Positions 1 to 64,000 of a stretch of DNA of 64,000 nt are shown here, one piece after another. The translations under genes and the position numbers were made by a program. This DNA comes from Haloarcula sp. H-GB4 (GTDB taxonomy: Archaea > Halobacteriota > Halobacteria > Halobacteriales > Haloarculaceae). The DNA is taken from the NCBI RefSeq assembly GCF_030848575.1, contig NZ_JAVDDX010000002.1:1240001-1304000 (forward strand), given 5' to 3'. Numbering within the stretch: the first letter of the stretch is position 1; each line of letters starts with the position of its first letter. A model generated the notes under the pieces. That model was not told the origin of the DNA. It saw only the letters and a program-made list of their open reading frames with translations, and searched no databases.

Positions 1-308
1 TTTTCTACGGTCTTGGGGCAGTGCAGGACGCGGAACTCATGTTCTACGACCAAGACCGGACCGAATACGACTCACTGACTTTCGACGAACCGCTTGAGGT
101 CGCCGCCTGCATGGGCAATATCTCGCATCTCGATGGGGAGCGGTTCGCCCATACCCACGCCGTCCTCTCACGGCCCGACGGCGAGGCAGTCGCCGGCCAC
201 CTGAACGCCGGTACCGTCTGGGCGGGTGAACTGTACGTCCGCGGGTTCGATACAGAACTCCGGCGGGAGCACGACGAGCCGACCGACCTGGACCTCTGGA
301 ATATCTAA
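1..308 (+). CDS. PPC/DUF296-domain DNA-binding protein, C-terminal part (start outside window)
   Basis: The frame is already open at base 3, so the true start lies upstream of the window; the GTG at 21 is probably internal. About 100 C-terminal residues are visible. The stretch GNISHLDGERFAHTHAVLS followed by GHLNAGTVWAGELYV is the signature of the PPC (plants and prokaryotes conserved, DUF296) fold, a small trimeric domain found alone or fused to AT-hook proteins. The stop at 306-308 lies one base before the start of the PolD large subunit gene at 310, so the two are probably co-transcribed. The exact role of stand-alone archaeal PPC proteins is not established. The family call is fairly secure; function is open. 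Confidence 0.8.
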   Translation, partial: FYGLGAVQDAELMFYDQDRTEYDSLTFDEPLEVAACMGNISHLDGERFAHTHAVLSRPDGEAVAGHLNAGTVWAGELYVRGFDTELRREHDEPTDLDLWNI

Positions 309-309
309 G

Positions 310-3300
310 ATGCGGGAGGCCGACGAACAGTACTTCGAAACGCTCGAAACCCAGCTCGAAGCCGCCTTCGACGTCGCCGAGCGGGCCAAAGAGCGCGGTG
401 GCGACCCGAAGCCCGAAGTCGAGATTCCGACCGCTCGTGACATGGCCGACCGGGTCGAAAACATCCTCGGCATCGACGGCGTTGCCGAGCGAGTGCGGGA
501 ACTGGAGGGGCAGATGTCCCGCGAGGAGGCCGCGCTGGAACTGGTCGAGGACTTCGTCGAGGGGACTGTCGGCGACTACGACAGCCGCGAGGGGAAAGTT
601 GAGGGCGCGGTCCGGACTGCTGTTGCCCTGCTGACCGAGGGTGTCGTCGCCGCCCCGATCGAGGGCATCGACCGCGTGGAACTGCTGGAAAACGACGACG
701 GCACGGAGTTCATCAACGTCTACTACGCCGGCCCGATCCGCTCTGCCGGCGGGACTGCACAGGCCCTCTCGGTGCTGGTCGCCGACTACGCTCGTGCACT
801 GCTGGGCATCGACCAGTACAAGGCCCGCGAGGAGGAGATCGGCCGCTACGCCGAAGAGATCGACCTCTACGACAAGGACACCGGCCTCCAGTACTCGCCA
901 AAGGAGAAGGAGACGAAATTCATCGCCGAGCATATGCCGATCATGCTCGACGGCGAGGCAACTGGCGACGAAGAGGTGTCGGGCTATCGGGACCTCGAAC
1001 GGGTCGACTCGAACTCCCCGCGTGGCGGGATGTGTCTGGTACTGGCCGAAGGGATCGCGCTGAAAGCGCCGAAGATCCAGCGCTATACTCGGAACTTAGA
1101 CGAGGTCGACTGGCCGTGGCTGCAGGACCTCATCGATGGGACCATCGGCAAGGACGAAGACGGGCAGGAAGACGGCGCAGACGAGGCGAACGACGACGAC
1201 GGTGGCGATGGCGCGGACGACGACGGTGCGGACGACGCTGCCGAGCAGGCGGGACCGCCGCGGGTCGACCCCGCCGACAAATACCTCCGGGACCTCATCG
1301 CCGGCCGACCGGTGTTCTCCCACCCGTCGAAGGCGGGCGGGTTCCGGCTTCGCTACGGCCGGTCACGCAACCACGGCTTCGCAACCGCCGGCGTCCACCC
1401 GGCAACGATGCATCTCGTCGACGACTTCCTCGCGACCGGGACCCAGATCAAGACCGAGCGGCCGGGGAAAGCCGCCGGCGTCGTGCCGGTCGACACTATC
1501 GAGGGGCCGACCGTGCGCCTAGCCAACGGCGACGTGCGCCGCATCGACGATGCCGAAGAGGCACTGGCAGTCCGCAACGGCGTCGAAAAAATACTCGACC
1601 TGGGCGAGTACCTGGTCAACTACGGCGAGTTCGTCGAGAACAACCACCCACTCGCACCGGCCTCCTACACTGTCGAGTGGTGGGAGCAGGATCTTGACGC
1701 TGCCGGCGCGGACGTGCAGGCGATGCAGGATTCACCCCACATCGATCTCACGGACCCGAGCGCCGAGGAAGCCATCGAATGGGCAACCGAGTACGACGCC
1801 CCGCTGCACCCGAAATACACCTACCTCTGGCACGACGTAAGCGTCGACCAGATGTGTGCGCTCGCCGACGCCGTCGAGGACGCACAGGTCGCGCAGACCG
1901 ACGGCGCGTACGCCGACCCGGAGATGGACGGCACGGCGGGCGACGCACACAGCGACGACGGCGCGCTTATCCTTCCACGGAGCGACGCCGTCCAGCAGAC
2001 ACTGGAACACCTCCTCATCGAGCACACACAAGACGAGGACACGATTACGGTCACCGACTGGGTACCGCTGGTGCGGACACTCGGGTTCTCCCGGTCGCTG
2101 GAGCGCGACTGGGCACCGTCGGAACTCTCCGAGCACGCGCGGACCTACGGCGAGAGCGAGTCGGTCGACGCCATCGGCGTTGCCGAGGACGCCGAGCAAG
2201 AAGACGGCCAGAACGCCATCAAAGCGGTCAATGAGATCGCGCCGTTCCAGGTCCGAGAGCGTGCCCCGACCCGCATTGGCAACCGGATGGGTCGCCCCGA
2301 GAAATCAGAGCGTCGGGACCTCTCGCCGGCCGTCCACACACTCAGCCCCATCGGCGAGGCCGGCGGCGCACAGCGGGACGTTGCCAAGGCGACGAAACAC
2401 GCCGACGACATGAGCGACACGCCCGGCCGCGTCGAAGTGGAAGTAGCCCGGCGGCGCTGTCCCAGCTGCGGGAGCGAGACCCATCAGGCGAACTGTGCCG
2501 AATGCGGCGGGACCACCGAGCCGGTGTACGTCTGCCCCGACTGCGAAACCGAGGTCGAGCGCGACGAGTCCGGCCGCGCGGAGTGTTCCCGGTGTGAGAC
2601 GCTCGCCTCGCCGACCCAGTACAAGGTGCTCGACCTGCAGGAAGCGTATCGGGACGCCCTGCAGAACGTCGGCGAGCGCGAGACGGCCTTCGAGCAACTG
2701 AAAGCGGTCAAGGGGCTCACATCCGAGGAGAAAGTCCCGGAGCCGATGGAGAAGGGTATCCTCCGGGCGAAACACGACGTCTCGGCGTTCAAGGACGGCA
2801 CGGTCCGCTACGACATGACGGACCTTCCCGTGACGGCGGTCCGGGCCTCGGAACTGGACGTCTCCGCTGAGCGACTACGGGGACTGGGCTATACAGAGGA
2901 CATCCACGGCGACCCGCTAACCCACGAGGACCAACTGGTCGAGCTAAAGGTACAGGACATCGTCCTCTCAGACGGCGCGGCCGAGCATATGCTCCAGACC
3001 GCCCGCTTCGTTGACGACCTTCTAGAGCAGTACTACGGGCTGGAGCGGTTCTACGAGTTCGACGACCGCGAGGACCTCGTCGGCGAACTCGTATTCGGAA
3101 TGGCCCCCCACACCAGCGCGGCGACGGTCGGCCGCGTGGTCGGCTTCACCTCCGCCGCCGTCGGCTACGCGCATCCGTACTTCCACGCCGCCAAGCGACG
3201 GAACTGCTTCCATCCGGACACCCGGCTGTGGTACGAGGATGAGGGTGGCAACTGGGAATACGGCACCATCGAGGAACTGGTCGAAAACCGGCTGCACGAC

Positions 3301-4497
3301 CCCGAAGAAGACGACTTCGGGACGCTCGTGCAGGAACTGGACGGCGACCTCACCGTGTCGTCATTGGATGATGACGGTCCCTGTCGCCAGCCCGTGGACG
3401 CCGTCTCGAAACACCCCGCGCCGGACCACCTCGTCGAAGTAACCGTCGGTGACCGGACGCTCCGTGTCACGCCCGACCACACGATGCTCCGGGCCGGTCA
3501 AGATGGGATCGAGGAGGTCCCGGCCAGCGACCTGACTTCCGGTGACAATCTCCCCGCATACGACGGCGGCGAGACGACCACGATGACAGCACGCGGCGAA
3601 GCCTCGACGGAAGCCACTGACGGCGCAGCACCCACAGACACCGTCGAAGCTGTCGAGTACGTCGAAAGCGACATCGACCACGTCTACTGTCTCACGGTCG
3701 CCGACACGCACCGGGTTGCCGTCGAAGGGACCTACGTCGGCCAGTGCGATGGCGACGAGGACTGTGTGATGCTCCTGATGGACGGCCTGTTGAACTTCTC
3801 GAAGTCGTACCTGCCGAACCAGCGTGGCGGACAGATGGACGCCCCGCTGGTGATGTCATCGCGTATCGACCCCAGCGAAATCGACGATGAGGCCCACAAC
3901 ATGGACATCATGGACGCCTATCCCCGGGAGTTCTACGAGGCCACCCGCGAGATGAAAGACCCGACCGAGGTCGAGGACGTGATGAAAATCGCCGAGGAGA
4001 CGCTGGGGACCGACCGCGAATACACCGAGTTCCGCCACACCCACGACACGGCGAACATCGCCGCCGGGCCGGACCTCTCGGCGTACAAGACGCTCGGCTC
4101 GATGGAGGACAAGATGGACGCCCAACTGGAGATTTCTCGGAAACTGCGGGCCGTCGTCGAGAGCGACGTGGCCGAGCGCATCATCGAGTACCACTTCCTG
4201 CCAGACCTCATCGGGAACCTCCGGGCGTTCTCCAGACAGGAGGTCCGCTGTCTGGACTGCGGGGAATCGTTCCGCCGCGCGCCCCTGACCGGCGACTGCC
4301 GAGAGTGTGGCGGCCGCGTCAACCTCACCGTCCACGAGGGGTCGGTCAACAAGTACATCGACACGGCCATCCGCGTTGCCGACGAGTTCGGTGCCCGCGA
4401 CTACACGAAACAGCGGCTCAAAATACTGGAGCGGAAGATCGAGTCGGTGTTCGAGAACGACCACAACAAGCAGTCAGGTATCGCGGACTTCATGTGA
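310..4497 (+). CDS. polD2: DNA polymerase D large subunit (DP2) with an in-frame mini-intein
   Basis: Catalytic subunit of the archaeal replicative polymerase PolD; its partner, the DP1 exonuclease subunit, is encoded at about 21.0-22.6 kb. The start at 310 (MREADEQYF) directly follows the upstream stop; the open frame extends further upstream but overlaps that gene. The precursor is 1395 residues and about 1215 after splicing. Features in order: N-terminal DP2 domain; an Asp/Glu/Gly-rich insertion at about residues 283-315, typical halophilic loop material; a cysteine cluster (CPSCG..CAECGG..CPDC) near 717-760; KRRN just before the intein; CDGDEDC just after it, which contains the aspartates known to be catalytic in Pyrococcus PolD; and a C-terminal zinc motif (CLDCG..CRECGG) near 1315. 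Identity is very secure. Confidence 0.97.
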   Translation: MREADEQYFETLETQLEAAFDVAERAKERGGDPKPEVEIPTARDMADRVENILGIDGVAERVRELEGQMSREEAALELVEDFVEGTVGDYDSREGKVEGAVRTAVALLTEGVVAAPIEGIDRVELLENDDGTEFINVYYAGPIRSAGGTAQALSVLVADYARALLGIDQYKAREEEIGRYAEEIDLYDKDTGLQYSPKEKETKFIAEHMPIMLDGEATGDEEVSGYRDLERVDSNSPRGGMCLVLAEGIALKAPKIQRYTRNLDEVDWPWLQDLIDGTIGKDEDGQEDGADEANDDDGGDGADDDGADDAAEQAGPPRVDPADKYLRDLIAGRPVFSHPSKAGGFRLRYGRSRNHGFATAGVHPATMHLVDDFLATGTQIKTERPGKAAGVVPVDTIEGPTVRLANGDVRRIDDAEEALAVRNGVEKILDLGEYLVNYGEFVENNHPLAPASYTVEWWEQDLDAAGADVQAMQDSPHIDLTDPSAEEAIEWATEYDAPLHPKYTYLWHDVSVDQMCALADAVEDAQVAQTDGAYADPEMDGTAGDAHSDDGALILPRSDAVQQTLEHLLIEHTQDEDTITVTDWVPLVRTLGFSRSLERDWAPSELSEHARTYGESESVDAIGVAEDAEQEDGQNAIKAVNEIAPFQVRERAPTRIGNRMGRPEKSERRDLSPAVHTLSPIGEAGGAQRDVAKATKHADDMSDTPGRVEVEVARRRCPSCGSETHQANCAECGGTTEPVYVCPDCETEVERDESGRAECSRCETLASPTQYKVLDLQEAYRDALQNVGERETAFEQLKAVKGLTSEEKVPEPMEKGILRAKHDVSAFKDGTVRYDMTDLPVTAVRASELDVSAERLRGLGYTEDIHGDPLTHEDQLVELKVQDIVLSDGAAEHMLQTARFVDDLLEQYYGLERFYEFDDREDLVGELVFGMAPHTSAATVGRVVGFTSAAVGYAHPYFHAAKRRNCFHPDTRLWYEDEGGNWEYGTIEELVENRLHDPEEDDFGTLVQELDGDLTVSSLDDDGPCRQPVDAVSKHPAPDHLVEVTVGDRTLRVTPDHTMLRAGQDGIEEVPASDLTSGDNLPAYDGGETTTMTARGEASTEATDGAAPTDTVEAVEYVESDIDHVYCLTVADTHRVAVEGTYVGQCDGDEDCVMLLMDGLLNFSKSYLPNQRGGQMDAPLVMSSRIDPSEIDDEAHNMDIMDAYPREFYEATREMKDPTEVEDVMKIAEETLGTDREYTEFRHTHDTANIAAGPDLSAYKTLGSMEDKMDAQLEISRKLRAVVESDVAERIIEYHFLPDLIGNLRAFSRQEVRCLDCGESFRRAPLTGDCRECGGRVNLTVHEGSVNKYIDTAIRVADEFGARDYTKQRLKILERKIESVFENDHNKQSGIADFM
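3205..3744 (+). other. Mini-intein (180 residues) inside the PolD large subunit
   Basis: The in-frame insertion occupies residues 966-1145 of the precursor. It begins with Cys (CFHPDTRLW, block A), has a block B TPDHTML with the usual T-x-x-H pattern, and ends VEGTYVGQ before the extein Cys of CDGDED. At 180 residues it lacks room for a homing endonuclease and shows no LAGLIDADG motif. The last residue is Gln rather than the usual Asn, and the penultimate residue is Gly rather than His. The PolII intein of Pyrococcus abyssi is known to end in Gln and splice. It separates KRRN from the catalytic DGDED, so the polymerase should depend on splicing for activity. Confidence 0.93.
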
Positions 4498-4590
4498 GCG
4501 ACAACGGTCACCCGGATTTCTCAGGGTGACAGACGAACGCGTGACAGCCGTCCGACGGGTGTTTTTGCCTGTGGCGGTCCTGCTACGGGT

Positions 4591-4806
4591 ATGGCCTCGT
4601 CCCGCGATTCAGCGCCGTCGTTCGACTCCGGGGACCGGTCGGGGACCCCGTTACCGTCACCCCGGCAGACACCCAGTACGATCTATCAGATACAGATCGC
4701 GCTGTTGCGCTCACAGGTGGCCACGCTGGAAACCGCGCTCGAACAGGAACGGGAACACCGTCAGGCCGTCGTCGACCGGTACGAGCGCCTTCTCCACGGG
4801 GAATAA
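4591..4806 (+). CDS. Small conserved-looking coiled-coil protein, 71 residues
   Basis: Function not recognised. The first 30 residues are Ser/Pro-rich and probably disordered. From about residue 32 the sequence (IYQIQIALLRSQVATLETAL, then EQEREHRQAVVDRYERLL) is a charged heptad pattern expected of a coiled coil. It lies 90 nt downstream of the PolD large subunit gene on the same strand and converges on serA. Codon composition looks haloarchaeal, with G/C third positions, so I regard it as a real gene rather than a chance frame. It may be a short oligomerising or adaptor protein, but nothing in the sequence says for what. Confidence 0.65.
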   Translation: MASSRDSAPSFDSGDRSGTPLPSPRQTPSTIYQIQIALLRSQVATLETALEQEREHRQAVVDRYERLLHGE

Positions 4807-4838
4807 CCTGTACCCGACTGTCGGAAAATTCTGCTGTG

Positions 4839-6425
4839 TTACTCGTCGCCGAGTTCGACGTAGGTCGTTTCGATGATGCGGCTGTCACCGTTAAGCCGCT
4901 CGATGATCTCCTGTGGCGGCTGTTCGTCGAGGTTGTAGACAGACAGGGCCTCCCCGCCAATGGTCTCTCGGCCATTAAACATCCCGGCGATGTTGATGTC
5001 GGCCTCGCCCAGAACCGTCCCGATGAAGCCGATAGTGCCGGGCTCGTCGCGGTTGCGGACGACCAGCATGTGCCCGTGGGGCACCGCCTCGATTCGGTGG
5101 TCGTCGATACGGACGATACGGGGTTCCTCGCCGCCGAACTGGGTCCCACAGACGGAGACAGATTCCTCACCGTCCGAGACGGTGACAGTGATGAGGCTCT
5201 GGTAGTCTTCGGAGGTTCGGGTCTTGGACTCGGTCACATCGATGCCACGGTCCTTGGCAATCTGCGGGGCGTTGACGGCGTTGACCTGCAGGTCCGAGGG
5301 CGCGAACACACCCTTCAGCGCGCTGGCGGTGACGTACTCCACGTCTTCCTCAGCGATGTCGCCAGCGTAGGTGACCTGCACTTCGGACATATGGCCGCCG
5401 AACAGCTGGACTGCGATGCGACCAGCAGTGTCGGCGAGGTCGAGGTACGGCCCGACCTGTTTGAACGTCGCCTCGTCCAGCGACGGTGCGTTCAGGGCGT
5501 TGGCGACGGGTTGGCCGTTAGCTGCGGCGATGATCTGGTCGGCCGTGGAGGTAGCGACGTTCTCCTGTGCGGCCTCCGTCGACGCGCCCAGGTGGGGCGT
5601 GACGATGATGTCGTCAACATCGAGGAGCGGGCTGTCGTCTGGCAGGGGTTCTTCGCCGAACACGTCGAGTGCAGCGCCTTTCAGAACGCCGTCCTCGACA
5701 GCCTCAGCAAGGGCCGGCTCGTCGATGATGCCCCCGCGGGCGCAGTTGACGACGTAACCCCCGTCGAGCAGGGCGAGTTCGTCCTCGCCGATCATGTTCT
5801 CCGTCTCGGGGGTCAATGGCGTGTGGATCGTGATGAAGTCGGACTTGGCGAGACAGTCCTCGAGGTCGTCGACCAGCTCCGCGCCGAACTGGTCGGCGCG
5901 CTCCTGACTGATGTACGGGTCGAACGTGACGATGTCCATGCCGAGGCCGCCCAGCCGTTTGGCGACCTGCTGGCCGACGCGGCCGAAGCCGACGACGCCC
6001 AGGGTCTTGTTGTTGACTTCCGTGCCGAGGAACTCGCCTTTGGCCCACTCGCCGTTCTTGAGGCGGTCGTGGGCCTGCGGGATGGAGCGAGCGGTGGCAA
6101 ACGCCATCGCGACGGAGTGTTCGGCGGCGGCGCGGACGTTGCCTTCGGGGGCGTTGGCGACGATGACTCCGTGGTCGGTAGCGGCGTCGATGTCGATGTT
6201 GTCAACGCCGATACCGGCCCGGCCGACGATGATGAGGTCGGACGCGGCCGCAAACACTTCTTCAGTGACTTCGGTGCCCGAGCGGACAATAAGCGCGTTC
6301 GCGTCGGCCACCGCATCGAGGAGGGCGTCGCCCTCGACCTCGTAGGCTGTTTCGACGTCGTGGCCCGCCTCACGGAGTCGCGTGAGACCGGCGTCAGCGA
6401 TAGGGTCCGTAACGAGTACCTTCAT
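4839..6425 (-). CDS. serA: D-3-phosphoglycerate dehydrogenase
   Basis: First step of serine synthesis: NAD-dependent oxidation of 3-phosphoglycerate in the cytosol. The 528 residues match the long, ACT-containing form. Visible motifs: GRAGIGVDNID near residue 75, the Rossmann nucleotide loop GVVGFGRVGQQ near 143, HTPLTPET, VNCARGGIID with its conserved arginine near 235, and HLGAST containing the catalytic His near 280. A middle substrate-binding-type domain follows, then a C-terminal ACT domain (MLVVRNRDEPGTIGFIG) that binds serine for feedback control in relatives. A second serine gene, serB, lies about 19 kb away, so the pathway is not a single operon here. Start ATG at 6425. Confidence 0.96.
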   Translation of the reverse strand: MKVLVTDPIADAGLTRLREAGHDVETAYEVEGDALLDAVADANALIVRSGTEVTEEVFAAASDLIIVGRAGIGVDNIDIDAATDHGVIVANAPEGNVRAAAEHSVAMAFATARSIPQAHDRLKNGEWAKGEFLGTEVNNKTLGVVGFGRVGQQVAKRLGGLGMDIVTFDPYISQERADQFGAELVDDLEDCLAKSDFITIHTPLTPETENMIGEDELALLDGGYVVNCARGGIIDEPALAEAVEDGVLKGAALDVFGEEPLPDDSPLLDVDDIIVTPHLGASTEAAQENVATSTADQIIAAANGQPVANALNAPSLDEATFKQVGPYLDLADTAGRIAVQLFGGHMSEVQVTYAGDIAEEDVEYVTASALKGVFAPSDLQVNAVNAPQIAKDRGIDVTESKTRTSEDYQSLITVTVSDGEESVSVCGTQFGGEEPRIVRIDDHRIEAVPHGHMLVVRNRDEPGTIGFIGTVLGEADINIAGMFNGRETIGGEALSVYNLDEQPPQEIIERLNGDSRIIETTYVELGDE

Positions 6426-6571
6426 ACCGAATCGAACTTACTGGGGCGGCATAACGCTTGTTTTCTCCGTCCGAGCAACTGCGTACGGGGACTCAGCTCA
6501 GAGCAGCAGCGCCACTGGGACAGTATTGTCTCAGGTAGAGTCACCGAAAAAATGAACCGACAGATTGCGAC

Positions 6572-6739
6572 CTATCGCCAGGCCGGAAGCGAGGCAGCGT
6601 CCGCGAGTGGGGTTGTGAGATAGGCGTCATCTCGGGTCACGTCAGCGAGGATAAACTGGTCCGTTGGACCCTCTTCGACGGACGCCATGATGTCTCCGTC
6701 CGCAGCCATCTCAACCGGAGCGACAGTATCCGACTCCAT
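6572..6739 (-). CDS. Small acidic haloarchaeal protein, 55 residues
   Basis: Reads MESDTVAPVEMAADGDIM and continues to a stop at 6572. The frame stays open upstream, but the ATG at 6739 lies 27 nt from the centre of a clean TATA element, the spacing expected for a leaderless transcript, so I take that start. The composition is acidic and soluble with no membrane segment or cysteine motif. I believe similar short proteins are widespread in haloarchaea, but I cannot name a function. It is divergent from the CBS-domain gene downstream and separate from serA by 147 nt. Confidence 0.7.
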   Translation of the reverse strand: MESDTVAPVEMAADGDIMASVEEGPTDQFILADVTRDDAYLTTPLADAASLPAWR

Positions 6740-6760
6740 GCATGATAATATGTAACAACC

Positions 6761-6770
6761 ATATAAAAAT
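6761..6770 (-). promoter_or_regulatory. TATA box of the 55-residue acidic protein gene
   Basis: On the minus strand this reads ATTTTTATAT, centred about 27 nt upstream of the ATG at 6739. That spacing places the transcript start at or next to the ATG, as in leaderless haloarchaeal genes. The gap 6740-7112 (373 nt) contains nothing else I can support as a gene; a second AT-rich box (CTTATATTTC, about 6879-6888, plus strand) could serve the CBS gene or an unrecognised RNA. Confidence 0.65.
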
Positions 6771-7112
6771 TTAGCGAAACCCATAGAGGGGAACAGTATG
6801 ACCCAGACCCAACTGTCTGACAATAGTTCGTCTTTTGTCAAGACTGGGACAGAGTGGGCCATAGGACAGCACACATAGAGCCTTATATTTCAACCATCAG
6901 TACCTGTGTCCGGGTTTTTGTTCAAGCCCAGATACGAGAGGTCGATATGGCAGAAGACGTAGTTGTTTCCGAGGCGGTGCGGTCGTTCGGTTTCGAAGAT
7001 AGCGCCTGTACGTCAATCAAGGATAACCGATGGCCGCCGAGCGTGCCACCTGAATGTCGAAAACGGACGGATGTTAAGGACTTAGTAGATGCGGGCAGGA
7101 AGTTCTGGCAGT

Positions 7113-7958
7113 ATGAACGTCGCAGACGCTATGACGCCACGCTCGGAGGTTGTCACGGTTACTATTCCTGGTACCCGTGATGACGCACTGGAATACCTCC
7201 AGGAGCAGGCTTTCTCGTCGGTCCCGGTTATCAAGGAGACCGACGACGGCGAGGAGTTCAGAGGGATTATTTCACGCGATGCGCTCATCGAGAGTCCCGA
7301 CGAGGACCAGCTCGCGATCCTCGTGGAAGAAGTACCGACAATCAGCGGAGACACGTCCATCGAGGCCGCCGCACAGATGATGGTTGAGGACGGCGAGCGA
7401 CGCCTCCCCATCGTCGATGGCCAACTCAAAGGAATCATCACGGTGACCGATGTGATTCGGTCCATCGCCAACGGCGACGTCGATGGCGGCGAGATCGTCG
7501 ACGAACTTGCCAACCGCGACATCAACTGCGTGTACGAGGGCACGCCGCTGACTGTCGCTGAACGGGAGCTTTCCCATGCGAACGTCCCCTACGGTATCGT
7601 GCTCGGCGACGACGGCGATATGTCGGGGATGCTCACCGAGGTCGACATCATCGCGGTCGCCCGCGTCGTCGAGGGCGAGGACGACACCGGCGACTCCATC
7701 GCCAACCAAGACGACGACTGGGCCTGGGAAGGGATCAAAGCCGTCGGCGGACGGTATATGCCCACCCGTAACGTCGAACTCCCGGCTGAGCCCGTCCGCG
7801 AGTTCATGACCGCCGACGTCGTGACGGTGAACAAGCGCCGCACCGCTGAGGAGGCGGCACAGCTGATGATCGAGCACGACATCGAGCAGATCCCGCTGCT
7901 GTCTGGTGACGAACTCACCGGCATCGTACGGGATATCGACCTGCTGCGAGGCCTATGA
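7113..7958 (+). CDS. Four-CBS-domain protein
   Basis: 281 residues made almost entirely of CBS motifs: MNVADAMTPRSEVVTV at the start, a second near residues 80-130, a third near 145-190 and a fourth (FMTADVVTVNKRRTAEEAA) near 220-280. Tandem CBS pairs form Bateman modules that sense adenine nucleotides in known proteins; here no enzyme or transporter domain is attached, so the partner is unknown. I place the start at 7113 because MxxADAMTP is the usual beginning of such proteins, although the frame opens 24 nt earlier. The stop overlaps the start of glyS by 4 nt, indicating co-transcription and perhaps a regulatory link to translation. Confidence 0.9.
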   Translation: MNVADAMTPRSEVVTVTIPGTRDDALEYLQEQAFSSVPVIKETDDGEEFRGIISRDALIESPDEDQLAILVEEVPTISGDTSIEAAAQMMVEDGERRLPIVDGQLKGIITVTDVIRSIANGDVDGGEIVDELANRDINCVYEGTPLTVAERELSHANVPYGIVLGDDGDMSGMLTEVDIIAVARVVEGEDDTGDSIANQDDDWAWEGIKAVGGRYMPTRNVELPAEPVREFMTADVVTVNKRRTAEEAAQLMIEHDIEQIPLLSGDELTGIVRDIDLLRGL

Positions 7959-9691
7959 GCGAAGGCGAACGACTTACCGAGCTGGCCAAGCGTCGCGGCT
8001 TCTACTTCCCCTCTTCGAGCGCCTACGGCGGGGCGGCGGGCTTCTGGACCTACGGGCCACAGGGCGCTGCGCTGAAATCAAACATCGAGGACGCCTGGCG
8101 GGACCGCTACGTCGTCAAGGAAGGCCACCAAGAGATCTCCGCGCCCGACGTGATGCCCGAACCCGTCTTCGAAGCGTCTGGGCATCTCGACGGCTTCGAC
8201 GACATGATCGTCGAGTGCGGCGAGTGTGGCGCGACCCACCGCGCGGACCACCTCGTCGAGGACAACACGGACATCGAGGAGGCCGAGTCACTTCCCAACG
8301 AGGAGGTAATGGACCTCATCGCCGACCACGGCATCGAATGTCCCTCCTGTTACACGTCCCTAGCCGACCAGCCGGTCGACAACTTCAACCTGATGTTCGA
8401 GACCAACATCGGCCCAGGGTCATCGTCACCGGGCTATCTCCGCCCGGAGACCGCACAGGGCATCTTCGTCGAGTTCCCACAGCTCTCCGAGTACGCCCGG
8501 AATCAGCTCCCCTTCGGCGTCGCCCAGATCGGGAAGGCCTACCGGAACGAGATCTCACCCCGGAAATCGCTCGTCCGCGTCCGGGAGTTCACCCAGGCCG
8601 AACTCGAACACTTCATCGACCCCGAGGAAGACGAACCGCCGCTTGACGAAGTGGCTGGCGTGACACTGCCGCTGTACTCCGCCACCGAACAACAGGCAGA
8701 GGACGGCGGTCAGCGCGAACTCACCGTTCGCGAGGCCGTCGACGAGGGCGTCGTCGAAAGTGAGTGGGTCGCCTACTACCTGGGCGTCTCCAAGGAGTGG
8801 TACGAGCGCATCGGCGTCGACATGGACCGCTTCCGCTACCGCCAGCACCTCGCGGGCGAGCGCGCTCACTACGCCTCTGACTGCTGGGACGCAGAGAGCG
8901 AGGTCGACGGCGACTGGATCGAGATCACCGGGTTCGCCTACCGGGGCGACTACGACCTCTCGAAACACGCCAAGCACTCCGGCGAGGACTACACCGTCTT
9001 CAAGCAGTACGACGAACCGATCACCGCCGAACGGGCGACCGTCGACCCCGACATGAGCTACCTCGGGCCGGAGTTCGGCGGGTCGGCCGGCGCGGTCGCC
9101 GACGCGCTCGAAGCGCTAGCCGAGCGGAATCCGGACGCCTTCGACGGCGACGAGGTCACCGTCGAGGTCGACGGTGAGTCCCACACTGTTCCTGTCGACA
9201 AGACGAACTTCAGCGTCGACGAGGTCACCGAGAACGGCGAGCACATCCGCCCGCACGTCGTCGAACCCTCTTTCGGCGTGAGCCGCATCATCTACACCGT
9301 CCTCGCACATTCCTACGAGACCGACGAGGTCGACGGCGAGGAGCGGGCATACCTCGACCTCCCGCCGGAGCAGGCACCGACGACGGTCGGCGTCTTCCCG
9401 CTGATGGACAAGGACGGGATGGCCGACCTCGCCACCGACATCGCCGAGGACCTCCGAACCGCCGGCCTCTCGGTCACCTACGACGATTCCGGTGCCATCG
9501 GACGGCGCTACCGCCGACAGGACGAGGTCGGCACGCCCTACTGCGTCACTGTGGACTACGAGAGCTTAGAGGACAACGAGGTCACGGTGCGCGAACGAGA
9601 CACGACCGAGCAGAAGCGCCTCCCCATCGACGGGCTCGCCGACCGGCTCGAACGGCTGGCAAGCGGCGAGCTAACCTTCGACGACCTGTAG
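7955..9691 (+). CDS. glyS: Glycyl-tRNA synthetase
   Basis: Class II aminoacyl-tRNA synthetase charging tRNA-Gly, 578 residues, the length expected for the homodimeric archaeal/eukaryotic type. Motifs: GFWTYGPQGAALK near the N-terminus; FNLMFETNIGPG and YLRPETAQGIFVEF near residues 145-175; GKAYRNEISPR (motif 2) near 190; and VVEPSFGVSRIIY (motif 3) near 430. A Cys pair pattern (CGECG..CPSC) in the insertion near residues 88-135 looks like a zinc site. The C-terminal anticodon-binding domain begins at about 470. The gene overlaps the CBS gene by 4 nt and is followed without a gap by a membrane protein gene. Confidence 0.97.
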   Translation: MSEGERLTELAKRRGFYFPSSSAYGGAAGFWTYGPQGAALKSNIEDAWRDRYVVKEGHQEISAPDVMPEPVFEASGHLDGFDDMIVECGECGATHRADHLVEDNTDIEEAESLPNEEVMDLIADHGIECPSCYTSLADQPVDNFNLMFETNIGPGSSSPGYLRPETAQGIFVEFPQLSEYARNQLPFGVAQIGKAYRNEISPRKSLVRVREFTQAELEHFIDPEEDEPPLDEVAGVTLPLYSATEQQAEDGGQRELTVREAVDEGVVESEWVAYYLGVSKEWYERIGVDMDRFRYRQHLAGERAHYASDCWDAESEVDGDWIEITGFAYRGDYDLSKHAKHSGEDYTVFKQYDEPITAERATVDPDMSYLGPEFGGSAGAVADALEALAERNPDAFDGDEVTVEVDGESHTVPVDKTNFSVDEVTENGEHIRPHVVEPSFGVSRIIYTVLAHSYETDEVDGEERAYLDLPPEQAPTTVGVFPLMDKDGMADLATDIAEDLRTAGLSVTYDDSGAIGRRYRRQDEVGTPYCVTVDYESLEDNEVTVRERDTTEQKRLPIDGLADRLERLASGELTFDDL

Positions 9692-10291
9692 ATGGCCGAC
9701 GAGGTAGCCCGGCGTCTCGTCCACGTCACCGGCGCGACGGTGCCGCTGGCGCATCTGCTCCGCCCGGACCTGATCACGTGGCGCGTGGTACAGGCGTTCT
9801 TAGCCGTCGCGCTGGCCGTCGTCCTGATTCTCGAAGCCGTACGGCTGACGACCGGACTGGACTGGGTGGTGTACGACCGGCTCACCCGCGAGTACGAGCA
9901 GGACAACCCCGCCGGCTACGCGCTGTACATCGTCGGGATAGCCATCGTCGCTTTCGCCGTCGAACTCCCGAGTATGAGCGTAACGGTCGCCGTCCCAGCG
10001 ATGTTGATGCTTGCCATCGGCGACCCCATCAGCGGCCTGCTGGGCTCCAGCGACGCCAGCAACATTAAACAGGCCTGGGTCCTGCTGGTGATGTTCGGCG
10101 TCTGTACGCTGCTCGCCGCACCGTTCGTGCCTCCTGCCGCCGCCGTCCTCGGCGGCGTCGCGGCGACGTTCGCCGACGGCGTCAAGCCACGAATCGCTGG
10201 CTACGTCGTCGACGACAACTTCTCGATTCCAGTGTTTGGCGCACTGGCGATGTGGGTCGGCGTCCAGTACCTGCCCGGGATCGGACTCTGA
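9692..10291 (+). CDS. Dolichol kinase / phosphatidate cytidylyltransferase-like membrane protein
   Basis: 199 residues with about five or six membrane segments, starting immediately after the glyS stop. The conserved part (AIGDPISGLLG, then ADGVKPRIAGYVVDDNFSIP) is the CTP-dependent lipid kinase/cytidylyltransferase family signature, in which an acidic residue after the Gly-Asp-Pro motif binds CTP. Archaeal members are proposed to phosphorylate dolichol for N-glycan carrier recycling, though phytol kinase or other polyprenol activity is equally possible from sequence. Third gene of the CBS-glyS operon. Confidence 0.8.
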   Translation: MADEVARRLVHVTGATVPLAHLLRPDLITWRVVQAFLAVALAVVLILEAVRLTTGLDWVVYDRLTREYEQDNPAGYALYIVGIAIVAFAVELPSMSVTVAVPAMLMLAIGDPISGLLGSSDASNIKQAWVLLVMFGVCTLLAAPFVPPAAAVLGGVAATFADGVKPRIAGYVVDDNFSIPVFGALAMWVGVQYLPGIGL

Positions 10292-10357
10292 ACCCGCTCG
10301 TTCACTTTCACCGCGGTATCTGAACGCTTAACCACCGGCGGGACAAACGCGTGGGTA

Positions 10358-12856
10358 ATGGCGACCACCGACGCCGGTGGCGAGCACGTCGAGCGCCCGC
10401 TGGTGACGCCGGAGTTCCTAGAGAACCGCCGCTACCAGACTGAACTGGCGGAGACGGCGAGCGCCGACCACACGCTCGTCTGTCTGCCGACCGGACTGGG
10501 CAAGACGACTGTCTCGCTGCTGGTGACCGCCGAGCGACTCGACGCCGTCGGCGGGAAGTCACTCATGCTGGCCCCGACGAAGCCGCTGGTCCAGCAACAC
10601 GCCGAGTTCTACCGCGAGGCGCTCGAACTGGACGACGAGGATGTCGTCGTGTTCACCGGCGAGGTCCGACCCGACGACCGGGCAGCGCTCTGGGACGACG
10701 CCCGCATCGTCATCGCGACGCCGCAGGTCGTTGAGAACGACCTCGTCGGTAACCGCATCTCCCTTGCTGACGTAACTCACTGTACCTTCGACGAGTGCCA
10801 CCGAGCGACTGGCGACTACGCCTACAACTACATCGCCGACCGCTACCACGCCGACGCCGAGAACCCGCTGGTAACGGGGATGAGCGCTTCCCCCGGGGAC
10901 GATGAAGAAGCCATCCTCGAAGTGTGTGAGAACCTCGGTCTGTCCGACGTTGCCGTGATGACCGAAAACGACGCCGACGTGGCCGAGTACACCCATGACA
11001 CCAGCGTCGACTGGAACCGCATCGAACTCCCCGAGGTTGTCGTGGAAATCCGCGACGCCATCAACGAGGTCATCAAAGACCGCCTGTCACAGTTGAAGGA
11101 ACTCGGCGTCACGAACAAGTCCTCGGCGGACATCTCCGAGCGCGAGATACAACAGATTCAGGGTCAACTCCGGGACCTGATGAACAACGACCAGAGCGAG
11201 GGGTATCAGGGGATGAGCCTCCTCGCCGAGATCCGCAAGCTCCGGACCGCCGTCACCTACGTCGAGACCCAGAGCGTCGAGTCCCTGCGGCGGTACTTCG
11301 AGCGCCTGAAGGAGGCTGCTCGCTCCTCCGGGGCATCGAAGGCCGATCAGCGCCTTGTAAGCGAGCCGAAAGTCCGCGAAGCGATGCGGAAAGCCGAGTC
11401 CTACAACGACCTGCACCCGAAGTTCCGCCAGACCCGGATGTTGCTCGCGGAGACGCTCGGTATCGAGAACGGCGAGCGCGTTATCGTTTTCACCGAGTCC
11501 CGCGATACGGCTGAGACGCTCGTTGACTTCCTCTCGGACCACTTCACGACACAGAAGTTCGTCGGCCAGAGCGACACCGACGGCAGCGAGGGGATGACAC
11601 AGACCCAGCAACAGGAGACGCTTGACCGGTTCCGCAACGGCGAGTTCGAGGTGCTCGTCTCGACATCCGTCGCCGAGGAGGGGCTGGACGTGCCAGAGGT
11701 TGACCTCGTACTGTTCTACGAACCAGTCCCGACCGCGATTCGGGCCATCCAGCGGAAGGGGCGGACCGGACGCCAGGCCGAGGGCCGCGTCGTCGTCCTG
11801 CTGGCCGAGGACACCCGCGACGAGGCGTACTTCTGGAAGGCCCGCAACGACCAGAAGCGGATGAAACGCGAGCTGAACGAACTCAAAAGCGTCGCCGGCG
11901 AACTGGAGGCCCGCCTCGACCAGACCGGTCTCGACGAGTACGAGGACGCCGAGGGGACCGCTTCGAGTGGAACCGACGAAGCGGAAACCGCCACACGGCA
12001 GTCGGACTCCACTGGAAACGGGAGGGGTAGCACAGCTAACAAGTCTGCCGATGGGAGCGACAGCGGGGACGGCCAAGCCGGGCTGGACGCCTTCGCGGCG
12101 GAGTCGTCTGCGCCGGACGACGAGGAGGCTGGTAGCGGAGAGCAGGACGAGGCGACCGACGACGAGGGAACGGTCGCCAGCGCCGGCCGCGACAGTGAGG
12201 ACGACCCCGTCGAAATCGTCGCCGACCAGCGGGAACTCGACTCGAACATCGCCCGGGACCTCTCGACACGGGACGGAATCGAGACCCGACTCGAAACGCT
12301 GGCCGTCGGCGACTATGTCCTCTCGGACCGGGTGGTCATCGAGCGAAAGACCGTCGCTGACTTCATGGACACGCTGACTGGCGGGGACCGGTCGATGTTC
12401 GAACAGGTCGGGGACGCCACACGCAACTACGGTCGGCCCGTCGTCATCATCGAAGGTGAGGACCTCTTCGGCGCGCGAAACGTCCATCACAAGGCGATTC
12501 AGGGGGCGCTCGCATCGCTGGCGGTCGATTTCGGCGCGAGCGTTCTCCGGACCAGCGACGAAGACGAGACCGCCGATCTGCTGGAAGTCATCGCCGGACG
12601 GGAACAGGAGGTAGCCGACCGCGAGGTGAGCGTCCACGGCGAAAAACAGTCCAAGACGCTCCCCGAGCAACAGGAGTACGTCGTCGCTTCAATCGCCGAA
12701 GTCGGGCCGGTGACCGCGCGCACGCTACTGGAAGCCTTCGGGAGCGTCGAAGCGGTGATGACCGCCGACAAAGACGACCTGCTGGACGTGTCCGGTATCG
12801 GCGATGTAACAGCCGACCGGATTCGGGAAGTCATCGCCAGCGACTACGAACCCTAG
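10358..12856 (+). CDS. hef: Hef: ATP-dependent helicase fused to XPF-type nuclease
   Basis: Processes stalled forks and branched DNA. The N-terminal SF2 helicase has LPTGLGKT (about residue 45), DECH (about 145), SVAEEGLDVPEVD and RKGRTGR. A Ser/Gly/Asp-rich linker spans about residues 530-615. The XPF nuclease core follows with ERKTVADFMDTL (about 662, the ERK-x3-D motif), then a C-terminal helix-hairpin-helix pair. Both halves look intact, unlike some archaea that keep only one. The ATG lies about 27 nt after a CTTAAC box, consistent with a leaderless message. The linker-coding DNA contains an ORB-like site (12006-12030). Confidence 0.96.
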   Translation: MATTDAGGEHVERPLVTPEFLENRRYQTELAETASADHTLVCLPTGLGKTTVSLLVTAERLDAVGGKSLMLAPTKPLVQQHAEFYREALELDDEDVVVFTGEVRPDDRAALWDDARIVIATPQVVENDLVGNRISLADVTHCTFDECHRATGDYAYNYIADRYHADAENPLVTGMSASPGDDEEAILEVCENLGLSDVAVMTENDADVAEYTHDTSVDWNRIELPEVVVEIRDAINEVIKDRLSQLKELGVTNKSSADISEREIQQIQGQLRDLMNNDQSEGYQGMSLLAEIRKLRTAVTYVETQSVESLRRYFERLKEAARSSGASKADQRLVSEPKVREAMRKAESYNDLHPKFRQTRMLLAETLGIENGERVIVFTESRDTAETLVDFLSDHFTTQKFVGQSDTDGSEGMTQTQQQETLDRFRNGEFEVLVSTSVAEEGLDVPEVDLVLFYEPVPTAIRAIQRKGRTGRQAEGRVVVLLAEDTRDEAYFWKARNDQKRMKRELNELKSVAGELEARLDQTGLDEYEDAEGTASSGTDEAETATRQSDSTGNGRGSTANKSADGSDSGDGQAGLDAFAAESSAPDDEEAGSGEQDEATDDEGTVASAGRDSEDDPVEIVADQRELDSNIARDLSTRDGIETRLETLAVGDYVLSDRVVIERKTVADFMDTLTGGDRSMFEQVGDATRNYGRPVVIIEGEDLFGARNVHHKAIQGALASLAVDFGASVLRTSDEDETADLLEVIAGREQEVADREVSVHGEKQSKTLPEQQEYVVASIAEVGPVTARTLLEAFGSVEAVMTADKDDLLDVSGIGDVTADRIREVIASDYEP
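12006..12030 (+). repeat. ORB-like sequence inside the hef linker
   Basis: Reads CTCCACTGGAAACGGGAGGGG followed by T. It resembles the origin boxes (TTCCACCGGAAAC, three bases, GGGGT), with one extra base before the G-string. It sits in the part of hef that encodes the variable linker. Whether Orc1 binds is unknown. Confidence 0.4.
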
Positions 12857-13665
12857 AACCGCGCTGCATCGAGCGCTTCCGCTGCTTCTCGGGCCGCCTG
12901 CAGATGTTCGCGAGCCTCACGTGGGTTCTCGGTCGCCGCAGCGCGCTCGGCGAAACGGTGAGCAGTCTCGGCTAGTAGCGCCGACGCCGCATCCATGTTC
13001 GCCGCGATATCGTCTGTGTGACTATCGGTCGACTGGGTCTGTCGAGCGGAAACAGGGGGGTTCTGTGACGATGTCCCACGCGGCTGGTCGTTAGCAGTTC
13101 GGCTGCTAGGCTCCGACGAAACACCTGTTCGAGCAGTCTGTGGCGCTGGCTCCGAGTGGCTGGACTGCTGGGTCGGCTGGTTACCCCCCGCTTCGGGTGG
13201 AGCGGCCGAGTCGGACGTCGACGATGCTGGTTCGGAGGGAGAGTGTGAAGCGGCATCGGCCTGGGTGTGTGCAGTCTCCTGCTGGGCGGGTTCGTCCGTC
13301 GCGTCCGCCACACTCTCGGCCGCTTCCTCGTCAGCATCGCCAAACTGGACATGGGCCTCGCCGCTGGGGTCGGCAACCTCAATCTGGTCACCGTCGTCGA
13401 CCTGACCCTCCTGTTCGTCAGCATCCGACGGGTCCGCCCCGTTAGCCTGCGTGTCACGAGCGACCGGCTTCTGGCAGGTGGGGCAGAACTCCTGGCCGTC
13501 ATAGCGGAAGATGGGGTCGCCACACTCGCTGCAGTGGGCGTTCGTCATCGTCGCACCCTTCAACAGGAGTTCGCTCATTTGCTCGGTCGCCGCCCGGTTG
13601 TCCTCCTCTTTTTCGAACTTCTCGCGGAGTTTCTCACGTTCGGCTTCCTTGTCGAAGTCGCTCAT
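12853..13665 (-). CDS. Sjogren/scleroderma autoantigen p27-like zinc-ribbon protein
   Basis: 270 residues, starting MSDFDKEAEREKLREKF. Residues 1-30 are a charged helix; MSELLLKGATMTNAHCSECG leads into a zinc ribbon (CSECG..FCPTCQK) near residues 45-70. This order is characteristic of the family named after human autoantigen p27, whose cell role is poorly known and has been linked to mitosis in humans. Residues about 75-220 are low-complexity, rich in Asp, Ser, Gln and Pro. A helical C-terminal part (AHRFAERAAATENPREAREH) closes it. It converges with hef (overlap of 4 nt) and is divergent from mdh with a 127-nt shared promoter region. Confidence 0.85.
   Translation of the reverse strand: MSDFDKEAEREKLREKFEKEEDNRAATEQMSELLLKGATMTNAHCSECGDPIFRYDGQEFCPTCQKPVARDTQANGADPSDADEQEGQVDDGDQIEVADPSGEAHVQFGDADEEAAESVADATDEPAQQETAHTQADAASHSPSEPASSTSDSAAPPEAGGNQPTQQSSHSEPAPQTARTGVSSEPSSRTANDQPRGTSSQNPPVSARQTQSTDSHTDDIAANMDAASALLAETAHRFAERAAATENPREAREHLQAAREAAEALDAARF
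13040..13062 (+). repeat. Weak ORB-like half site inside the p27-like gene
   Basis: The plus strand reads CGGAAACAGGGGGGTT after a poorly matching left half. The right half and the spacing to the G-string agree with the origin boxes. It lies in low-complexity coding sequence. Chance occurrence in Gly/Pro-coding DNA is possible. Confidence 0.25.
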
Positions 13666-13792
13666 ACGAGTCACAACGCCACGGGGCTGAAAACAGTTTA
13701 CGGGTGCGAGACGTCGAGACCGCCTGAACGATGCGCGGCGGAATCGGGGTTTCGACACGTTTAACGTTCGCGCCCGAGCCTTTTCGAATGGT

Positions 13793-14707
13793 ATGACAAA
13801 GGTAAGCGTAGTCGGCGCAGCCGGAACGGTCGGCGCAGCCGCAGGGTACAACATCGCGCTCCGTGACATCGCTGACGAGGTCGTCTTCGTTGACATCCCG
13901 GACAAGGAAGACGACACGGTCGGGCAGGCCGCCGACACGAACCACGGCATCGCCTACGATTCCAACACGCGCGTCCGACAGGGCGGCTACGAGGACACCG
14001 CCGGCTCAGACGTGGTGGTCATCACGGCTGGGATTCCTCGCCAGCCCGGTCAGACCCGGATCGACCTCGCGGGCGACAACGCGCCCATCATGGAGGACAT
14101 CCAGTCCTCGCTGGACGAGCACAACGACGATTACATCTCGCTGACCACCTCGAACCCCGTCGATCTGCTCAACCGCCACCTCTACGAGGCCGGCGACCGC
14201 TCGCGCGAGCAGGTCATCGGCTTCGGCGGCCGGCTAGACTCCGCGCGGTTCCGCTACGTCCTGAGCGAGGAGTTCGACGCGCCGGTCCAGAACGTCGAAG
14301 GAACGATCCTCGGTGAACACGGCGATGCACAGGTTCCCGTGTTCTCAAAGGTCCGCGTCGACGGCACCGACCCCGAGTTCAGCGGCGACGAGAAAGAGCA
14401 GCTGCTCGGCGACCTGCAGGAATCGGCGATGGACGTCATCGAGCGCAAGGGCGCGACCGAGTGGGGGCCGGCACGCGGCGTCGCACACATGGTCGAAGCC
14501 ATCCTCCACGATACCGGTGAAGTGCTGCCGGCCTCGGTCAAGCTAGAGGGTGAGTTCGGGCACGAGGACACTGCCTTCGGTGTCCCAGTCCGTCTCGGGA
14601 GCAACGGTGTCGAAGAGATCGTCGAGTGGGACCTCGACGACTACGAGCAGGACCTGATGGCCGACGCTGCCGAGAAGCTCTCCGACCAGTACGACAAAAT
14701 CTCATAA
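13793..14707 (+). CDS. mdh: Malate dehydrogenase (halophilic, LDH-like type)
   Basis: Interconverts malate and oxaloacetate with NAD(H) in the citric acid cycle. The 304-residue product begins [20 protein letters not shown], with the nucleotide loop GAAGTVG at residues 8-14. [13 protein letters not shown] carries the substrate-binding arginines near 86-92, TSNPVD follows near 120, and GEHGDAQVP has the catalytic His near 175. It closely matches, from memory, the crystallised Haloarcula marismortui enzyme, including its surface acidity. The gene is monocistronic: divergent from the p27-like gene and followed by a non-coding stretch. Confidence 0.98.
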
Positions 14708-14830
14708 CCCGATATTAGTCGCGGTCGGCAGGTCCGGGACGGGCGCTGTCCCGATCTGCTATTTCGCCTCGCCAGCGGTGTGAAGACATGACTGTGACTG
14801 CGAGGAGTGCTCCCTGACGAACAGTGGCCG

Positions 14831-14956
14831 TTACGCGGGCTCGTCCTGCTCGTCAAGTAAGTCGCTGTCGTGTCCGTCGTCATCGAGATCAGCACCGAGG
14901 AGTGACGCCCACTCTTCGAGGTGTGAGTCCGATGTCGAGAGTTCTCGGTGGCTCAT
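14831..14956 (-). CDS. Acidic microprotein, 41 residues, with its own leaderless promoter
   Basis: Starting from ATG at 14956 the minus strand encodes MSHRELSTSDSHLEEWASLL and then a run rich in Asp (GADLDDDGHDSDLLDEQDEP) before TAA at 14831-14833. An amphipathic helix around residues 12-22 followed by an acidic tail is plausible. A TATA element is centred about 30 nt upstream of the ATG, which fits a leaderless transcript. The acidic composition is what a real haloarchaeal protein would show and chance frames in GC-rich DNA normally do not (they are Arg-rich). Function unknown. It lies convergent to mdh and about 133 nt upstream of the oapC 3' end. Confidence 0.55.
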   Translation of the reverse strand: MSHRELSTSDSHLEEWASLLGADLDDDGHDSDLLDEQDEPA

Positions 14957-14980
14957 GGCGTTATCCGAAGCATCCACGGC

Positions 14981-14990
14981 ATATTATATA
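14981..14990 (-). promoter_or_regulatory. TATA box for the 41-residue microprotein
   Basis: Reads TATATAATAT on the minus strand, centred about 30 nt from the ATG at 14956. It is one of the most AT-rich runs in this part of the window. It is nearly palindromic, so it could also drive transcription rightward into the oapC 3' end. Confidence 0.5.
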
Positions 14991-15088
14991 ATGGTTGTGC
15001 CCGCATTGAGACATAATGCTGTATCAGCGGTTCTACGGGGTAATACGGGAGTAGCGAATCAGGAAAGGCGGCGAGAAGACCGTGGCAA

Positions 15089-15775
15089 TCACTCGGAGCG
15101 GATGGTTTCCGGGACCTGGATGGAGTAGTGCCCATCTTCCTGCAGTGCAATGATGTACTCTTCGCGGTCGTACAGTTCCATCAAGTTCAGTTCGTACTGG
15201 CCGGGTTCCAGCACCTTGATCGACTCGAACTGGTCGTTGAGTTCCGCGCGCAGTTCCTCCAGATCGGGGCGGTCTTCCCGGTCTGGTTCCGTCGGAGGAT
15301 CAGGATCAGCACCGACAGGGCGGAACTGATGTTCAGATTCGGACGCGGACGGCGCGTCGGATGGGAGTTCGTCTGGCTCGACAATATCGCCACGAGCACT
15401 GGCCTGGGCTGAATCCTCAGTCGAAGATGTGGGGTCGGGTTCGGTCGACGGCGAACCGGATGTGTGGGATGGGTCACTCGGCTGTGGGTCAGCCGACCGG
15501 TCGGCGTCACGATGGGACTGCTCGGCGGGACGGTCCCCCTCCGTAGTGGAGCCACTGACGAAGTCACGCACCGAGGCGGCGGTCTTGCCGACAGTACGGG
15601 CGACAGTGCTGTCGGGTCCCGGTGGTTCCGGTGGCTCCGCATCCGGCGTCTCGGAGATATCTGCTCCCTCTGGCTGATACTGGAACTTGTTCCCGCCGCA
15701 GTTGGGACAGCCCGAGAGCATCTCCTTCGACCCGTCGTCGAAGCCACGGCCACAGTCCGTACACTGGTGGGGCAT
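15089..15775 (-). CDS. oapC: Origin-associated zinc-ribbon protein OapC
   Basis: 228 residues. The N-terminus has a zinc ribbon (CTDCGRGFDDG..GCPNCGG, residues 5-28) ending GGNKFQY. A Ser/Asp/Pro-rich disordered stretch covers about residues 35-170. The conserved C-terminal block (LNDQFESIKVLEPGQYELNL, then LMELYDREEYIIALQEDG) defines the family. In haloarchaea this gene, a DUF2073 gene and a GTPase gene sit as a conserved trio beside the orc1 origin, and the names oapA-C refer to that position. Biochemical function is not known to me. Its start overlaps the oapB stop by 1 nt. Confidence 0.88.
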   Translation of the reverse strand: MPHQCTDCGRGFDDGSKEMLSGCPNCGGNKFQYQPEGADISETPDAEPPEPPGPDSTVARTVGKTAASVRDFVSGSTTEGDRPAEQSHRDADRSADPQPSDPSHTSGSPSTEPDPTSSTEDSAQASARGDIVEPDELPSDAPSASESEHQFRPVGADPDPPTEPDREDRPDLEELRAELNDQFESIKVLEPGQYELNLMELYDREEYIIALQEDGHYSIQVPETIRSE

Positions 15776-16158
15776 TATTTGCGAGAGACGAGGGCGCTGA
15801 TTAGCGTTTCGTCCTTGTGGAGCGTCTCTATCTGGTTCGCCGGCCCGATGACTGTCAGCTTCTGGGTCGACTGTTTGCCCATCAGCCGCTCAAGGATGCT
15901 GGCGTCGGCGGCCTCGGACTTGGGGTAGGTCTCGATTTCGATGCCGTTGAACTCGTCGGGGCTAATCTCCGTCATCGTGACTTCGATCAGGCGGGACTCC
16001 TCGTCGGGGGAGAGTCCCTCTTCGAGGATGACAATATTGCCGTCACGAACCCCGTCGAGAATCATTCGGATCTTCTCCATCGAGGCCAGCCCCGCCATAC
16101 GTTCGCCACTGATGAGGTCGATCTGGACGCCGTCGTCTGGGTCTTTGACTTCTGCCAT
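15775..16158 (-). CDS. oapB: Origin-associated DUF2073 protein OapB
   Basis: 127 residues starting MAEVKDPDDGVQIDLISGER. The conserved core includes MEKIRMILDGVRDGNIVILE and LTVIGPANQIETLHKDETLI, typical of DUF2073, a small archaeal family encoded next to an Era-like GTPase. The ATG at 16158 lies 4 nt after the oapA stop, and the stop overlaps the oapC start, so the three genes must be translated from one message. Role unknown; coupling to the GTPase is likely from the constant adjacency. Confidence 0.88.
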   Translation of the reverse strand: MAEVKDPDDGVQIDLISGERMAGLASMEKIRMILDGVRDGNIVILEEGLSPDEESRLIEVTMTEISPDEFNGIEIETYPKSEAADASILERLMGKQSTQKLTVIGPANQIETLHKDETLISALVSRK

Positions 16159-16162
16159 TATA

Positions 16163-16804
16163 TCACCCGAAGTACTCCGCGATTTTATCGTAGACTTCGT
16201 CCATGTTGTCGCCCTCAAGCGCTGACAGCGGAATCGTCTCGTGCTGTGGGTAGGCGTTTCGAATGCGTTGAACCGAAGACTCCTCCAGATCGATCTTGTT
16301 TGCGAGAATCAACACCGGAAGGTCCTGACTCTCGATGATCCCGATGAGCATGGTGTTGACCTGCGTGAACGGATCGGTTGCGGAGTCGAGCACGTAAATG
16401 ACGCCGTCGACGTCCTCGCGGAGCCAGTGCATCGCTTCGGCGACACCCTCGGTCGCTTCGCGGGAGCGGCGGACGGCGTCGTCTTTCTCCATGTCGTGTT
16501 CGAGGAACTCGGTGTAATCGACCTTCGTCGTCACGCCCGGCGTGTCGACAATGTCGATTGTCACTTTCTTCCCGTCGCGTTCGATTTCGACGTTCTCCTT
16601 TCGGCGCGCACGACGAGTCTCGTGGGGAACGTGACTCTCCGGGCCGACGGCGTCGCCGGTCCAGTCTCGTGCAATGCGGTTCGCCAACGTCGTCTTGCCG
16701 GCGTTTGGCGGGCCGTAAATCCCGATACGCTTCGGATCCTCTTCGGAGAACAGTGTCGATGCCGCACGTGAAATGCTATCTTTGAGGTTTGTTAACAATC
16801 CCAT
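16163..16804 (-). CDS. oapA: Origin-associated Era-like GTPase OapA
   Basis: 213 residues. GTPase motifs: G1 GPPNAGKT near residue 30, G3 DTPG near 87, G4 NKID near 168 and SAL (G5) near 192. The N-terminal helix (LKDSISRAASTLFSEED) precedes the G domain. No RNA-binding KH domain is present, unlike bacterial Era. It is the first gene of the oapABC operon, which reads away from the origin and is divergent from orc1. Involvement in replication control is inferred from conserved position only. Confidence 0.9.
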   Translation of the reverse strand: MGLLTNLKDSISRAASTLFSEEDPKRIGIYGPPNAGKTTLANRIARDWTGDAVGPESHVPHETRRARRKENVEIERDGKKVTIDIVDTPGVTTKVDYTEFLEHDMEKDDAVRRSREATEGVAEAMHWLREDVDGVIYVLDSATDPFTQVNTMLIGIIESQDLPVLILANKIDLEESSVQRIRNAYPQHETIPLSALEGDNMDEVYDKIAEYFG

Positions 16805-17040
16805 CCTATCCTCCCGCCGCCCGGAGTCGTCCGGTATGGCGGCTCTGCCCGTAAAAGATAGGCGAATTCACTTAAGCCTACGTCAGACATGAGTTTTCTT
16901 TTTGACACGAGGGGGCATAGCATAGTATAGATCAGCGTGCGGGTGTTACTACGTACAAGGTCGGTGCAGGTGGCGGGGACCTGTTCGGGTGGAGCCCGAT
17001 CATCCGAAACCTGACGATCAGGAGTGGCGCGTCCCATCCT

Positions 17041-17070
17041 AGCCCCCCACCCCTTCATTTCAGGTGGAAC
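17041..17070 (-). repeat. ORB, left inverted copy
   Basis: On the minus strand: GTTCCACCTGAAATGAAGGG, continuing into GTGGGGGG. It matches the right copy in the ORB core and G-string. Its G-string points toward oapA. A further G-rich motif (CTGGGGAGGGGTGGGAG, 17081-17097) extends the inverted repeat inward. Confidence 0.88.
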
Positions 17071-17157
17071 GCCACATACCCCTGGGGAGGGGTGGGAGAA
17101 TTGCCAGTCGAATCGGGAGCGCACCAGTTGTTCAGATCGGTGCGATTCGTGACTTCG

Positions 17158-17207
17158 CTAGCTAGAGCGGCCTAGACACTAGAAAACCGTACACTAGCCC
17201 CTACTAG
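17158..17207. repeat. Cluster of six CTAG sites in the origin
   Basis: CTAG occurs at 17158, 17162, 17172, 17179, 17194 and 17204, with two more at 17039 and 17269. All eight lie between or at the edges of the inverted ORBs. CTAG is generally rare in haloarchaeal DNA, and many haloarchaea carry an orphan CTAG methyltransferase, so this density looks selected. Confidence 0.8.
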
Positions 17208-17286
17208 CTGTTTGTTTTATCTGGTGCGGGTTTGGTTTATGAGATACTGTATTAAATCTTTCCTCTTTCTAGAGGTCATTATAGAT
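17208..17286. other. AT-rich candidate DNA-unwinding element
   Basis: The segment between the CTAG cluster and the right ORB arm contains TGTTTGTTTTATC, TTTGGTTTATGAG and ACTGTATTAAATC, markedly more AT-rich than its surroundings. It lies between inverted ORBs, the place expected for initial melting. No experiment supports it here. Confidence 0.65.
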
Positions 17287-17318
17287 CTTCCCACCCCCTC
17301 CCCCCGTGGCTGTTTCCC

Positions 17319-17349
17319 GTTCCACCGGAAACAAAGGGGTGGGGGGGTC
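17319..17349 (+). repeat. ORB, right inverted copy
   Basis: Plus strand: GTTCCACCGGAAACAAAGGG, continuing into GTGGGGGGG. Its G-string points toward orc1. The inner flank (CCCACCCCCTCCCCCC, 17290-17305) is the inverted partner of the G-rich motif beside the left copy, so the repeat arms are about 55-65 nt each. Confidence 0.9.
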
Positions 17350-17590
17350 GGCCTGGTACGGCTGGTCTCCGCTACAAGTGCCGGCTCTTCATGCTCTTCG
17401 CTCATATTCACACAGTGTACCTGCTCCCGGAACTTCCCCACCGCTCTCTTTCCTCTCCAACCACTATCCTCCTATATCATGTCTGTTCGACCTCGATGAG
17501 ATCGAAGCTATAGTCCTCTTTACCACAACAGTCCTCATTCGACAGAAATAATCAATATGGCAACATATATGTTTCAGGGGTGGTGTACCG

Positions 17591-17600
17591 AAATATTTAA
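17591..17600 (+). promoter_or_regulatory. orc1: Probable TATA box of orc1
   Basis: AAATATTTAA, predicting a transcript start near 17620-17625 and a leader of about 125 nt before the ATG at 17749. The third ORB lies inside that leader. A second AT-rich run (ACATATATG, about 17563-17571) is an alternative. Confidence 0.5.
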
Positions 17601-17715
17601 TATCGAATCACGGTACGGTTCATGTGGTTCAACTGGACGCACTGGAGAGCGCTGATGCTCACTAATAACGGTACTGACGCACTCCTCGCTCCCTCTGTTC
17701 CGGTGTCTCCAACTC

Positions 17716-17740
17716 TCTCCACACGAAACGAAGGGGATCC
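17716..17740 (+). repeat. Third ORB, just upstream of orc1
   Basis: Reads TCTCCACACGAAACGAAGGG plus GATCC. The CCAC, GAAAC, three-base spacer and GGGG match the origin boxes, without the long G-string. It ends 9 nt before the orc1 ATG, so Orc1 binding here could repress its own expression as well as help initiation. Confidence 0.7.
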
Positions 17741-17748
17741 TCTCGACT

Positions 17749-19323
17749 ATGACTGACGAAAGCGATAACTCGGCCCCGAAATCCGATCCGTCGACGACAG
17801 AGACGTCGAACGAGACTGACGGGTCCGACGGGCAACTCGACATCGAAACAGACTCCGGGACATCGACTGGCCCGTCCGATCTTGACGACGTTATCCTCGA
17901 CAATCTCGATGCGGGGTCCGACAATCCCTCCGACGAGGCGTCCCGTGGCCTGTTCGACGACCTTCTCGAAGGGGAACCCATTTTCGAGAATAAAGAGGTC
18001 CTTCGTCCCTCGTACACACCACATAAACTCCCCCACCGCGAGGAGCAGATCAACAATATGGCGACGATTCTCGTTACTGCCTTGCGCGGTGATACGCCGT
18101 CGAACATCCTTATTTATGGCAAGACGGGAACGGGGAAAACCGCGTCCGCGAAGTTCGTCAGTGAGGAACTCGAAACGACCTCACAGAAGTATGAGGTCCC
18201 CTGTGAGGTCGAGTACATCAACTGCGAGGTGACCGACACCCAGTACCGCGTGCTGGCGCAGCTCGCGAACAAGTTCATCGACAAGAACGCACAGCTCATC
18301 GACGACCGCATCGCTGAACTCGAGGAGCTTCAATCACAGGCACGCGAGAACACGGCTGCACTCGAAGAGACGGCGTTTAATTCCGTTGACGATGTCGAAG
18401 CCGAAATCGAGTCGCTGGAAGCCGACAAGTCGGAGTTCGAGGAAGTCCCGATGACGGGGTGGCCAACAGATCGTGTCTACAGTTCCTTTTTCGATGCCGT
18501 CGACTACCATGAGCGCGTGGTCGTCATCATGCTCGACGAGATCGACAAGCTCGTCGAGAAAAGCGGTGACGATACCCTGTACAACCTCTCTCGGATGAAC
18601 TCTGAACTGGAGAACTCCCGGGTCTCGATTATGGGCATCTCGAACGACCTGAAGTTCACCGATTTCCTCGACCCTCGGGTCAAGTCAAGTCTCGGCGAGG
18701 AGGAGATCGTCTTTCCGCCCTACGACGCGAATCAGCTCCGGGACATCCTCCAGGCACGCTCGGACGTGGCATTCAAAGGCGACGCACTCACCGAGGATGT
18801 CATCCCGCTGTGTGCGGCCTTCGCCGCACAAGAACACGGGGACGCCCGGCGCGCGCTCGACCTCCTCCGGACCGCCGGCGAACTTGCTGAACGGGACCAG
18901 ACGGACAATGTTCTTGAAGACCACGTCCGCCAGGCTCAGGAGAAAATCGAACTCGACCGCGTTGTGGAGGTCGTCCGGACGCTCCCCACGCAGTCGAAGA
19001 TTGTCCTTTTCGCTATCATCCTCCTGGAAAAGAATGGTGTTCACAACATCAACACCGGTGAGGTGTTCAACATCTACAAGAACCTCTGTGAGGAGATTGA
19101 CGCCGATATCCTGACACAGCGTCGCGTCACCGACCTCATCTCCGAACTGGATATGCTTGGCATCGTCAACGCTGTCGTCGTCTCGAAGGGCCGCTACGGC
19201 CGGACGAAAGAAATCTCGCTGTCAGTTCCAACCGAAGAGACGGAGGCAGTGCTTTTGTCTGATTCGCGACTCGGCGATATCGACGATGTCCAGCCGTTCG
19301 TTCAGGCCCGGTTCGACAACTGA
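17749..19323 (+). CDS. orc1: Origin-binding initiator Orc1/Cdc6
   Basis: 524 residues. Binds ORBs and loads MCM. An acidic, disordered N-terminus covers about residues 1-60. The AAA+ module has Walker A IYGKTGTGKTASAK near 120-133, Walker B VIMLDEIDKLV near 260, and sensor 1 GISNDLKF near 295. An insertion with coiled-coil character (about 175-235, ELEELQSQARENTAALEET) separates Walker A and B, longer than in Sulfolobus Orc1. The C-terminal winged helix (QRRVTDLISELDMLGIVNA) recognises the origin. Its adjacency to inverted ORBs and oapABC identifies it as the main chromosomal orc1. Confidence 0.96.
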   Translation: MTDESDNSAPKSDPSTTETSNETDGSDGQLDIETDSGTSTGPSDLDDVILDNLDAGSDNPSDEASRGLFDDLLEGEPIFENKEVLRPSYTPHKLPHREEQINNMATILVTALRGDTPSNILIYGKTGTGKTASAKFVSEELETTSQKYEVPCEVEYINCEVTDTQYRVLAQLANKFIDKNAQLIDDRIAELEELQSQARENTAALEETAFNSVDDVEAEIESLEADKSEFEEVPMTGWPTDRVYSSFFDAVDYHERVVVIMLDEIDKLVEKSGDDTLYNLSRMNSELENSRVSIMGISNDLKFTDFLDPRVKSSLGEEEIVFPPYDANQLRDILQARSDVAFKGDALTEDVIPLCAAFAAQEHGDARRALDLLRTAGELAERDQTDNVLEDHVRQAQEKIELDRVVEVVRTLPTQSKIVLFAIILLEKNGVHNINTGEVFNIYKNLCEEIDADILTQRRVTDLISELDMLGIVNAVVVSKGRYGRTKEISLSVPTEETEAVLLSDSRLGDIDDVQPFVQARFDN

Positions 19324-19393
19324 TCTGTGTGTTTGTGGTCTCTCAATAGAACTCCCCGTTGCAGGTGAAACAGTCCCCTTCGAGTGAGACGAG

Positions 19394-20128
19394 CTACCCG
19401 GACACAGTCGCGTTCACGGCTGCCGGTTCTGTTTCGTTCACCACTGTTGGTCCTGTTTCGTTCGTCACCGCTGGTCCTGCCCCGCTCGCTACTATATCAG
19501 TCGCACCGGCTTGGTTCCACTGGAGTCGGACCTGCCCAAGTAGTGGGACCCGTATCTCCGCAGTTCCGACGACCCACCCGGGCTTGACTGGTTCGCTGAT
19601 GGGGCTGGAGCCGACCTGGTCGTACCGACCGTTGTTGTCGCCCTTGGTGATGAAGCCGGCGTGGTCGGCCGGACAGGAGGTGAGCTCGTCACAGCTGTCC
19701 GCACTGCCGATGTAGTCCCCGTTCGCCCGGCTGTACCAGTTCTCATCTTCCTCGACCCACAACATCGCTCGGTGGATGATCGGCGTTTGCCGACTGTTGC
19801 CGTCGGGTTCGTATACGATAACATCGCCCGGCTGCTGAAACGTCCGATAGCTGTCGTCATTTGCGGCGGTGACGACACCCCCGTGGTCACCCGGGCCGGA
19901 GAACCGCTCTTCTTCCATCACAAACACGAGGTCTCCTTCCTTGATATGGGGGTCCATGCTCGGGCTTTCGATAGCGACGAGCGGGGGCCACACACCGCTG
20001 ACGGCGAACAGCAGCATCCCGACAAGCAGAACTGAGCCGGCGCTACTGACGATATCGACCACGTACATCATCCCTCCCGGTCCCTCGGTTTCGTCTCCGT
20101 CCGACGACCGACGGTCTGGCCCGGCCAT
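19394..20128 (-). CDS. Signal peptidase I, archaeal type (copy A)
   Basis: Removes signal peptides from secreted proteins at the membrane. From MAGPDRRSSDG the product is 244 residues; the frame continues upstream but overlaps the neighbouring copy. A membrane anchor (SAGSVLLVGMLLFAVSGVWP) precedes the catalytic Ser in ESPSMDPH. A conserved His follows in PIIHRAML, and an acidic motif FITKGDN is the usual third position. Archaeal/ER enzymes use Ser-His rather than the bacterial Ser-Lys pair. A Cys pair (SCDELTSCPADH) is shared with the neighbouring copy. The C-terminus is rich in Thr/Val/Glu. Confidence 0.88.
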   Translation of the reverse strand: MAGPDRRSSDGDETEGPGGMMYVVDIVSSAGSVLLVGMLLFAVSGVWPPLVAIESPSMDPHIKEGDLVFVMEEERFSGPGDHGGVVTAANDDSYRTFQQPGDVIVYEPDGNSRQTPIIHRAMLWVEEDENWYSRANGDYIGSADSCDELTSCPADHAGFITKGDNNGRYDQVGSSPISEPVKPGWVVGTAEIRVPLLGQVRLQWNQAGATDIVASGAGPAVTNETGPTVVNETEPAAVNATVSG

Positions 20129-20199
20129 TCGTACCACGAATACTCGGAGGCAACCAATCAACTTTCTGTTGTTGGACCGAACGCTCCCGTCCGATTTGA

Positions 20200-20910
20200 T
20201 CAGGTCGCCGCCGGCGCTGAACCTTCTCCGACCGGCATCGACACTGATGTGTGCCATAGCTGGGACGGCTGGACCCGAACATATCCGAGACGCGGGATTC
20301 GGAAAGTCCCGGTTCCAATGACCCACTCTGGACGGACAACAGTACTCGCTCCGGTGACCTGATCGTATTTATTGTTGGTCAATTTGTTGTCACCTTTCGT
20401 AATAAACCCGGCGTGAGGTGCCGGACAGTTCCGAAGCTCGTCGCAACTGTCCGCACTCCCAACGTACTCCCGGTTCGCGCGGCTGTACCAGTTCTCGCCA
20501 GCATCGACCCACAGCATCGACCGGTGGATAATCGGCGTTCGTTGCTCGTTACCGTTGGGTTTGAAGACGATGACGTCCCCGGGCTGCTGAAAGGTCTGAT
20601 ACCCGGTTTCGGCCCCGGCCGCTGCCGTTACGATGCCGTGACGGGCCTCCTGCCCCGAGAAGCGGTCTGCGTCCATGACAAACACCATATCGCCGGTGTC
20701 GATGTGTGGCTCCATGCTCCCGCTTTCGATGGCGACGAGTGGCGGCCACACCCCACTGACGGCGAACAAGAACGCGCCGACGAGCAGGACCGCCCCGACA
20801 CTTGTGGCGATATCACGGACGTACAGGCCGAAACGAAACGCAGGGCTGGCATTCACAGACTCGTCTGTCCCGCCTGACGGCGTGCTGCTGGTCGATTCGT
20901 CCCGGCCCAT
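20200..20910 (-). CDS. Signal peptidase I, archaeal type (copy B)
   Basis: 236 residues, clearly a paralogue of the gene 71 nt downstream. The order is the same: membrane segment (VGAVLLVGAFLFAVSGVWP), ESGSMEPH with the catalytic Ser, PIIHRSML with the His, SCDELRNCPAPH, FITKGDN. The two differ mainly at the N-terminal cytoplasmic extension and the C-terminus. Both retain all catalytic positions, so neither looks like a pseudogene. Tandem duplication within the lineage is the simplest origin; different substrate sets are possible. Confidence 0.9.
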   Translation of the reverse strand: MGRDESTSSTPSGGTDESVNASPAFRFGLYVRDIATSVGAVLLVGAFLFAVSGVWPPLVAIESGSMEPHIDTGDMVFVMDADRFSGQEARHGIVTAAAGAETGYQTFQQPGDVIVFKPNGNEQRTPIIHRSMLWVDAGENWYSRANREYVGSADSCDELRNCPAPHAGFITKGDNKLTNNKYDQVTGASTVVRPEWVIGTGTFRIPRLGYVRVQPSQLWHTSVSMPVGEGSAPAAT

Positions 20911-20998
20911 CCTATCTCGGATTGCTGACAGCGGGATATCAATCTTGTGACGGCTGTCGGTCCGCTATCCTTTTGCCCACAGACACGGAGTGTGGAAC

Positions 20999-22567
20999 GT
21001 GCCTCTGGAGACGCCGGCACGCATCGTCAGCGAACTCGCGAGCCGCGGCTACAACGCGGAACGTGAGGCAGTGACTCGGATCGCTGACACGCGGGACCCA
21101 TCGTCGACGCTAGAACGCGCACTCGAAACGCTCCCCGATGAGGCGCTGAAGCTGACAACCGATCACGTCGAATCTGTGGTTAAAGCGATAGAAAGCGGCG
21201 ACGGAACGCCGAGTACCGAACCAGACCACGGAACCGAAACGACCGACGCTCCGACTCATACACACCCGCCCGTTTCAACTGGAACCGACTCGACCACGTC
21301 GACTGAACCGGGTGCATCTGTTCCACCTGAAACGGGGGGGTCACGGGATGTAGACACATCTCTCCGAGCTATCGACGTTGCGAACGATATGACCGGCCAG
21401 TCCACTGGAACCGGGGAGTACTCGGACTTCGTCTCGGTGTTCCGGGATCGCTACGAGAAACTGGCGGGCAAACTGCGCGGCAGAGTGAACCACCGGCCGA
21501 CCGACGCAATCGAGAACATGGGCGGCGGCAGCGACGCAGCGCTGATCGGCATGGTCTCTGATATCCGCTCGACCGCCAGCGGCCACTGGCTGGTCGAACT
21601 GGAAGACACGAACGGGACCTTCCCCTGTTTGGTGATGAAAGACCGCCCTATCGCCGACCTCGTCCAGCAGTTGCTCATGGACGAGGTCATCGCCGTCGAG
21701 GGAACGCTGGCCGACGATGCTGGCATTCTGTTCGTGGACTCACTATACTTCCCGGACGTGCCACGAACGCACAGCCCCTCGACCGCTGACCGCCACGTTC
21801 AGGCGGCGCTCATTTCCGATGTCCACGTCGGCAGTCAGGAGTTCATGGAGGACGCCTGGCATCGCTTTACCGACTGGCTCCACACCTCCGAAGCCGAAAC
21901 TGTCGAGTACCTGCTCATCGCCGGCGACATGGTGGAGGGCGTCGGCATCTATCCCGAGCAGGATAAGGAACTGGACATCATCGACATCTACGACCAGTAC
22001 CGCGCGTTCTCGGAGTACCTCAAGGAAGTCCCGGCTGACATGGAGATCCGGATGATCCCGGGCAACCACGACGCCGTTCGGCTGGCCGAACCCCAGCCGG
22101 GCTTCGACGAGGAGCTCCGGGACATCATGAGTGCCCACGACGCCCAAGTCCATTCAAACCCCTCGCTGGTCACTGTTGAGGGCGTCACGGTGCTGATGTA
22201 CCACGGCGTCTCGCTTGACGAAGTCATCGCTGAACTCCCAGATGAGGAGGCCAGCTACGAGGAACCACATAAGGCGATGTACCAGCTCCTGAAGAAGCGC
22301 CACGTCGCGCCCCAGTATGGCGGCCACACTCGGCTCGCCCCTGAGGACCGCGATTATCTGGCAATGGAGGAAGTCCCCGATGTGTTCCACACTGGCCACG
22401 TCCACAAGCTCGGCTGGGGCGAGTATCATAACGTCGTTGCGCTGAACTCCGGCTGCTGGCAGGCCCAGACTGAATTCCAGAAAAGCGTCAACATCGACCC
22501 TGACGCCGGTTTCGCGCCGATTCTGGATCTGGATACGCTGGATATGACGGTCCGGAAGTTCAGCTGA
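20999..22567 (+). CDS. polD1: DNA polymerase D small subunit (DP1), 3'-5' exonuclease
   Basis: Proofreading partner of DP2. From the GTG at 20999 (MPLETPARIVSELASRGYN) it is 522 residues; a GTG at 20990 adds three. Domains in order: N-terminal helical domain; Thr/Ser/Pro-rich linker at about residues 75-135; OB fold (about 170-250); calcineurin-like phosphoesterase with ISDVHVGS, GDMVEGVG, IPGNHDA and GHVHKLG, all metal ligands of the MRE11-like nuclease present. It lies 1.7 kb from orc1, while its large subunit is about 16 kb away. The linker-coding DNA holds an ORB-like site (21320-21342). Confidence 0.95.
   Translation: MPLETPARIVSELASRGYNAEREAVTRIADTRDPSSTLERALETLPDEALKLTTDHVESVVKAIESGDGTPSTEPDHGTETTDAPTHTHPPVSTGTDSTTSTEPGASVPPETGGSRDVDTSLRAIDVANDMTGQSTGTGEYSDFVSVFRDRYEKLAGKLRGRVNHRPTDAIENMGGGSDAALIGMVSDIRSTASGHWLVELEDTNGTFPCLVMKDRPIADLVQQLLMDEVIAVEGTLADDAGILFVDSLYFPDVPRTHSPSTADRHVQAALISDVHVGSQEFMEDAWHRFTDWLHTSEAETVEYLLIAGDMVEGVGIYPEQDKELDIIDIYDQYRAFSEYLKEVPADMEIRMIPGNHDAVRLAEPQPGFDEELRDIMSAHDAQVHSNPSLVTVEGVTVLMYHGVSLDEVIAELPDEEASYEEPHKAMYQLLKKRHVAPQYGGHTRLAPEDRDYLAMEEVPDVFHTGHVHKLGWGEYHNVVALNSGCWQAQTEFQKSVNIDPDAGFAPILDLDTLDMTVRKFS
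21320..21342 (+). repeat. ORB-like sequence with G-string inside the PolD small-subunit gene
   Basis: Reads GTTCCACCTGAAACGGGGGG plus GTC. The left half is identical to the left origin ORB and the spacing to GGGGT agrees with the right origin ORB. It encodes part of the variable linker (VPPETGGSR). A poorer relative (TCCACTGGAACCGGGGAG) lies at 21401-21418. Confidence 0.55.
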
Positions 22568-22962
22568 ACCCACCTTTTTCATCGTCACCTTTCCTCGCGC
22601 GCTCGCAGAGCGCGCTGTGGGAAGGCTCCTCGAAAAACGTGGGCGAAAAAGACCGGACTCGCCGCGTGCGGCGAGTCCGGGGAAACCGCGCGCCGTCGGC
22701 GCGCGGTATGCTCGTCAGCTATGTCAGAAGCTCACTAATGCAAGCCTGCCTTTCCCCGGGTCGCTTCGGGTGCGACGGTCGTCGCACCACTCGCTCCCGG
22801 CCAGAAGACTTGCCTACCTGTTCCTCCAGAAGTACGATAACGGCTTGGCCTTCTACCCCGAATCTGATCGGGAACAGCCCGAAGAATCACCGGTATCTCG
22901 TAGCAGTGGCGGGCCTCACCGATTGAGGCGCAATTAAGACCCATCCGGTAAAAGGAGAGAGT
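22568..22962. other. Non-coding interval with an intergenic repeat and strong hairpins
   Basis: 395 nt between polD1 and metY. After a T-rich run (CCCACCTTTTTCATC, possible terminator) come three strong inverted repeats: GCGCGCTC around GCA (about 22600-22619), CCGGACTCGCCG around CGTG (22654-22681), and CCGCGCGCC around GTC (22687-22707). GGCTCCTCGAAAAACGTGGG (22625-22644) resembles an element at 32.5 kb. The rest is GC-rich with no frame I would call; the short frames are Arg/Ser-rich, as expected for shadows. Confidence 0.6.
22931..22940 (+). promoter_or_regulatory. metY: metY promoter element
   Basis: CAATTAAGAC, centred 27 nt before the ATG at 22963, as for a leaderless message. AGGAGAGA at 22953-22960 also resembles a ribosome-binding site, so both modes of initiation are possible. 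Confidence 0.5.
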
Positions 22963-24255
22963 ATGAGTGACGACCAGAACCACGGATTCGAAACCGACGC
23001 GCTGCACGTCGGACAAGAGCCGGACGCCGAGACCCGCTCGCGTGCGCCGCCGCTGTACCAGACCACCTCATACGTCTTCGAGGACGCCGAAGACGCAGCC
23101 AAGCAGTTTGCACTCGAAAAACCGGGCCACATCTACTCGCGGCTGATGAACCCCACGGTCGGGATGCTCCAAGAGCGGCTGGCGGCGCTGGAGGGCGGCG
23201 TCGGCGCGGTCGCCACGGCCTCAGGGATGGCGTCGCTGAATCTGGCGACGTTCCTACTCGCGGATGTCGGCGACAACGTCGTCACCGCATCGTCGCTGTA
23301 CGGCGGAACCTACACCTACTACACCCACACCGCGCCGCGCAACGGCGTCGAGACGCGCTTCGTCGACACACTCGACTACGACGCCTACGCCGAGGCCATC
23401 GACGAGAACACGGCCTATGTCCACTGTGAGACCATCGGCAATCCGTCGCTCGTCACACCCGACTTCGAGCGCCTTGCCGAGATCGCCCACGACCACGGTG
23501 TCCCCTTCTTCGTCGACAACACCTTCGCGACGCCGTACCTCTGCAACCCAATCGAACACGGGGCCGACCTCGTCTGGAACTCTACGACGAAGTGGATCCA
23601 CGGCCACGGCACCACCGTCGGCGGCGTTCTCGTCGACGGTGGCTCCTTCCCGTGGGAGGAACACGCCGACAAGTATCCCGAGATCGCCGGCGACAACCCC
23701 GCGTACCACGGCGTCAACTTCCGGGAGCGGTTCGAGGACGCGGCCTTCACCTACGCCGCCATCGCCCGCGGCCTCCGTGATCTGGGCTGCCAGCAGTCCC
23801 CCTTCGACGCCTGGCAGACGATGCAGGGTCTGGAGACGCTGCCCGCGCGGATGGACCGTCACTGCGACAACGCGATGGGCGTCGCCGAGTTCCTCGACGA
23901 CCACCCCGAGGTTTCGTGGGTCACCTATCCCGGCCTCGAAGATCACGAAACGCATGACACCGCCAGCGAGTACCTCGACGGTGGCTACGGCGGTATGATA
24001 ACGTTCGGTCTCGACGCAGGCTACGATGCCGCCCGAACGACCGTCGAATCGACGGAAATCGCCTCTCTGTTGGCAAACGTCGGCGACGCGAAGACGCTCA
24101 TCATCCACCCGGCCTCGACCACCCACCAGCAACTCACTGACGAGGAAAAGGCCGCTGCCGGCGTTACCGACGACATGGTTCGTCTCTCCGTCGGTACCGA
24201 GTCTGTTGAGGACATCAAGGCCGACCTTGATCAGGCAATCGGACAGGCAACCTAA
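22963..24255 (+). CDS. metY: O-acetylhomoserine sulfhydrylase / aminocarboxypropyltransferase
   Basis: PLP enzyme that makes homocysteine from O-acetylhomoserine and sulfide in methionine synthesis. 430 residues, the long MetY form. Motifs: YSRLMNPTVGMLQERLAALE near residues 65-85, ATASGMASLNLATF near 90, VDNTFATPYLCNP near 185, and STTKWIHGHGTTVGG near 207 with the PLP-binding lysine. The C-terminal part has IHPASTTHQQL and VRLSVGTES, typical of the Cys/Met metabolism PLP family. No metX is adjacent in this window. Confidence 0.95.
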   Translation: MSDDQNHGFETDALHVGQEPDAETRSRAPPLYQTTSYVFEDAEDAAKQFALEKPGHIYSRLMNPTVGMLQERLAALEGGVGAVATASGMASLNLATFLLADVGDNVVTASSLYGGTYTYYTHTAPRNGVETRFVDTLDYDAYAEAIDENTAYVHCETIGNPSLVTPDFERLAEIAHDHGVPFFVDNTFATPYLCNPIEHGADLVWNSTTKWIHGHGTTVGGVLVDGGSFPWEEHADKYPEIAGDNPAYHGVNFRERFEDAAFTYAAIARGLRDLGCQQSPFDAWQTMQGLETLPARMDRHCDNAMGVAEFLDDHPEVSWVTYPGLEDHETHDTASEYLDGGYGGMITFGLDAGYDAARTTVESTEIASLLANVGDAKTLIIHPASTTHQQLTDEEKAAAGVTDDMVRLSVGTESVEDIKADLDQAIGQAT

Positions 24256-24524
24256 AGATACAGTATTTTACGGAGCTTTTCTGGACGGTCCAACCACTAG
24301 AGCGCAATAATTAACCTGTTCATTAGGCTTATTACGCGAGAGGATGATGTATTCAATGAACCGTCGCCGATAGCGAGCACGCGTCGGTTCACGCTCAACC
24401 ATACTCTGTCATTGGTCCGACAACGATTGCTCGCATCCGTGGGGAGCGTGCCACTCCCCGTTTGTTCTCCGTCTACAGTGTAGCGTACAGACCGGACCAG
24501 TGACCGACAAAAACGACGACGTTG
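24256..24524. other. Intergenic region with possible structured RNA
   Basis: 269 nt without a convincing gene. An AT-rich run (AATAATTAACCTG, about 24306-24318) is followed by a tiny frame starting at 24343 (MMYSMNRRR, stop at 24371). TGAACCG at 24358-24364 can pair with CGGTTCA at 24386-24392. Further on GGGGAGCGTGCCACTCCCC (24441-24459) forms a hairpin. This could be a small RNA or simply the metY 3' end; the evidence is structural only. Confidence 0.3.
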
Positions 24525-25157
24525 CTACAGGATTTCCTCGGCTTCCAGCAGGTCGTACAGTTCGTCCATCGTCTCGACCGACGTGTCACACGATGGCGCG
24601 ACAGCTGGTTTCGGGTCGAAGCCGATAGCCAGGTTCGCGACTTCGAGCATCGGCAGGTCGTTGGCCCCGTCGCCGACGGCGACGGTCGTGTCTCGGTCTT
24701 CGCCAGTGACCGCCGTCACGACCTCCATTGCGTCGTCCTTGGTGCCGGAGATGAGCGGCCCGCGGACCTCGCCGGTCAGCGTTCCATCTTCCACGGGCAG
24801 TCGGTTGGCGACGATAGCGTCGACCTCGACCCCCTCCGTTTCGAGTGCAGCCTCGACGCCGCGCTCGAACCCGCCAGTGAGGATAGCGACGTAGACGCCG
24901 GCGTTTCGCAGGGCTTCGATGACCTCTGCCGCGCCGGGGCGCAGAGCGACCTCGTCGAAGGCCGCTTGGGCCTGCTCGTCCGGGAGGTCCTCCAACAACG
25001 CGCACCGCTGGCGGAGGCTCTCGGCGTACTCGATTTCGTTGTTCATCGCGCGCTCGGTGATGTCGGCCATGTCCTCGGCCGTCCCGTTCTGGCTCCCGAG
25101 TAGGACCGTCATCTCCGAGTCGGAGAGCGTCCCGTCGAAGTCGAAGGCGACTAGCAT
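24525..25157 (-). CDS. serB: Phosphoserine phosphatase
   Basis: HAD-family hydrolase for the last step of serine synthesis. From MLVAFDFDGTLSDSEMTVLL it is 210 residues. FDFDGTLSD carries the nucleophile and acid/base aspartates; LTGGF is motif II; GDGANDLPML is motif III/IV near the C-terminus. The cap between motifs is the helical type seen in SerB. The start at 25157 is favoured because the HAD motif normally begins within a few residues of the N-terminus. Divergent from the cupin gene with 95 nt between starts. Confidence 0.92.
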   Translation of the reverse strand: MLVAFDFDGTLSDSEMTVLLGSQNGTAEDMADITERAMNNEIEYAESLRQRCALLEDLPDEQAQAAFDEVALRPGAAEVIEALRNAGVYVAILTGGFERGVEAALETEGVEVDAIVANRLPVEDGTLTGEVRGPLISGTKDDAMEVVTAVTGEDRDTTVAVGDGANDLPMLEVANLAIGFDPKPAVAPSCDTSVETMDELYDLLEAEEIL

Positions 25158-25252
25158 TGCCCGCGAGTTTCGTGTGGAGGGTTTCAAAACATCCGGTTTC
25201 CAGTCGAACGATGGGCTCTCTATTTTTGTGTGTCCCCTGCTATTGTCCCTCT

Positions 25253-25732
25253 ATGGAGCACGTCTCTGCCGACGAAATCGAACCACAGGCGATGGGTGGC
25301 GACGTTGACCGCCGCGGGCTTGCAGACCCGCTGGGTACGACTGATGTCGCAATCAACCGATATGTTCTGGACCCCGGTGAGGCCTTCTCGGGCGGATTAC
25401 ACGCACACCTCGATCAAGAAGAGGTGTTCTACGTCGTCGAGGGCACTGCTACCTTTGAACACCGGCCTGACCCCGCCGGCGAGAGTGAGACAGTCACCGT
25501 CGGTCCACACGAAGTCGTCCGGTTCGCGCCCGGAGAGTATCAACAGGGCCGGAACGAAAGCGACGACCGGGTAGTCGCGCTGGCACTCGGTGCGCCCAGG
25601 AATTCGACTGAGAGCCGCGTTGCACAGCCCTGCCCTGACTGTGACAGCGATGTCCTCGCGCTGGAACCGGCTGACGAGGGGTTCCTACTTGTCTGCCCTG
25701 ACTGTGGCACCGAACTTGAACCGGATCTCTAG
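25253..25732 (+). CDS. Cupin protein with C-terminal zinc ribbon
   Basis: 159 residues from MEHVSADEIEPQAMG. A single cupin barrel covers about residues 40-115: GGLHAHLDQEEVFYVVEGTA is motif 1 with the metal-ligand pattern, and VRFAPGEYQQGRN is motif 2. The tail adds CPDCDSDVLALEP and LLVCPDCGTELEPDL, two CxxC pairs that should bind zinc. The fusion suggests a regulatory or binding role rather than a classic dioxygenase, but substrate is unknown. Confidence 0.82.
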   Translation: MEHVSADEIEPQAMGGDVDRRGLADPLGTTDVAINRYVLDPGEAFSGGLHAHLDQEEVFYVVEGTATFEHRPDPAGESETVTVGPHEVVRFAPGEYQQGRNESDDRVVALALGAPRNSTESRVAQPCPDCDSDVLALEPADEGFLLVCPDCGTELEPDL

Positions 25733-25789
25733 TCCCGCGGTCGTAAACAAGCGTCAGGACCGGACTGTAACAGTCGTTTCCAGCCGTTC

Positions 25790-27967
25790 TCAGGGCTTCG
25801 GCGGCGGCCCGTCGTAGGCGCCCATGTCCTGATAGAAGTTCAACATCGCGAACTTGAGCTTCTCAGGGCCGATATCCACCATCTCGCGGCGTTCCTCAGG
25901 AGGAAAGGTCCCCCGGACGGCGTAGTCGTGCATCTCCATCTCGGCAGCCTCCGTGTAGCGCTTGTCGAGCAGGATGCGCGCGCCGAAGTCGTCCGGCGAG
26001 CGGACCACGCGGCCGAGGGCCTGACGTGTCTTCCGGACCGTCGGAATTTCGACGGCGTAGCGCCAGCCCGCGTCGTCCTCGCTATCGCCGAAGGCCACGT
26101 CGTAGGCGTCCTGCACGGCGTCCATCCGGTCGTCGAGATGGGGGTATGGGACGCCGACGACCACGACGGTTCGGGCGTCGTCGCCGTCGTAGCTCACGCC
26201 CTCACCCAGTGTTCCCCACAGCGAGGTGTAGAGAACGCCGTCGTCGCCGTCGGTAAAGGCCTCCCGGAGGTCACGGGCCTGCGTGCCCGGCTTGTCAAGA
26301 TACCGGGTCGCGCTCACAGCGGTCATGTCATGGTAGCGCTCGGCCTCGCTGTAAGAGGGACAGAACACGAGGGTATTTCCGGGTGTAAAGCGGACGATGT
26401 CTTCGAGCGTGCGCGCAATGCGTTGCTGGGTCTGTGGGTCGTCCCGTTCGCTGGAAAACAGCGCCGGGCCGTCGACGGCGTAGGTTCGGCGGCGCGCCTC
26501 GGGGAACTGTGCTCCGTAGGCCATCGTCACCGGGTCCTCGACGCCGACGATGTTCTCGGTCACGTCAAAGGGCCGGAGCGTGGCGCTCATCAACACGGCG
26601 GCATGGAGGTCGGAAAACAGGTCGCGGGTGACCTGCTCGGGGATACAGGTGTACAGCTCCGCGCGGCCGTACACCTCGTCGGTCGATTCGTCGCGGCGGA
26701 CGCTGACGACGGGGTACTGGCCAGTCTCGTCCGTCTCATCGAGCCAGTCGGAGATGAAGCCGGCGGCCTGCAGGGTCTGGCACTCCTTTCTGGTGTCGAG
26801 GTCCCCTTCTTTGAACGCCTCCTGGTAGCGGGCGTCGAGATCTCGGCCGAGGGCCAGCGCGTGGTCCAGTTCCTCGTGGAAGCCGGGGCCGGTGTAGCCC
26901 TGAAGGAAGGCAAGCGTCAGGTCGTCCTTCCGATCGTCGTTGGCGATAGTGATGTCATCCCAGTGTTCGTCGACGGCCTCGCGGCCGCCGAACTCGAAAG
27001 AATTCTCGTAGGCCTCGACGAGGGCGTCCCGGAACGTCTCGATGACGTTCGCTGCGGCGTCGGCCCGGGCGTCGTCCTCGGCGTCGAGTTCGTCGAGCGC
27101 CTGGTCGAGCGTGTTCTCGGTGAGCGTCCGCCGGGCGTGGTCCCGGGCAGCCGACTCGACGTTGTGGGCCTCGTCGAAGACGGCGATGATGTCCTCGGGG
27201 TCGCGGCCGATCCAGTGGAAGAACTGCTCACGGATGGTCGGGTCGAGCAGGTGATGGTAGTTACAGACGACGAGGTCGACGCCGTCAATGCCTTCTTTCA
27301 GCAGTTCGTAGCCACACAGTCCCTGCTGATGGGCGTACTCGTACACGTCGTCGGGTGTTCGAACGTCGTCGAACAGCCAGGCGTAGAACTCGCTGGTATC
27401 GACGGTAAGATTCCGGTAGTAGTGGTCACAGGTCGAGCGCTCGGTTTCGATCTCCTCGCGCTCGTCCTGCAGATCCCGGAGTTCCTCGACAACGGCGTTG
27501 CGGGCCTCCATTGCCTCGCTGCTGCCCGCCTGCCCGTCAGAAAGGAGTTCTCCCTCACGCTGTTCGAGTTCAGCGATATCACTCTCAACCTCGACCAGAT
27601 CACGAGTCGTGTCCCGAAGCGCCTGACACTCCTCGTAGTCCACGTCGATGTGACACATCGACCCTTTCCCCCGGAAGACGACCGCTCGCAGGCGCTCCTG
27701 GTCGGTAATTGCTCTGGCGTCCTCGACGAACTGGCGCATCTGCTGGTGGACGTTCGTCGTGATGACGACGGTCTTGCCCGTCTCGCGGGCGTGTTCCAGC
27801 GCGGGGACCAGCGACGCGAGCGTCTTCCCGGTCCCGCAGGCCCCTTCGAACAGTACGTCACGGCCCTCCTCGAGCGCGTCGTATATCGTTCCCATCGCCT
27901 CTTGCTGATGGTCGTACGGCTCCTCGAAGGGGAAAAACCGCATGTAGCCGTCGTCCGTCGTTGCCAC
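25790..27967 (-). CDS. Rad3/XPD-like DNA helicase with Fe-S cysteines
   Basis: SF2 helicase of the XPD/DinG group, 725 residues from the GTG at 27967 (MATTDDGYMRFFPFEEPYD); GTG at 27988 or TTG at 27994 would lengthen it slightly. Walker A EGACGTGKT lies near residue 40 and the DEAH box FDEAHNVES near 260. Four cysteines between them (SMCHID, EECQAL, TCDHYY, GLCGYEL) are placed as the 4Fe-4S ligands of XPD. C-terminal motifs include VLMSATLRPFD, YTSLWGTLGEGVSY and RQALGRVVRS. Likely 5'-3' unwinding in repair or replication. Convergent with the cupin gene. Confidence 0.93.
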   Translation of the reverse strand: MATTDDGYMRFFPFEEPYDHQQEAMGTIYDALEEGRDVLFEGACGTGKTLASLVPALEHARETGKTVVITTNVHQQMRQFVEDARAITDQERLRAVVFRGKGSMCHIDVDYEECQALRDTTRDLVEVESDIAELEQREGELLSDGQAGSSEAMEARNAVVEELRDLQDEREEIETERSTCDHYYRNLTVDTSEFYAWLFDDVRTPDDVYEYAHQQGLCGYELLKEGIDGVDLVVCNYHHLLDPTIREQFFHWIGRDPEDIIAVFDEAHNVESAARDHARRTLTENTLDQALDELDAEDDARADAAANVIETFRDALVEAYENSFEFGGREAVDEHWDDITIANDDRKDDLTLAFLQGYTGPGFHEELDHALALGRDLDARYQEAFKEGDLDTRKECQTLQAAGFISDWLDETDETGQYPVVSVRRDESTDEVYGRAELYTCIPEQVTRDLFSDLHAAVLMSATLRPFDVTENIVGVEDPVTMAYGAQFPEARRRTYAVDGPALFSSERDDPQTQQRIARTLEDIVRFTPGNTLVFCPSYSEAERYHDMTAVSATRYLDKPGTQARDLREAFTDGDDGVLYTSLWGTLGEGVSYDGDDARTVVVVGVPYPHLDDRMDAVQDAYDVAFGDSEDDAGWRYAVEIPTVRKTRQALGRVVRSPDDFGARILLDKRYTEAAEMEMHDYAVRGTFPPEERREMVDIGPEKLKFAMLNFYQDMGAYDGPPPKP

Positions 27968-28043
27968 GTGCCCCGATTGGCCGTTCACCGGCAAAAGGGT
28001 TCGCCCCCACAGCTACTTGCCGCGAGCGCCCCTCCAGAACCAT

Positions 28044-28796
28044 ATGTGGCGCGTCACACTCGCTGTCGGTATCGCGCTTCTCGCGGGCTGTTCCGGCGTC
28101 TTTCCGGCTGGACCAACGGCGGACGACAGCGACCCGGTGACGCCAGCGCCCGTCCCCACTAACACGCCGGAGGCGACAGTCTCAGTCCCGATCAGCGACG
28201 GGACGGTCGACATGGACCGACTACTGGACCGTCACGAGCAGGCGCTGGCGACTCGGAGCTTCCACCGCCACGTCGAACAGGCGGGGCCACAGAACACGCT
28301 CGACGTCTGGATCGACCATGAGCGAGAGGTAACGCGCGTCAGACGGCGGTTCGGTCCGATCTCGGATGACGTGGTCCGCGCCAACGGGACAGTGTACACG
28401 AACGTCCGCGACGACCCCGATACGCCGTACGCCACCAGGGACGCGACGCCGAACACGTCGCTGGTCGCCTCCCCGGCCGGAGTTGACCTACTCCGACAGC
28501 TGCTGTCGGATACTGCGTATCGGCAGGTGGATTCTCTCCGGTGGAACGGAAGACCTGTCGCTGTTCTGGCCGCGACGGATACGGCCGAGACACCGACTAC
28601 CGAGAACGAGTCCGAAATCGGACGGTCGCGGCTGTACGTCGATCGGCAGGGGGTAATCAGATACGTCGAACACACTGAGCGACGACCGGATCGGCCGGAT
28701 ATCGACACGACAGTGACAGTCACGACCGATATTGAGCGCGTCCCGATTCCGTGGTGGCTTGCAGAGAGCGACCCCTACAGCTCTGGCTCAATGTAG
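28044..28796 (+). CDS. Secreted lipoprotein, haloarchaeal family
   Basis: 250 residues from MWRVTLAVGIALLAGCSG. The signal sequence ends in a lipobox (LLAGC), so the mature protein should be anchored at Cys after lipidation. A Thr/Pro linker (TPAPVPTNTPE) precedes a domain with beta-strand character (LDVWIDHEREVTRVRR, RLYVDRQGVIRYVEH), resembling outer-membrane lipoprotein carrier-like folds that many haloarchaeal lipoproteins share. Function unknown. Its 3' end overlaps that of the convergent cation efflux gene by 22 nt. Confidence 0.8.
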   Translation: MWRVTLAVGIALLAGCSGVFPAGPTADDSDPVTPAPVPTNTPEATVSVPISDGTVDMDRLLDRHEQALATRSFHRHVEQAGPQNTLDVWIDHEREVTRVRRRFGPISDDVVRANGTVYTNVRDDPDTPYATRDATPNTSLVASPAGVDLLRQLLSDTAYRQVDSLRWNGRPVAVLAATDTAETPTTENESEIGRSRLYVDRQGVIRYVEHTERRPDRPDIDTTVTVTTDIERVPIPWWLAESDPYSSGSM

Positions 28797-29746
28797 ACTT
28801 TCCTGATATCGCCGTTGGTGTCCTGCATCGCAGATTCGAGGGTCGTTATCTCGTCATCCATCGCTTCCGTGTCCAGCGCTGGGTCGAACTGCAGATCTGC
28901 GAAGACGATAACCTCATTCGGCCCGAAATAGACCGTTCGGAAGCCGATGATATCGGTTACGTGCTCGTTTTGCATGATGACATCACGGAGGCGCTGTTCC
29001 TCGTCCGCCGGGAGGCTCTCCCCGAGCAGGAGGCGCTTGTTCTCCCAGGCCAGCGCTAGGGCAAATCCCATCAGCATAATCCCGATGAGCAGCGCGGAGA
29101 TCCGGTCGAAAAAGGGGTTGCCGGTCATCTGTTCGAGAACCAACCCAGTCAGCGCGATGACGATCCCCGTGAGCGCGATGGTGTCCTCAGTCAGCGCGGT
29201 CAGCGTTGTCACGTCGCTGGTCTTGCGGAAGGCCTCGCGGTAGCCCGACCAGTCGTTCCGGTCGATCTGCTTTTTCATCTCTGCACGGGCCTTTACCAGC
29301 GCGTACGTTTCGAACACAAACGCGCCGATGAGGACAGTGTAGTTGACCCACAGCGGGTCCAGCCAGGCCGGGGGCTGGAAGGAGAAAAACAGGAACTCGA
29401 CCGCCTCGCCGGCATGTCCACCGCCGCCGTGGCCGCCGGCCGTAAGCTCGTTCCAGCCGTGTTTCGCGCTCTCCCACCCAGCGATGCCGAACAGGAACAC
29501 GGAGACGAGAAAGCTGTAGAAGAACTGCGCTTTGCCGTAGCCAAAGGGATGGCGCCGGTCGCGCTCCCGATCGCTGAACCGAATCCCGATAAGCAGGAAC
29601 ACCTGATTCCCGGTATCTGAGATGCTGTGGTACGTCTCCGACAGCATTGCGGCACTCCCCGTCAGAAGGAAGCCGAAGAACTTCAGTATCGCAATCGCGG
29701 CGTTGGCTATCAGTGCAGCGATGACGACTGACTTGCTCCCTGCCAT
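28775..29746 (-). CDS. Cation diffusion facilitator (CDF) transporter
   Basis: Exports divalent metal ions (Zn, Mn, Fe or Co) by proton antiport. 323 residues from MAGSKSVVIAALIANAAIA. Six membrane segments; LSETYHSISDTGNQ in the second segment carries the HxxxD metal site, and RHPFGYGKAQFF is the family loop signature. The last 90 residues form the cytoplasmic dimerisation domain (GFRTVYFGPNEVIVFADLQF). The extra loop with GGHGGGGHAGE may bind metal. Metal preference cannot be read from sequence. Confidence 0.92.
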   Translation of the reverse strand: MAGSKSVVIAALIANAAIAILKFFGFLLTGSAAMLSETYHSISDTGNQVFLLIGIRFSDRERDRRHPFGYGKAQFFYSFLVSVFLFGIAGWESAKHGWNELTAGGHGGGGHAGEAVEFLFFSFQPPAWLDPLWVNYTVLIGAFVFETYALVKARAEMKKQIDRNDWSGYREAFRKTSDVTTLTALTEDTIALTGIVIALTGLVLEQMTGNPFFDRISALLIGIMLMGFALALAWENKRLLLGESLPADEEQRLRDVIMQNEHVTDIIGFRTVYFGPNEVIVFADLQFDPALDTEAMDDEITTLESAMQDTNGDIRKVYIEPEL

Positions 29747-29812
29747 TATTTTTCCGTCACATTCATGACGCAAAATGCTTCTGGATTTATACCTGGCTCC
29801 ACTACCGGCGGT

Positions 29813-30322
29813 ATGCTCACTGCTATCTCAGATACGCACGGGACGGACGACCATCGACTGACAGGTCGGACGCTTGACGCTGTCCGCGAAGCCGACCACG
29901 TTCTCCACGCGGGCGATTTCATGACTGAGCAGGTTCTTGATGCTATCGACGCTGAATGCGATGAACTCACCGGCGTTGTCGGGAACAACGACAGACCGGC
30001 AGTCAGGGCCCGGCTTTCCGATGTTGCAACCGTCTCTTGGGAAGGCCTGACGATCGTCGTTGTGCACGGGCACGAACACACCGAAACCGCCCTCAGCATG
30101 TTGGCTCGGCAGGAAAACGCCGATATCGTCGTTGTCGGTCACTCGCACAAGCCTGTACTGACCGACTTCGGCGGCTGGACGCTGGTCAATCCGGGTAGCT
30201 ACGCCGACCCGCGGCGATACCAGCCGGCCCACGCGGAACTAGATGTCATAGCCGGGGACGTTCGCGTCCGGCTTCGCTCCCCAGACGGGACGCCGATTTC
30301 GACGACCATCGTTGAGCGGTAA
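29813..30322 (+). CDS. YfcE/MJ0936-type phosphoesterase
   Basis: Small metallophosphoesterase, 169 residues from MLTAISDTHGTDDHRL. The metal-binding motifs are complete: SDTHG, HAGDF, GNND, VVHGHE and GHSHKP. Related archaeal enzymes hydrolyse model phosphodiesters; physiological substrate unknown. The start at 29813 puts SDTHG at residues 6-10, as usual for the family; the open frame upstream overlaps the divergent CDF gene promoter. Confidence 0.92.
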   Translation: MLTAISDTHGTDDHRLTGRTLDAVREADHVLHAGDFMTEQVLDAIDAECDELTGVVGNNDRPAVRARLSDVATVSWEGLTIVVVHGHEHTETALSMLARQENADIVVVGHSHKPVLTDFGGWTLVNPGSYADPRRYQPAHAELDVIAGDVRVRLRSPDGTPISTTIVER

Positions 30323-30388
30323 GCGTATTGCGGAATCCGTCTAGTCTATGTCTATTTTGGATACCGGAGCAAAAACGGTCGCAAGCGG

Positions 30389-31072
30389 CTACTGTCGCAT
30401 ATACCACAGCGCCGCCATGCCTGCAATGACGAACGCGCCGCCAGCGAAGAACGCCACCCCCGGCGGAATCGCAGCGGCGGCAGCCTCGGCACCACCCCGT
30501 GCGGCGGTGTCGAGTGCGCCCGCAGTCGCCTCAAAGCTGCCGTCGGTCACGGTCGTGTTCCCGGCGTAAAAACTCGGATCCCGGGCGCCAGTGTCCGCAC
30601 TCCCGGACGATACGGCCTGGCCACCGAACAACGACCCCAGCCCGCTCCCGAACACCTGCTGGACCAGCAGGCTGGCGAAGCCGATGATCGCGAGACTGCC
30701 GATAATGTTCGCTAGCGCCGCCCGAAGCCCCGATGTCTCCTGTTCGTCACCGGCACAGATAACGAGTGGTTGGTTGGCCGGCGCGAACACGTCCATCTCG
30801 CGCCCTTTCTCGGAGTACGCCGTATCGACGACCTCGACCGCACCGGCGTTCTTGAGTTTCTTCAGGTGGTACTGTGCGTTTTGCAGCGACGTATCGACCC
30901 GGTCGGCCAGCTCCGACGGCGGTGCTGGCTCCTTGTTTAGCTCTGACAGTAAGTTGCGCGCGGTCTCTGCCGAGAGTGCCGACAGCACGTCGTCCGCATC
31001 ATCACTGTCGACACCGATAACTCGGGGTTCGGCGTCCGGGGTCGCCGGGTCCCGAGAGGGCAGCAACGACAT
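30389..31072 (-). CDS. Winged-helix regulator with C-terminal membrane segments
   Basis: 227 residues. The N-terminal half is an ArsR/MarR-like winged helix: DDVLSALSAETARNLLSELN, then PSELADRVDTSLQNAQYHLK (recognition helix) and a wing. From about residue 120 there is a hydrophobic segment (ALANIIGSLAIIGFASLLV), a Gly/Ser/Ala-rich region, and a final membrane segment (GVAFFAGGAFVIAGMAALWY). A DNA-binding domain tethered to the membrane suggests a one-component sensor of an extracellular or membrane signal. The signal and targets are unknown. Confidence 0.83.
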   Translation of the reverse strand: MSLLPSRDPATPDAEPRVIGVDSDDADDVLSALSAETARNLLSELNKEPAPPSELADRVDTSLQNAQYHLKKLKNAGAVEVVDTAYSEKGREMDVFAPANQPLVICAGDEQETSGLRAALANIIGSLAIIGFASLLVQQVFGSGLGSLFGGQAVSSGSADTGARDPSFYAGNTTVTDGSFEATAGALDTAARGGAEAAAAAIPPGVAFFAGGAFVIAGMAALWYMRQ

Positions 31073-31231
31073 GACTATCTGTATGTTCTATGGGATTATG
31101 AGTCTTTGCCAAAGCACAGTGGTCGTTGTAGCTATCGGTCAAACCCGCATTTTACCCTCCAATATCGCACAGTAGACGCCCGAAGGCGGGACTCCCGAAA
31201 GGACTTTGATGTCGGCTCGACAACCGCCGGT

Positions 31232-31357
31232 ATGGCTGACCTGCTCACTTACGCACTCCTCGCTGCTGTGCTCCTGTTTTTCTTCTTCATGTATCTGATG
31301 CTCCGCCGGACCTTTCAGGGATTCAAAGAAGGGTTCCAGCAGAGCAAGAAGAAGTAG
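31232..31357 (+). CDS. Single-pass membrane microprotein, 41 residues
   Basis: Starts MADLLTYALLAAVLLFFFFM; residues 4-23 are one membrane helix, followed by a basic tail (LRRTFQGFKEGFQQSKKK) that should face the cytoplasm. The clean helix-plus-basic-tail design and haloarchaeal codon use argue that it is real. I believe short proteins of this kind are conserved in haloarchaea. It sits 43 nt before the aminopeptidase gene on the same strand. Possibly a small regulator of a membrane complex. Confidence 0.7.
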   Translation: MADLLTYALLAAVLLFFFFMYLMLRRTFQGFKEGFQQSKKK

Positions 31358-31400
31358 CCGGGAGGGTAACGGTTAGGGGCCGTCGGTGGTGCCTATCTGT

Positions 31401-32492
31401 ATGGACCCACGTATTCGCGAACACGCGGAAGTCATCGTTGACCACTCTATCGATCTGAGCGAAGGCGACAATCTCGTCATTGATGCCCACCCGCAGGCTG
31501 CGGACCTCGTTACTGCGCTACATGAGTTCGCTGCCGACCGTGGCGCAAACCCGCTCGTTGTACAGGACCGCCTCGGTGAGCGGTTCCGTCGCGCCTACCT
31601 CCGCAACCGGGATGAGTTTGAGACGCCGAGCCACATCGAAGCGCTATATGAGGAGATGGACGCGTATATCGCGATAAAGGGTAGCGACAACGTCACCGAG
31701 ACCAGCGACGTCGACCCTGAAACGACGGCCGCCTATCAGCAGTCCCAGCAGCCGCTTCTGAACGAACGCCTCTCAAAGACCTGGTGTCTCACACAGTACC
31801 CCGCGCCCGCTAACGCCCAGCTTGCCCAGACCTCTACGGAGGGGTACGAGAACTTCGTCTGGGACGCCGTCCTCAAAGACTGGGACGCCGTCCGCGAACA
31901 TCAGGCACAGATGGTCGAGATACTCGATCCTGCCGACGAGGTCCGCATCGTTTCCGGGGAGACAACGGACGTGACGATGTCTGTCACCGGTAACGAGACG
32001 CTCAATGATTACGGCGAAAAGAACCTTCCCGGCGGCGAGGTGTTCACTGCGCCAGTCCCCGACAGCGTCGATGGCGAGGTGCTCTTTGACAAACCGCTGT
32101 ACCATCAGGGCCGGGAAGTGACCGATGTCTTCCTCCGGTTCGAGGACGGTGAAGTCGTCGAGCATAGCGCCGGCAAGAACGAGGACCTTCTGACAGAGGT
32201 ACTATCGACTGATGACGGTGCGAGCCGACTCGGCGAACTGGGTATCGGAATGAACCGAGATATCGACCAGTTCTCCTACAATATGCTGTTCGATGAAAAG
32301 ATGGGCGATACCGTTCATATGGCAGTAGGAAGAGCTTACGACGAGACTGTTGGCGAGGACAACGAGCAAAACGAGTCGGCCGTTCACGTCGACATGATTG
32401 TCGACATGAGCGAGGACTCGTTCATTGAAGTCGATGGTGAAGTCGTCCAGCGGAACGGGACGTTTGTCTTCGAAGACGGGTTCGAGGACTGA
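31401..32492 (+). CDS. M29-family aminopeptidase
   Basis: Metal-dependent aminopeptidase, 363 residues from MDPRIREHAEVIVDHSIDL. Family features: GDNLVIDAHPQAADL near the N-terminus, WCLTQYPAPANAQLAQ near residue 130, GGEVFTAPVPDSVDGEV near 215, ELGIGMNRDI near 280 and HVDMIVDMSED near the C-terminus. Metal ligands lie in these conserved Glu/His/Asp positions. Cytoplasmic peptide turnover is likely. Its last 51 bases are repeated, slightly diverged, downstream at 32591-32641. Confidence 0.92.
   Translation: MDPRIREHAEVIVDHSIDLSEGDNLVIDAHPQAADLVTALHEFAADRGANPLVVQDRLGERFRRAYLRNRDEFETPSHIEALYEEMDAYIAIKGSDNVTETSDVDPETTAAYQQSQQPLLNERLSKTWCLTQYPAPANAQLAQTSTEGYENFVWDAVLKDWDAVREHQAQMVEILDPADEVRIVSGETTDVTMSVTGNETLNDYGEKNLPGGEVFTAPVPDSVDGEVLFDKPLYHQGREVTDVFLRFEDGEVVEHSAGKNEDLLTEVLSTDDGASRLGELGIGMNRDIDQFSYNMLFDEKMGDTVHMAVGRAYDETVGEDNEQNESAVHVDMIVDMSEDSFIEVDGEVVQRNGTFVFEDGFED
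32442..32492 (+). repeat. 3' end of aminopeptidase gene, first copy of a direct repeat
   Basis: Encodes VVQRNGTFVFEDGFED and the stop. The first 43 bases match the copy at 32591-32641 except for two changes at synonymous positions; the last few bases differ (GGACTGA versus AGCGTAA). Confidence 0.85.
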
Positions 32493-32590
32493 GTACCGAC
32501 TGCGAACGGAGTGAGCGGTCGGCCTTTTCGTCGACGTTTTTCAAGGAGCGGTCGCCTCTGGCGACCCGACGCTGAAAAAGGTCGGTGCAG
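32493..32590. repeat. Palindromic intergenic element between duplicated gene ends
   Basis: 98 nt with nested inverted repeats: CCGACTGC pairs with GCGGTCGG (32496-32522), and CGACGTTTTTCA pairs with TGAAAAAGGTCG (32533-32584), enclosing GGTCGCC TCT GGCGACC (32550-32566). GCTCCTTGAAAAACGTCG on the minus strand resembles GCTCCTCGAAAAACGTGG at 22626-22643. No coding capacity. Confidence 0.65.
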
Positions 32591-32641
32591 GTCGTCCAGC
32601 GGAACGGGACGTTCGTCTTCGAGGACGGGTTCGAAGCGTAA
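32591..32641 (+). pseudogene. Orphan second copy of the aminopeptidase 3' end
   Basis: In one frame it still encodes VVQRNGTFVFEDGFEA and a stop, without any start or upstream gene body. It is probably the original gene terminus displaced by an insertion that regenerated the end, or a local duplication. Not expected to make protein. Confidence 0.65.
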
Positions 32642-32730
32642 CGCTCGATCTCCCACTGTGTGGCTGGGTCGGTTTCTGTCCTCACACACCGGACAGGAAG
32701 CTTATGATGCCGGCCGGGGTACGTTCAGGT

Positions 32731-33105
32731 ATGAGTGAACAGCGGTCTCTCCTCGTTCGGGCGGCGTGGTTTCTGTTCGTCGGCTGGTGGGTGACCGGCA
32801 TCTGGCTCTCGGTTGCGTGGTTCCTGAACGTCACGATCATCGGCCTCCCACTGGGAATCAAGATGATAAACAAGGTGCCGCTGGTGCTGACGCTCAAACG
32901 ACGCGACCGGCTCGTCACGGAGAGTGACGGCGGCTCGCAGCACTCACTGCTCGTCCGCGCGGTCTGGTTTGTCTTCGTCGGCTGGTGGGCCAGTGGTGTC
33001 TGGACTGGCATCGCGTACGCGCTATCGTTAACAATCGTCGGCCTGCCGCTGGCGATCTGGATGTACAACAGGCTCCCGTTCGTCGTTTCGCTGTACCAGT
33101 ACTGA
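32731..33105 (+). CDS. YccF-domain membrane protein
   Basis: 124 residues from MSEQRSLLVRAAWFLFVGWW. Two similar halves, each with LLVRAxWFxFVGWWxxGxW and then TIxGLPLxIxM(I/Y)N(K/R)xP, so the protein is an internal repeat of the YccF unit with about four membrane segments. YccF proteins are widespread and uncharacterised in detail. It is monocistronic and convergent with the DUF21 gene 3 nt away. Confidence 0.85.
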   Translation: MSEQRSLLVRAAWFLFVGWWVTGIWLSVAWFLNVTIIGLPLGIKMINKVPLVLTLKRRDRLVTESDGGSQHSLLVRAVWFVFVGWWASGVWTGIAYALSLTIVGLPLAIWMYNRLPFVVSLYQY

Positions 33106-33108
33106 CAG

Positions 33109-33624
33109 TCAGTCCAGATACGGCTTCTCGATGTCCGTCTCGACCGTGATGAGGGCGTTTATTCGGCTGGTGATCCCGTCGAACAGCGTGATAAGCGGGG
33201 AGAGGACACGCTCGACGACCCGGACCGGTGATGCGACAGTCAAGGCCCATTTCTGGGCATTTCCGAGGCCGAACGCCTTCGGCACGATTTCGCCAAAAAT
33301 TAGGATGAGAAAGCTCGTCACGACCGTGGTCGCAACGACCGCCGGCCCCGGGGAGAGATAGCCCGCCACGAGGACGGTGAGGATGCTCGAAATTGCGATG
33401 TTGACGATGTTGTTGCCGACCAGCAGTGTCACCAGCAAGCGATGTGGATTGTCGTACAGTTCTTGCAGCACCTCGGCTTGGCGGTCGCCTGTCGCCGCCT
33501 GTTGCGCGATCCAGTCCTTCTGTAGCGAGAACACTGCTATCTCCGAGCTCGAAAAGAACGCGCTCAATCCGAGAAGCAAGACCACCGCAAGTCCACCACC
33601 GACTGCCACGGTAGTACCACTCAT
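33109..33624 (-). CDS. DUF21 (CNNM-type) membrane protein without CBS domains
   Basis: 171 residues. The transmembrane DUF21 domain is complete: ALSAFFSSSEIAVFS-type first helix (here LGLSAFFSSSEIAVFSL), LLVTLLVGNNIVNIAISS, and FLILIFGEIVPKAFGL. In larger relatives (CorC/CNNM) this domain exports Mg2+ and is followed by CBS and CorC domains; both are missing here. The protein ends ETDIEKPYLD shortly after the last helix. The short form may rely on a partner encoded elsewhere or be an independent transporter. Confidence 0.85.
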   Translation of the reverse strand: MSGTTVAVGGGLAVVLLLGLSAFFSSSEIAVFSLQKDWIAQQAATGDRQAEVLQELYDNPHRLLVTLLVGNNIVNIAISSILTVLVAGYLSPGPAVVATTVVTSFLILIFGEIVPKAFGLGNAQKWALTVASPVRVVERVLSPLITLFDGITSRINALITVETDIEKPYLD

Positions 33625-33731
33625 ACCCCGTGTTCAGCGAGACGAGGCAAGAAGGCGTCGACGCACCTTGTCGGCCCGCGAGCCGACGGATACGGCGAAG
33701 GATACTCTACGTTCCAGATCCTTGTGAACGT

Positions 33732-34049
33732 ATGCCACTCGGCCAGGTGGAACTGGCGCTGCGCGTCATCGCTGGCCTGTTCGTCATCGTCGCGCCGACG
33801 CTGCTGTTTCTGGGGCTGTGGCGTGGCCTCGAAGCGATGCGTGACGACGAACTCATTCAACAGGTCCACCAGCGCAGCGAGATGCGGGATCAGTCGCCAA
33901 CCGGCCCTGACTGGCCGGCTGACGTACTAACCGAAGAGGCGTCACCGCTCTCGGAGACCGGTCTATCGGTCGTGACCTGTGACACCTGCGGCACGCCGAA
34001 CATGGAAGACGCCTCCTACTGTCAGGAGTGTCTCACAGAACTGGAGTAG
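33732..34049 (+). CDS. Membrane-anchored zinc-ribbon protein, 105 residues
   Basis: From MPLGQVELALRVIAGLFVIV: one N-terminal membrane helix (about residues 8-28), a charged middle, then a zinc ribbon near the C-terminus (VTCDTCGTPNMEDASYCQEC). The pattern CxxC-x12-CxxC is the usual four-cysteine zinc site. Several small haloarchaeal proteins combine one helix with such a ribbon; roles are unknown. Its stop is immediately next to the stop of the convergent gene at 34050. Confidence 0.8.
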   Translation: MPLGQVELALRVIAGLFVIVAPTLLFLGLWRGLEAMRDDELIQQVHQRSEMRDQSPTGPDWPADVLTEEASPLSETGLSVVTCDTCGTPNMEDASYCQECLTELE

Positions 34050-34889
34050 TCAGTCTAATCTGTTGCTTCCGTCGACCTGAATCGCTATCGTCGGCTCGGA
34101 CCGAACGACGCTGCAGTCGCTGCCTCGCTCGATGGCGAACGTTATCTGTCTGGTGCGGTTCGTGTCCAGTCGGAACTCGGCCGTCACTGCGTAGGACTTC
34201 GTGGTCGACCCGGCGAGTGTATCTTCGTCCCAGTCTCTATCCACATCCACCCACACGTCCTCCCGGGGGTTCTCGGCAGGTCCGACGAGACAGCTTGAGA
34301 CGGTCGGGGGGTTGAGTGCCCGCAGGAACGGTGACGGGTTCGAAACGGTAACCGTTCCGACCTGCCTGCTGACGGGTGGGTACCCGCCACCTCCCTGCCT
34401 TGTCTCCGGGACCGACACGGTGACGGACTCGTCTGTCTGCACATCGTAGGTCACTCCGCCGCTGAGCGCGTCGGCTCCCACGAGTCCGCCGCTCACGATG
34501 AGGAGGCCGCCGAGGGCGACCGTCGCCGTTCGCCGTGACGGCGTCGGAATCCCTGCTCGGAGCGCGTAGCCGAGCCCGACGAACAGCCCCGCGGACGCGG
34601 CGAGCAACAGGAACGTCCCCGTTTCACCCGGTGAATACCGAACGACGACGTAGCCGACGAACACGACGTAGGTCACGCCACTGAGGGCAAAGGCGACGAC
34701 GTCAAGCACGTCTCGTTCGAGGGCCACACCCGCAACGAACAGCGCAATAAAGCCCAGCAACAGTAGCGCCGCCTTCACCGTTATCGAGAGATTGAACACA
34801 ACATCGCGGACGAAATACAGCAGCGCCGCTGCGGCGAACAGGACACCGAGTGCGTACAGGAGCTTACCGCTGTCGATAGCAAGGCGCAT
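34050..34889 (-). CDS. Polytopic membrane protein with extracytoplasmic C-terminal domain
   Basis: 279 residues, unrecognised function. The first 150 residues contain six hydrophobic segments (KLLYALGVLFAAAALLYFV, AALLLLGFIALFVAGVALE and others). The remaining part is beta-rich (ESVTVSVPETRQGG, RQVGTVTVSNPSPFLRALNP, KSYAVTAEFRLDTNRTRQIT), with two cysteines (SSCLVG, SDCSVV), and probably lies outside the cell. It resembles other haloarchaeal conserved membrane proteins. Start ATG at 34889. Confidence 0.7.
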   Translation of the reverse strand: MRLAIDSGKLLYALGVLFAAAALLYFVRDVVFNLSITVKAALLLLGFIALFVAGVALERDVLDVVAFALSGVTYVVFVGYVVVRYSPGETGTFLLLAASAGLFVGLGYALRAGIPTPSRRTATVALGGLLIVSGGLVGADALSGGVTYDVQTDESVTVSVPETRQGGGGYPPVSRQVGTVTVSNPSPFLRALNPPTVSSCLVGPAENPREDVWVDVDRDWDEDTLAGSTTKSYAVTAEFRLDTNRTRQITFAIERGSDCSVVRSEPTIAIQVDGSNRLD

Positions 34890-34990
34890 GGAGGGTCACC
34901 GGCATTTCTCTTAGCTGATAAATAAAGCCACGGCTGGACAGTGCAGGTCTGTGACTGGCAGTAATCGAGAAGCCGAACCGAATTGGGTTC

Positions 34991-36019
34991 CTAGTCGTCG
35001 GCCGTCGCTCGTCCGGCGTCAGCACTGTTCGACAGCGGTGTCCGCTCAACGACCGTCCCGTCGTAGGTCGGGTACTGCTCGACGATTTCACCCTTCTCGA
35101 CATCGCCCTCCTCGATCATCTCCTCCAGCAGCCACCAGGCGAGTTCGACGTGGTCGGATTTGACGGTGTAGTACTCCTCGGGAACGCCGAGGGTTTCGAG
35201 CCGGGCCTCGGAGGTCCACGCCTTCCCGTAGACGAGCGTCCCGTCGTCGGTCACGTCGTCGAACGGGCGGCGGATGTTGCGGGCCATCCGCTTGAGCCGC
35301 GAGCGGTGCTGGGCGGCGTCCTTGAACACGCTCGTACAGAAGTACACCTTCTCGTGGTCGCCCATCTTCTCCAAGATGTCGTGGGAGCCCTCAACGGCGC
35401 TCATGTGGTCCTCTTTCAGTTCGAAGCCCTCCTCCTGCATCCGGCGGTAGTTCCCGTCGGACATCTCGAACTCGTTGATGTTACAGAAGTCGGCCGCGCC
35501 CTCGTCGAGGAATTCGAGGAACTCCTCCTCGGCGCGGATGCCGGGGATCTCGAAGGCCGGCGTCAGTCCTTCTTCGCGGGCGATGTAGAGGATATCCTCC
35601 CACTCGGTGCCGTGAAGGTCACCCCACTGCTCTAGAGGCGGGTGGAAGCGGATCTCGTCGAGGCCGGCTTCCGAGAGACGGCGCATATTCTCGCGGCCGC
35701 CGGGAATGCCGGTGTAGAGGTGCGTGTGGTGGTCCTCGCCGAACTCGTCTTTCAGCAGTTCCAGATAGTGACAGGTCCGGTCGAGTACTTCTTGGGGTTC
35801 GCCACCCGTGATTGAGGTGCCCAGCGCGCTCATGCGCTTGGCTTCCTCGATAACGTCCGCGTCGTCCTCGATGGGACGCTCGTTGGCGTACATCTGGGTG
35901 ACGTTCTTGCGGTTTTCCCCGAGGGGACAGTAGAAGCAGTCTCGCTGGTCGCAGTAACCGTAGACGAACAGCACCATCTTGCCGCCTTTGGCGCACTGTT
36001 CGCAGCCCTCGGAAATCAT
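34991..36019 (-). CDS. Radical SAM protein, PflA-like archaeal family
   Basis: 342 residues. The cluster motif is YCDQRDCFYC (Cys23, Cys28, Cys31), that is C-x4-C-x2-C rather than the classical C-x3-C-x2-C. TSITGGEPQE is the SAM-binding GGE motif. Cys6 and Cys9 near the N-terminus, and others, could support an auxiliary site. Members of this archaeal group are annotated as pyruvate formate-lyase activase related, but no glycyl-radical partner is encoded nearby, so the reaction is unknown. ATG at 36019; single-gene unit. Confidence 0.85.
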   Translation of the reverse strand: MISEGCEQCAKGGKMVLFVYGYCDQRDCFYCPLGENRKNVTQMYANERPIEDDADVIEEAKRMSALGTSITGGEPQEVLDRTCHYLELLKDEFGEDHHTHLYTGIPGGRENMRRLSEAGLDEIRFHPPLEQWGDLHGTEWEDILYIAREEGLTPAFEIPGIRAEEEFLEFLDEGAADFCNINEFEMSDGNYRRMQEEGFELKEDHMSAVEGSHDILEKMGDHEKVYFCTSVFKDAAQHRSRLKRMARNIRRPFDDVTDDGTLVYGKAWTSEARLETLGVPEEYYTVKSDHVELAWWLLEEMIEEGDVEKGEIVEQYPTYDGTVVERTPLSNSADAGRATADD

Positions 36020-36139
36020 TGTCTCTAGCCACCGCTCCCAGCGGGAAAAAGCGTGCGCATCTGACCCGCCGTGGGATAAGACGGCATGGGGTGGGCCACG
36101 CCAGATGGGGACCGCTTTGAATGGGCCGGCGTCCGTTCT

Positions 36140-36646
36140 ATGCGTATGGATGACGAGGACGCCGACCCCGTGGGCGGGCCACTGCCGGAAGCGGAGTCGT
36201 TCGACGATCGAGTGCTGGGGGTCAGCGAGTCGCTTATCCGGTACGTCGAAGTCATCGCGGCGCTGGTACTGGTCCTCCTCTTTGCTATCGGCGTCTTCGA
36301 CCTGACCCTCCAGATACTCCAGAGTGCACTTCGTGGCGATATCACTGACCCGCTGGTCGTTGTTGGTTTCATCGACACAGCCCTCCTCCTGTTCATTATC
36401 GTCGAGGTGTACCAGACTGTCGTCGCGTACACGCAGGAAAGCGAGACGCGCCGCATCGTCCGCCTGGTCATCTACACGGGCGTCATCGCGATGGTTCGGA
36501 AAGCCATCATCTTCCGCACCGGCGAGTACAGTTCCGAACAGGCCGCGCTCACTGCCGCAGCGGCGTACACGCTCATCATTCTTGGACTCGCGGCGCTGTT
36601 GCTCGTCGAGCGCCGGACCCGAGGTACGCTCCCGGAATCAAAGTGA
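36140..36646 (+). CDS. PsiE-like membrane protein
   Basis: 168 residues from MRMDDEDADP (ATG at 36146 also possible). Four membrane segments: YVEVIAALVLVLLFAIGVFD, then PLVVVGFIDTALLLFIIVEV, then IVRLVIYTGVIAMVRKAIIF, then YTLIILGLAALLLVER. This arrangement with VYQTVVAY and RKAIIF matches the phosphate-starvation-inducible E family, whose function is unclear even in bacteria. No phosphate-related genes are nearby. Followed after 44 nt by the DUF373 gene on the same strand. Confidence 0.78.
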   Translation: MRMDDEDADPVGGPLPEAESFDDRVLGVSESLIRYVEVIAALVLVLLFAIGVFDLTLQILQSALRGDITDPLVVVGFIDTALLLFIIVEVYQTVVAYTQESETRRIVRLVIYTGVIAMVRKAIIFRTGEYSSEQAALTAAAAYTLIILGLAALLLVERRTRGTLPESK

Positions 36647-36690
36647 GCGGTCCCGAAAGAAGTTAAAGACAGGCGGCGTAGCGCCGGTAG

Positions 36691-37788
36691 ATGCTGCTGG
36701 TGCTGTGTATCGACCTCGACGACGACCTCGGTCGCAAGACCGGCATCGACACGCCAGTCATCGGGCGCGATGCCGTCGTAGACGCAGCGGTGGCGCTGGC
36801 TTCGAACGACCCGGAGGACTCCGACGTGAACGTCCTGTTCGAGGGCGTCCACATTTATGACGACATTACCGACGAACCGGTCGAAGTCGCAGCCGTCACC
36901 GGTGTCGACGGAAGCGACGTCGCCGCCAACCGGGCAGTCGGCGAGGAGGTCGATACTGTTCTCGCGTCGCTGGCAGCCAACGAGGATGTGCGAGCGCTGC
37001 TGGTCACCGACGGCGCACAGGATGAGTCGGTGGTCCCCGTCATCCGTTCCCGGGTCCAAATTAACGGCGTTCGCCGCGTCGTCGTCCGTCAGGCCCAGAA
37101 CCTCGAGTCGATGTACTACACCATCAAGCAGGTACTCGACGACCCGGAGACCCGCGGGACGATACTGGTTCCGCTGGGTATCCTCTTGCTGATTTACCCG
37201 CTGACAATCGCCGTCGAAGCCCTTGGGTATCCCGGGTCCGCGCTGGGCGTCATCTCCGGCTTGCTTGGGCTCTATATCCTCGCACGGGGCCTCGGCGCTG
37301 AGAAAATACTGGACGAAGCAGTCGAGCGAACGACCGCCGGACTGTACGCTGGTCGGGTAACTATCATCACCTACGTCGTCGCGGCCGCACTGCTCGTTAT
37401 CGGCGGCGTTAGCGGCGTCCAGGAGTTCGAACGCCAGACGGACCCTGACGCACTGGAAGTTATCGCGTCGCTGGTCTCTGGCGCGATTCAGTGGTTTGCC
37501 GCCGCGGGCATTACCTCCAGCCTCGGCCGCGTGACCGACGAGTATCTCGACGGGAGCTTCCGCTGGCGGTATCTCAACGCCCCCTTCTATGTCCTCTCGA
37601 TCGCCCTCGTGCTACACGCCGTCAGCGCCTTCTTCCTCGGGATTCAGGATCTGGAATACCTCGCCATAATGCTCACTGGCGGGACGCTGCTCGGCCTGGT
37701 CAGTACGCTGGGCTTCGCTGTCGCGGAGGCCCGCTTCGACCGCACCGAACAGCACAACCAAGGCCCCGGCGGTCCCTCATCCGAGTGA
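36691..37788 (+). CDS. DUF373 membrane protein
   Basis: 365 residues from MLLVLCIDLDDDLGRKTGID. The soluble N-terminal half is the DUF373 signature: CIDLDDDLGRKTG, VGRDAVVDAA-like spacing (here IGRDAVVDAAVALASNDPED), VTGVDGSDVAANRA and RRVVVRQAQNLESMYYTIKQ. The C-terminal half has about six membrane helices. The family is restricted largely to archaea and is of unknown function. It overlaps the next gene by 1 nt. Confidence 0.9.
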   Translation: MLLVLCIDLDDDLGRKTGIDTPVIGRDAVVDAAVALASNDPEDSDVNVLFEGVHIYDDITDEPVEVAAVTGVDGSDVAANRAVGEEVDTVLASLAANEDVRALLVTDGAQDESVVPVIRSRVQINGVRRVVVRQAQNLESMYYTIKQVLDDPETRGTILVPLGILLLIYPLTIAVEALGYPGSALGVISGLLGLYILARGLGAEKILDEAVERTTAGLYAGRVTIITYVVAAALLVIGGVSGVQEFERQTDPDALEVIASLVSGAIQWFAAAGITSSLGRVTDEYLDGSFRWRYLNAPFYVLSIALVLHAVSAFFLGIQDLEYLAIMLTGGTLLGLVSTLGFAVAEARFDRTEQHNQGPGGPSSE

Positions 37789-38084
37789 TGTACGTCTCCC
37801 GTGCTGTCGAGAGTCTGCGCGCGGACCCAATCGATGGCGAGCCCGTCGATCTGGTTCTCGAAACGGCCGATGATGCCGACCCCGAGCGCGTCGCCGCCGC
37901 CGCGGAAGCCGCCGGCGCGACCGTCGAGCGCCACCTCCAGTTCAACGATCTGCTGGTCTCGACGACACAGGACGAAATCGACGCCCTCTGTGACTTGGCT
38001 GGCCTGACAGCGATTCAGACCGGCAACGTGAACGCCATCACGACGGCTGACGATGTCGAGGAAGACCTCGACCGCGATGGTTGA
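37788..38084 (+). CDS. Small conserved protein, 98 residues, downstream of DUF373
   Basis: From MYVSRAVESLRADPIDGEPV, translated through a TGATG stop-start overlap, so production is coupled to DUF373. ERVAAAAEAAGATVERHLQF and VSTTQDEIDALCDLAGLTAI suggest a small alpha/beta fold reminiscent of subtilisin-propeptide-like domains, but I cannot assign it. It has an acidic C-terminus and is presumably cytosolic. Confidence 0.75.
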   Translation: MYVSRAVESLRADPIDGEPVDLVLETADDADPERVAAAAEAAGATVERHLQFNDLLVSTTQDEIDALCDLAGLTAIQTGNVNAITTADDVEEDLDRDG

Positions 38085-38138
38085 GCGGCGACCGTGTTCC
38101 GCACTTCTTTTGTCACCGCCGGAAATATACGGTAGCGA

Positions 38139-38243
38139 GGGCACGTAGCTCAGCCCGGATAGAGCGTCGGACTTCTATCTCCGCTGGCGCTGCCATCGGG
38201 GGAAGACATCCGACGGTCGTGGGTTCGAATCCCACCGTGCCCG
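38139..38243 (+). tRNA. tRNA-Arg(TCT) with a 30-nt intron
   Basis: Acceptor GGGCACG (38139-38145) pairs with CGTGCCC (38236-38242), discriminator G. D arm GCTC..GAGC. Anticodon stem TCGGA/TCCGA; the loop reads C-T-TCT-A with anticodon TCT at 38174-38176. The insertion 38178-38207 follows position 37, the standard archaeal intron site, and can form a helix with its flanks (TCTCC with GGGGA) as in bulge-helix-bulge substrates. T arm GTGGGTTCGAATCCCAC. CCA is not encoded. An AT-rich box (GAAATATACG, about 38122-38131) precedes it. Confidence 0.95.
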
Positions 38244-38640
38244 TTATCTGCGAACAACAAGGAGAAGCATCAATACCAGTTGATATCCGGCCTCACAAAG
38301 CCAATCGTCTCCGAAACCTACTCTTGCAGTATTACAGTGAAGGGCAGACGACTACCAGTACCGCGTCAGCTTGCATGACCTGTCAGAGGCACGGCAACCC
38401 GACTTGGGGGGACGGCACCGGTTTCGTGCCCTTCACACGCATTGGTTTCCCGGCAACACGTATGTACTAGCGACATTTTCACACCCAGCTACTGTTTTGA
38501 ATATATGGGTAACACACCTGCACTGTCATGGTCTCCGTTTACTGGGGCAGGGCGATAGCGACACCGTGCTTCGCTGCACAATCAGGCTTGGTCTCCGACT
38601 CCGGTGCCACGTGTGAGTGCACTCCCGACTCCGGCGGCTG
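38244..38640. other. Interval downstream of tRNA-Arg without a supported gene
   Basis: 397 nt of lower GC content. A frame just after the tRNA could encode IPVDIRPHKANRLRNLLLQY, which lacks a start and then loses character, so it may be a decayed remnant. CACGTATGTACTAGCG and GTTTTGAATATATGGG are AT-rich runs. No direct repeat of the tRNA 3' end is present in this window. I see no gene I would defend. Confidence 0.4.
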
Positions 38641-39003
38641 CTACGCCTCCACGATATCGTCTTCCATGGCAGCGACCTCGGTGAGAATCGCTTCGACGTC
38701 GTCGTCGGGGACGCCGTTCTCTCGGAGCGCGGCTTCGAGGTGGGTCGCGACATTGGCGAACGCGTCTTCGGTGATTCCCATGCCCTCGTGGGCGGTCTCC
38801 ATTTCATCGCCGTCGTAGTCGACTGGGCCGCCGGCGATGGCGCTGATGAACTGAGCCTGGTGGCTGCGGAGCTGGTCCATGTCGATTTCCTCGAAGTACG
38901 GTTCGAGCAGTGGGTCGTCGAGCACGCGATCGTAGAAATCCGAGACCACCGCGTCGACCGCGTCACGACCGCCGATCCGCTCGAAGATAGACTGTGATGC
39001 CAT
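38641..39003 (-). CDS. Group I-type truncated hemoglobin
   Basis: 120 residues from MASQSIFERIGGRDAVDAVV, the normal length of a 2-on-2 globin. YFEEIDMDQLRSHQAQFISA covers the B-E helix region, with IAGGP as the Gly turn. METAHEGMGITEDAFANV contains the proximal heme-ligand His in the AHxGxGI pattern. Such globins bind O2 or NO; roles in NO detoxification or oxygen handling are suggested in other organisms. ATG at 39003; an isolated gene convergent with the tRNA side. Confidence 0.92.
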   Translation of the reverse strand: MASQSIFERIGGRDAVDAVVSDFYDRVLDDPLLEPYFEEIDMDQLRSHQAQFISAIAGGPVDYDGDEMETAHEGMGITEDAFANVATHLEAALRENGVPDDDVEAILTEVAAMEDDIVEA

Positions 39004-39134
39004 TATTGGGTGACAAGTAACCGGCCGGTATGACAGTTGTGGAAAAACATATTCGGCACAGACCACCGCGTTGTGCTCGGCTGCAATGGCTGGCCGTGGC
39101 ATTCTGCAGCACGACCGAAATGACTCTCGACGCA

Positions 39135-40583
39135 TTACGGTCGCTGGCGACGAACCAGCAACACCGACAGCAGGCCGAGCGTCCCGAGCACGGTCCACTC
39201 CCCGTGGCGGTCCGTGACGGGCCGCGTGGTATCGACGACGCGTCCGGGCCCGTCGCCGGCGGTGGCCGCTGTGGTCGCGCTGCTATCGCCCGACGGCGCG
39301 AAATTCGTCCGTCGGCCGGTCGTATCTGCTGCGCCGCTTCGCCGCAGGTCGCGGTCCGTGAGTGTCTCGGCCGGGACCGATGGCGCGGTGCCAGTGACAG
39401 CCTGTCGAACAAACGCATCGAGCTCGTCTCCGGAGACAGCCGACACCGTCTCGGCGAACAGCGCGAGGGTAATTCGCTCGTTGTGCCGGGTCAGCCTGTC
39501 GAGGACCGCTTCGAACGTCTGGATACCGTCGGTCGCTTGGCGGAGACGGGCGTCGATGGCCGCGACGACACGTGTTCCTTTGTGGTACTGTGCACCCGCT
39601 CCCTCCCAAGTATCGGGCTGTGTCAGGTCGGCGCTTTCGTGGCGCTCGGTCGTAATCCGCTCACGGAACTGATTTGTCCCGATGCCGCCCGCGCTGTACG
39701 TGAGAGCCGCGGTGTGGTAGTCCGCGCTACCCTCACTGAGCCAGTCCATCGCTGGCGTCGTCTCGAAGGTCTGTCGAGTGTGGCGGTATTCGTGGACCCA
39801 GACGTTGACCGGGGACCGGACGGGTTCGCCGGCGTTGACGATGACATCCGACGCGCCGTTGGACGGAGTGTACCCGCCCGGTGCGAGTTCGTTCGGCGCG
39901 ACAAACACGCGGATGTGGTCGTGCTCTGTGCCGGCGGTTGAGGCACGTTTCGCATGGCTAATGGAATCTAGGACGGCGGTCCGGTTGGGCCGCAGATCCG
40001 AAGCCGCCGGGACGATAAGCGTGATTCGGTCGCCATTGACCGTTCTGGTTTCTGTCTCGTGGGGACCGATGTAGGCGGCCGTCCGACCGGCGACACCGCT
40101 TTGCCCGGGCGCGAGTGCAAGTGACTCGTTCCACGTGGGCCGCGGCCCGACGTGCCAGCGCCAGCGGGCACGCAGTGACACTTCTTGTCGGGCAAGCAGC
40201 GTCCAGTTGCGGGTGTCGGCGGTCCGCTGGCCGAACGTCGTTGAGAGTCCGACCGGCACAGTGTAGGTCAGCCGTGCTCTCTCAGTAGCACCGCTGAGAC
40301 GCCAGCGGTCGCCATCGGACTGGAGTCCGTCGGCTCGGAGGACTGTCGCCTCCCCCGGCGTCCGTACCGATAGTCCGGTGACGTGCCGTGGTCGCTCAAT
40401 CGTCGCGGTTACCCGGACCTGACCGGTCTGGTTCGGCTCTCTGTCGAGTGTGTACTGAACAGCAATCGACCTGTCGTGGTCGACACTGCCCTGCGCTGGT
40501 GGCCCCGATTCGATACCGAGGGCGACCGGAGACGTGCAAACCAGAAGGAGACAGACCAGTCCTGCCAACAACTGCGTTCTCAT
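39135..40583 (-). CDS. Secreted, membrane-anchored peptidase-like protein
   Basis: 482 residues. A Sec signal peptide (MRTQLLAGLVCLLLVCTSPV) starts it. A beta-rich region with N-glycosylation-type sites covers residues 30-180. The gluzincin-like core has VWVHEYRHTRQTF (an HExxH variant, His-Glu-Tyr-Arg-His) near residue 265 and DWLSEGSADYHTA about 20 residues later, where the Glu of SEG is the third zinc ligand. A Thr/Ala-rich stretch and a C-terminal helix ending VRRQRP follow, typical of haloarchaeal surface anchors. Substrates are unknown. Single gene. Confidence 0.8.
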   Translation of the reverse strand: MRTQLLAGLVCLLLVCTSPVALGIESGPPAQGSVDHDRSIAVQYTLDREPNQTGQVRVTATIERPRHVTGLSVRTPGEATVLRADGLQSDGDRWRLSGATERARLTYTVPVGLSTTFGQRTADTRNWTLLARQEVSLRARWRWHVGPRPTWNESLALAPGQSGVAGRTAAYIGPHETETRTVNGDRITLIVPAASDLRPNRTAVLDSISHAKRASTAGTEHDHIRVFVAPNELAPGGYTPSNGASDVIVNAGEPVRSPVNVWVHEYRHTRQTFETTPAMDWLSEGSADYHTAALTYSAGGIGTNQFRERITTERHESADLTQPDTWEGAGAQYHKGTRVVAAIDARLRQATDGIQTFEAVLDRLTRHNERITLALFAETVSAVSGDELDAFVRQAVTGTAPSVPAETLTDRDLRRSGAADTTGRRTNFAPSGDSSATTAATAGDGPGRVVDTTRPVTDRHGEWTVLGTLGLLSVLLVRRQRP

Positions 40584-40728
40584 AGCTCTGGGTGGTGTCG
40601 AGTGCTACGCGACAACCAGCGAGTGGCGGTAAAGTGTGTGCCGGTGAAAATCTCAAACGTAATAACAGGCTGTGCGCCTCGGACACGGGGTCGCAAGCGT
40701 TTTGCCAGCGGCCACGTTATCCCCTGAT

Positions 40729-41181
40729 ATGGCCGATTGTCCGCTCGCAGACGACTGTCCCGAATTCACCGAACGAATTCAGGGGATGGGCTGTACCCAC
40801 TACGGCGACCGTGGCGGCGCCGAGTGGTGCAATCACTACAACCAGCCGATCTCGGAACTCAAGAGCCAGCCGGTCAAAATGGGCGAGGAAGTCACTGTCG
40901 ACGTTGAGGACATCCACGAGAGTGGCGCCGGTGTCGGTCGGACCGAGGACGGCTTCATCATCATGGTCGACGGTGTCCTCCCGCCGGCCCGCTCGCTGGT
41001 CAAGGTGACGAACGTCCACTCGAACCACGCTCGGGCTGAGGAAGTCGAGCGACTGGAGATGGACGAGGACCTTTCTGAGTCCGAAAGCGAAGCGAACGAC
41101 GGCGACACCGACGAGACGGACGACACTGCTGATGATGACGACCGGCGTCTCGGGAGTCGGGACAACTTCTGGGGCAGCTAG
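40729..41181 (+). CDS. TRAM-domain protein with N-terminal cysteine cluster
   Basis: 150 residues from MADCPLADDCPEFTERIQGM. Cysteines at 4, 10, 22 and 33 (GCTHYGD, EWCNHYN) form a probable metal site. The TRAM RNA-binding barrel covers about residues 50-110: VKMGEEVTVDVEDIHESGAG, then GRTEDGFIIMVDGVLP. The tail is a long Asp/Glu/Ser run. Single TRAM proteins act as RNA chaperones in some archaea, which is the likely role. No methyltransferase domain is attached. Confidence 0.87.
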   Translation: MADCPLADDCPEFTERIQGMGCTHYGDRGGAEWCNHYNQPISELKSQPVKMGEEVTVDVEDIHESGAGVGRTEDGFIIMVDGVLPPARSLVKVTNVHSNHARAEEVERLEMDEDLSESESEANDGDTDETDDTADDDDRRLGSRDNFWGS

Positions 41182-41244
41182 GACATACCAGTTGGACAAT
41201 TTGCGAGCGGGACTTCTTTGAGCCAGTCGGTCGTTCCTGTGGAT

Positions 41245-42027
41245 ATGGACCTCGAACTCGATGGCAACGCAGCGCTGTGTACCGCCGCGACGAGCGGACT
41301 CGGACTTGCAAGTGCCGAAGCCCTTGCTGCGGATGGTGCCAACGTAGCGGTCTGTGGCCGAACGCCGGAACACGTTGACGAGGCACGGGACCGGCTCGAA
41401 GCAGTCGGCGACGGCGACGTCCTGGCCGTCGAGGCCGACATCACCGACCCCGACCAGATCGAGGCACTCGTCGAGGAGACCGTCGACAGTTTCGGCGGCC
41501 TCGACCACGTCGTCACCAGCGCCGGCGGTCCGGCCCCCGGGCCGTTCATGGAGACGACCGAGCGAGAGTGGTACAGCGCCTACGACCTGCTCGTGATGAG
41601 CGTCGTCTGGACCACTCGGGCCGCCTACCCACATCTCAGGGACTCCGATGCGGGCACCATCGTCAATATCACCTCCCGCTCTGTTCGGGAAGCCATCGAC
41701 GACCTGGTGCTCTCGAACGCCGTTCGACGCGCCGTTATCGGCCTGATGAAGACACAGGCTAGCGAGTTTGCACCGGAAGTCCGCGTCAACGCTGTCCTCC
41801 CCGGTGCACACGAGACGCCACGCATCGAGGAACTCGTCGAGGCGGCCGTCGAACGGGGCGAGTACGACTCCTACGAGGAGGGCATCGAATCCTGGGCCGA
41901 TGCGCCGCTGCAGCGTGTCGGCCGACCGGAAGAACTCGGAGACGTCGTCGCCTTCCTCTCCTCGCCCCGGTCCTCATACGTCACTGGAACGGCCCTGCCT
42001 GTCGACGGCGGGGCGATGCAGAGCTAA
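41245..42027 (+). CDS. Short-chain dehydrogenase/reductase family protein lacking the usual Tyr-x3-Lys
   Basis: 260 residues from MDLELDGNAALCTAATSGLG. Rossmann loop TAATSGLGLASAEA near residue 10, VVTSAGGPAPG (NAG-equivalent) near 92, ITSRSVREA near 145. Where YxxxK is expected the sequence reads LSNAVRRAVIGLMKTQASEF, with no Tyr/Lys pair. VNAVLPGAHETPRIEE and the C-terminal VTGTALPVDGG are normal. The protein may be a divergent oxidoreductase subgroup or non-catalytic; LSN-containing SDRs form a recognisable archaeal/bacterial group. Substrate unknown. Confidence 0.85.
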   Translation: MDLELDGNAALCTAATSGLGLASAEALAADGANVAVCGRTPEHVDEARDRLEAVGDGDVLAVEADITDPDQIEALVEETVDSFGGLDHVVTSAGGPAPGPFMETTEREWYSAYDLLVMSVVWTTRAAYPHLRDSDAGTIVNITSRSVREAIDDLVLSNAVRRAVIGLMKTQASEFAPEVRVNAVLPGAHETPRIEELVEAAVERGEYDSYEEGIESWADAPLQRVGRPEELGDVVAFLSSPRSSYVTGTALPVDGGAMQS

Positions 42028-42048
42028 CAGTTCCGGCCGCCGGGCCGC

Positions 42049-43044
42049 TCAGAACCGCCCGTCGTCGCGCAGTTCCCCGACCACCTCTCGGACGCGCTGG
42101 GCCTCATCTTTCGGGACCACAAGCGTCCGGTCATCAAACGACGCCACGACGAGGTCTTCGACGCCGACCGCGCTGACGTGGCCATCGCTCGCCAGCACGT
42201 TCCCATCGGCGTCGATGGTGGTTGCCTCGCCCAGCACTGCGTTTCCGTCTTGGTTGTCGAGGACGCGTTCGAAGGCATCCCACGACCCCAAGTCGTCCCA
42301 GTCAAGCGCCGCCGGAACGACGAAGGCGTTCTCGGCGTCTTCGAGCACAGCGTAGTCGATGCTCACCGGGTCAACAGCGGCAAAGGCGGCGCTGTGGTCC
42401 CCGTTGTCGAGTCGCTCAACCATGGGTGCAAGCGGTGACGACGACGCGGCGGACAGGAGGGCCGTCGGCGTCCACGCGAACAGGCCGGCGTTCCAGTAGA
42501 ACCCTTCCCGGACGTACTCCGTCGCGGTCTCCCGGTCGGGTTTCTCGTGGAACGTTTCGACCGGCGCAAAGCCGTTCTCGGACGACCCGGGCTTGATATA
42601 GCCGTAGCCGGTCGCCGGCCGGTCCGGTTCGATGCCGACGGTGACGAGCCCCTCGGTTTCCACTGCGACTCGCGCGGCCGTACGTGCAACTGTCTCGAAC
42701 GGCCCCGAAATTCGGTGGTCGCTCGGCAGACACAGCAGGACGCAGTCGCCGACCTGCTCGCGGATTCGGTGGGCCGCGTACACGAGCGCCGGCCCGGTGT
42801 CTTTCGGTTCCGGTTCGGTCAGTACCGCCGCATTCGGGACGCGCTCCCTGACCCCGTCGGCGAACGAGTCCCGGGTCAGCACGTAGGTCTCATCGGCGAA
42901 CCCCACCCGACTGATAGTCTCGGCGAGTAGCGATTCGTCTTCCCCAAAAGAGAGAAACTGTTTGGGGCGGTCGCTCCGACTTGCTGGATACAGGCGCGTG
43001 CCAGTGCCCCCGGCTAGGACGAGCGCGACAATTGGTCGCTCCAT
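42049..43044 (-). CDS. Mannose-1-phosphate guanylyltransferase
   Basis: Makes GDP-mannose for glycan synthesis. 331 residues, with the nucleotidyltransferase signature LAGGTGTRLYPASRSDRPKQ at residues 10-29. LTRDSFADGV and LCLPSDHRI (metal-binding Asp) follow near 60-105, then GYGYIKPG and FHEKPD for sugar binding. C-terminal VGVEDLVVASFDDRTLVV ends the catalytic domain; the isomerase half of bacterial ManC is absent. No other sugar genes are adjacent. Convergent with the SDR gene. Confidence 0.92.
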   Translation of the reverse strand: MERPIVALVLAGGTGTRLYPASRSDRPKQFLSFGEDESLLAETISRVGFADETYVLTRDSFADGVRERVPNAAVLTEPEPKDTGPALVYAAHRIREQVGDCVLLCLPSDHRISGPFETVARTAARVAVETEGLVTVGIEPDRPATGYGYIKPGSSENGFAPVETFHEKPDRETATEYVREGFYWNAGLFAWTPTALLSAASSSPLAPMVERLDNGDHSAAFAAVDPVSIDYAVLEDAENAFVVPAALDWDDLGSWDAFERVLDNQDGNAVLGEATTIDADGNVLASDGHVSAVGVEDLVVASFDDRTLVVPKDEAQRVREVVGELRDDGRF

Positions 43045-43127
43045 ACTCGGGCTTTGCCCAGCCAGCGCTAAAGTGTTACACTGGCGACCCGAGGCGGGGA
43101 CCAGCCGAACCCACTGCCATCAGCGAC

Positions 43128-43412
43128 TTACCACGTCTCTATCGTGCCGCCCCTGATATCCTCGACACAACCCTGGCAGTCCGGGTTCTCCGCGTCGTAG
43201 CAGACCGGCCGCCGTTGCTCGTCCATCGACACCGCACGGTACTCGGCGTGGCGGCGACAGACGATACGCGCCCGCCCTTCCTCGTCTCTGGGCAGGCCGG
43301 CCTCCGCCGACCGCTTGCCGTTTTTGTAGGCCTTCTTCGCGTCGGAGAGTTGCTGCTCGGCCGACCGCAAGGTATCCTGGATGAACCGTGCGAGTCGGTC
43401 GTCGTCGGCCAT
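43128..43412 (-). CDS. Small cysteine-containing haloarchaeal protein, 94 residues
   Basis: From MADDDRLARFIQDTLRSAEQ. A helical N-terminal half (LSDAKKAYKNGKRSAEAGLP) precedes a compact Cys/His half with ARIVCRRHAEYRAV and VCYDAENPDCQGCVEDI, giving four cysteines and a His that could bind zinc. It lacks any enzymatic motif. I believe it is conserved across haloarchaea but cannot name a role. Divergent from the RPA operon, sharing its 184-nt upstream region. Confidence 0.75.
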   Translation of the reverse strand: MADDDRLARFIQDTLRSAEQQLSDAKKAYKNGKRSAEAGLPRDEEGRARIVCRRHAEYRAVSMDEQRRPVCYDAENPDCQGCVEDIRGGTIETW

Positions 43413-43526
43413 ACTGACCGTTGTGCCCGGCCACAAATCAATCTTCTCGCGTGACTCGCTTGAACGCGCGTTGCTTGCTCTGAAACGACGACAACACGCT
43501 CTGTTTCACTTTCTCTGCCAGCCGAG

Positions 43527-43534
43527 TATTTATA
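43527..43534 (+). promoter_or_regulatory. TATA box of the rpa3 operon
   Basis: TATTTATA, which predicts a transcript start near 43557 and a leader of about 40 nt. The leader contains GGCGGAGACAG near the start codon, a weak ribosome-binding site. Confidence 0.55.
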
Positions 43535-43596
43535 ACCAAAGACGACCAACCGTCGACTGTCTCCCAACGAAAACCAGGCGGAGACAGTGAAAGCCA

Positions 43597-44541
43597 ATGA
43601 CTGAGTCAGATTTGCGTACCCACGCGACAGAGATACACGAGCAGTTTTCCGACCAGCTAGAGATCGACGTCGACGACGTCGTCGAGCGACTCGATACGCT
43701 GGTGAACGATTATCAGGTCCCCATCAGTGAGGCCCGACGGAGCGTCGTCAACACGTACCTCGACGAGGCCGGTATGGACCGCGACCAGCTAGGTGGCGGC
43801 GACGGCGGCGGCAACGAGCAGGTGAACGTCGCTGACGTCGACGCCCCCGAGGAGTGGGTCGACGTCCGCGCGACGGTCGTCGAACTCTGGGAGCCACGCG
43901 CCGACGCCGTCGCGCAGGTCGGCCTGCTGGGCGATGAGACGGGGACGATCAAGTTCACGAAATGGTCGAAGTCCGACCTCCCGTCGCTCGAAGAAGGCAA
44001 GTCCTACGCCCTGCGAAACGTCGTCACCGACGAGTATCAGGGTCGCTTCTCCGTGAAGCTCAACCGGACGACCACCATCGAGGAACTCGACGAAGCAATC
44101 GAAGTCGGCGACGACAGCGTCGAGGCCGACGGCGCGCTGGTCGACATCCAGTCGGGCTCCGGGCTCATCAAGCGCTGTCCGGAGGACGACTGCACGCGCG
44201 TCCTCCAGAACGGCCGCTGTAGCGAACACGGCGAGGTCGAAGGCGAGTTCGACCTCCGCATCAAGGGCGTCCTCGACGACGGCGAGGAAGTCACCGAGGT
44301 CATCTTCGACGAGGACGCGACTGAGGAACTGACCGGTATCGCCCTCGAAGAGGCGAAGGAGATGGCGATGGATGCGCTCGACACCACCGTCGTCGCCGAC
44401 GAGATGCGACAGAAGATCCTCGGCCGGTACTACCGCGTCCAGGGCCCGACCTTCGGCCGCTACTTGCTCGCTGACGAGCAGGAGCGACTGACCGGGGCCG
44501 TGGATGCAGACGAGATTCTGATCAAAGCGAGGTCGATCTAA
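43597..44541 (+). CDS. rpa3: Replication protein A, RPA3-type single-strand DNA-binding protein
   Basis: 314 residues, matching the short haloarchaeal RPA with one OB fold. An N-terminal helical part (about 1-60) precedes the OB fold near 75-165 (VDVRATVVELWEPRADAVAQ, GTIKFTKWSKSDLPSLEEGK). A zinc motif CPEDDC..GRCSEHGEV lies near 193-213, then a C-terminal domain. Haloarchaea encode such RPA genes in tight operons with an RPA-associated protein, exactly as here: the next gene begins directly after the stop. Acts in replication and repair by coating ssDNA. Confidence 0.92.
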   Translation: MTESDLRTHATEIHEQFSDQLEIDVDDVVERLDTLVNDYQVPISEARRSVVNTYLDEAGMDRDQLGGGDGGGNEQVNVADVDAPEEWVDVRATVVELWEPRADAVAQVGLLGDETGTIKFTKWSKSDLPSLEEGKSYALRNVVTDEYQGRFSVKLNRTTTIEELDEAIEVGDDSVEADGALVDIQSGSGLIKRCPEDDCTRVLQNGRCSEHGEVEGEFDLRIKGVLDDGEEVTEVIFDEDATEELTGIALEEAKEMAMDALDTTVVADEMRQKILGRYYRVQGPTFGRYLLADEQERLTGAVDADEILIKARSI

Positions 44542-45156
44542 ATGGCGAGTACACCCACCCGCGAGGTCGCACGGCGCGTCTTCGCACGCGAGTTCAACGA
44601 CGCGAGCTACACGTTCAAAGAATCCGACGACGACCGCGCGCCGGTGTATGTCCTCCTGCCGACTGGTCAGCGCGCTAACCGCGTGTTCCTGGTCGGGACC
44701 CTCACCGAGACCGAGGACGTCGGTGAGGACAGCGAGTACTGGCAGGGACGAGTCGTCGACCCTAACGGCGACACGTTCTTCATGTATGCCGGGCAGTACC
44801 AGCCCGACGCGGCGTCGATGCTGCGCGAACTGGAACCGCCGGCCTACGTCGCTGTCGTCGGCAAGCCACGCACATATGAGACCGACGAGGGCGAAGTGAA
44901 CGTCTCGATTCGCCCCGAGTCAATTTCGGAGGTCGACGAAGCGACCCGGGACCGCTGGGTCGTCGAAACGGCCGAGCGAACCCTCGACCGGGTCAAGCGG
45001 TACAAGGAAGCCGACATTGAGGACCCGGCCACTGATGAGTACATCGCGATGGCCGACGAGGAATACGACCAACTGTCAATCGAGAACTACCGCCAGTCGG
45101 TCGTCGGCGCGCTGGAAAGCCTACAGGACGAGCAAGCCGAAGCCAGCGCGGACTGA
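44542..45156 (+). CDS. rpap3: RPA-associated protein (RPAP3-type)
   Basis: 204 residues, translated without a gap after rpa3. The family core includes VFAREFNDASYTFKESDDDR, VFLVGTLTETEDVG, GDTFFMYAGQYQPDAASML and AYVAVVGKPRTYETDEGEVN, an OB-fold protein known to co-purify with its cognate RPA. C-terminal helices (ERTLDRVKRYKEADIED) follow. Its obligate pairing suggests a complex on ssDNA. The third gene found in rpa1 operons (a phosphoesterase) is absent, as usual for rpa3. Confidence 0.9.
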   Translation: MASTPTREVARRVFAREFNDASYTFKESDDDRAPVYVLLPTGQRANRVFLVGTLTETEDVGEDSEYWQGRVVDPNGDTFFMYAGQYQPDAASMLRELEPPAYVAVVGKPRTYETDEGEVNVSIRPESISEVDEATRDRWVVETAERTLDRVKRYKEADIEDPATDEYIAMADEEYDQLSIENYRQSVVGALESLQDEQAEASAD

Positions 45157-45202
45157 CCCCGGCGCAGTCGTCTATTTTTCGCTGCTGGTAACTGTTCCGC
45201 CG

Positions 45203-45631
45203 CTACGGCTCCAGTAGCTCGATTCGGTTACCCTCGGGGTCGACGATGAACATGATCGTCGTCCCGCTCTCGGTCGTCTGGGGGTCGCTGAGCGTCTCGA
45301 CATCTTCGGGCAGTCGGTCGGCGACGGCGTCGAGGTCGTCGACCTCCAGCCCGGGATGGGTCGCCCCCGGCCGATTGAGGTCGGGATCGGGCATTGCCTC
45401 GCCCTTCGGCTCGTATGTCGCCAGTTCCAGACGGACGTTACCGGCGTCGAGGTGGACCAGTTCGGCGCTGGCCCCCTCGATGTCGACGGCGGTTCCGAAC
45501 GCCTCGTCACCGACTGAAAAGCGGGTCAATACGTCAAGCCCCAGCACGTCGCGGTAGAACTCGACCGCGCGGTCTAGGTCGCTAACGATGATACCGAAGT
45601 GGTGGCCAGTTGCGTCGATGTCTGTCGCCAT
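45203..45631 (-). CDS. Glyoxalase/VOC-family protein
   Basis: 142 residues. GHHFGIIVSDLDRAVEFYRD and THPGLEVDDLDAVADRLPED are the two beta-alpha-beta units of a VOC fold. The final strand FIVDPEGNRIELLEP supplies the usual Glu metal ligand. Members include glyoxalase I, methylmalonyl-CoA epimerase and dioxygenases; the His and Glu ligands are present but specificity cannot be told. A stand-alone gene convergent with rpap3. Confidence 0.85.
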   Translation of the reverse strand: MATDIDATGHHFGIIVSDLDRAVEFYRDVLGLDVLTRFSVGDEAFGTAVDIEGASAELVHLDAGNVRLELATYEPKGEAMPDPDLNRPGATHPGLEVDDLDAVADRLPEDVETLSDPQTTESGTTIMFIVDPEGNRIELLEP

Positions 45632-45730
45632 CTCTGCCGGAATCGCGGTCGGCCGACTGTTAAATCACAGCGGTTCGACTGTTGGCAGCGACGACCACCG
45701 ACGAACAGGCCCGGTAGTGTCTGACAAACG

Positions 45731-45740
45731 ATTAAATACG
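45731..45740 (+). promoter_or_regulatory. TATA box of the ribbon-helix-helix gene
   Basis: ATTAAATACG, centred 29-30 nt from the ATG at 45765, fitting a leaderless message. A second AT-rich segment (CTAAAATAGTACATAACT) lies between it and the start and could be an operator. Confidence 0.55.
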
Positions 45741-45764
45741 TTGCTGCTAAAATAGTACATAACT

Positions 45765-46199
45765 ATGGGCAACAAAAACAAGACCATCTCCTTTCGCGTC
45801 AGCGAGGACAAATTCGAAACCCTCCGCGAAATCGCCGAGGAGCGCGATATCTCGCTGTCCGCAGTTTTTCGTGACTACGTCGACACGCTCGTTTCCCACG
45901 ACGGTCAGGTGAAGGTCGCGCCGGAACACGAGTTCGAGGACGACGCAACCGAGACCAGCACCGAGAGCTTCCCGCCGAAAGTCGAAGTTCCGAAGAGCTT
46001 CGTCCGGGAGCACGAGCGGCTCGAACTCGAAGCCGAGCATCTCCGCGAACAACTGGAAGAACACAAGCGCTACGTCACCAAGCTCCGCCAGCAACTCGAT
46101 GAGATGGACCAGGACGAGGTCATTCACCTCGAAGACCTCGACCAGGGCGAAGAGGATGACGCCTCCTATCGCATCGGCAGTTTCGACGACCTAGAGTAA
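45765..46199 (+). CDS. Ribbon-helix-helix regulator with long C-terminal coiled coil
   Basis: 144 residues. The N-terminal 50 (MGNKNKTISFRVSEDKFETL, then REIAEERDISLSAVFRDYVD) form a CopG-like strand-helix-helix DNA-binding domain. The rest is acidic with a strong coiled coil (VREHERLELEAEHLREQLEE, then HKRYVTKLRQQLDEMDQ). The architecture resembles the long haloarchaeal RHH regulator CdrL linked to control of cdrS-ftsZ2, but that match is from memory and not certain. It shares 9 nt of its 3' end with the convergent gene. Confidence 0.85.
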   Translation: MGNKNKTISFRVSEDKFETLREIAEERDISLSAVFRDYVDTLVSHDGQVKVAPEHEFEDDATETSTESFPPKVEVPKSFVREHERLELEAEHLREQLEEHKRYVTKLRQQLDEMDQDEVIHLEDLDQGEEDDASYRIGSFDDLE

Positions 46200-46643
46200 T
46201 CGCTGGCGTTTCCGCTGTACGTCTTCGGCCACGTCGTCGCGCCCATCGACGTCGGCCAGGGTTTCCACGGCTTCTAACGTTCTGACGGAGTTATCGAGGA
46301 AGGACAGCACGTCGCCCGGATAGGCATACAGCATATAGTCGTCGCTCATCACGTCAACGATGGCGTCCGGCCCCATCCCTTGCTCGCGCAGTTCCAGCAG
46401 ATATGAGATGAACTTCCGCTCAGCACAGCCGCAGTGAGGGTTGGCCTCACAGTCACAGTCCAGAAAGTCCTCGGCGAAATCAAGGACCCGTTCTCTGGAG
46501 GCTTCGTCGAGCTTTGCCAGTCCCTCGCCCTGAAAGAGGATGTCCAGCGTCGCACCTTTGAACGCCCCCTTCGGGAAACTCGTCTCTAGCTGGGAGGCGA
46601 GTTGCTGGTGATTCTTGACGTAGATCTTGTCCGTGATGGCCAC
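46191..46643 (-). CDS. Conserved haloarchaeal protein with a Cys cluster (DUF5814-like)
   Basis: 150 residues from the GTG at 46643 (MAITDKIYVKNHQQLASQLE). The core LDILFQGEGLAKLDEASRER and FAEDFLDCDCEANPHCGCAE carries five cysteines and a His close together, a likely metal site. FISYLLELREQGMGPDAIVD and DDYMLYAYPGDVLSFLDNSV are helical. In larger archaeal proteins a similar C-terminal domain follows a helicase; here it stands alone. Function unknown. The frame extends upstream but with non-haloarchaeal composition, hence the GTG start. Confidence 0.78.
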   Translation of the reverse strand: MAITDKIYVKNHQQLASQLETSFPKGAFKGATLDILFQGEGLAKLDEASRERVLDFAEDFLDCDCEANPHCGCAERKFISYLLELREQGMGPDAIVDVMSDDYMLYAYPGDVLSFLDNSVRTLEAVETLADVDGRDDVAEDVQRKRQRLL

Positions 46644-46810
46644 GCGTGCTTTTCTGTACGCGTCGGCTGTGTAAAAGCGTCTCGAAGCGGCCGATGGACT
46701 GGACAGCGTCCGATGTGCCACCGCTGTCACGCGCTCTCACGACCCACTGGTTTCCAGATTCGTAACGTATTTCTGTTCCAGCGGAATATCTATAGGTGCT
46801 TCAACAGCGT

Positions 46811-46882
46811 GTCCGGGCTGGGGTAGTGGCATCCTTTAGCCTTGTGGTGGCTAAGAGGCGGGTTCAATTCCCGCGCCCGGAC
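46811..46882 (+). tRNA. tRNA-His(GTG)
   Basis: Acceptor TCCGGGC (46812-46818) pairs with GCCCGGA (46875-46881). The extra G at 46811 faces C at 46882, the G-1:C73 pair specific to tRNA-His. Anticodon arm TTAGCC-TTGTGGT-GGCTAA with anticodon GTG. T arm GCGGGTTCAATTCCCGC. No intron and no encoded CCA. Confidence 0.96.
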
Positions 46883-47015
46883 TTAGGTCTTCTACCTGCA
46901 GATTTTGGGACTACCAGTATCTCGTGGATTCCCCCGGATGGGGCTCCTGTTGCAGTCGGCGCGACGGTGTAGTCGGACCGGAATCTACACAATCCGGCCC
47001 GCCGCCAGTACGCGT

Positions 47016-47294
47016 ATGTCACCAACTGTCGACGAACTGCGGAACGAGATTCGCGAGGCTGTCGGGCGGTACGAACGCCCGGTCTCGACTGCTTTCACCA
47101 AAGAAGCCCTAGCGGCGATCTGCGAGGCCGTCGGGTACGACATCGACACGGATCGGCTGCCATCGAAGCCACAGATGCGGGCGGGCATTCTCTGGAAAAT
47201 CGGTGAGCAGGACGATGATGACCCGGCGGACGCGGAGCAGCCCTTTCGGAAGGGTGAACTCGAAGCGATTGCCACGGCGCTGTCCGACGAGTAA
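47016..47294 (+). CDS. Small conserved haloarchaeal protein, 92 residues
   Basis: From MSPTVDELRNEIREAVGRYE. It is mostly helical: FTKEALAAICEAVGYDIDTD, then LPSKPQMRAGILWKIGEQDD, then PFRKGELEAIATALSDE. The acidic, soluble composition is typical of a real haloarchaeal protein. No catalytic or DNA-binding motif stands out, although the helical repeats could form a small binding domain. It lies between tRNA-His and the phosphoribosyltransferase gene on the same strand. Confidence 0.72.
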   Translation: MSPTVDELRNEIREAVGRYERPVSTAFTKEALAAICEAVGYDIDTDRLPSKPQMRAGILWKIGEQDDDDPADAEQPFRKGELEAIATALSDE

Positions 47295-47350
47295 CGAGGC
47301 GCTTCGCTGGTACTGGCTCGTTTGACTACCCCGAAGCTGCCAGAATGCGG

Positions 47351-47358
47351 AAATATTT
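47351..47358 (+). promoter_or_regulatory. TATA box of the phosphoribosyltransferase gene
   Basis: AAATATTT centred about 29 nt before the ATG at 47384. This supports the ATG at 47384 over the upstream ATG at 47345, which would lie ahead of the promoter. Confidence 0.6.
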
Positions 47359-47383
47359 GCGTCTCGACAGCGAACTAACTAGT

Positions 47384-48031
47384 ATGAGACGCAACCGCTC
47401 CCCGACGTTCGAGAACAGGCAGGCGGCTGGGAAACGGCTGGGAGAGGCGTTGCGCGAGCGGGACATCGCAGTCGACATCGTCCTCGCGATACCGCGCGGT
47501 GGGCTCCCGGTCGGGCGTCCCGCCGCCGACGCGCTGGACGCGCCGCTGGACATCGCGGTCGCAAAGAAGATCGGCGCACCGAACAACCCTGAGTATGCCA
47601 TCGGCGCCGTCGCCGCCGACGGGTCGGTGTGGCTCAACACCGATGTCATCGAGCAACGCGAGATACCCCGGGACTACGTTGCGAGCACACGAGCGGAGAT
47701 GGCGGAAGCCGCTCGGCAGAAGGCCCAGCGCTACCGCAGTTCGGAGTCGTCGCCGACACTTACCGGGAAGCGAGTCTGCCTCGTCGACGATGGTGTGGCG
47801 ACGGGGGCGACGGCGCGGGCCTGTATCGAGCAGATCCAACAGGCAGACCCCGAACGAATCGTGCTCGCGGTCCCGGTCGGCTCACCGTCGGCGATTTCGG
47901 ACCTCGAAGCCCTAGTCGACGAGGTGGTCTGTCTGGAAAGGCCGTCGGCGTTTCGCGCTGTCGGCCAGTATTACGAGCAGTTCGAGCAGGTCTCCGACGA
48001 GGCGGCGATGTCGTACCTCGCCGAGGAGTGA
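47384..48031 (+). CDS. Phosphoribosyltransferase-family protein
   Basis: 215 residues from MRRNRSPTFENRQAAGKRLG. The PRPP-binding loop is VCLVDDGVATGATARACIEQ near residues 128-147, with the two acidic residues and the ATGAT loop intact. VLAIPRGGLPVGRPAADAL and VAKKIGAPNNPEYAIGAVA match stand-alone PRTases often found next to dienelactone hydrolase-like domains. Base or substrate is unknown. The promoter position argues for this start. Confidence 0.88.
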   Translation: MRRNRSPTFENRQAAGKRLGEALRERDIAVDIVLAIPRGGLPVGRPAADALDAPLDIAVAKKIGAPNNPEYAIGAVAADGSVWLNTDVIEQREIPRDYVASTRAEMAEAARQKAQRYRSSESSPTLTGKRVCLVDDGVATGATARACIEQIQQADPERIVLAVPVGSPSAISDLEALVDEVVCLERPSAFRAVGQYYEQFEQVSDEAAMSYLAEE

Positions 48032-48034
48032 CCG

Positions 48035-49240
48035 CTACCGCTCGATTCTTGATTCCGGCCGGACGGTCTCGGTTTCTGACTCGCCGATGACAGTGTAGTC
48101 GCTGCTTGATTTGATAATCGAAAGTGCTGTCATGATGTCAGACCGGGTGAGTAGTCCCTCGAAGGAGTCGTCCTCGTCAGTGACCAGCAGGCGTCCGACG
48201 GAGTTCTGCTGGAGCGAGGTCAGTGCGTCCATCACGTCGGTGTCCGGGCTGATCGTGATGATCTCCGTTGTCATCACGTCGCCGACGGTGTAGGCATCGC
48301 GCTCGACCTCCTGAACGGCGCGAGCGTCTTCGAGCGTCACGAGACCAACGACCTCGCCGCCACGTTCGACCGGGTAACCGGTGTGGCGCTCCTTGAACAT
48401 CGTCTGGATGAGCTCCCGGACGGACATGTCCTCGGGGACCGTCGTCACGCGGTCCGCTGGCGTCATCACATCCGCGACCGTGACGCCCTCAAACGCGGCC
48501 CGCATCGAGGTTTGGCGGGACTCGCCCGCCGCCCCGATGTAGATGAAGAAGGCCAGACCGGCGAGGAAGATATTTCCGAGGACGAAGATGCCAAACAGGC
48601 CGAGGAAGACGGCGAACACCTTCCCGACTTCAGCGGCGATGGTCGTCGCTCGGGCGTAGGACCGCCGCCGGGCGAGCAGCGCGCGCAGGACCCGGCCGCC
48701 GTCCATCGGGAAGCCCGGAAGCATATTGAACGCCGCCAGTGCGATGTTCATCAGCGCGAGATAGCCGAGAATAAACCGGGCCGATTCGATCGATGTCGCC
48801 GCGCCGCTCGGAAGAATCTGGAACGCGACAAAACAGACAACGCCGATGGCAATGCTGACGATGGGGCCAGCGATGGCGATGACCAGTTCCTGTTTCCAGT
48901 CTTCGGGCATCTCGCTGAGCTGGGCGATGCCGCCGAACAGCCAGAGCGTGATGGAGTCAATGGGGAAGCCATAGCGGATGGCTACGAGGGAGTGGCCGAG
49001 TTCGTGGAGGACGACGCCGGTGAACAGGCCGACGGCTGCACCGATGCCAAGCACCCACACGAGCGCGCCGTCTGTGAGGACGGCCGCATCCAGCCCGGCG
49101 TTCAGTGTCCCATTCAACAGCTCCGTCGTCTGTTCGATCTGCGTCCCGATAATCCAGGCGAACAGCGGTAGCACGAGGAGAAACGTCAGGTCCAACTGGA
49201 TGGGGATTCCAAACGCGCTTCCGATACGAAACCGGCGCAT
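48035..49240 (-). CDS. Site-2 protease-like M50 metalloprotease with two CBS domains
   Basis: 401 residues from MRRFRIGSAFGIPIQLDLTF. Six or so membrane segments. VVLHELGHSLVAIRYGF carries the zinc motif HExxH, and NMLPGFPMDGGRVLRAL the third ligand Asp. A CBS pair follows (VADVMTPADRVTTVPEDMSV; VGDVMTTEIITISPDTDVMD) at about 255-385. Such enzymes cut membrane proteins to release regulators; the CBS pair may gate it by nucleotides. Convergent with the phosphoribosyltransferase gene (3-nt gap). No obvious anti-sigma-like substrate exists in archaea. Confidence 0.93.
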   Translation of the reverse strand: MRRFRIGSAFGIPIQLDLTFLLVLPLFAWIIGTQIEQTTELLNGTLNAGLDAAVLTDGALVWVLGIGAAVGLFTGVVLHELGHSLVAIRYGFPIDSITLWLFGGIAQLSEMPEDWKQELVIAIAGPIVSIAIGVVCFVAFQILPSGAATSIESARFILGYLALMNIALAAFNMLPGFPMDGGRVLRALLARRRSYARATTIAAEVGKVFAVFLGLFGIFVLGNIFLAGLAFFIYIGAAGESRQTSMRAAFEGVTVADVMTPADRVTTVPEDMSVRELIQTMFKERHTGYPVERGGEVVGLVTLEDARAVQEVERDAYTVGDVMTTEIITISPDTDVMDALTSLQQNSVGRLLVTDEDDSFEGLLTRSDIMTALSIIKSSSDYTVIGESETETVRPESRIER

Positions 49241-49340
49241 ATCGAGGGATTGACGCGGGACGGTCTTAAGCCCCCTTGGCGGGACTGCCACGGTCACCGT
49301 CGCCGGTACGCCTTTGCGCTGAGCCCACGATGGATCGCAC

Positions 49341-49706
49341 ATGAGCGACCCACTGATTCGGCGGACCGAAGATATCGAATACGAACCCGTTGACGCAGCC
49401 AATGGGCTGGAAAAGGGCGTTCTCATTGGCGAGGAGAGCGGCGGCGGCAACCTCGCAATCCGTCGCTTCACGCTCGCCCCCGGCGGCAGCGTGCCGAAAC
49501 ACACCAACGACATCGAACACGAGCAGCACGTCCTTGCCGGACGGTACACAGTCGGTATCGAGGGCGAGGAGTACGCCGTCGAGGCGGGCGACAGCCTCCA
49601 CATTCCCGCTGGCGCTGTCCACTGGTACCGCAACGACGGCGACGAACCGGGCGCGTTCCTCTGTGCGGTTCCCGCCGGCGACGACGAAATCAAACTGCAG
49701 GAGTGA
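49341..49706 (+). CDS. Single-domain cupin protein
   Basis: 121 residues. LAPGGSVPKHTNDIEHEQHV is cupin motif 1 (His, His, Glu ligands) and HIPAGAVHWYRNDG motif 2 with the last His. LAGRYTVGIEGEEYAVEAGD links them. The domain probably binds a metal; substrate is unknown and small cupins of this type include isomerases, dioxygenases and sugar-binding proteins. A 176-nt gap after it holds nothing I can support. Confidence 0.87.
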   Translation: MSDPLIRRTEDIEYEPVDAANGLEKGVLIGEESGGGNLAIRRFTLAPGGSVPKHTNDIEHEQHVLAGRYTVGIEGEEYAVEAGDSLHIPAGAVHWYRNDGDEPGAFLCAVPAGDDEIKLQE

Positions 49707-49882
49707 CCGCTATCAGTAGTTCACGGGAATAGCAACAGCTGAGAGCCAAACCGCACCACATGTAGCCGATTAGACGAGTATGCTGGATGGGACTTCTGGC
49801 TGGTCAAACCAACGGCTACAACGATAGCACCACCCACATCTAGTCCGAACCGCTCAAGTAGCGCAGTCGCCTCTAGACGACT

Positions 49883-51928
49883 GTGTCACAGCAGGCCGCA
49901 CAGGTAGAGACGCTGTTCCTCCACGAACACGGCGAGGAGTTTCGCGTCGCCGCCCATCGGGACGGCGAGCGGCTCTTCCACGGCATCCTCGAACTGAAAG
50001 AGACCGACGCCGGTCCCCGCCCGCGTCGGCTCCGTGTCAAGGACGGGACTAGCGAGGAGCTTCGCTCGCCCGACCAGTTCGTCGACCTCGCCCGCCGTGC
50101 GGCCCGCATTCGCATTTCAGAGCAGACCGCCCCGATTGCCCGCGACCGCGTCCGCGAGATGCTCGACGCCTACCAGATTGAGGCCAAGGTCGTCCGGACC
50201 TGTCGGCTGTGTGCCTCCGACGGGCGCTACTCGCCGATTACCAGCGAGACAGCTATCGAGACCGACGACGAAACCATCTGCCCGGAGTGCGCTCGCCAGC
50301 AACTCGACCGCGAACTCGCGTTCAAAGGGAGCATCAGCGGCGACGCCCGCGACCGACTCGAAGAGTTGCTACTCGAAGTACAGGACCTCGACCGGGTGAC
50401 AAACCTCCTGTCGGGCCAACTGGACCCGGACCTGACGAAGTTCGACGAGATCTCGGCGACCACCGACGAGGTCGACCCCGTTCGCGTCGATTCACTGGAC
50501 CTCCACCCCGGGATGCAGGAGCACCTCGAATCCCGGTTCGACACGCTGTTGCCGGTCCAGAGCCTCGCCGTCGAGCACGGGGCCACGGAGGGCCGCGACC
50601 AGCTGGTCGTGAGCGCAACGGCGACGGGGAAGACACTCATCGGCGAGATGGCCGGCATCGACCGCGTCCTGAACAACAAGGGCACGATGCTGTTTCTCGT
50701 CCCACTGGTCGCCCTTGCGAACCAGAAATACGAGCAGTTTCAGGACCGCTACGGCGACATGGTCGACGTGTCCCTTCGTGTTGGTGCGAGCCGCATCGCT
50801 GACGAGGGCGGCCGCTTCGATCCCGAAGCCGATGTCATCGTCGGGACCTACGAGGGGATCGACCACGCGCTCCGGACTGGCAAGGACCTCGGCACTGTCG
50901 GGACCGTCGTCATCGACGAGGTCCACACGCTCGGTGAGGACGAGCGGGGCCACCGGCTCGACGGGCTGATTTCCAGACTCAAATACTACTGCGAGTCCGG
51001 CGGTGCGCCCGACAGCGGCGACACGCAGTGGATCTATCTCTCGGCGACAGTCGGCAACCCCGGTCAGTTGGCTGACCAGCTTCGAGCGACGCTCATCGAG
51101 TTCGAGGAGCGACCGGTCCCAATCGAGCGCCACGTCACGTTTGCCGACGGCCGCGAAAAGATCGAGACCGAAAAGAAGCTTGTCAAGCGGGCCTTCGACA
51201 ACAAATCCAGCAAGGGGTACCGTGGCCAGACTATCATCTTCACGAACTCTCGGCGGCGCTGTCACCAGATTTCACGCAAACTGGAGTACAGTTCTGCGCC
51301 GTATCATGCTGGACTGGACAACCGGAAGCGCCAGCGTGTCGAACGGCAGTTCGCCGACCAGGACCTCGCAGCGGTCGTGACGACGGCGGCGCTGGCTGCT
51401 GGGGTCGACTTCCCCGCCTCGCAGGTTATCTTCGACTCGCTGGCGATGGGGATCGAGTGGCTCACCGTCCAGGAGTTCAGCCAGATGCTCGGCCGGGCCG
51501 GCCGCCCGGACTACCACGACAAGGGGACCGTCTACATGCTGGTCGAGCCTGACTGTTCGTACCACAACAGCATGGAGATGACCGAGGACGAGGTGGCGTT
51601 CAAGCTCCTGAAAGGCGAGATGGAGCCAGTCATCACCCGCTACGACGAGGGTGCGGCCGTCGAGGAGACGCTGGCGAACGTCACCGTCGCCGGCAAACAG
51701 GCCAAGCGGCTCAACGACCGGATGGTCGGCGAGGTGCCGACGAAACACGCGCTGGGGAAACTGCTTGAATACGAGTTCATCGACGGCCTCTCGCCGACGC
51801 CGCTTGGGCGGGCTGTGACCCGCCACTTCCTCGCGCCCGACGAATCGTTCCAGTTGCTTGATGGCATCCGCAAGGGACAGCACCCCTACGAAATTGTCGC
51901 CGACATGGAACTACGCGACGAGCACTGA
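49883..51928 (+). CDS. Ski2-like DEAD/DEAH helicase with N-terminal zinc finger
   Basis: 681 residues from the GTG at 49883 (MSQQAAQVETLFLHEHGEEF). The N-terminal part contains CRLCASDGRYSP and CPECARQQ, a four-cysteine site near residues 110-140. The helicase has SATATGKTLIGEM near 248, IDEVHTLGEDERG near 345, YLSATVGNPGQ near 385, AALAAGVDFPASQVIF and MLGRAGRPDYHDKG. These are Ski2/Hel308-type motifs, but the C-terminal domains of Hel308 are largely missing. Likely a DNA or RNA helicase; substrate unknown. Confidence 0.9.
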   Translation: MSQQAAQVETLFLHEHGEEFRVAAHRDGERLFHGILELKETDAGPRPRRLRVKDGTSEELRSPDQFVDLARRAARIRISEQTAPIARDRVREMLDAYQIEAKVVRTCRLCASDGRYSPITSETAIETDDETICPECARQQLDRELAFKGSISGDARDRLEELLLEVQDLDRVTNLLSGQLDPDLTKFDEISATTDEVDPVRVDSLDLHPGMQEHLESRFDTLLPVQSLAVEHGATEGRDQLVVSATATGKTLIGEMAGIDRVLNNKGTMLFLVPLVALANQKYEQFQDRYGDMVDVSLRVGASRIADEGGRFDPEADVIVGTYEGIDHALRTGKDLGTVGTVVIDEVHTLGEDERGHRLDGLISRLKYYCESGGAPDSGDTQWIYLSATVGNPGQLADQLRATLIEFEERPVPIERHVTFADGREKIETEKKLVKRAFDNKSSKGYRGQTIIFTNSRRRCHQISRKLEYSSAPYHAGLDNRKRQRVERQFADQDLAAVVTTAALAAGVDFPASQVIFDSLAMGIEWLTVQEFSQMLGRAGRPDYHDKGTVYMLVEPDCSYHNSMEMTEDEVAFKLLKGEMEPVITRYDEGAAVEETLANVTVAGKQAKRLNDRMVGEVPTKHALGKLLEYEFIDGLSPTPLGRAVTRHFLAPDESFQLLDGIRKGQHPYEIVADMELRDEH

Positions 51929-52007
51929 GCTGATCGTGGCTGCCGGATCTGTCGGCCGAGTATCCTTTCGGCGTACATTCTTGTAGCGGCACGTACTTCC
52001 GGTGTCC

Positions 52008-54194
52008 ATGGGCCTGTTCGATAGGATCCGTCGCGCTGTCGGTGGCGATGACTCGTCGACCGACAGGGACGAACAGGCGGCCGGGGGCGACCCGCCGTCC
52101 GACGACGGGCCGGAACTACTTGATACAGCGACGCTTAATCCGGCGACCTTTCGCGAGTACGCCGAGAACGTCGTCGATGGTGCGGACCCGCTGACGTTCG
52201 ACCCCGATGCGCTTGCCCGCCTCGATACGGCAATCGAGGAGAGCTACGGTGGCGAGACCGTCAACGACACCGCGGGGACGACGACGTACACCGAGAACAC
52301 GGTTCGGTTTGGGAGCTATCTCGGCGAACTCCTCGTGCGGGCGTACGACGGCGAGTGGGTCCAGTCCGACGGCCGATGGGTCGTTACCGTTGCCGGCCCG
52401 GATGACCAGGTCCCTGTCGCGGTGTTCGACGTGGCCGCCCGCTCGTTCGGCGACAAGCCGGTGTTTGCGGCCGTCCCAACACGTCTGGAATCCGAACTGG
52501 CATTAGATAGCATCCATCGTATCGACGGTGACAGACGGGCAGATGCGGAGACGGGAGAAACCGATACCGACAGCGTCGTCTCCAAGCCGACGCGGATCGT
52601 TAGCCGCGTTGACGACGAACAGGCGGATGAGCGCGAGGTTCCACCCGAACCGACGGCGACAGACGAACGAGGTGCGGCAACCGCCAGCGATACCACTGAT
52701 TCTGCGCCGTCTCAGACTGTCGAAACGAAGCCGACCCGCATCGTCAAACGGGTCGAATCCGAGTCGGAAGCCGACGACCGGTCGGACGATACCGACCCCA
52801 CACCCGTCGTCAGTGGGGTCGCTGACGATCTGGAGAACGAGCCACCGTGGGGCAGTGACGACCCCGACGACTGGACTTCCGATAGCAGCGGTAGCACAGA
52901 CCCCGATACGACCGATTCAGCATCAGATGATGCTGGCAGTGAGCCGCCAGCCGCTGAAACTACTGAAGAAGAATCGACTGTTGAGCCCAGTGACAGGCCG
53001 GCGGCTGACGACACCGCCGCTGAGCGGTCGGCGGATGATACCGCCACAGAGTGGTTGGCTGATGAGGCCGCTGATGAGCAGCCAACAGTTGAGACGCTGG
53101 CCGAGGAGTCAGCCCTCGATGATTCTGCGGATGAACCGGTTGCTGACACGACTGATGCTGTCGAAACGACGACCGATGCGGCCGCAGCCGACGAGCCGGC
53201 TGCGTATATCGACGAAGCGGAGTCGTCGTTCGATAGTGTCACAGCGTCCACCTCTGATGAAACGCCAGCGGCCGAGGCACCGCCTGAAGACTCGGCTGTC
53301 GACTCCCGCGACGAGGATGGAACTGGTGACATCACGCCCGCGGGGGCGACAACTGACACAGCCGCTGACGAAGCAGCGACGGACACAGCCGACGACACCT
53401 CGACCGACGCAGCGATGGACGACGAGCCGACCCGCGATAGCTCGCCGGATGCGTTGTCAGATGCCGTTCCAGACGCAGAGGCAGCTGCCGAAACGACGGC
53501 TGACGAGTCACCTGCAGACATCACCGACGCGAGGGCCGATGATACCCCGGCAGCCGTTTCGGACTCTGACACCACGGAGCTGTTCGATGACAGTCCCAAC
53601 ACACCGGCTCCTGTCGCGGATGTCGACGCGACCGATGCCAGCGAGCACGCAGCGTCACAGGACGTAACCGCTGATGAGACGGCTGCGACAGCAGATGCCG
53701 ATGAGAGTGAACTGTCCGCACCCAGTGACAGCGATTCGACCGCTAGCTCGATGGCCCGTCCGTGGGATTCCGGCACGGTCCGAGCGGACCACGCCGAGAC
53801 CGCCGTCGAGTTCGCCGACTTCTGGGGCGAGCACGACCTCGATTTCTCGCCGGCCTCGCTTTCGCGGCTCGACGACCTCGTTGACGCGGAGTGGGACGAC
53901 GAGCGCTTCGCCGAGACGACCTTCGGGAGCGATACGTCGTTCGACGACCGCGCGTTCACCAGCGTTGTGCGGGAACTCGGCGGCTACTTCGGCGAAGTGC
54001 TCGTCCGGCACCTCGACGGCGAATGGACCGACCAGACGGACCACGAAGCGGCCGTCGTCGTCGGCGGACCGGACGGACAGTTCGCCGTCCCCGTCTTCGA
54101 GGTCGCGATAACCTCGCTTAGAAAACAGGCGGTGTTCGGTCGGAGCTACGACGCCCTGCTCGACGATCTTGGCCGTGACGGGCCGGCACGGTGA
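52008..54194 (+). CDS. Acidic protein with two related globular ends and a long disordered linker
   Basis: 728 residues from MGLFDRIRRAVGGDDSST (GTG at 52002 adds two). The N-terminal domain (about 40-165; YLGELLVRAYDGEWVQSDGR, VAVFDVAARSFGDKPVFA) and C-terminal domain (about 590-720; YFGEVLVRHLDGEWTDQTDH, VPVFEVAITSLRKQAVFG) are clearly homologous. About 400 residues of Asp/Thr/Ala/Glu repeats separate them. KPTRIVSRV and KPTRIVKRV occur near the linker's start. The fold and role are unrecognised. It lies 79 nt after the helicase gene on the same strand. Confidence 0.82.
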   Translation: MGLFDRIRRAVGGDDSSTDRDEQAAGGDPPSDDGPELLDTATLNPATFREYAENVVDGADPLTFDPDALARLDTAIEESYGGETVNDTAGTTTYTENTVRFGSYLGELLVRAYDGEWVQSDGRWVVTVAGPDDQVPVAVFDVAARSFGDKPVFAAVPTRLESELALDSIHRIDGDRRADAETGETDTDSVVSKPTRIVSRVDDEQADEREVPPEPTATDERGAATASDTTDSAPSQTVETKPTRIVKRVESESEADDRSDDTDPTPVVSGVADDLENEPPWGSDDPDDWTSDSSGSTDPDTTDSASDDAGSEPPAAETTEEESTVEPSDRPAADDTAAERSADDTATEWLADEAADEQPTVETLAEESALDDSADEPVADTTDAVETTTDAAAADEPAAYIDEAESSFDSVTASTSDETPAAEAPPEDSAVDSRDEDGTGDITPAGATTDTAADEAATDTADDTSTDAAMDDEPTRDSSPDALSDAVPDAEAAAETTADESPADITDARADDTPAAVSDSDTTELFDDSPNTPAPVADVDATDASEHAASQDVTADETAATADADESELSAPSDSDSTASSMARPWDSGTVRADHAETAVEFADFWGEHDLDFSPASLSRLDDLVDAEWDDERFAETTFGSDTSFDDRAFTSVVRELGGYFGEVLVRHLDGEWTDQTDHEAAVVVGGPDGQFAVPVFEVAITSLRKQAVFGRSYDALLDDLGRDGPAR

Positions 54195-54231
54195 GCGATG
54201 TGATTCCTGGTCCGTCGTTTCCCCGCTGTTG

Positions 54232-54405
54232 CTAGCCAGACAGGGGGAGGACGGACGGACTCCCACACTCCGGGCACTCGTCGTGGTCCGTGTAGAGGCG
54301 CGTTTCACACTCGCTACACTGGTGGGTGGCCTCGTCGTCGGACGCCTTTTCGACCTCCTGTTTCAGCTCCTCGACCTTTCGACCGATATCGTTGAAAAGG
54401 CTCAT
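54232..54405 (-). CDS. Zinc-ribbon microprotein, 57 residues
   Basis: From MSLFNDIGRKVEELKQEVEK: a charged helix (residues 1-25), then a compact ribbon CSECETRLYTDHDECPECGS with a CxxC-x10-CxxC pattern. The frame continues upstream without support. Such helix-plus-ribbon microproteins are common in haloarchaea; some bind partner proteins through the ribbon. It overlaps no other gene and is convergent with the two-domain acidic protein. Confidence 0.8.
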   Translation of the reverse strand: MSLFNDIGRKVEELKQEVEKASDDEATHQCSECETRLYTDHDECPECGSPSVLPLSG

Positions 54406-54519
54406 TGTAACATATTCGGCCCGGACAGGGATAAACGTCGGCTGCGGCTCCGGGTCATGCGGGGATGCCGCCACTCGCAAACGATACATCCTTTTGTCAC
54501 GGCGGCGCAGGGGCCAGAC

Positions 54520-56421
54520 GTGTCGCTGCCACCTGTCACGCCGGGGATGTTATTCGTGTTCGCGGTCATCGTCGCTGCGCTGGTGCTGTTTGCGACGGAG
54601 GCGCTGCCCGTCGACGTGACTGCTATCGCCGTTATGGTCGCGCTGATGCTGGCCGAGCCAGCAACGACTCTGGCGGCTGATGCCGGACTCCTCGCCGAGC
54701 CGGTGTACGTGTTACATCAGGCTGGTGATGGGATTTCGCCGCTGGATCGCGGGCTCTCTGGCTTTGCCTCGACGGCGACGATAACGGTGCTGGCGATGTT
54801 CATTCTCTCAGACGGCGTCCAGCGGACCGGTATCGTCCAGATTCTCGGCGCGAAAATCGCCTCGCTGACCGGAGACAGCGAAACGAAACAGCTCGGTGCG
54901 ACCGTCGGGCTGGTCGCACCTATCTCCGGGTTCATCAACAACACTGCCGCCGTTGCCATCCTCCTGCCGATGGTCACTGATATCGCGCACAAGGGCAAGC
55001 TCTCGCCGTCGAAGCTGCTCTTGCCGCTGTCCTATGCTTCGATGTTCGGCGGAATGCTGACGCTCATTGGGACCTCGACGAACATCCTCGCCTCGCAGCT
55101 TTCGGCGGAACTGATCGACCATCCGTTCAGTATGTTCGAGTTCACCCAGCTCGGCATCATCGTGACCGTCATCGGCACGGTTTATCTCCTTACCGTCGGG
55201 CGCTATCTGATCCCGTCGCGGATTCCGGTCGAAGAGGACCTCACCGAGGAGTTCGAAATGGGGGAGTATCTCACCGAGGTTGTCGTTCGCGAAGACTCCC
55301 CGCTCATCGGACAGACTGTCGACGAGGCACTCAGAGTCTCGGCGTTCGACGTGGATATCGTCCAGTTGGTTCGCGAGAAACGCACGTTCCTCGAACCGCT
55401 CGGCCAGAAATCCATTCGGGCCGGTGATGTCTTCGCCGTTCGGACGGACCGAGACACGCTCGTCGACCTCCTCGACGTCGAAGGGCTGGACATCATTCCG
55501 GATGTCGAGGTCGACGACGCGGAACTGGAAACCGCAAACGAGCGGAAAAACCTCGTTGAGGTTGTCGTCGCTCCCGGCTCTTCGCTTATTGGCGAGACAC
55601 TCGTCTCCACGAGCTTCCGCCAGCGTTACGACGCGACCGTGCTGGCGCTTCGCCACGGTCAGGAGCTGTACCGCCAGCGAATGGACCACGTGACACTCCG
55701 CATCGGTGATACGCTTCTGGTGCAGGCCACTCCCGAAAGCATCGAACGCCTCAACCGTAACAACGACTTCATCGTCGCGCAGGAGGTCGCGCGGCCGGAT
55801 TTCCGGCGGTCGAAGATTCCCGTTGCGATCGGCATCGTCGCTGCTGTCGTCGGCGTCGCGGCGCTGACGCCGATCCACATCGTCATCTCGGCGCTCGGCG
55901 GCGCGCTGGCGATGGTGCTCACCGGCTGTCTCCGCCCCCCGGAACTGTACGACGCCGTCCAGTGGGACGTCATCTTCCTGCTCGCTGGCGTCATCCCGCT
56001 TGGCACCGCACTACAGGAGACCGGCGGCGCTGACCTGCTCGCGGAGCTGTTCGTCATGGGTGCTGACAGCATCCTCACCGCTGGGGGCGGCCTCGCCGTC
56101 GTCCTTGGACTCATGTATCTCGTTACGGCGCTGCTGACGAACATCATCTCGAATAACGCCTCCGTCGTCCTGATGATCCCAGTTGCTATCGAAACCGCCC
56201 AGCAACTGAACGCCAACGCCTTCGCCTTCGTCCTCGCCGTCACCTTTGCTGCCTCGACGGCGTTCATGACGCCGGTCGGCTACCAGACGAACCTCCTCGT
56301 CTACGGCCCCGGTGGATACCGATTCACCGACTATCTGAAGGTTGGAGCGCCGCTACAGGCTGTCTTCGCCGTCGCGACGACGCTCGGTATCGCGTACTTC
56401 TGGGGCCTCGCTCCCGCGTGA
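54520..56421 (+). CDS. SLC13-type permease with two TrkA-C (RCK_C) domains
   Basis: 633 residues from the GTG at 54520 (MSLPPVTPGMLFVFAVIVAA). Twelve or so membrane helices are split by a soluble insert. SGFINNTAAVAILLPMVTD and TLIGTSTNILAS are the first substrate motif; LTNIISNNASVVLMIPVAI and TPVGYQTNLLVYGPGGY the second. The insert holds two RCK_C domains (about 240-320 and 330-420), which bind regulatory ligands. Relatives carry sulfate, dicarboxylates or arsenite; the true substrate is unclear. CATCCTTTTG about 30 nt upstream may be its promoter. Confidence 0.9.
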   Translation: MSLPPVTPGMLFVFAVIVAALVLFATEALPVDVTAIAVMVALMLAEPATTLAADAGLLAEPVYVLHQAGDGISPLDRGLSGFASTATITVLAMFILSDGVQRTGIVQILGAKIASLTGDSETKQLGATVGLVAPISGFINNTAAVAILLPMVTDIAHKGKLSPSKLLLPLSYASMFGGMLTLIGTSTNILASQLSAELIDHPFSMFEFTQLGIIVTVIGTVYLLTVGRYLIPSRIPVEEDLTEEFEMGEYLTEVVVREDSPLIGQTVDEALRVSAFDVDIVQLVREKRTFLEPLGQKSIRAGDVFAVRTDRDTLVDLLDVEGLDIIPDVEVDDAELETANERKNLVEVVVAPGSSLIGETLVSTSFRQRYDATVLALRHGQELYRQRMDHVTLRIGDTLLVQATPESIERLNRNNDFIVAQEVARPDFRRSKIPVAIGIVAAVVGVAALTPIHIVISALGGALAMVLTGCLRPPELYDAVQWDVIFLLAGVIPLGTALQETGGADLLAELFVMGADSILTAGGGLAVVLGLMYLVTALLTNIISNNASVVLMIPVAIETAQQLNANAFAFVLAVTFAASTAFMTPVGYQTNLLVYGPGGYRFTDYLKVGAPLQAVFAVATTLGIAYFWGLAPA

Positions 56422-56476
56422 CACGGCGGCCTCGCAACGAAACGCTTTACATGCTGTCGAATTGAGAGAGTAGTAC

Positions 56477-56549
56477 GGGATCGTGGGGTAGCTTGGTAAC
56501 CTTCGGGCCTTGGGTGCCCGCGCCCCTAGTTCAAATCTGGGCGATCCCA
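56477..56549 (+). tRNA. tRNA-Pro(TGG)
   Basis: Acceptor GGGATCG pairs with CGATCCC, discriminator A at 56549. Anticodon stem CGGGC/GCCCG with loop CTTGGGT, anticodon TGG. T arm CCTAG-TTCAAAT-CTGGG. No intron, no encoded CCA. The following 56550-56760 (211 nt) has no gene I can support. Confidence 0.95.
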
Positions 56550-56760
56550 TACCTGCGATAACGAAAGCGAGCTTTTTCTCGCTGCTACTGCTAATTCCTC
56601 AGCGACCCGTTTTGCCAGTTCTTTGCTGTCATCGCTGTTCACACTCGTAGCCACGGCCAGTCCTCACCACCCTGTCCGTAGCGACTCTCCGAAAAGAATC
56701 CGTCGCGATATCACGCCGCGCTAGTCGCCAGTCCCATCAGGGACGGAACGGGTGGAGTGG

Positions 56761-59091
56761 TTATCGCTGGCCTTCGACATCGCTGTGGTCGTCCTCCCCG
56801 CCACTGGTGTCGAACTCGTCGACGGTCGCGGCCAGCGAGTCGGCACGGTCGCGGAGTTCGTCCGCGCTCTGGGCGATTTCAGCGACGGACGCCGACTGCT
56901 CTTCGGCGGCCGCCGATACCTGCTCTGCGTCTTCCGTCACGTTCTGGCTGATCTCGGAAACCCCATCGACGCGGTGGACGACGTTCTGCGTTGCGTCGGC
57001 CTGATCCTCGGTGGCATCCGCAATCTCCTGAATACCATCGTTGGCGTTCTCGATTGCGTCGACAGTGTCCTCTATCGCGTCAGCAGCCTCGCGGACAGTA
57101 TTGACACCGGTGTCGATGTGGTCGCTGGTCGCGCGGATATCCGTGACAGTCTCATCGGTCTCCGTCTGCACGGCCGCGATTTCGGCTTCTATCTCCGCTG
57201 CAGCCTGTTTCGTCTCCTCCGCGAGGTTCTTGACCTCGTCGGCGACAACGGCGAAGCCCTCACCGTCCTTGTCGGCACGGGCGGCCTCGATGTTGGCGTT
57301 CAGGGCGAGCATATTCGTCTGCTCGGCGATGTCCGAGATGAAGTCGACAATCTCGCCGATGTCGTCCATGCGCTCCTGCAGGTCGAGAATCTGGTCGACC
57401 GCATCTGCCGAGCGGGACTCGATCTCAGCCATGTCGTCAATAGCCGACTCGGCGGCTTCTCGGCCCGTTTCGCCACGGTCGACGGCTTCTCTGGCCGTTT
57501 CTGCGACTGTCGTTGACGACGCTGCGACTTCCTCGATGCTCGCCGATAGCTCGTCCATCTCGGCGGCGGCCTCCTCGAGGTCGTCGTGCTGCCTGATGGC
57601 ACCGTCGGCGATCTCCTGTATGCGGTCACTGACGGTCTGGCTCGTCGTCTCGATTTCCTCGGCCCCAGTCGCGACCTCGATTGTGGCATCCGCGACTTCG
57701 TCGGCGAACGCCGCGACCTCGCTGACGGTGGCTTCGAGCCCGTCGAGCATTGCGTTGAACTCCACTGCGACTTCTCGCATCGCCGTCTCCTCCGCGTTCT
57801 CATCGAGGCGCTTCGTGAGGTCACCGTCAGCGATCTCCTGCATCACCGCGCTGTACTCGGTGGCGCGCTCCTGGAGGCGCTGGCTGGCTTCCTCCGCTTG
57901 AGCCCGTGCGTCTTCCGCCTCCGTGCGGAGCTCTTCGGCTTCCGACCGCGCCGTCTTCGCTTCCTCGACCGCATCTTCCGCTTCTTGAATGCGGTTCTGG
58001 AGAGAGATCCGCATATCGTCGAACGTCCCGTAGAGCCGGCCGATTTCGTCGGCGCGGTTCGTCGAGAGGTCAACATCGAAGTCGCCGGCCTCGATGCGCT
58101 CAGCACGGTCCCGCAACTGCTTCAGGGGGTCGACCGTGCGTTTCCCGAGCACAAGGCCGACAGCCGACAACGAAACGAGTGCTAGCAGGACAAGCAGGCC
58201 GACCATCTGACCGACCGTATCTCGGACACTGAACGCCTGGGCCGTGTCTAGGCTTGTCACCGTGACCCAGTTCGTGGTCGGGACAGGCGCGAACGCGTAC
58301 ACGCGACCATCGGACACCGCTGTCACCGGTGCTGCAGTGCCGTTCGCATCGCGGATTGCCGCGATGCTCTCACTGTGGGTGTCAGAATCAAACTCGCGGT
58401 CGATGTTCAGTACTGTCTCATCGTTGGTGTTCAGAATCGTGGTTTCCTTCGTCGAATTCGTATCGCTGAGCCGGTCGACCTGACTCTGGATGCGCGTAAC
58501 GACGACCAGATGCGAGCCGTCACGCTTCGGAACCGAGCTAGCGAACGCCATCACAGGCTCGTCGTTGAGGACCGGTGAGCGGTACGATCGACTACTCGAC
58601 CAGACCTGTGTGTTGTTCCCAGGGCCTTCCGGCACTTCGGCGGCCGTCCACGGCGCGTCAAGTTCGGACAGCGACCGTCCCTCTAGCGGGAGTTCAGTGC
58701 TGGCGACTACTTCGCCACGGGATTCATTTACGAGGTGCATACTGACAACGTCGTCAGGCAGTAGCTGGTCCTGCAGCAGGATATACGCGGCCGCCCGTCG
58801 GTCGCTCCGCAGCGGCTCACCTTGCGAAACGGAGCGCGTGTGCGTGCGCTGTTGCTCGACCCACGAGCCGATAGAGTCCCCCTCCAGCTGGCTGGTCTCG
58901 GCGAGTTGTTCGGTCGTCTGGTGTTCGACTGCTGTGGATGTCGCCTGAAACGTGAACGCCCCAGCGCCTGCGATGACGAGCAACACGGCGAGGAACGCAA
59001 CAGCAAACTTCGCAGCAAACCGCTGCCGGACGAACTCGGGGGCGACCCGATCAAGCGCGCTCGCCAGTCCATCAAGCGGACCGCCCGCCAT
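56761..59091 (-). CDS. Methyl-accepting chemotaxis transducer (Htr type)
   Basis: 776 residues. First membrane helix at about 25-48 (FAVAFLAVLLVIAGAGAFTF); extracellular sensor domain to about 285 of the Cache kind (IGSWVEQQRTHTRSVSQGEP, VTSLDTAQAFSVRD); second helix (GLLVLLALVSLSAVGLVLG); HAMP (VDPLKQLRDRAERIEAGDFD); long coiled coil; signalling tip DIAEQTNMLALNANIEAARA near 600, which contacts CheA/CheW. Methylation Glu/Gln sites flank it. The ATG overlaps the stop of the lipoprotein gene by 1 nt, so the receptor lipoprotein and transducer are made together. Confidence 0.94.
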   Translation of the reverse strand: MAGGPLDGLASALDRVAPEFVRQRFAAKFAVAFLAVLLVIAGAGAFTFQATSTAVEHQTTEQLAETSQLEGDSIGSWVEQQRTHTRSVSQGEPLRSDRRAAAYILLQDQLLPDDVVSMHLVNESRGEVVASTELPLEGRSLSELDAPWTAAEVPEGPGNNTQVWSSSRSYRSPVLNDEPVMAFASSVPKRDGSHLVVVTRIQSQVDRLSDTNSTKETTILNTNDETVLNIDREFDSDTHSESIAAIRDANGTAAPVTAVSDGRVYAFAPVPTTNWVTVTSLDTAQAFSVRDTVGQMVGLLVLLALVSLSAVGLVLGKRTVDPLKQLRDRAERIEAGDFDVDLSTNRADEIGRLYGTFDDMRISLQNRIQEAEDAVEEAKTARSEAEELRTEAEDARAQAEEASQRLQERATEYSAVMQEIADGDLTKRLDENAEETAMREVAVEFNAMLDGLEATVSEVAAFADEVADATIEVATGAEEIETTSQTVSDRIQEIADGAIRQHDDLEEAAAEMDELSASIEEVAASSTTVAETAREAVDRGETGREAAESAIDDMAEIESRSADAVDQILDLQERMDDIGEIVDFISDIAEQTNMLALNANIEAARADKDGEGFAVVADEVKNLAEETKQAAAEIEAEIAAVQTETDETVTDIRATSDHIDTGVNTVREAADAIEDTVDAIENANDGIQEIADATEDQADATQNVVHRVDGVSEISQNVTEDAEQVSAAAEEQSASVAEIAQSADELRDRADSLAATVDEFDTSGGEDDHSDVEGQR

Positions 59092-60233
59092 CAGGCACCA
59101 CCCGTGTTGGAGCGCTCAGTTGGTACGACAATGTCGCCGGCAGCGACCTGCTCCCGCGATGTCGACAGCGCCTCTCTGACGTCGTCGGGAATTGCTGGCT
59201 CGAGGGAGGTCCCATAGACAATGCCGACGCCGTCACTATCAAGCCCAAGCGAGACGACCTCACCAGCAGGGAGGTTGTCTGCGACCGTCGCTGTCGCCGC
59301 GTTGTAGACCGCAACGTTCACTCGCTTGACCATGCTCGCGAGCACGACGTCCGCATACCGGGGGTTACTCCGGGACTGGTCTGAGTCCACCCCGATTGCG
59401 TACCGGCCATGAGCCTGTGCGGCCTGGAAGATGCCAACACCTGCGCCACCCGCCGCGTGGTAGACGATGTCCGCTCCATCGTCGTACATCCCGGCTGCGA
59501 TGTCGCGGGCACCCTGCACGTCGTCGAAGTTCCCGAGGTACTCCGTGAGAACATCAACGTCCGCGTTGGCGTACTCGACGCCGGCTCTGAAGCCGGCTTC
59601 GAACTTATGGATAAGCGGCTGGTCGAGGCCACCGACAAACCCGACGGTCGTCTCTTCTGGGTTCGTTGCACCCGCACCGAGGTTGACGTCCCTGGTCGTG
59701 AGCAGCCCGGCGAGGTTCCCGGCCTGAAACGATCCCTCGTGTTCGCGGAACACATAACTGGCCACGTTGTCGGCATCCACGACAGAGTCGACGATCATGA
59801 ACTGCTGGTCAGTGTACTCCGATGCTACCTCAGATAGCCCCTCAGCCTGCAGAAATCCGATACAACAGATCAGGTCGTATGACGGGTTCATCGAACTCGC
59901 CAGCTCGGCCTGCACTTCGCCGAATCCGGCGATACTGCCTGGCTCGTGGTTCGTGTACTCGACCCCGTCATCGAGGCGTGCGCGCTGAATGCCGCGGTTC
60001 GCCGCATCGTTGAACGAGCGGTCATCGAGCCCGCCCAGCGCGTACACCATCCCGACAGTTGCCGCTGCATCGCTCTCGTCGATGCCGCTGGCAGTCGCTT
60101 GCTGGCCGTCGCTGGGGCCCTCGTCTCCTTCTCCGCTCCCCCCGAAGCCGCTCACACAGCCGGCGAGTGCTGCGGTCGCGGCCGCGCCGCCACTGGCAAG
60201 GAGCCGTCGCCTTGTGATATTTTGATTGCGCAC
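59091..60233 (-). CDS. BMP-family substrate-binding lipoprotein, partner of the transducer
   Basis: 380 residues from the GTG at 60233 (MRNQNITRRRLLASGGAAAT). The twin-arginine signal RRRLLASGG runs into a lipobox LAGC, so it is exported folded and lipid-anchored. The mature part is a BMP/PnrA-like periplasmic-binding fold: VGMVYALGGLDDRSFNDAAN, YDLICCIGFLQAEGLSEVAS, TTVGFVGGLDQPLIHKFEAG, DIVYHAAGGAGVGIFQAA. PnrA relatives bind nucleosides. No permease or ATPase is adjacent; the transducer is, so it likely feeds chemotaxis as BasB/CosB do in Halobacterium. Confidence 0.9.
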   Translation of the reverse strand: MRNQNITRRRLLASGGAAATAALAGCVSGFGGSGEGDEGPSDGQQATASGIDESDAAATVGMVYALGGLDDRSFNDAANRGIQRARLDDGVEYTNHEPGSIAGFGEVQAELASSMNPSYDLICCIGFLQAEGLSEVASEYTDQQFMIVDSVVDADNVASYVFREHEGSFQAGNLAGLLTTRDVNLGAGATNPEETTVGFVGGLDQPLIHKFEAGFRAGVEYANADVDVLTEYLGNFDDVQGARDIAAGMYDDGADIVYHAAGGAGVGIFQAAQAHGRYAIGVDSDQSRSNPRYADVVLASMVKRVNVAVYNAATATVADNLPAGEVVSLGLDSDGVGIVYGTSLEPAIPDDVREALSTSREQVAAGDIVVPTERSNTGGA

Positions 60234-60388
60234 GGTTATTCTACTTTGAGTGAATCGGGATCTCAGCAAAAACTACAGGGCCCAATTCTCGACGCTGATA
60301 CTGATAGCACCCTCGTGCCGACTCATTTTAGTTCCACCCCGGTTTGCGAACCTTCTTAGGCCAGTGGGCATAACCACTGTCCACTCAA

Positions 60389-62485
60389 ATGGCGACCGCC
60401 GAGAACACCGAACTCATCGACCGCTTCGAGGAGTTCTACCGCAACTACTACCGCAACGAGATCGGTGAGCTCGCCCAGAAATATCCGAACGACCAGAAAT
60501 CGCTGTATATCGACTGGGACGACCTCTATCGTTTCGACCCGGATCTGGCCGACGACTACCGAACCAAGCCCGGGCAGATTCAGGAGTACGCCGAGGAGGC
60601 CCTTCGATTGTACGACCTCCCGGTTGATGTCTCACTCGGGCAGGCCCATGTCCGCGTTCGAAATCTCCCGGATTCCGAGGACATCCGTGACCTCCGCCAC
60701 GAACATCACGGCAACCTCGTTGCCGTCCGTGGTATCATCCGGAAAGCGACTGATGTGCGTCCGAAGGTCACCGAAGCGGCCTTCGAGTGCCAGCGCTGTG
60801 GGACGCTCACGCGCATCCCCCAGACCGCCGGCGACTTTCAGGAACCGCACGACTGCCAGGGCTGTGAACGGCAGGGGCCATTCCGGCTCAACACCGACCA
60901 GTCCCAGTTCATTGATGCCCAGAAGCTCCGCGTGCAGGAATCTCCCGAGGGACTGCGCGGCGGGGAGACGCCCCAGTCAATCGACATCAACATCGAGGAC
61001 GATATCACGGGCCACGTCACCGCCGGCGACCACGTCCGCGTGACCGGCATCCTCAAACTTGACCAGCGGGGCAACGACAACGAGAAGTCCCCGATGTTCG
61101 ACATCTACATGGAGGGCGTCAGCGTCGAAATCGAGGACGAGCAGTTTGAGGACATGGAGATCACTGACGCCGACAAGAAGGAAATCGTCGAACTCTCCAG
61201 CGAATCCGACATCTACGACAAGATGGTCGGGGCCATCGCCCCCTCCATCTACGGCTATGAGAAAGAGAAGCTCGCAATGATGCTTCAGCTCTTCTCCGGC
61301 GTAACGAAGGAGCTACCTGATGGCTCTCGAATACGCGGCGACCTCCATATGCTGCTGATAGGAGACCCGGGAACGGGTAAATCGCAGATGCTATCATATA
61401 TCGAGAATATCGCGCCACGCTCTGTCTACACCTCCGGCAAAGGGTCATCGAGTGCGGGGCTCACCGCGGCCGCCGTTCGCGACGACTTCGGCGACGGTCA
61501 GCAGTGGACGCTCGAAGCCGGCGCGCTCGTGCTCGCTGATCAGGGTATCGCCGCTATCGACGAACTCGATAAGATGTCCCCGGAAGATCGGTCTGCGATG
61601 CATGAAGCGCTGGAACAGCAGCGTATCAGCGTCTCGAAGGCCGGAATCAACGCGACACTCAAATCACGCTGTTCGCTGCTGGGTGCGGCCAACCCGAAGT
61701 ATGGCCGGTTCGACCAGTACGAACCCATCGGCGAGCAGATAGACCTCGAACCGGCGCTCATCTCGCGGTTCGATCTCATCTTCACCGTGACGGACAAGCC
61801 AGATGAGGAAAAAGACCGCAACCTCGCCGAGCACATTATCCAGACCAACTACGCCGGCGAACTCCACACCCATCGGACGGAGAACCCGACCTCGAACTTC
61901 AGCGAGGAGGAGGTCGGCACCGTTACTGAGGAGGTCGCACCGACAATCGAGCCGGACCTCCTCCGGAAGTACGTCGCCTATGCGAAGCGCAACTGCTTCC
62001 CGACGATGACAGAGGAAGCGAAATCGCGCATTGAGGACTTCTACGTCGACCTGCGGCTCAAGGGTCAGGACGAGGACGCACCGGTGCCGGTCACCGCCCG
62101 GAAGCTGGAGGCGCTGGTCCGGCTTGCTGAAGCCTCTGCACGTATACGCCTCTCCGACACCGTCGACGAAGCCGACGCCGACCGTGCGGTCGACATTGCC
62201 CACTACTGCCTGAAGGAGATCGGCGTCGACCCCGAGACCGGCGAGTTCGACGCCGACGTGGTCGAGACCGGCCAGTCGAAAACCCAGCGCGACCGTATCC
62301 AGAACATCAAGGGCATCATCTCCGACATTGAGGACGAGTACGATGAGGGTGCACCCGCCGACGTGGTCATCGAACGCGCTGAGGAGGTCGGCATCGACGA
62401 GTCGAAGGCCGAACACGAGATTGACAAGCTGAAACAGAAAGGCGAGGTGTACGAGCCTCGGACGGATCACCTTCGGACGACCTGA
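60389..62485 (+). CDS. mcm: Replicative helicase MCM
   Basis: 698 residues. N-terminal domain with the zinc site CQRCG..CQGCERQ near 135-160; AAA+ core with Walker A GDPGTGKSQML near 325, Walker B GIAAIDELDKM near 388, sensor 1 LLGAANPKYG and arginine finger SRFDLIF near 455; C-terminal winged helix (EVGIDESKAEHEIDKLKQ). No intein is present, although MCM inteins are common in haloarchaea. Start ATG at 60389 with CTTCTTAGG about 30 nt upstream. Followed directly by a small haloarchaeal gene. Confidence 0.97.
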   Translation: MATAENTELIDRFEEFYRNYYRNEIGELAQKYPNDQKSLYIDWDDLYRFDPDLADDYRTKPGQIQEYAEEALRLYDLPVDVSLGQAHVRVRNLPDSEDIRDLRHEHHGNLVAVRGIIRKATDVRPKVTEAAFECQRCGTLTRIPQTAGDFQEPHDCQGCERQGPFRLNTDQSQFIDAQKLRVQESPEGLRGGETPQSIDINIEDDITGHVTAGDHVRVTGILKLDQRGNDNEKSPMFDIYMEGVSVEIEDEQFEDMEITDADKKEIVELSSESDIYDKMVGAIAPSIYGYEKEKLAMMLQLFSGVTKELPDGSRIRGDLHMLLIGDPGTGKSQMLSYIENIAPRSVYTSGKGSSSAGLTAAAVRDDFGDGQQWTLEAGALVLADQGIAAIDELDKMSPEDRSAMHEALEQQRISVSKAGINATLKSRCSLLGAANPKYGRFDQYEPIGEQIDLEPALISRFDLIFTVTDKPDEEKDRNLAEHIIQTNYAGELHTHRTENPTSNFSEEEVGTVTEEVAPTIEPDLLRKYVAYAKRNCFPTMTEEAKSRIEDFYVDLRLKGQDEDAPVPVTARKLEALVRLAEASARIRLSDTVDEADADRAVDIAHYCLKEIGVDPETGEFDADVVETGQSKTQRDRIQNIKGIISDIEDEYDEGAPADVVIERAEEVGIDESKAEHEIDKLKQKGEVYEPRTDHLRTT

Positions 62486-62486
62486 T

Positions 62487-62759
62487 ATGGACCGTATCTC
62501 TGCACTCCGCAATATCGAAGAGGCGCTGGCCGAGTTCGAGGCCGGGTCGACGTCGCTGAGTGACCTCGAACGGGACGTTCGCGGGACTCTCCGGACCTAT
62601 GCGACTGAGTTTGAGGGCGACCTGCAGGCCTATCGAGCACGCGGCGGGGCCACCGTGGACGGTCTCGTCGTCCTCGCACCGTCTGAGCCAGCGGCCCGCG
62701 AGCGAGTACAGGACCTCGTCGCGGACGCCGGCGAATTCACCATTATAGCCGTTGAGTAG
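62487..62759 (+). CDS. Small haloarchaeal protein downstream of mcm, 90 residues
   Basis: Starts MDRISALRNIEEALAEFEAG, one base after the mcm stop, so it is surely in the same message. Helical N-terminal half; the second half (ATVDGLVVLAPSEPAARERV, QDLVADAGEFTIIAVE) looks like a small alpha/beta domain. The family occurs next to mcm in haloarchaea as far as I recall. No catalytic motif. A replication link is suggested only by position. Confidence 0.78.
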   Translation: MDRISALRNIEEALAEFEAGSTSLSDLERDVRGTLRTYATEFEGDLQAYRARGGATVDGLVVLAPSEPAARERVQDLVADAGEFTIIAVE

Positions 62760-62892
62760 ACCTTTTCGAGCAGCGTGGCCCCTATGACATATTCCACACT
62801 ACCCCTACAGTACTGACTCCGGAGTCCGACTGTCTCCCTCTATCTTTCTTGCCGACTGGCATATATTCAGACTAAATCTACTTCAATTCAGT

Positions 62893-62902
62893 AAAATTTT
62901 AT
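62893..62902 (+). promoter_or_regulatory. TATA box of the gene at 62927
   Basis: AAAATTTTAT, centred 29 nt before the GTG at 62927; supports that GTG as a leaderless start. The palindromic AT run could open easily. The interval 62760-62926 otherwise holds no gene. Confidence 0.6.
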
Positions 62903-62926
62903 AGTAATAATAGCAATGTCTAGCCA

Positions 62927-63262
62927 GTGCTACTCGTCGTCACGTACTCCCGGGCGGCACGCAGAGACCTGCGGAACGTCTGTCGTGCCCACGAAGACTG
63001 TGTCGTTCGGCAGTTCGGGAGAGCAGCGTTGTTCTCCGGAACTGAGTTCGGGGCCTTCCAGGCGCTTCGGCTTCACGAGAAACACGACCTTGACGTGCAG
63101 ATCGAGCACGTCGAACCGTTCGAGCCGACAGATGCTCCGGAGCATATCCGTGAGGCGGCCAAACGGTATGAGGCACGCGAGGAACCGGCGACCCCATACG
63201 AACGGTTCGCGTCGGGGCGTGACCTTCCGGACCCGGACCAACTCCGAGGCGTTGACCTGTGA
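62927..63262 (+). CDS. Small haloarchaeal protein, 111 residues
   Basis: From the GTG at 62927 (MLLVVTYSRAARRDLRNVCR). VVRQFGRAALFSGTEFGAFQ and LRLHEKHDLDVQIEHVEPFE are the most conserved-looking parts, suggesting an alpha/beta fold; the C-terminus has YEARE and ATPYERFASGRDLP. I cannot assign a function. It overlaps the next gene by 4 nt. Confidence 0.75.
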   Translation: MLLVVTYSRAARRDLRNVCRAHEDCVVRQFGRAALFSGTEFGAFQALRLHEKHDLDVQIEHVEPFEPTDAPEHIREAAKRYEAREEPATPYERFASGRDLPDPDQLRGVDL

Positions 63263-64000
63263 AGCTCCGCATCACTGGAACCACGTACACGGGCGCTGTC
63301 GTCGACCTCCGAACCCGAACCGTCGACGGTCGGACCATCGCCGCAAGCATCCGCGGGCAGCAGTCCTTTCCGGTCGTTTCCTGCCCGGAACCGCCATCCG
63401 TGTACGCCTACGCCGGACACGTCCATCCATCGATGGGACTGCGAACACGGACTGCACTCGCAACTGCCGCTCGGTCACAGGGATACGAGACGCCACAGGA
63501 CGACGCTATCGCAGACTGCCACGCCCAGTTGGCCGAACTTGAGTGCTCGCCGCCGGAGCTGCCGGACCCTGTCGACCCGGTCCCGAAGTCGACCGTTGAC
63601 GGCCTGCAGGAAGCGGTCGCTACCCACCGGGGTCGCCTTACCGCTCGGCAGGCGATCGGTGCGGACGACGGGGCGGTACAGGCTGACCTCCGAGACGCGG
63701 CGACGGAACTGAGCGAACGAGAAACTCGACGGGCTGCCGCCAGAGAGACTCGCGAACTCCGCCGGGAGCGGGCACGCGCCTACCGGGACACGCTGGAGAA
63801 ACAACGCCGACTTGCCGACGAACTGGCCAACCTTCGGCGGAGCGCCCGGGCGACTCTCGTTGACCGGTGCGCCGATACGTTCGCTCGGGCCATCGAAGTT
63901 GTTCCCGGATCAGTTCCGGACGACCCGTTCGACGCCGACCCAGTAACGGCTGCCCTGGCCGTGCTCCGGATCGCCAAAACGCCTGCACCGGTCGTCCTCG
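63259..64000 (+). CDS. Haloarchaeal protein with coiled coil, cut by window end
   Basis: Starts at GTG 63259 (MKLRITGTTYTGAVVDLRTR), overlapping the previous stop, and stays open to the end of the window, at least 247 residues. A beta-rich N-terminal part (SFPVVSCPEPPSVYAYAGHV) precedes a helical, Arg/Glu-rich segment at about 155-210 (ELSERETRRAAARETRELRR) that should be a coiled coil. Function unknown; co-transcribed with the gene at 62927 and downstream of mcm. Confidence 0.72.
   Translation, partial: MKLRITGTTYTGAVVDLRTRTVDGRTIAASIRGQQSFPVVSCPEPPSVYAYAGHVHPSMGLRTRTALATAARSQGYETPQDDAIADCHAQLAELECSPPELPDPVDPVPKSTVDGLQEAVATHRGRLTARQAIGADDGAVQADLRDAATELSERETRRAAARETRELRRERARAYRDTLEKQRRLADELANLRRSARATLVDRCADTFARAIEVVPGSVPDDPFDADPVTAALAVLRIAKTPAPVVL

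Follow-up and report, generated by a model that had tools for sequence, protein, structure and literature searches.

The CTAG palindromes described here form a dense field between the inverted ORBs of a haloarchaeal oriC1. We consider it likely, with a probability of roughly 60%, that this cluster has been selected as a cis element of the origin, namely a field of m4CTAG lying beside the unwinding region and written by a Zim-type methyltransferase. The observations behind this reading are the position and enrichment of the sites, their class-wide conservation, the turnover of their individual positions and their co-occurrence with a methyltransferase homologue.

Architecture of the origin

The window, meaning the whole 64-kb stretch of DNA that was analysed, represents positions 1,240,001-1,304,000 of contig 2 in a genome of 4.19 Mb. 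A first-pass annotation had recognized a replication origin in it and, judged by its sequence, the locus is a haloarchaeal oriC1: Orc1, OapABC and inverted ORBs with the halophile G-string are all present. The conserved Orc1/Cdc6 gene lies on one side and OapABC on the other, and an AT-rich stretch separates the ORBs (Table 1). The Orc1 protein is 97% identical to those of the nearest relatives, which are Haloarcula species. Two genes flanking those of the origin (10358-12856 and 20990-22567) have sequence features suggestive of a Hef-like helicase/nuclease and of a protein resembling the DNA polymerase D small subunit. At its right end the CTAG field overlaps the stretch where the origin duplex is least stable.

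Table 1. Features of the oriC1 region, with positions given in window coordinates.
Feature	Position	Strand	Basis
OapC, origin-associated protein	15089..15775	-	PF09845, E 7.7e-28
OapB, origin-associated protein (start codon estimated)	15775..16158	-	PF09846, E 1.5e-42
OapA-position GTPase	16163..16804	-	MMR_HSR1 / small_GTP; divergent neighbour of orc1, kept in relatives
CTAG adjoining the left ORB at its outer (G-string) end; not in the inter-ORB interval	17039..17042	.	Sequence
Left ORB with halophile G-string	17044..17069	-	Sequence; H. hispanica dissection (PMC3936714)
Inner G-rich inverted repeat, left arm (corresponding to enhancer element III of H. hispanica)	17084..17092	+	Sequence; function from PMC3936714
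Dense CTAG field, six palindromes (17158, 17162, 17172, 17179, 17194, 17204)	17158..17207	.	Sequence, shuffles
Least stable origin DNA, probable duplex unwinding region	17200..17299	.	Nearest-neighbour stability profile, z ~4
Conserved central element CGGGTTTGGTTTA...TTAAATCTTT, CTAG-flanked at conserved positions in relatives	17227..17261	+	Alignment, offsets
Right-hand CTAG (+41/42 from the central element), one of a small number of sites with conserved position	17269..17272	.	Sequence, alignment, offsets
Inner G-rich inverted repeat, right arm (counterpart of element IV)	17294..17303	+	Sequence; PMC3936714
Right ORB with halophile G-string	17320..17345	+	Sequence
Orc1/Cdc6 initiator	17749..19323	+	Cdc6_C, Cdc6_lid, ORC1-type NCBIfam equivalog

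The oriC1 of H. hispanica, as described in PMC3936714 and PMC3528665, possesses the same G-string ORBs, inner G-rich inverted repeat and AT-rich center, and its essential parts have been mapped by mutation. PMC3936714 demonstrates autonomous replication, and thus origin activity, for this oriC1, and characterizes the ORBs and their G-strings as essential and the inner G-rich inverted repeat as an enhancer. The term CTAG is absent from the text of PMC3528665, and no mutation of the H. hispanica CTAG sites is reported in the passages of PMC3936714 consulted.

Distribution of CTAG sites in the window and genome

The first-pass annotation had listed six CTAG sites within 50 bases and two more at 17039 and 17269; a recount returned all eight start coordinates exactly. 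It had further placed all of them within the inverted ORB repeat, which is correct for seven, the site at 17039 touching the left ORB from the outside. Elsewhere in the window CTAG is depleted, as had been remarked; the 64 kb as a whole contain 54 sites where dinucleotide shuffles lead one to expect 111. Compared with these 54, the 250-bp inter-ORB interval holds seven. When each region was dinucleotide-shuffled 5,000 times, neither the 944-bp intergenic region as a whole nor positions 17100-17300 ever produced six CTAG in 50 bp; the 66-bp core did so in 0.02% of its shuffles.

At eight separate places in the 4.19-Mb genome three CTAGs follow one another with no gap above 25 bp; only at the origin do such chains overlap into a six-site run, which is the densest in the genome. 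On other contigs, three of the seven remaining chains precede orc/cdc6 genes, at a distance of approximately 280-420 bp from the matched start. The genome contains 11 orc/cdc6 genes; besides oriC1, the upstream DNA of three of these carries four CTAGs within 150 bp, and that of one carries three. The four chains away from orc genes are located at G000:C3:122103, G000:C2:374099, G000:C2:802161, and G000:C4:217563. From sequence features, one of them presumably lies directly downstream of a ParA-like gene pair, and the other three between what we take to be ordinary genes, in one case a sugar ABC transporter ATPase-like gene and an IclR-type regulator.

CTAG at oriC1 across the haloarchaea

Of 80 named oriC1 loci, 74 possess a recognizable ORB pair, and in these relatives as in the window the CTAGs lie mainly inside it. 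Among the 61 methyltransferase-positive origins, CTAG is the most enriched of the 136 strand-symmetric 4-mers between the ORBs, occurring at 18.3/kb inside the pair versus 1.2/kb in the adjoining intergenic DNA; this is 4.9x the value expected from base composition and 15.6x that of the adjoining DNA. Each of the 29 Haloarcula origins in which an ORB pair is present carries 3-8 sites, and eight GTDB families, sampled throughout the order, have densities of 11-22/kb inside and 0.4-1.5/kb outside. The cluster recurs at orthologous non-coding positions of several genomes. A density at oriC1 equal to the genome background in related species, the outcome that the annotation had named as contrary to its proposal, was not encountered; haloarchaea in general show clustering at oriC1.

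GATC is not clustered in the inter-ORB interval (0.6x). A general enrichment of TA-containing palindromes was also considered and rejected, since in methyltransferase-positive origins it does not occur to a comparable degree. Two forms of the ORB-to-ORB interval exist: a shorter one of approximately 160-215 bp, seen in Halorubrum, Halobaculum, and taxa related to them, and a longer one of approximately 225-290 bp, seen in Haloarcula and many others. The larger left CTAG field goes with the longer form.

Pairwise comparison of 14 close relatives reveals that CTAG is conserved at 76%, versus 44% for all 4-mers. Its rank is 10th among 116 4-mers, so that conservation extends to other elements of the interval. 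Between genera no alignment of the left field is possible, yet CTAGs persist there. Next to the conserved central element CGGGTTTGGTT...TTAAATCTTT, sites recur at offsets of -9/-6 and +41. A field that persists while its sites shift, with few recurrent offsets, looks like the product of selection for several sites within the field, with a few favored positions. The central element itself (CGGGTTTGGTTTA...TTAAATCTTT) is kept across genera; methyltransferase-negative Halorubrum possess an altered form which lacks the flanking CTAG.

The methyltransferase and its co-occurrence with the cluster

The CTAG methyltransferase, which the first-pass annotation had described as a frequent orphan enzyme of haloarchaea, has a putative counterpart in this genome. 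On the same contig as the origin (G000:C2:554,718-555,743) is a gene for a 342-residue N6_N4_Mtase protein (PF01555) exhibiting the subtype-beta motif order, with SPPY before DPFLGTG. Its neighbors are a TFIIB-like gene and a 3-dehydroquinase gene, and among the adjoining genes there is no restriction gene. The protein is assigned by homology to the CTAG (Zim, HVO_0794, HOG1170) family, with CTAG as its putative specificity. Enzymes of the Zim family give m4CTAG in H. volcanii (PMC5867850) and Haloarcula marismortui (PMC6606915), and in the latter 89% of the CTAG sites across the genome were detected as m4C (PMC6606915). The sites of the present strain are presumably methylated too.

Methyltransferase homologues were looked for in the genomes whose origins were studied. 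Across 221 haloarchaeal oriC1 loci, inter-ORB CTAG amounts to 15.1/kb where a Zim homologue is present and 1.8/kb where it is not, and at least two inter-ORB sites are found in 141 of 184 origins with the methyltransferase versus 2 of 37 without. The cluster thus co-occurs with the enzyme across genomes. The raw P values for this association (8e-9; 1e-16 in the 221) are inflated by relatedness, and tree-based tests were therefore used. The origin set was enlarged after earlier results had been seen, so that the following P values do not stem from a single planned test: PGLS on 221 origins gave 0.014 for counts, 0.0036 for density, and 0.00006 for square-root counts, and on 166 origins 0.012 to 0.09, with 0.22 inside one family alone. 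At 221 origins the association thus survives tree correction, with significance on each of the three scales. Independent pairs in the 221 origins numbered 2.8 in the same direction and 0.0 in the opposite one; the sign test is not significant, the pairs being too few, and losses of the methyltransferase are rare (~10 changes on the tree). The smaller sets of 76 and 166 origins gave no decision by independent pairs either. The paucity of losses is a counterpoint to the proposed link, though no independent pair ran against it. Halorubrum vacuolatum, Haloprofundus, and Halogeometricum keep the methyltransferase with 0-1 site, which means that the field is not obligatory.

Alternative explanations

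One alternative is that CTAG belongs to the recognition sequence of a protein by which the origin is bent or coated, its methylation being incidental. The few CTAGs that hold their place beside the central element (-9/-6, +41) are in accord with this, as is the over-representation of the doublets CTAGNCTAG, of which 27 were observed versus 12 expected. Most sites, however, move between genera while the field stays; no clear phasing was evident when fixed spacing or helical phase was looked for, just a weak 10.5-bp signal; and the sites are nearly missing where the methyltransferase is missing. We regard such a protein site as an unlikely explanation. It is rather unlikely, too, that CTAG methylation serves transcription by controlling the promoter of orc1 or oapA or of an origin RNA. 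Although start sites in Haloferax lucertense have an excess of CTAG upstream of them (PMC11001535), the field lies approximately 540-590 bp from orc1 and more than 350 bp from oapA, within the ORB pair, and this placement holds in genera with other intergenic lengths.

Since the field adjoins the least stable DNA, CTAG could act simply as weakly stacked DNA that eases opening of the duplex. The other palindromes between the ORBs of methyltransferase-positive origins make this very unlikely, GTAC and TTAA standing at about 1.0x and TATA and ATAT at 1.4-1.5x (TATA 1.5x) against 4.9x for CTAG; moreover, methyltransferase-negative origins manage without CTAG and are TATA-rich instead. A passive origin of the cluster, whereby a CTAG-removing process is inactive in an AT-rich non-coding stretch and the sites are neutral, would agree with the depletion of CTAG in the window and with an origin interval that is AT-richer than the window. 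It would predict an enrichment of approximately 1x rather than that found, and the adjoining intergenic DNA is not enriched. Because CTAG is also conserved above the average 4-mer of the interval, the present counts disfavor neutrality, and we judge this account to be highly improbable.

Proposed mechanism

The preferred reading is that of a selected m4CTAG field: the cluster is present in most relatives with the enzyme and nearly gone where the enzyme has been lost, which points to a methylation-linked control of replication. We surmise that methylation affects initiation in the following manner. The field would be fully methylated before initiation, and passage of the fork would render it hemimethylated; the methylation state might then alter how readily the origin is opened or reloaded by Orc1 and MCM, either through a reader protein or directly. 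A direct effect is conceivable because N4-methylcytosine weakens its own base pair, as is known from general chemistry, though a literature search yielded no paper on weaker m4C pairing. To our knowledge no reader protein for hemimethylated CTAG has been described. The more specific proposal, that initiation at oriC1 is controlled by the m4C state of the field acting directly on melting beside the central element and with no SeqA-like reader, is put forward tentatively, as a possibility that we consider doubtful. Haloarchaea are polyploid, and strict once-per-cycle timing may for this reason matter less.

Comparison with known systems

The role of the widespread haloarchaeal CTAG methyltransferase has been described as unknown (PMC6606915, PMC6471742). 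The finding is known in kind: in haloarchaea possessing an orphan m4C methyltransferase, Blow et al. 2016 (PMC4752239, Fig. 6D) described clusters of CTAG upstream of orc1/cdc6 and put forward a role in replication. The motif, the kind of locus, the methyltransferase family and the proposed role are the same, and the present locus is a further instance. The body text of that paper has m4CATG and orc6/cdc1 where the figure legend has CTAG and orc1/cdc6, a slip which may hide the result from text searches. Whereas density was plotted there over 50 kb, the sites are here placed between the ORBs at base resolution; further additions are the scale (counts in 221 origins), the turnover of sites, and their tree-corrected loss from lineages that lack the methyltransferase. 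The data tie the CTAG methyltransferase to one precise element of oriC1.

In H. volcanii, Ouellette et al. 2018 (PMC5867850) observed raised CTAG density at oriC2 only, and a strain lacking the restriction-modification genes, including that for the CTAG methyltransferase, exhibited no growth defect (PMC5867850). As CTAG is enriched there only at oriC2, this deletion is a weak test, and the negative result may be uninformative. No test of the replication-control idea where the CTAG cluster is strong was found in the literature. Haloarcula hispanica, with its mapped oriC1 assays, is an organism suited to deciding the matter.

A further parallel is E. coli oriC with Dam/GATC and SeqA, where the palindromes of an orphan-type methyltransferase are likewise clustered inside the origin, next to the initiator sites and the unwinding region. 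The first-pass annotation had drawn on bacterial GATC as well and had offered, as its own inference, that methylation might time re-initiation here, an idea in print since 2016 (PMC4752239). We know of no methylation-based origin control established in archaea. The haloarchaeal system differs in that the modification is m4C rather than m6A, that Orc1/MCM take the place of DnaA/DnaB, and that it has no known reader of the hemimethylated state. Unlike GATC in the Dam system, haloarchaeal CTAG is rare genome-wide, which argues against a role in mismatch repair.
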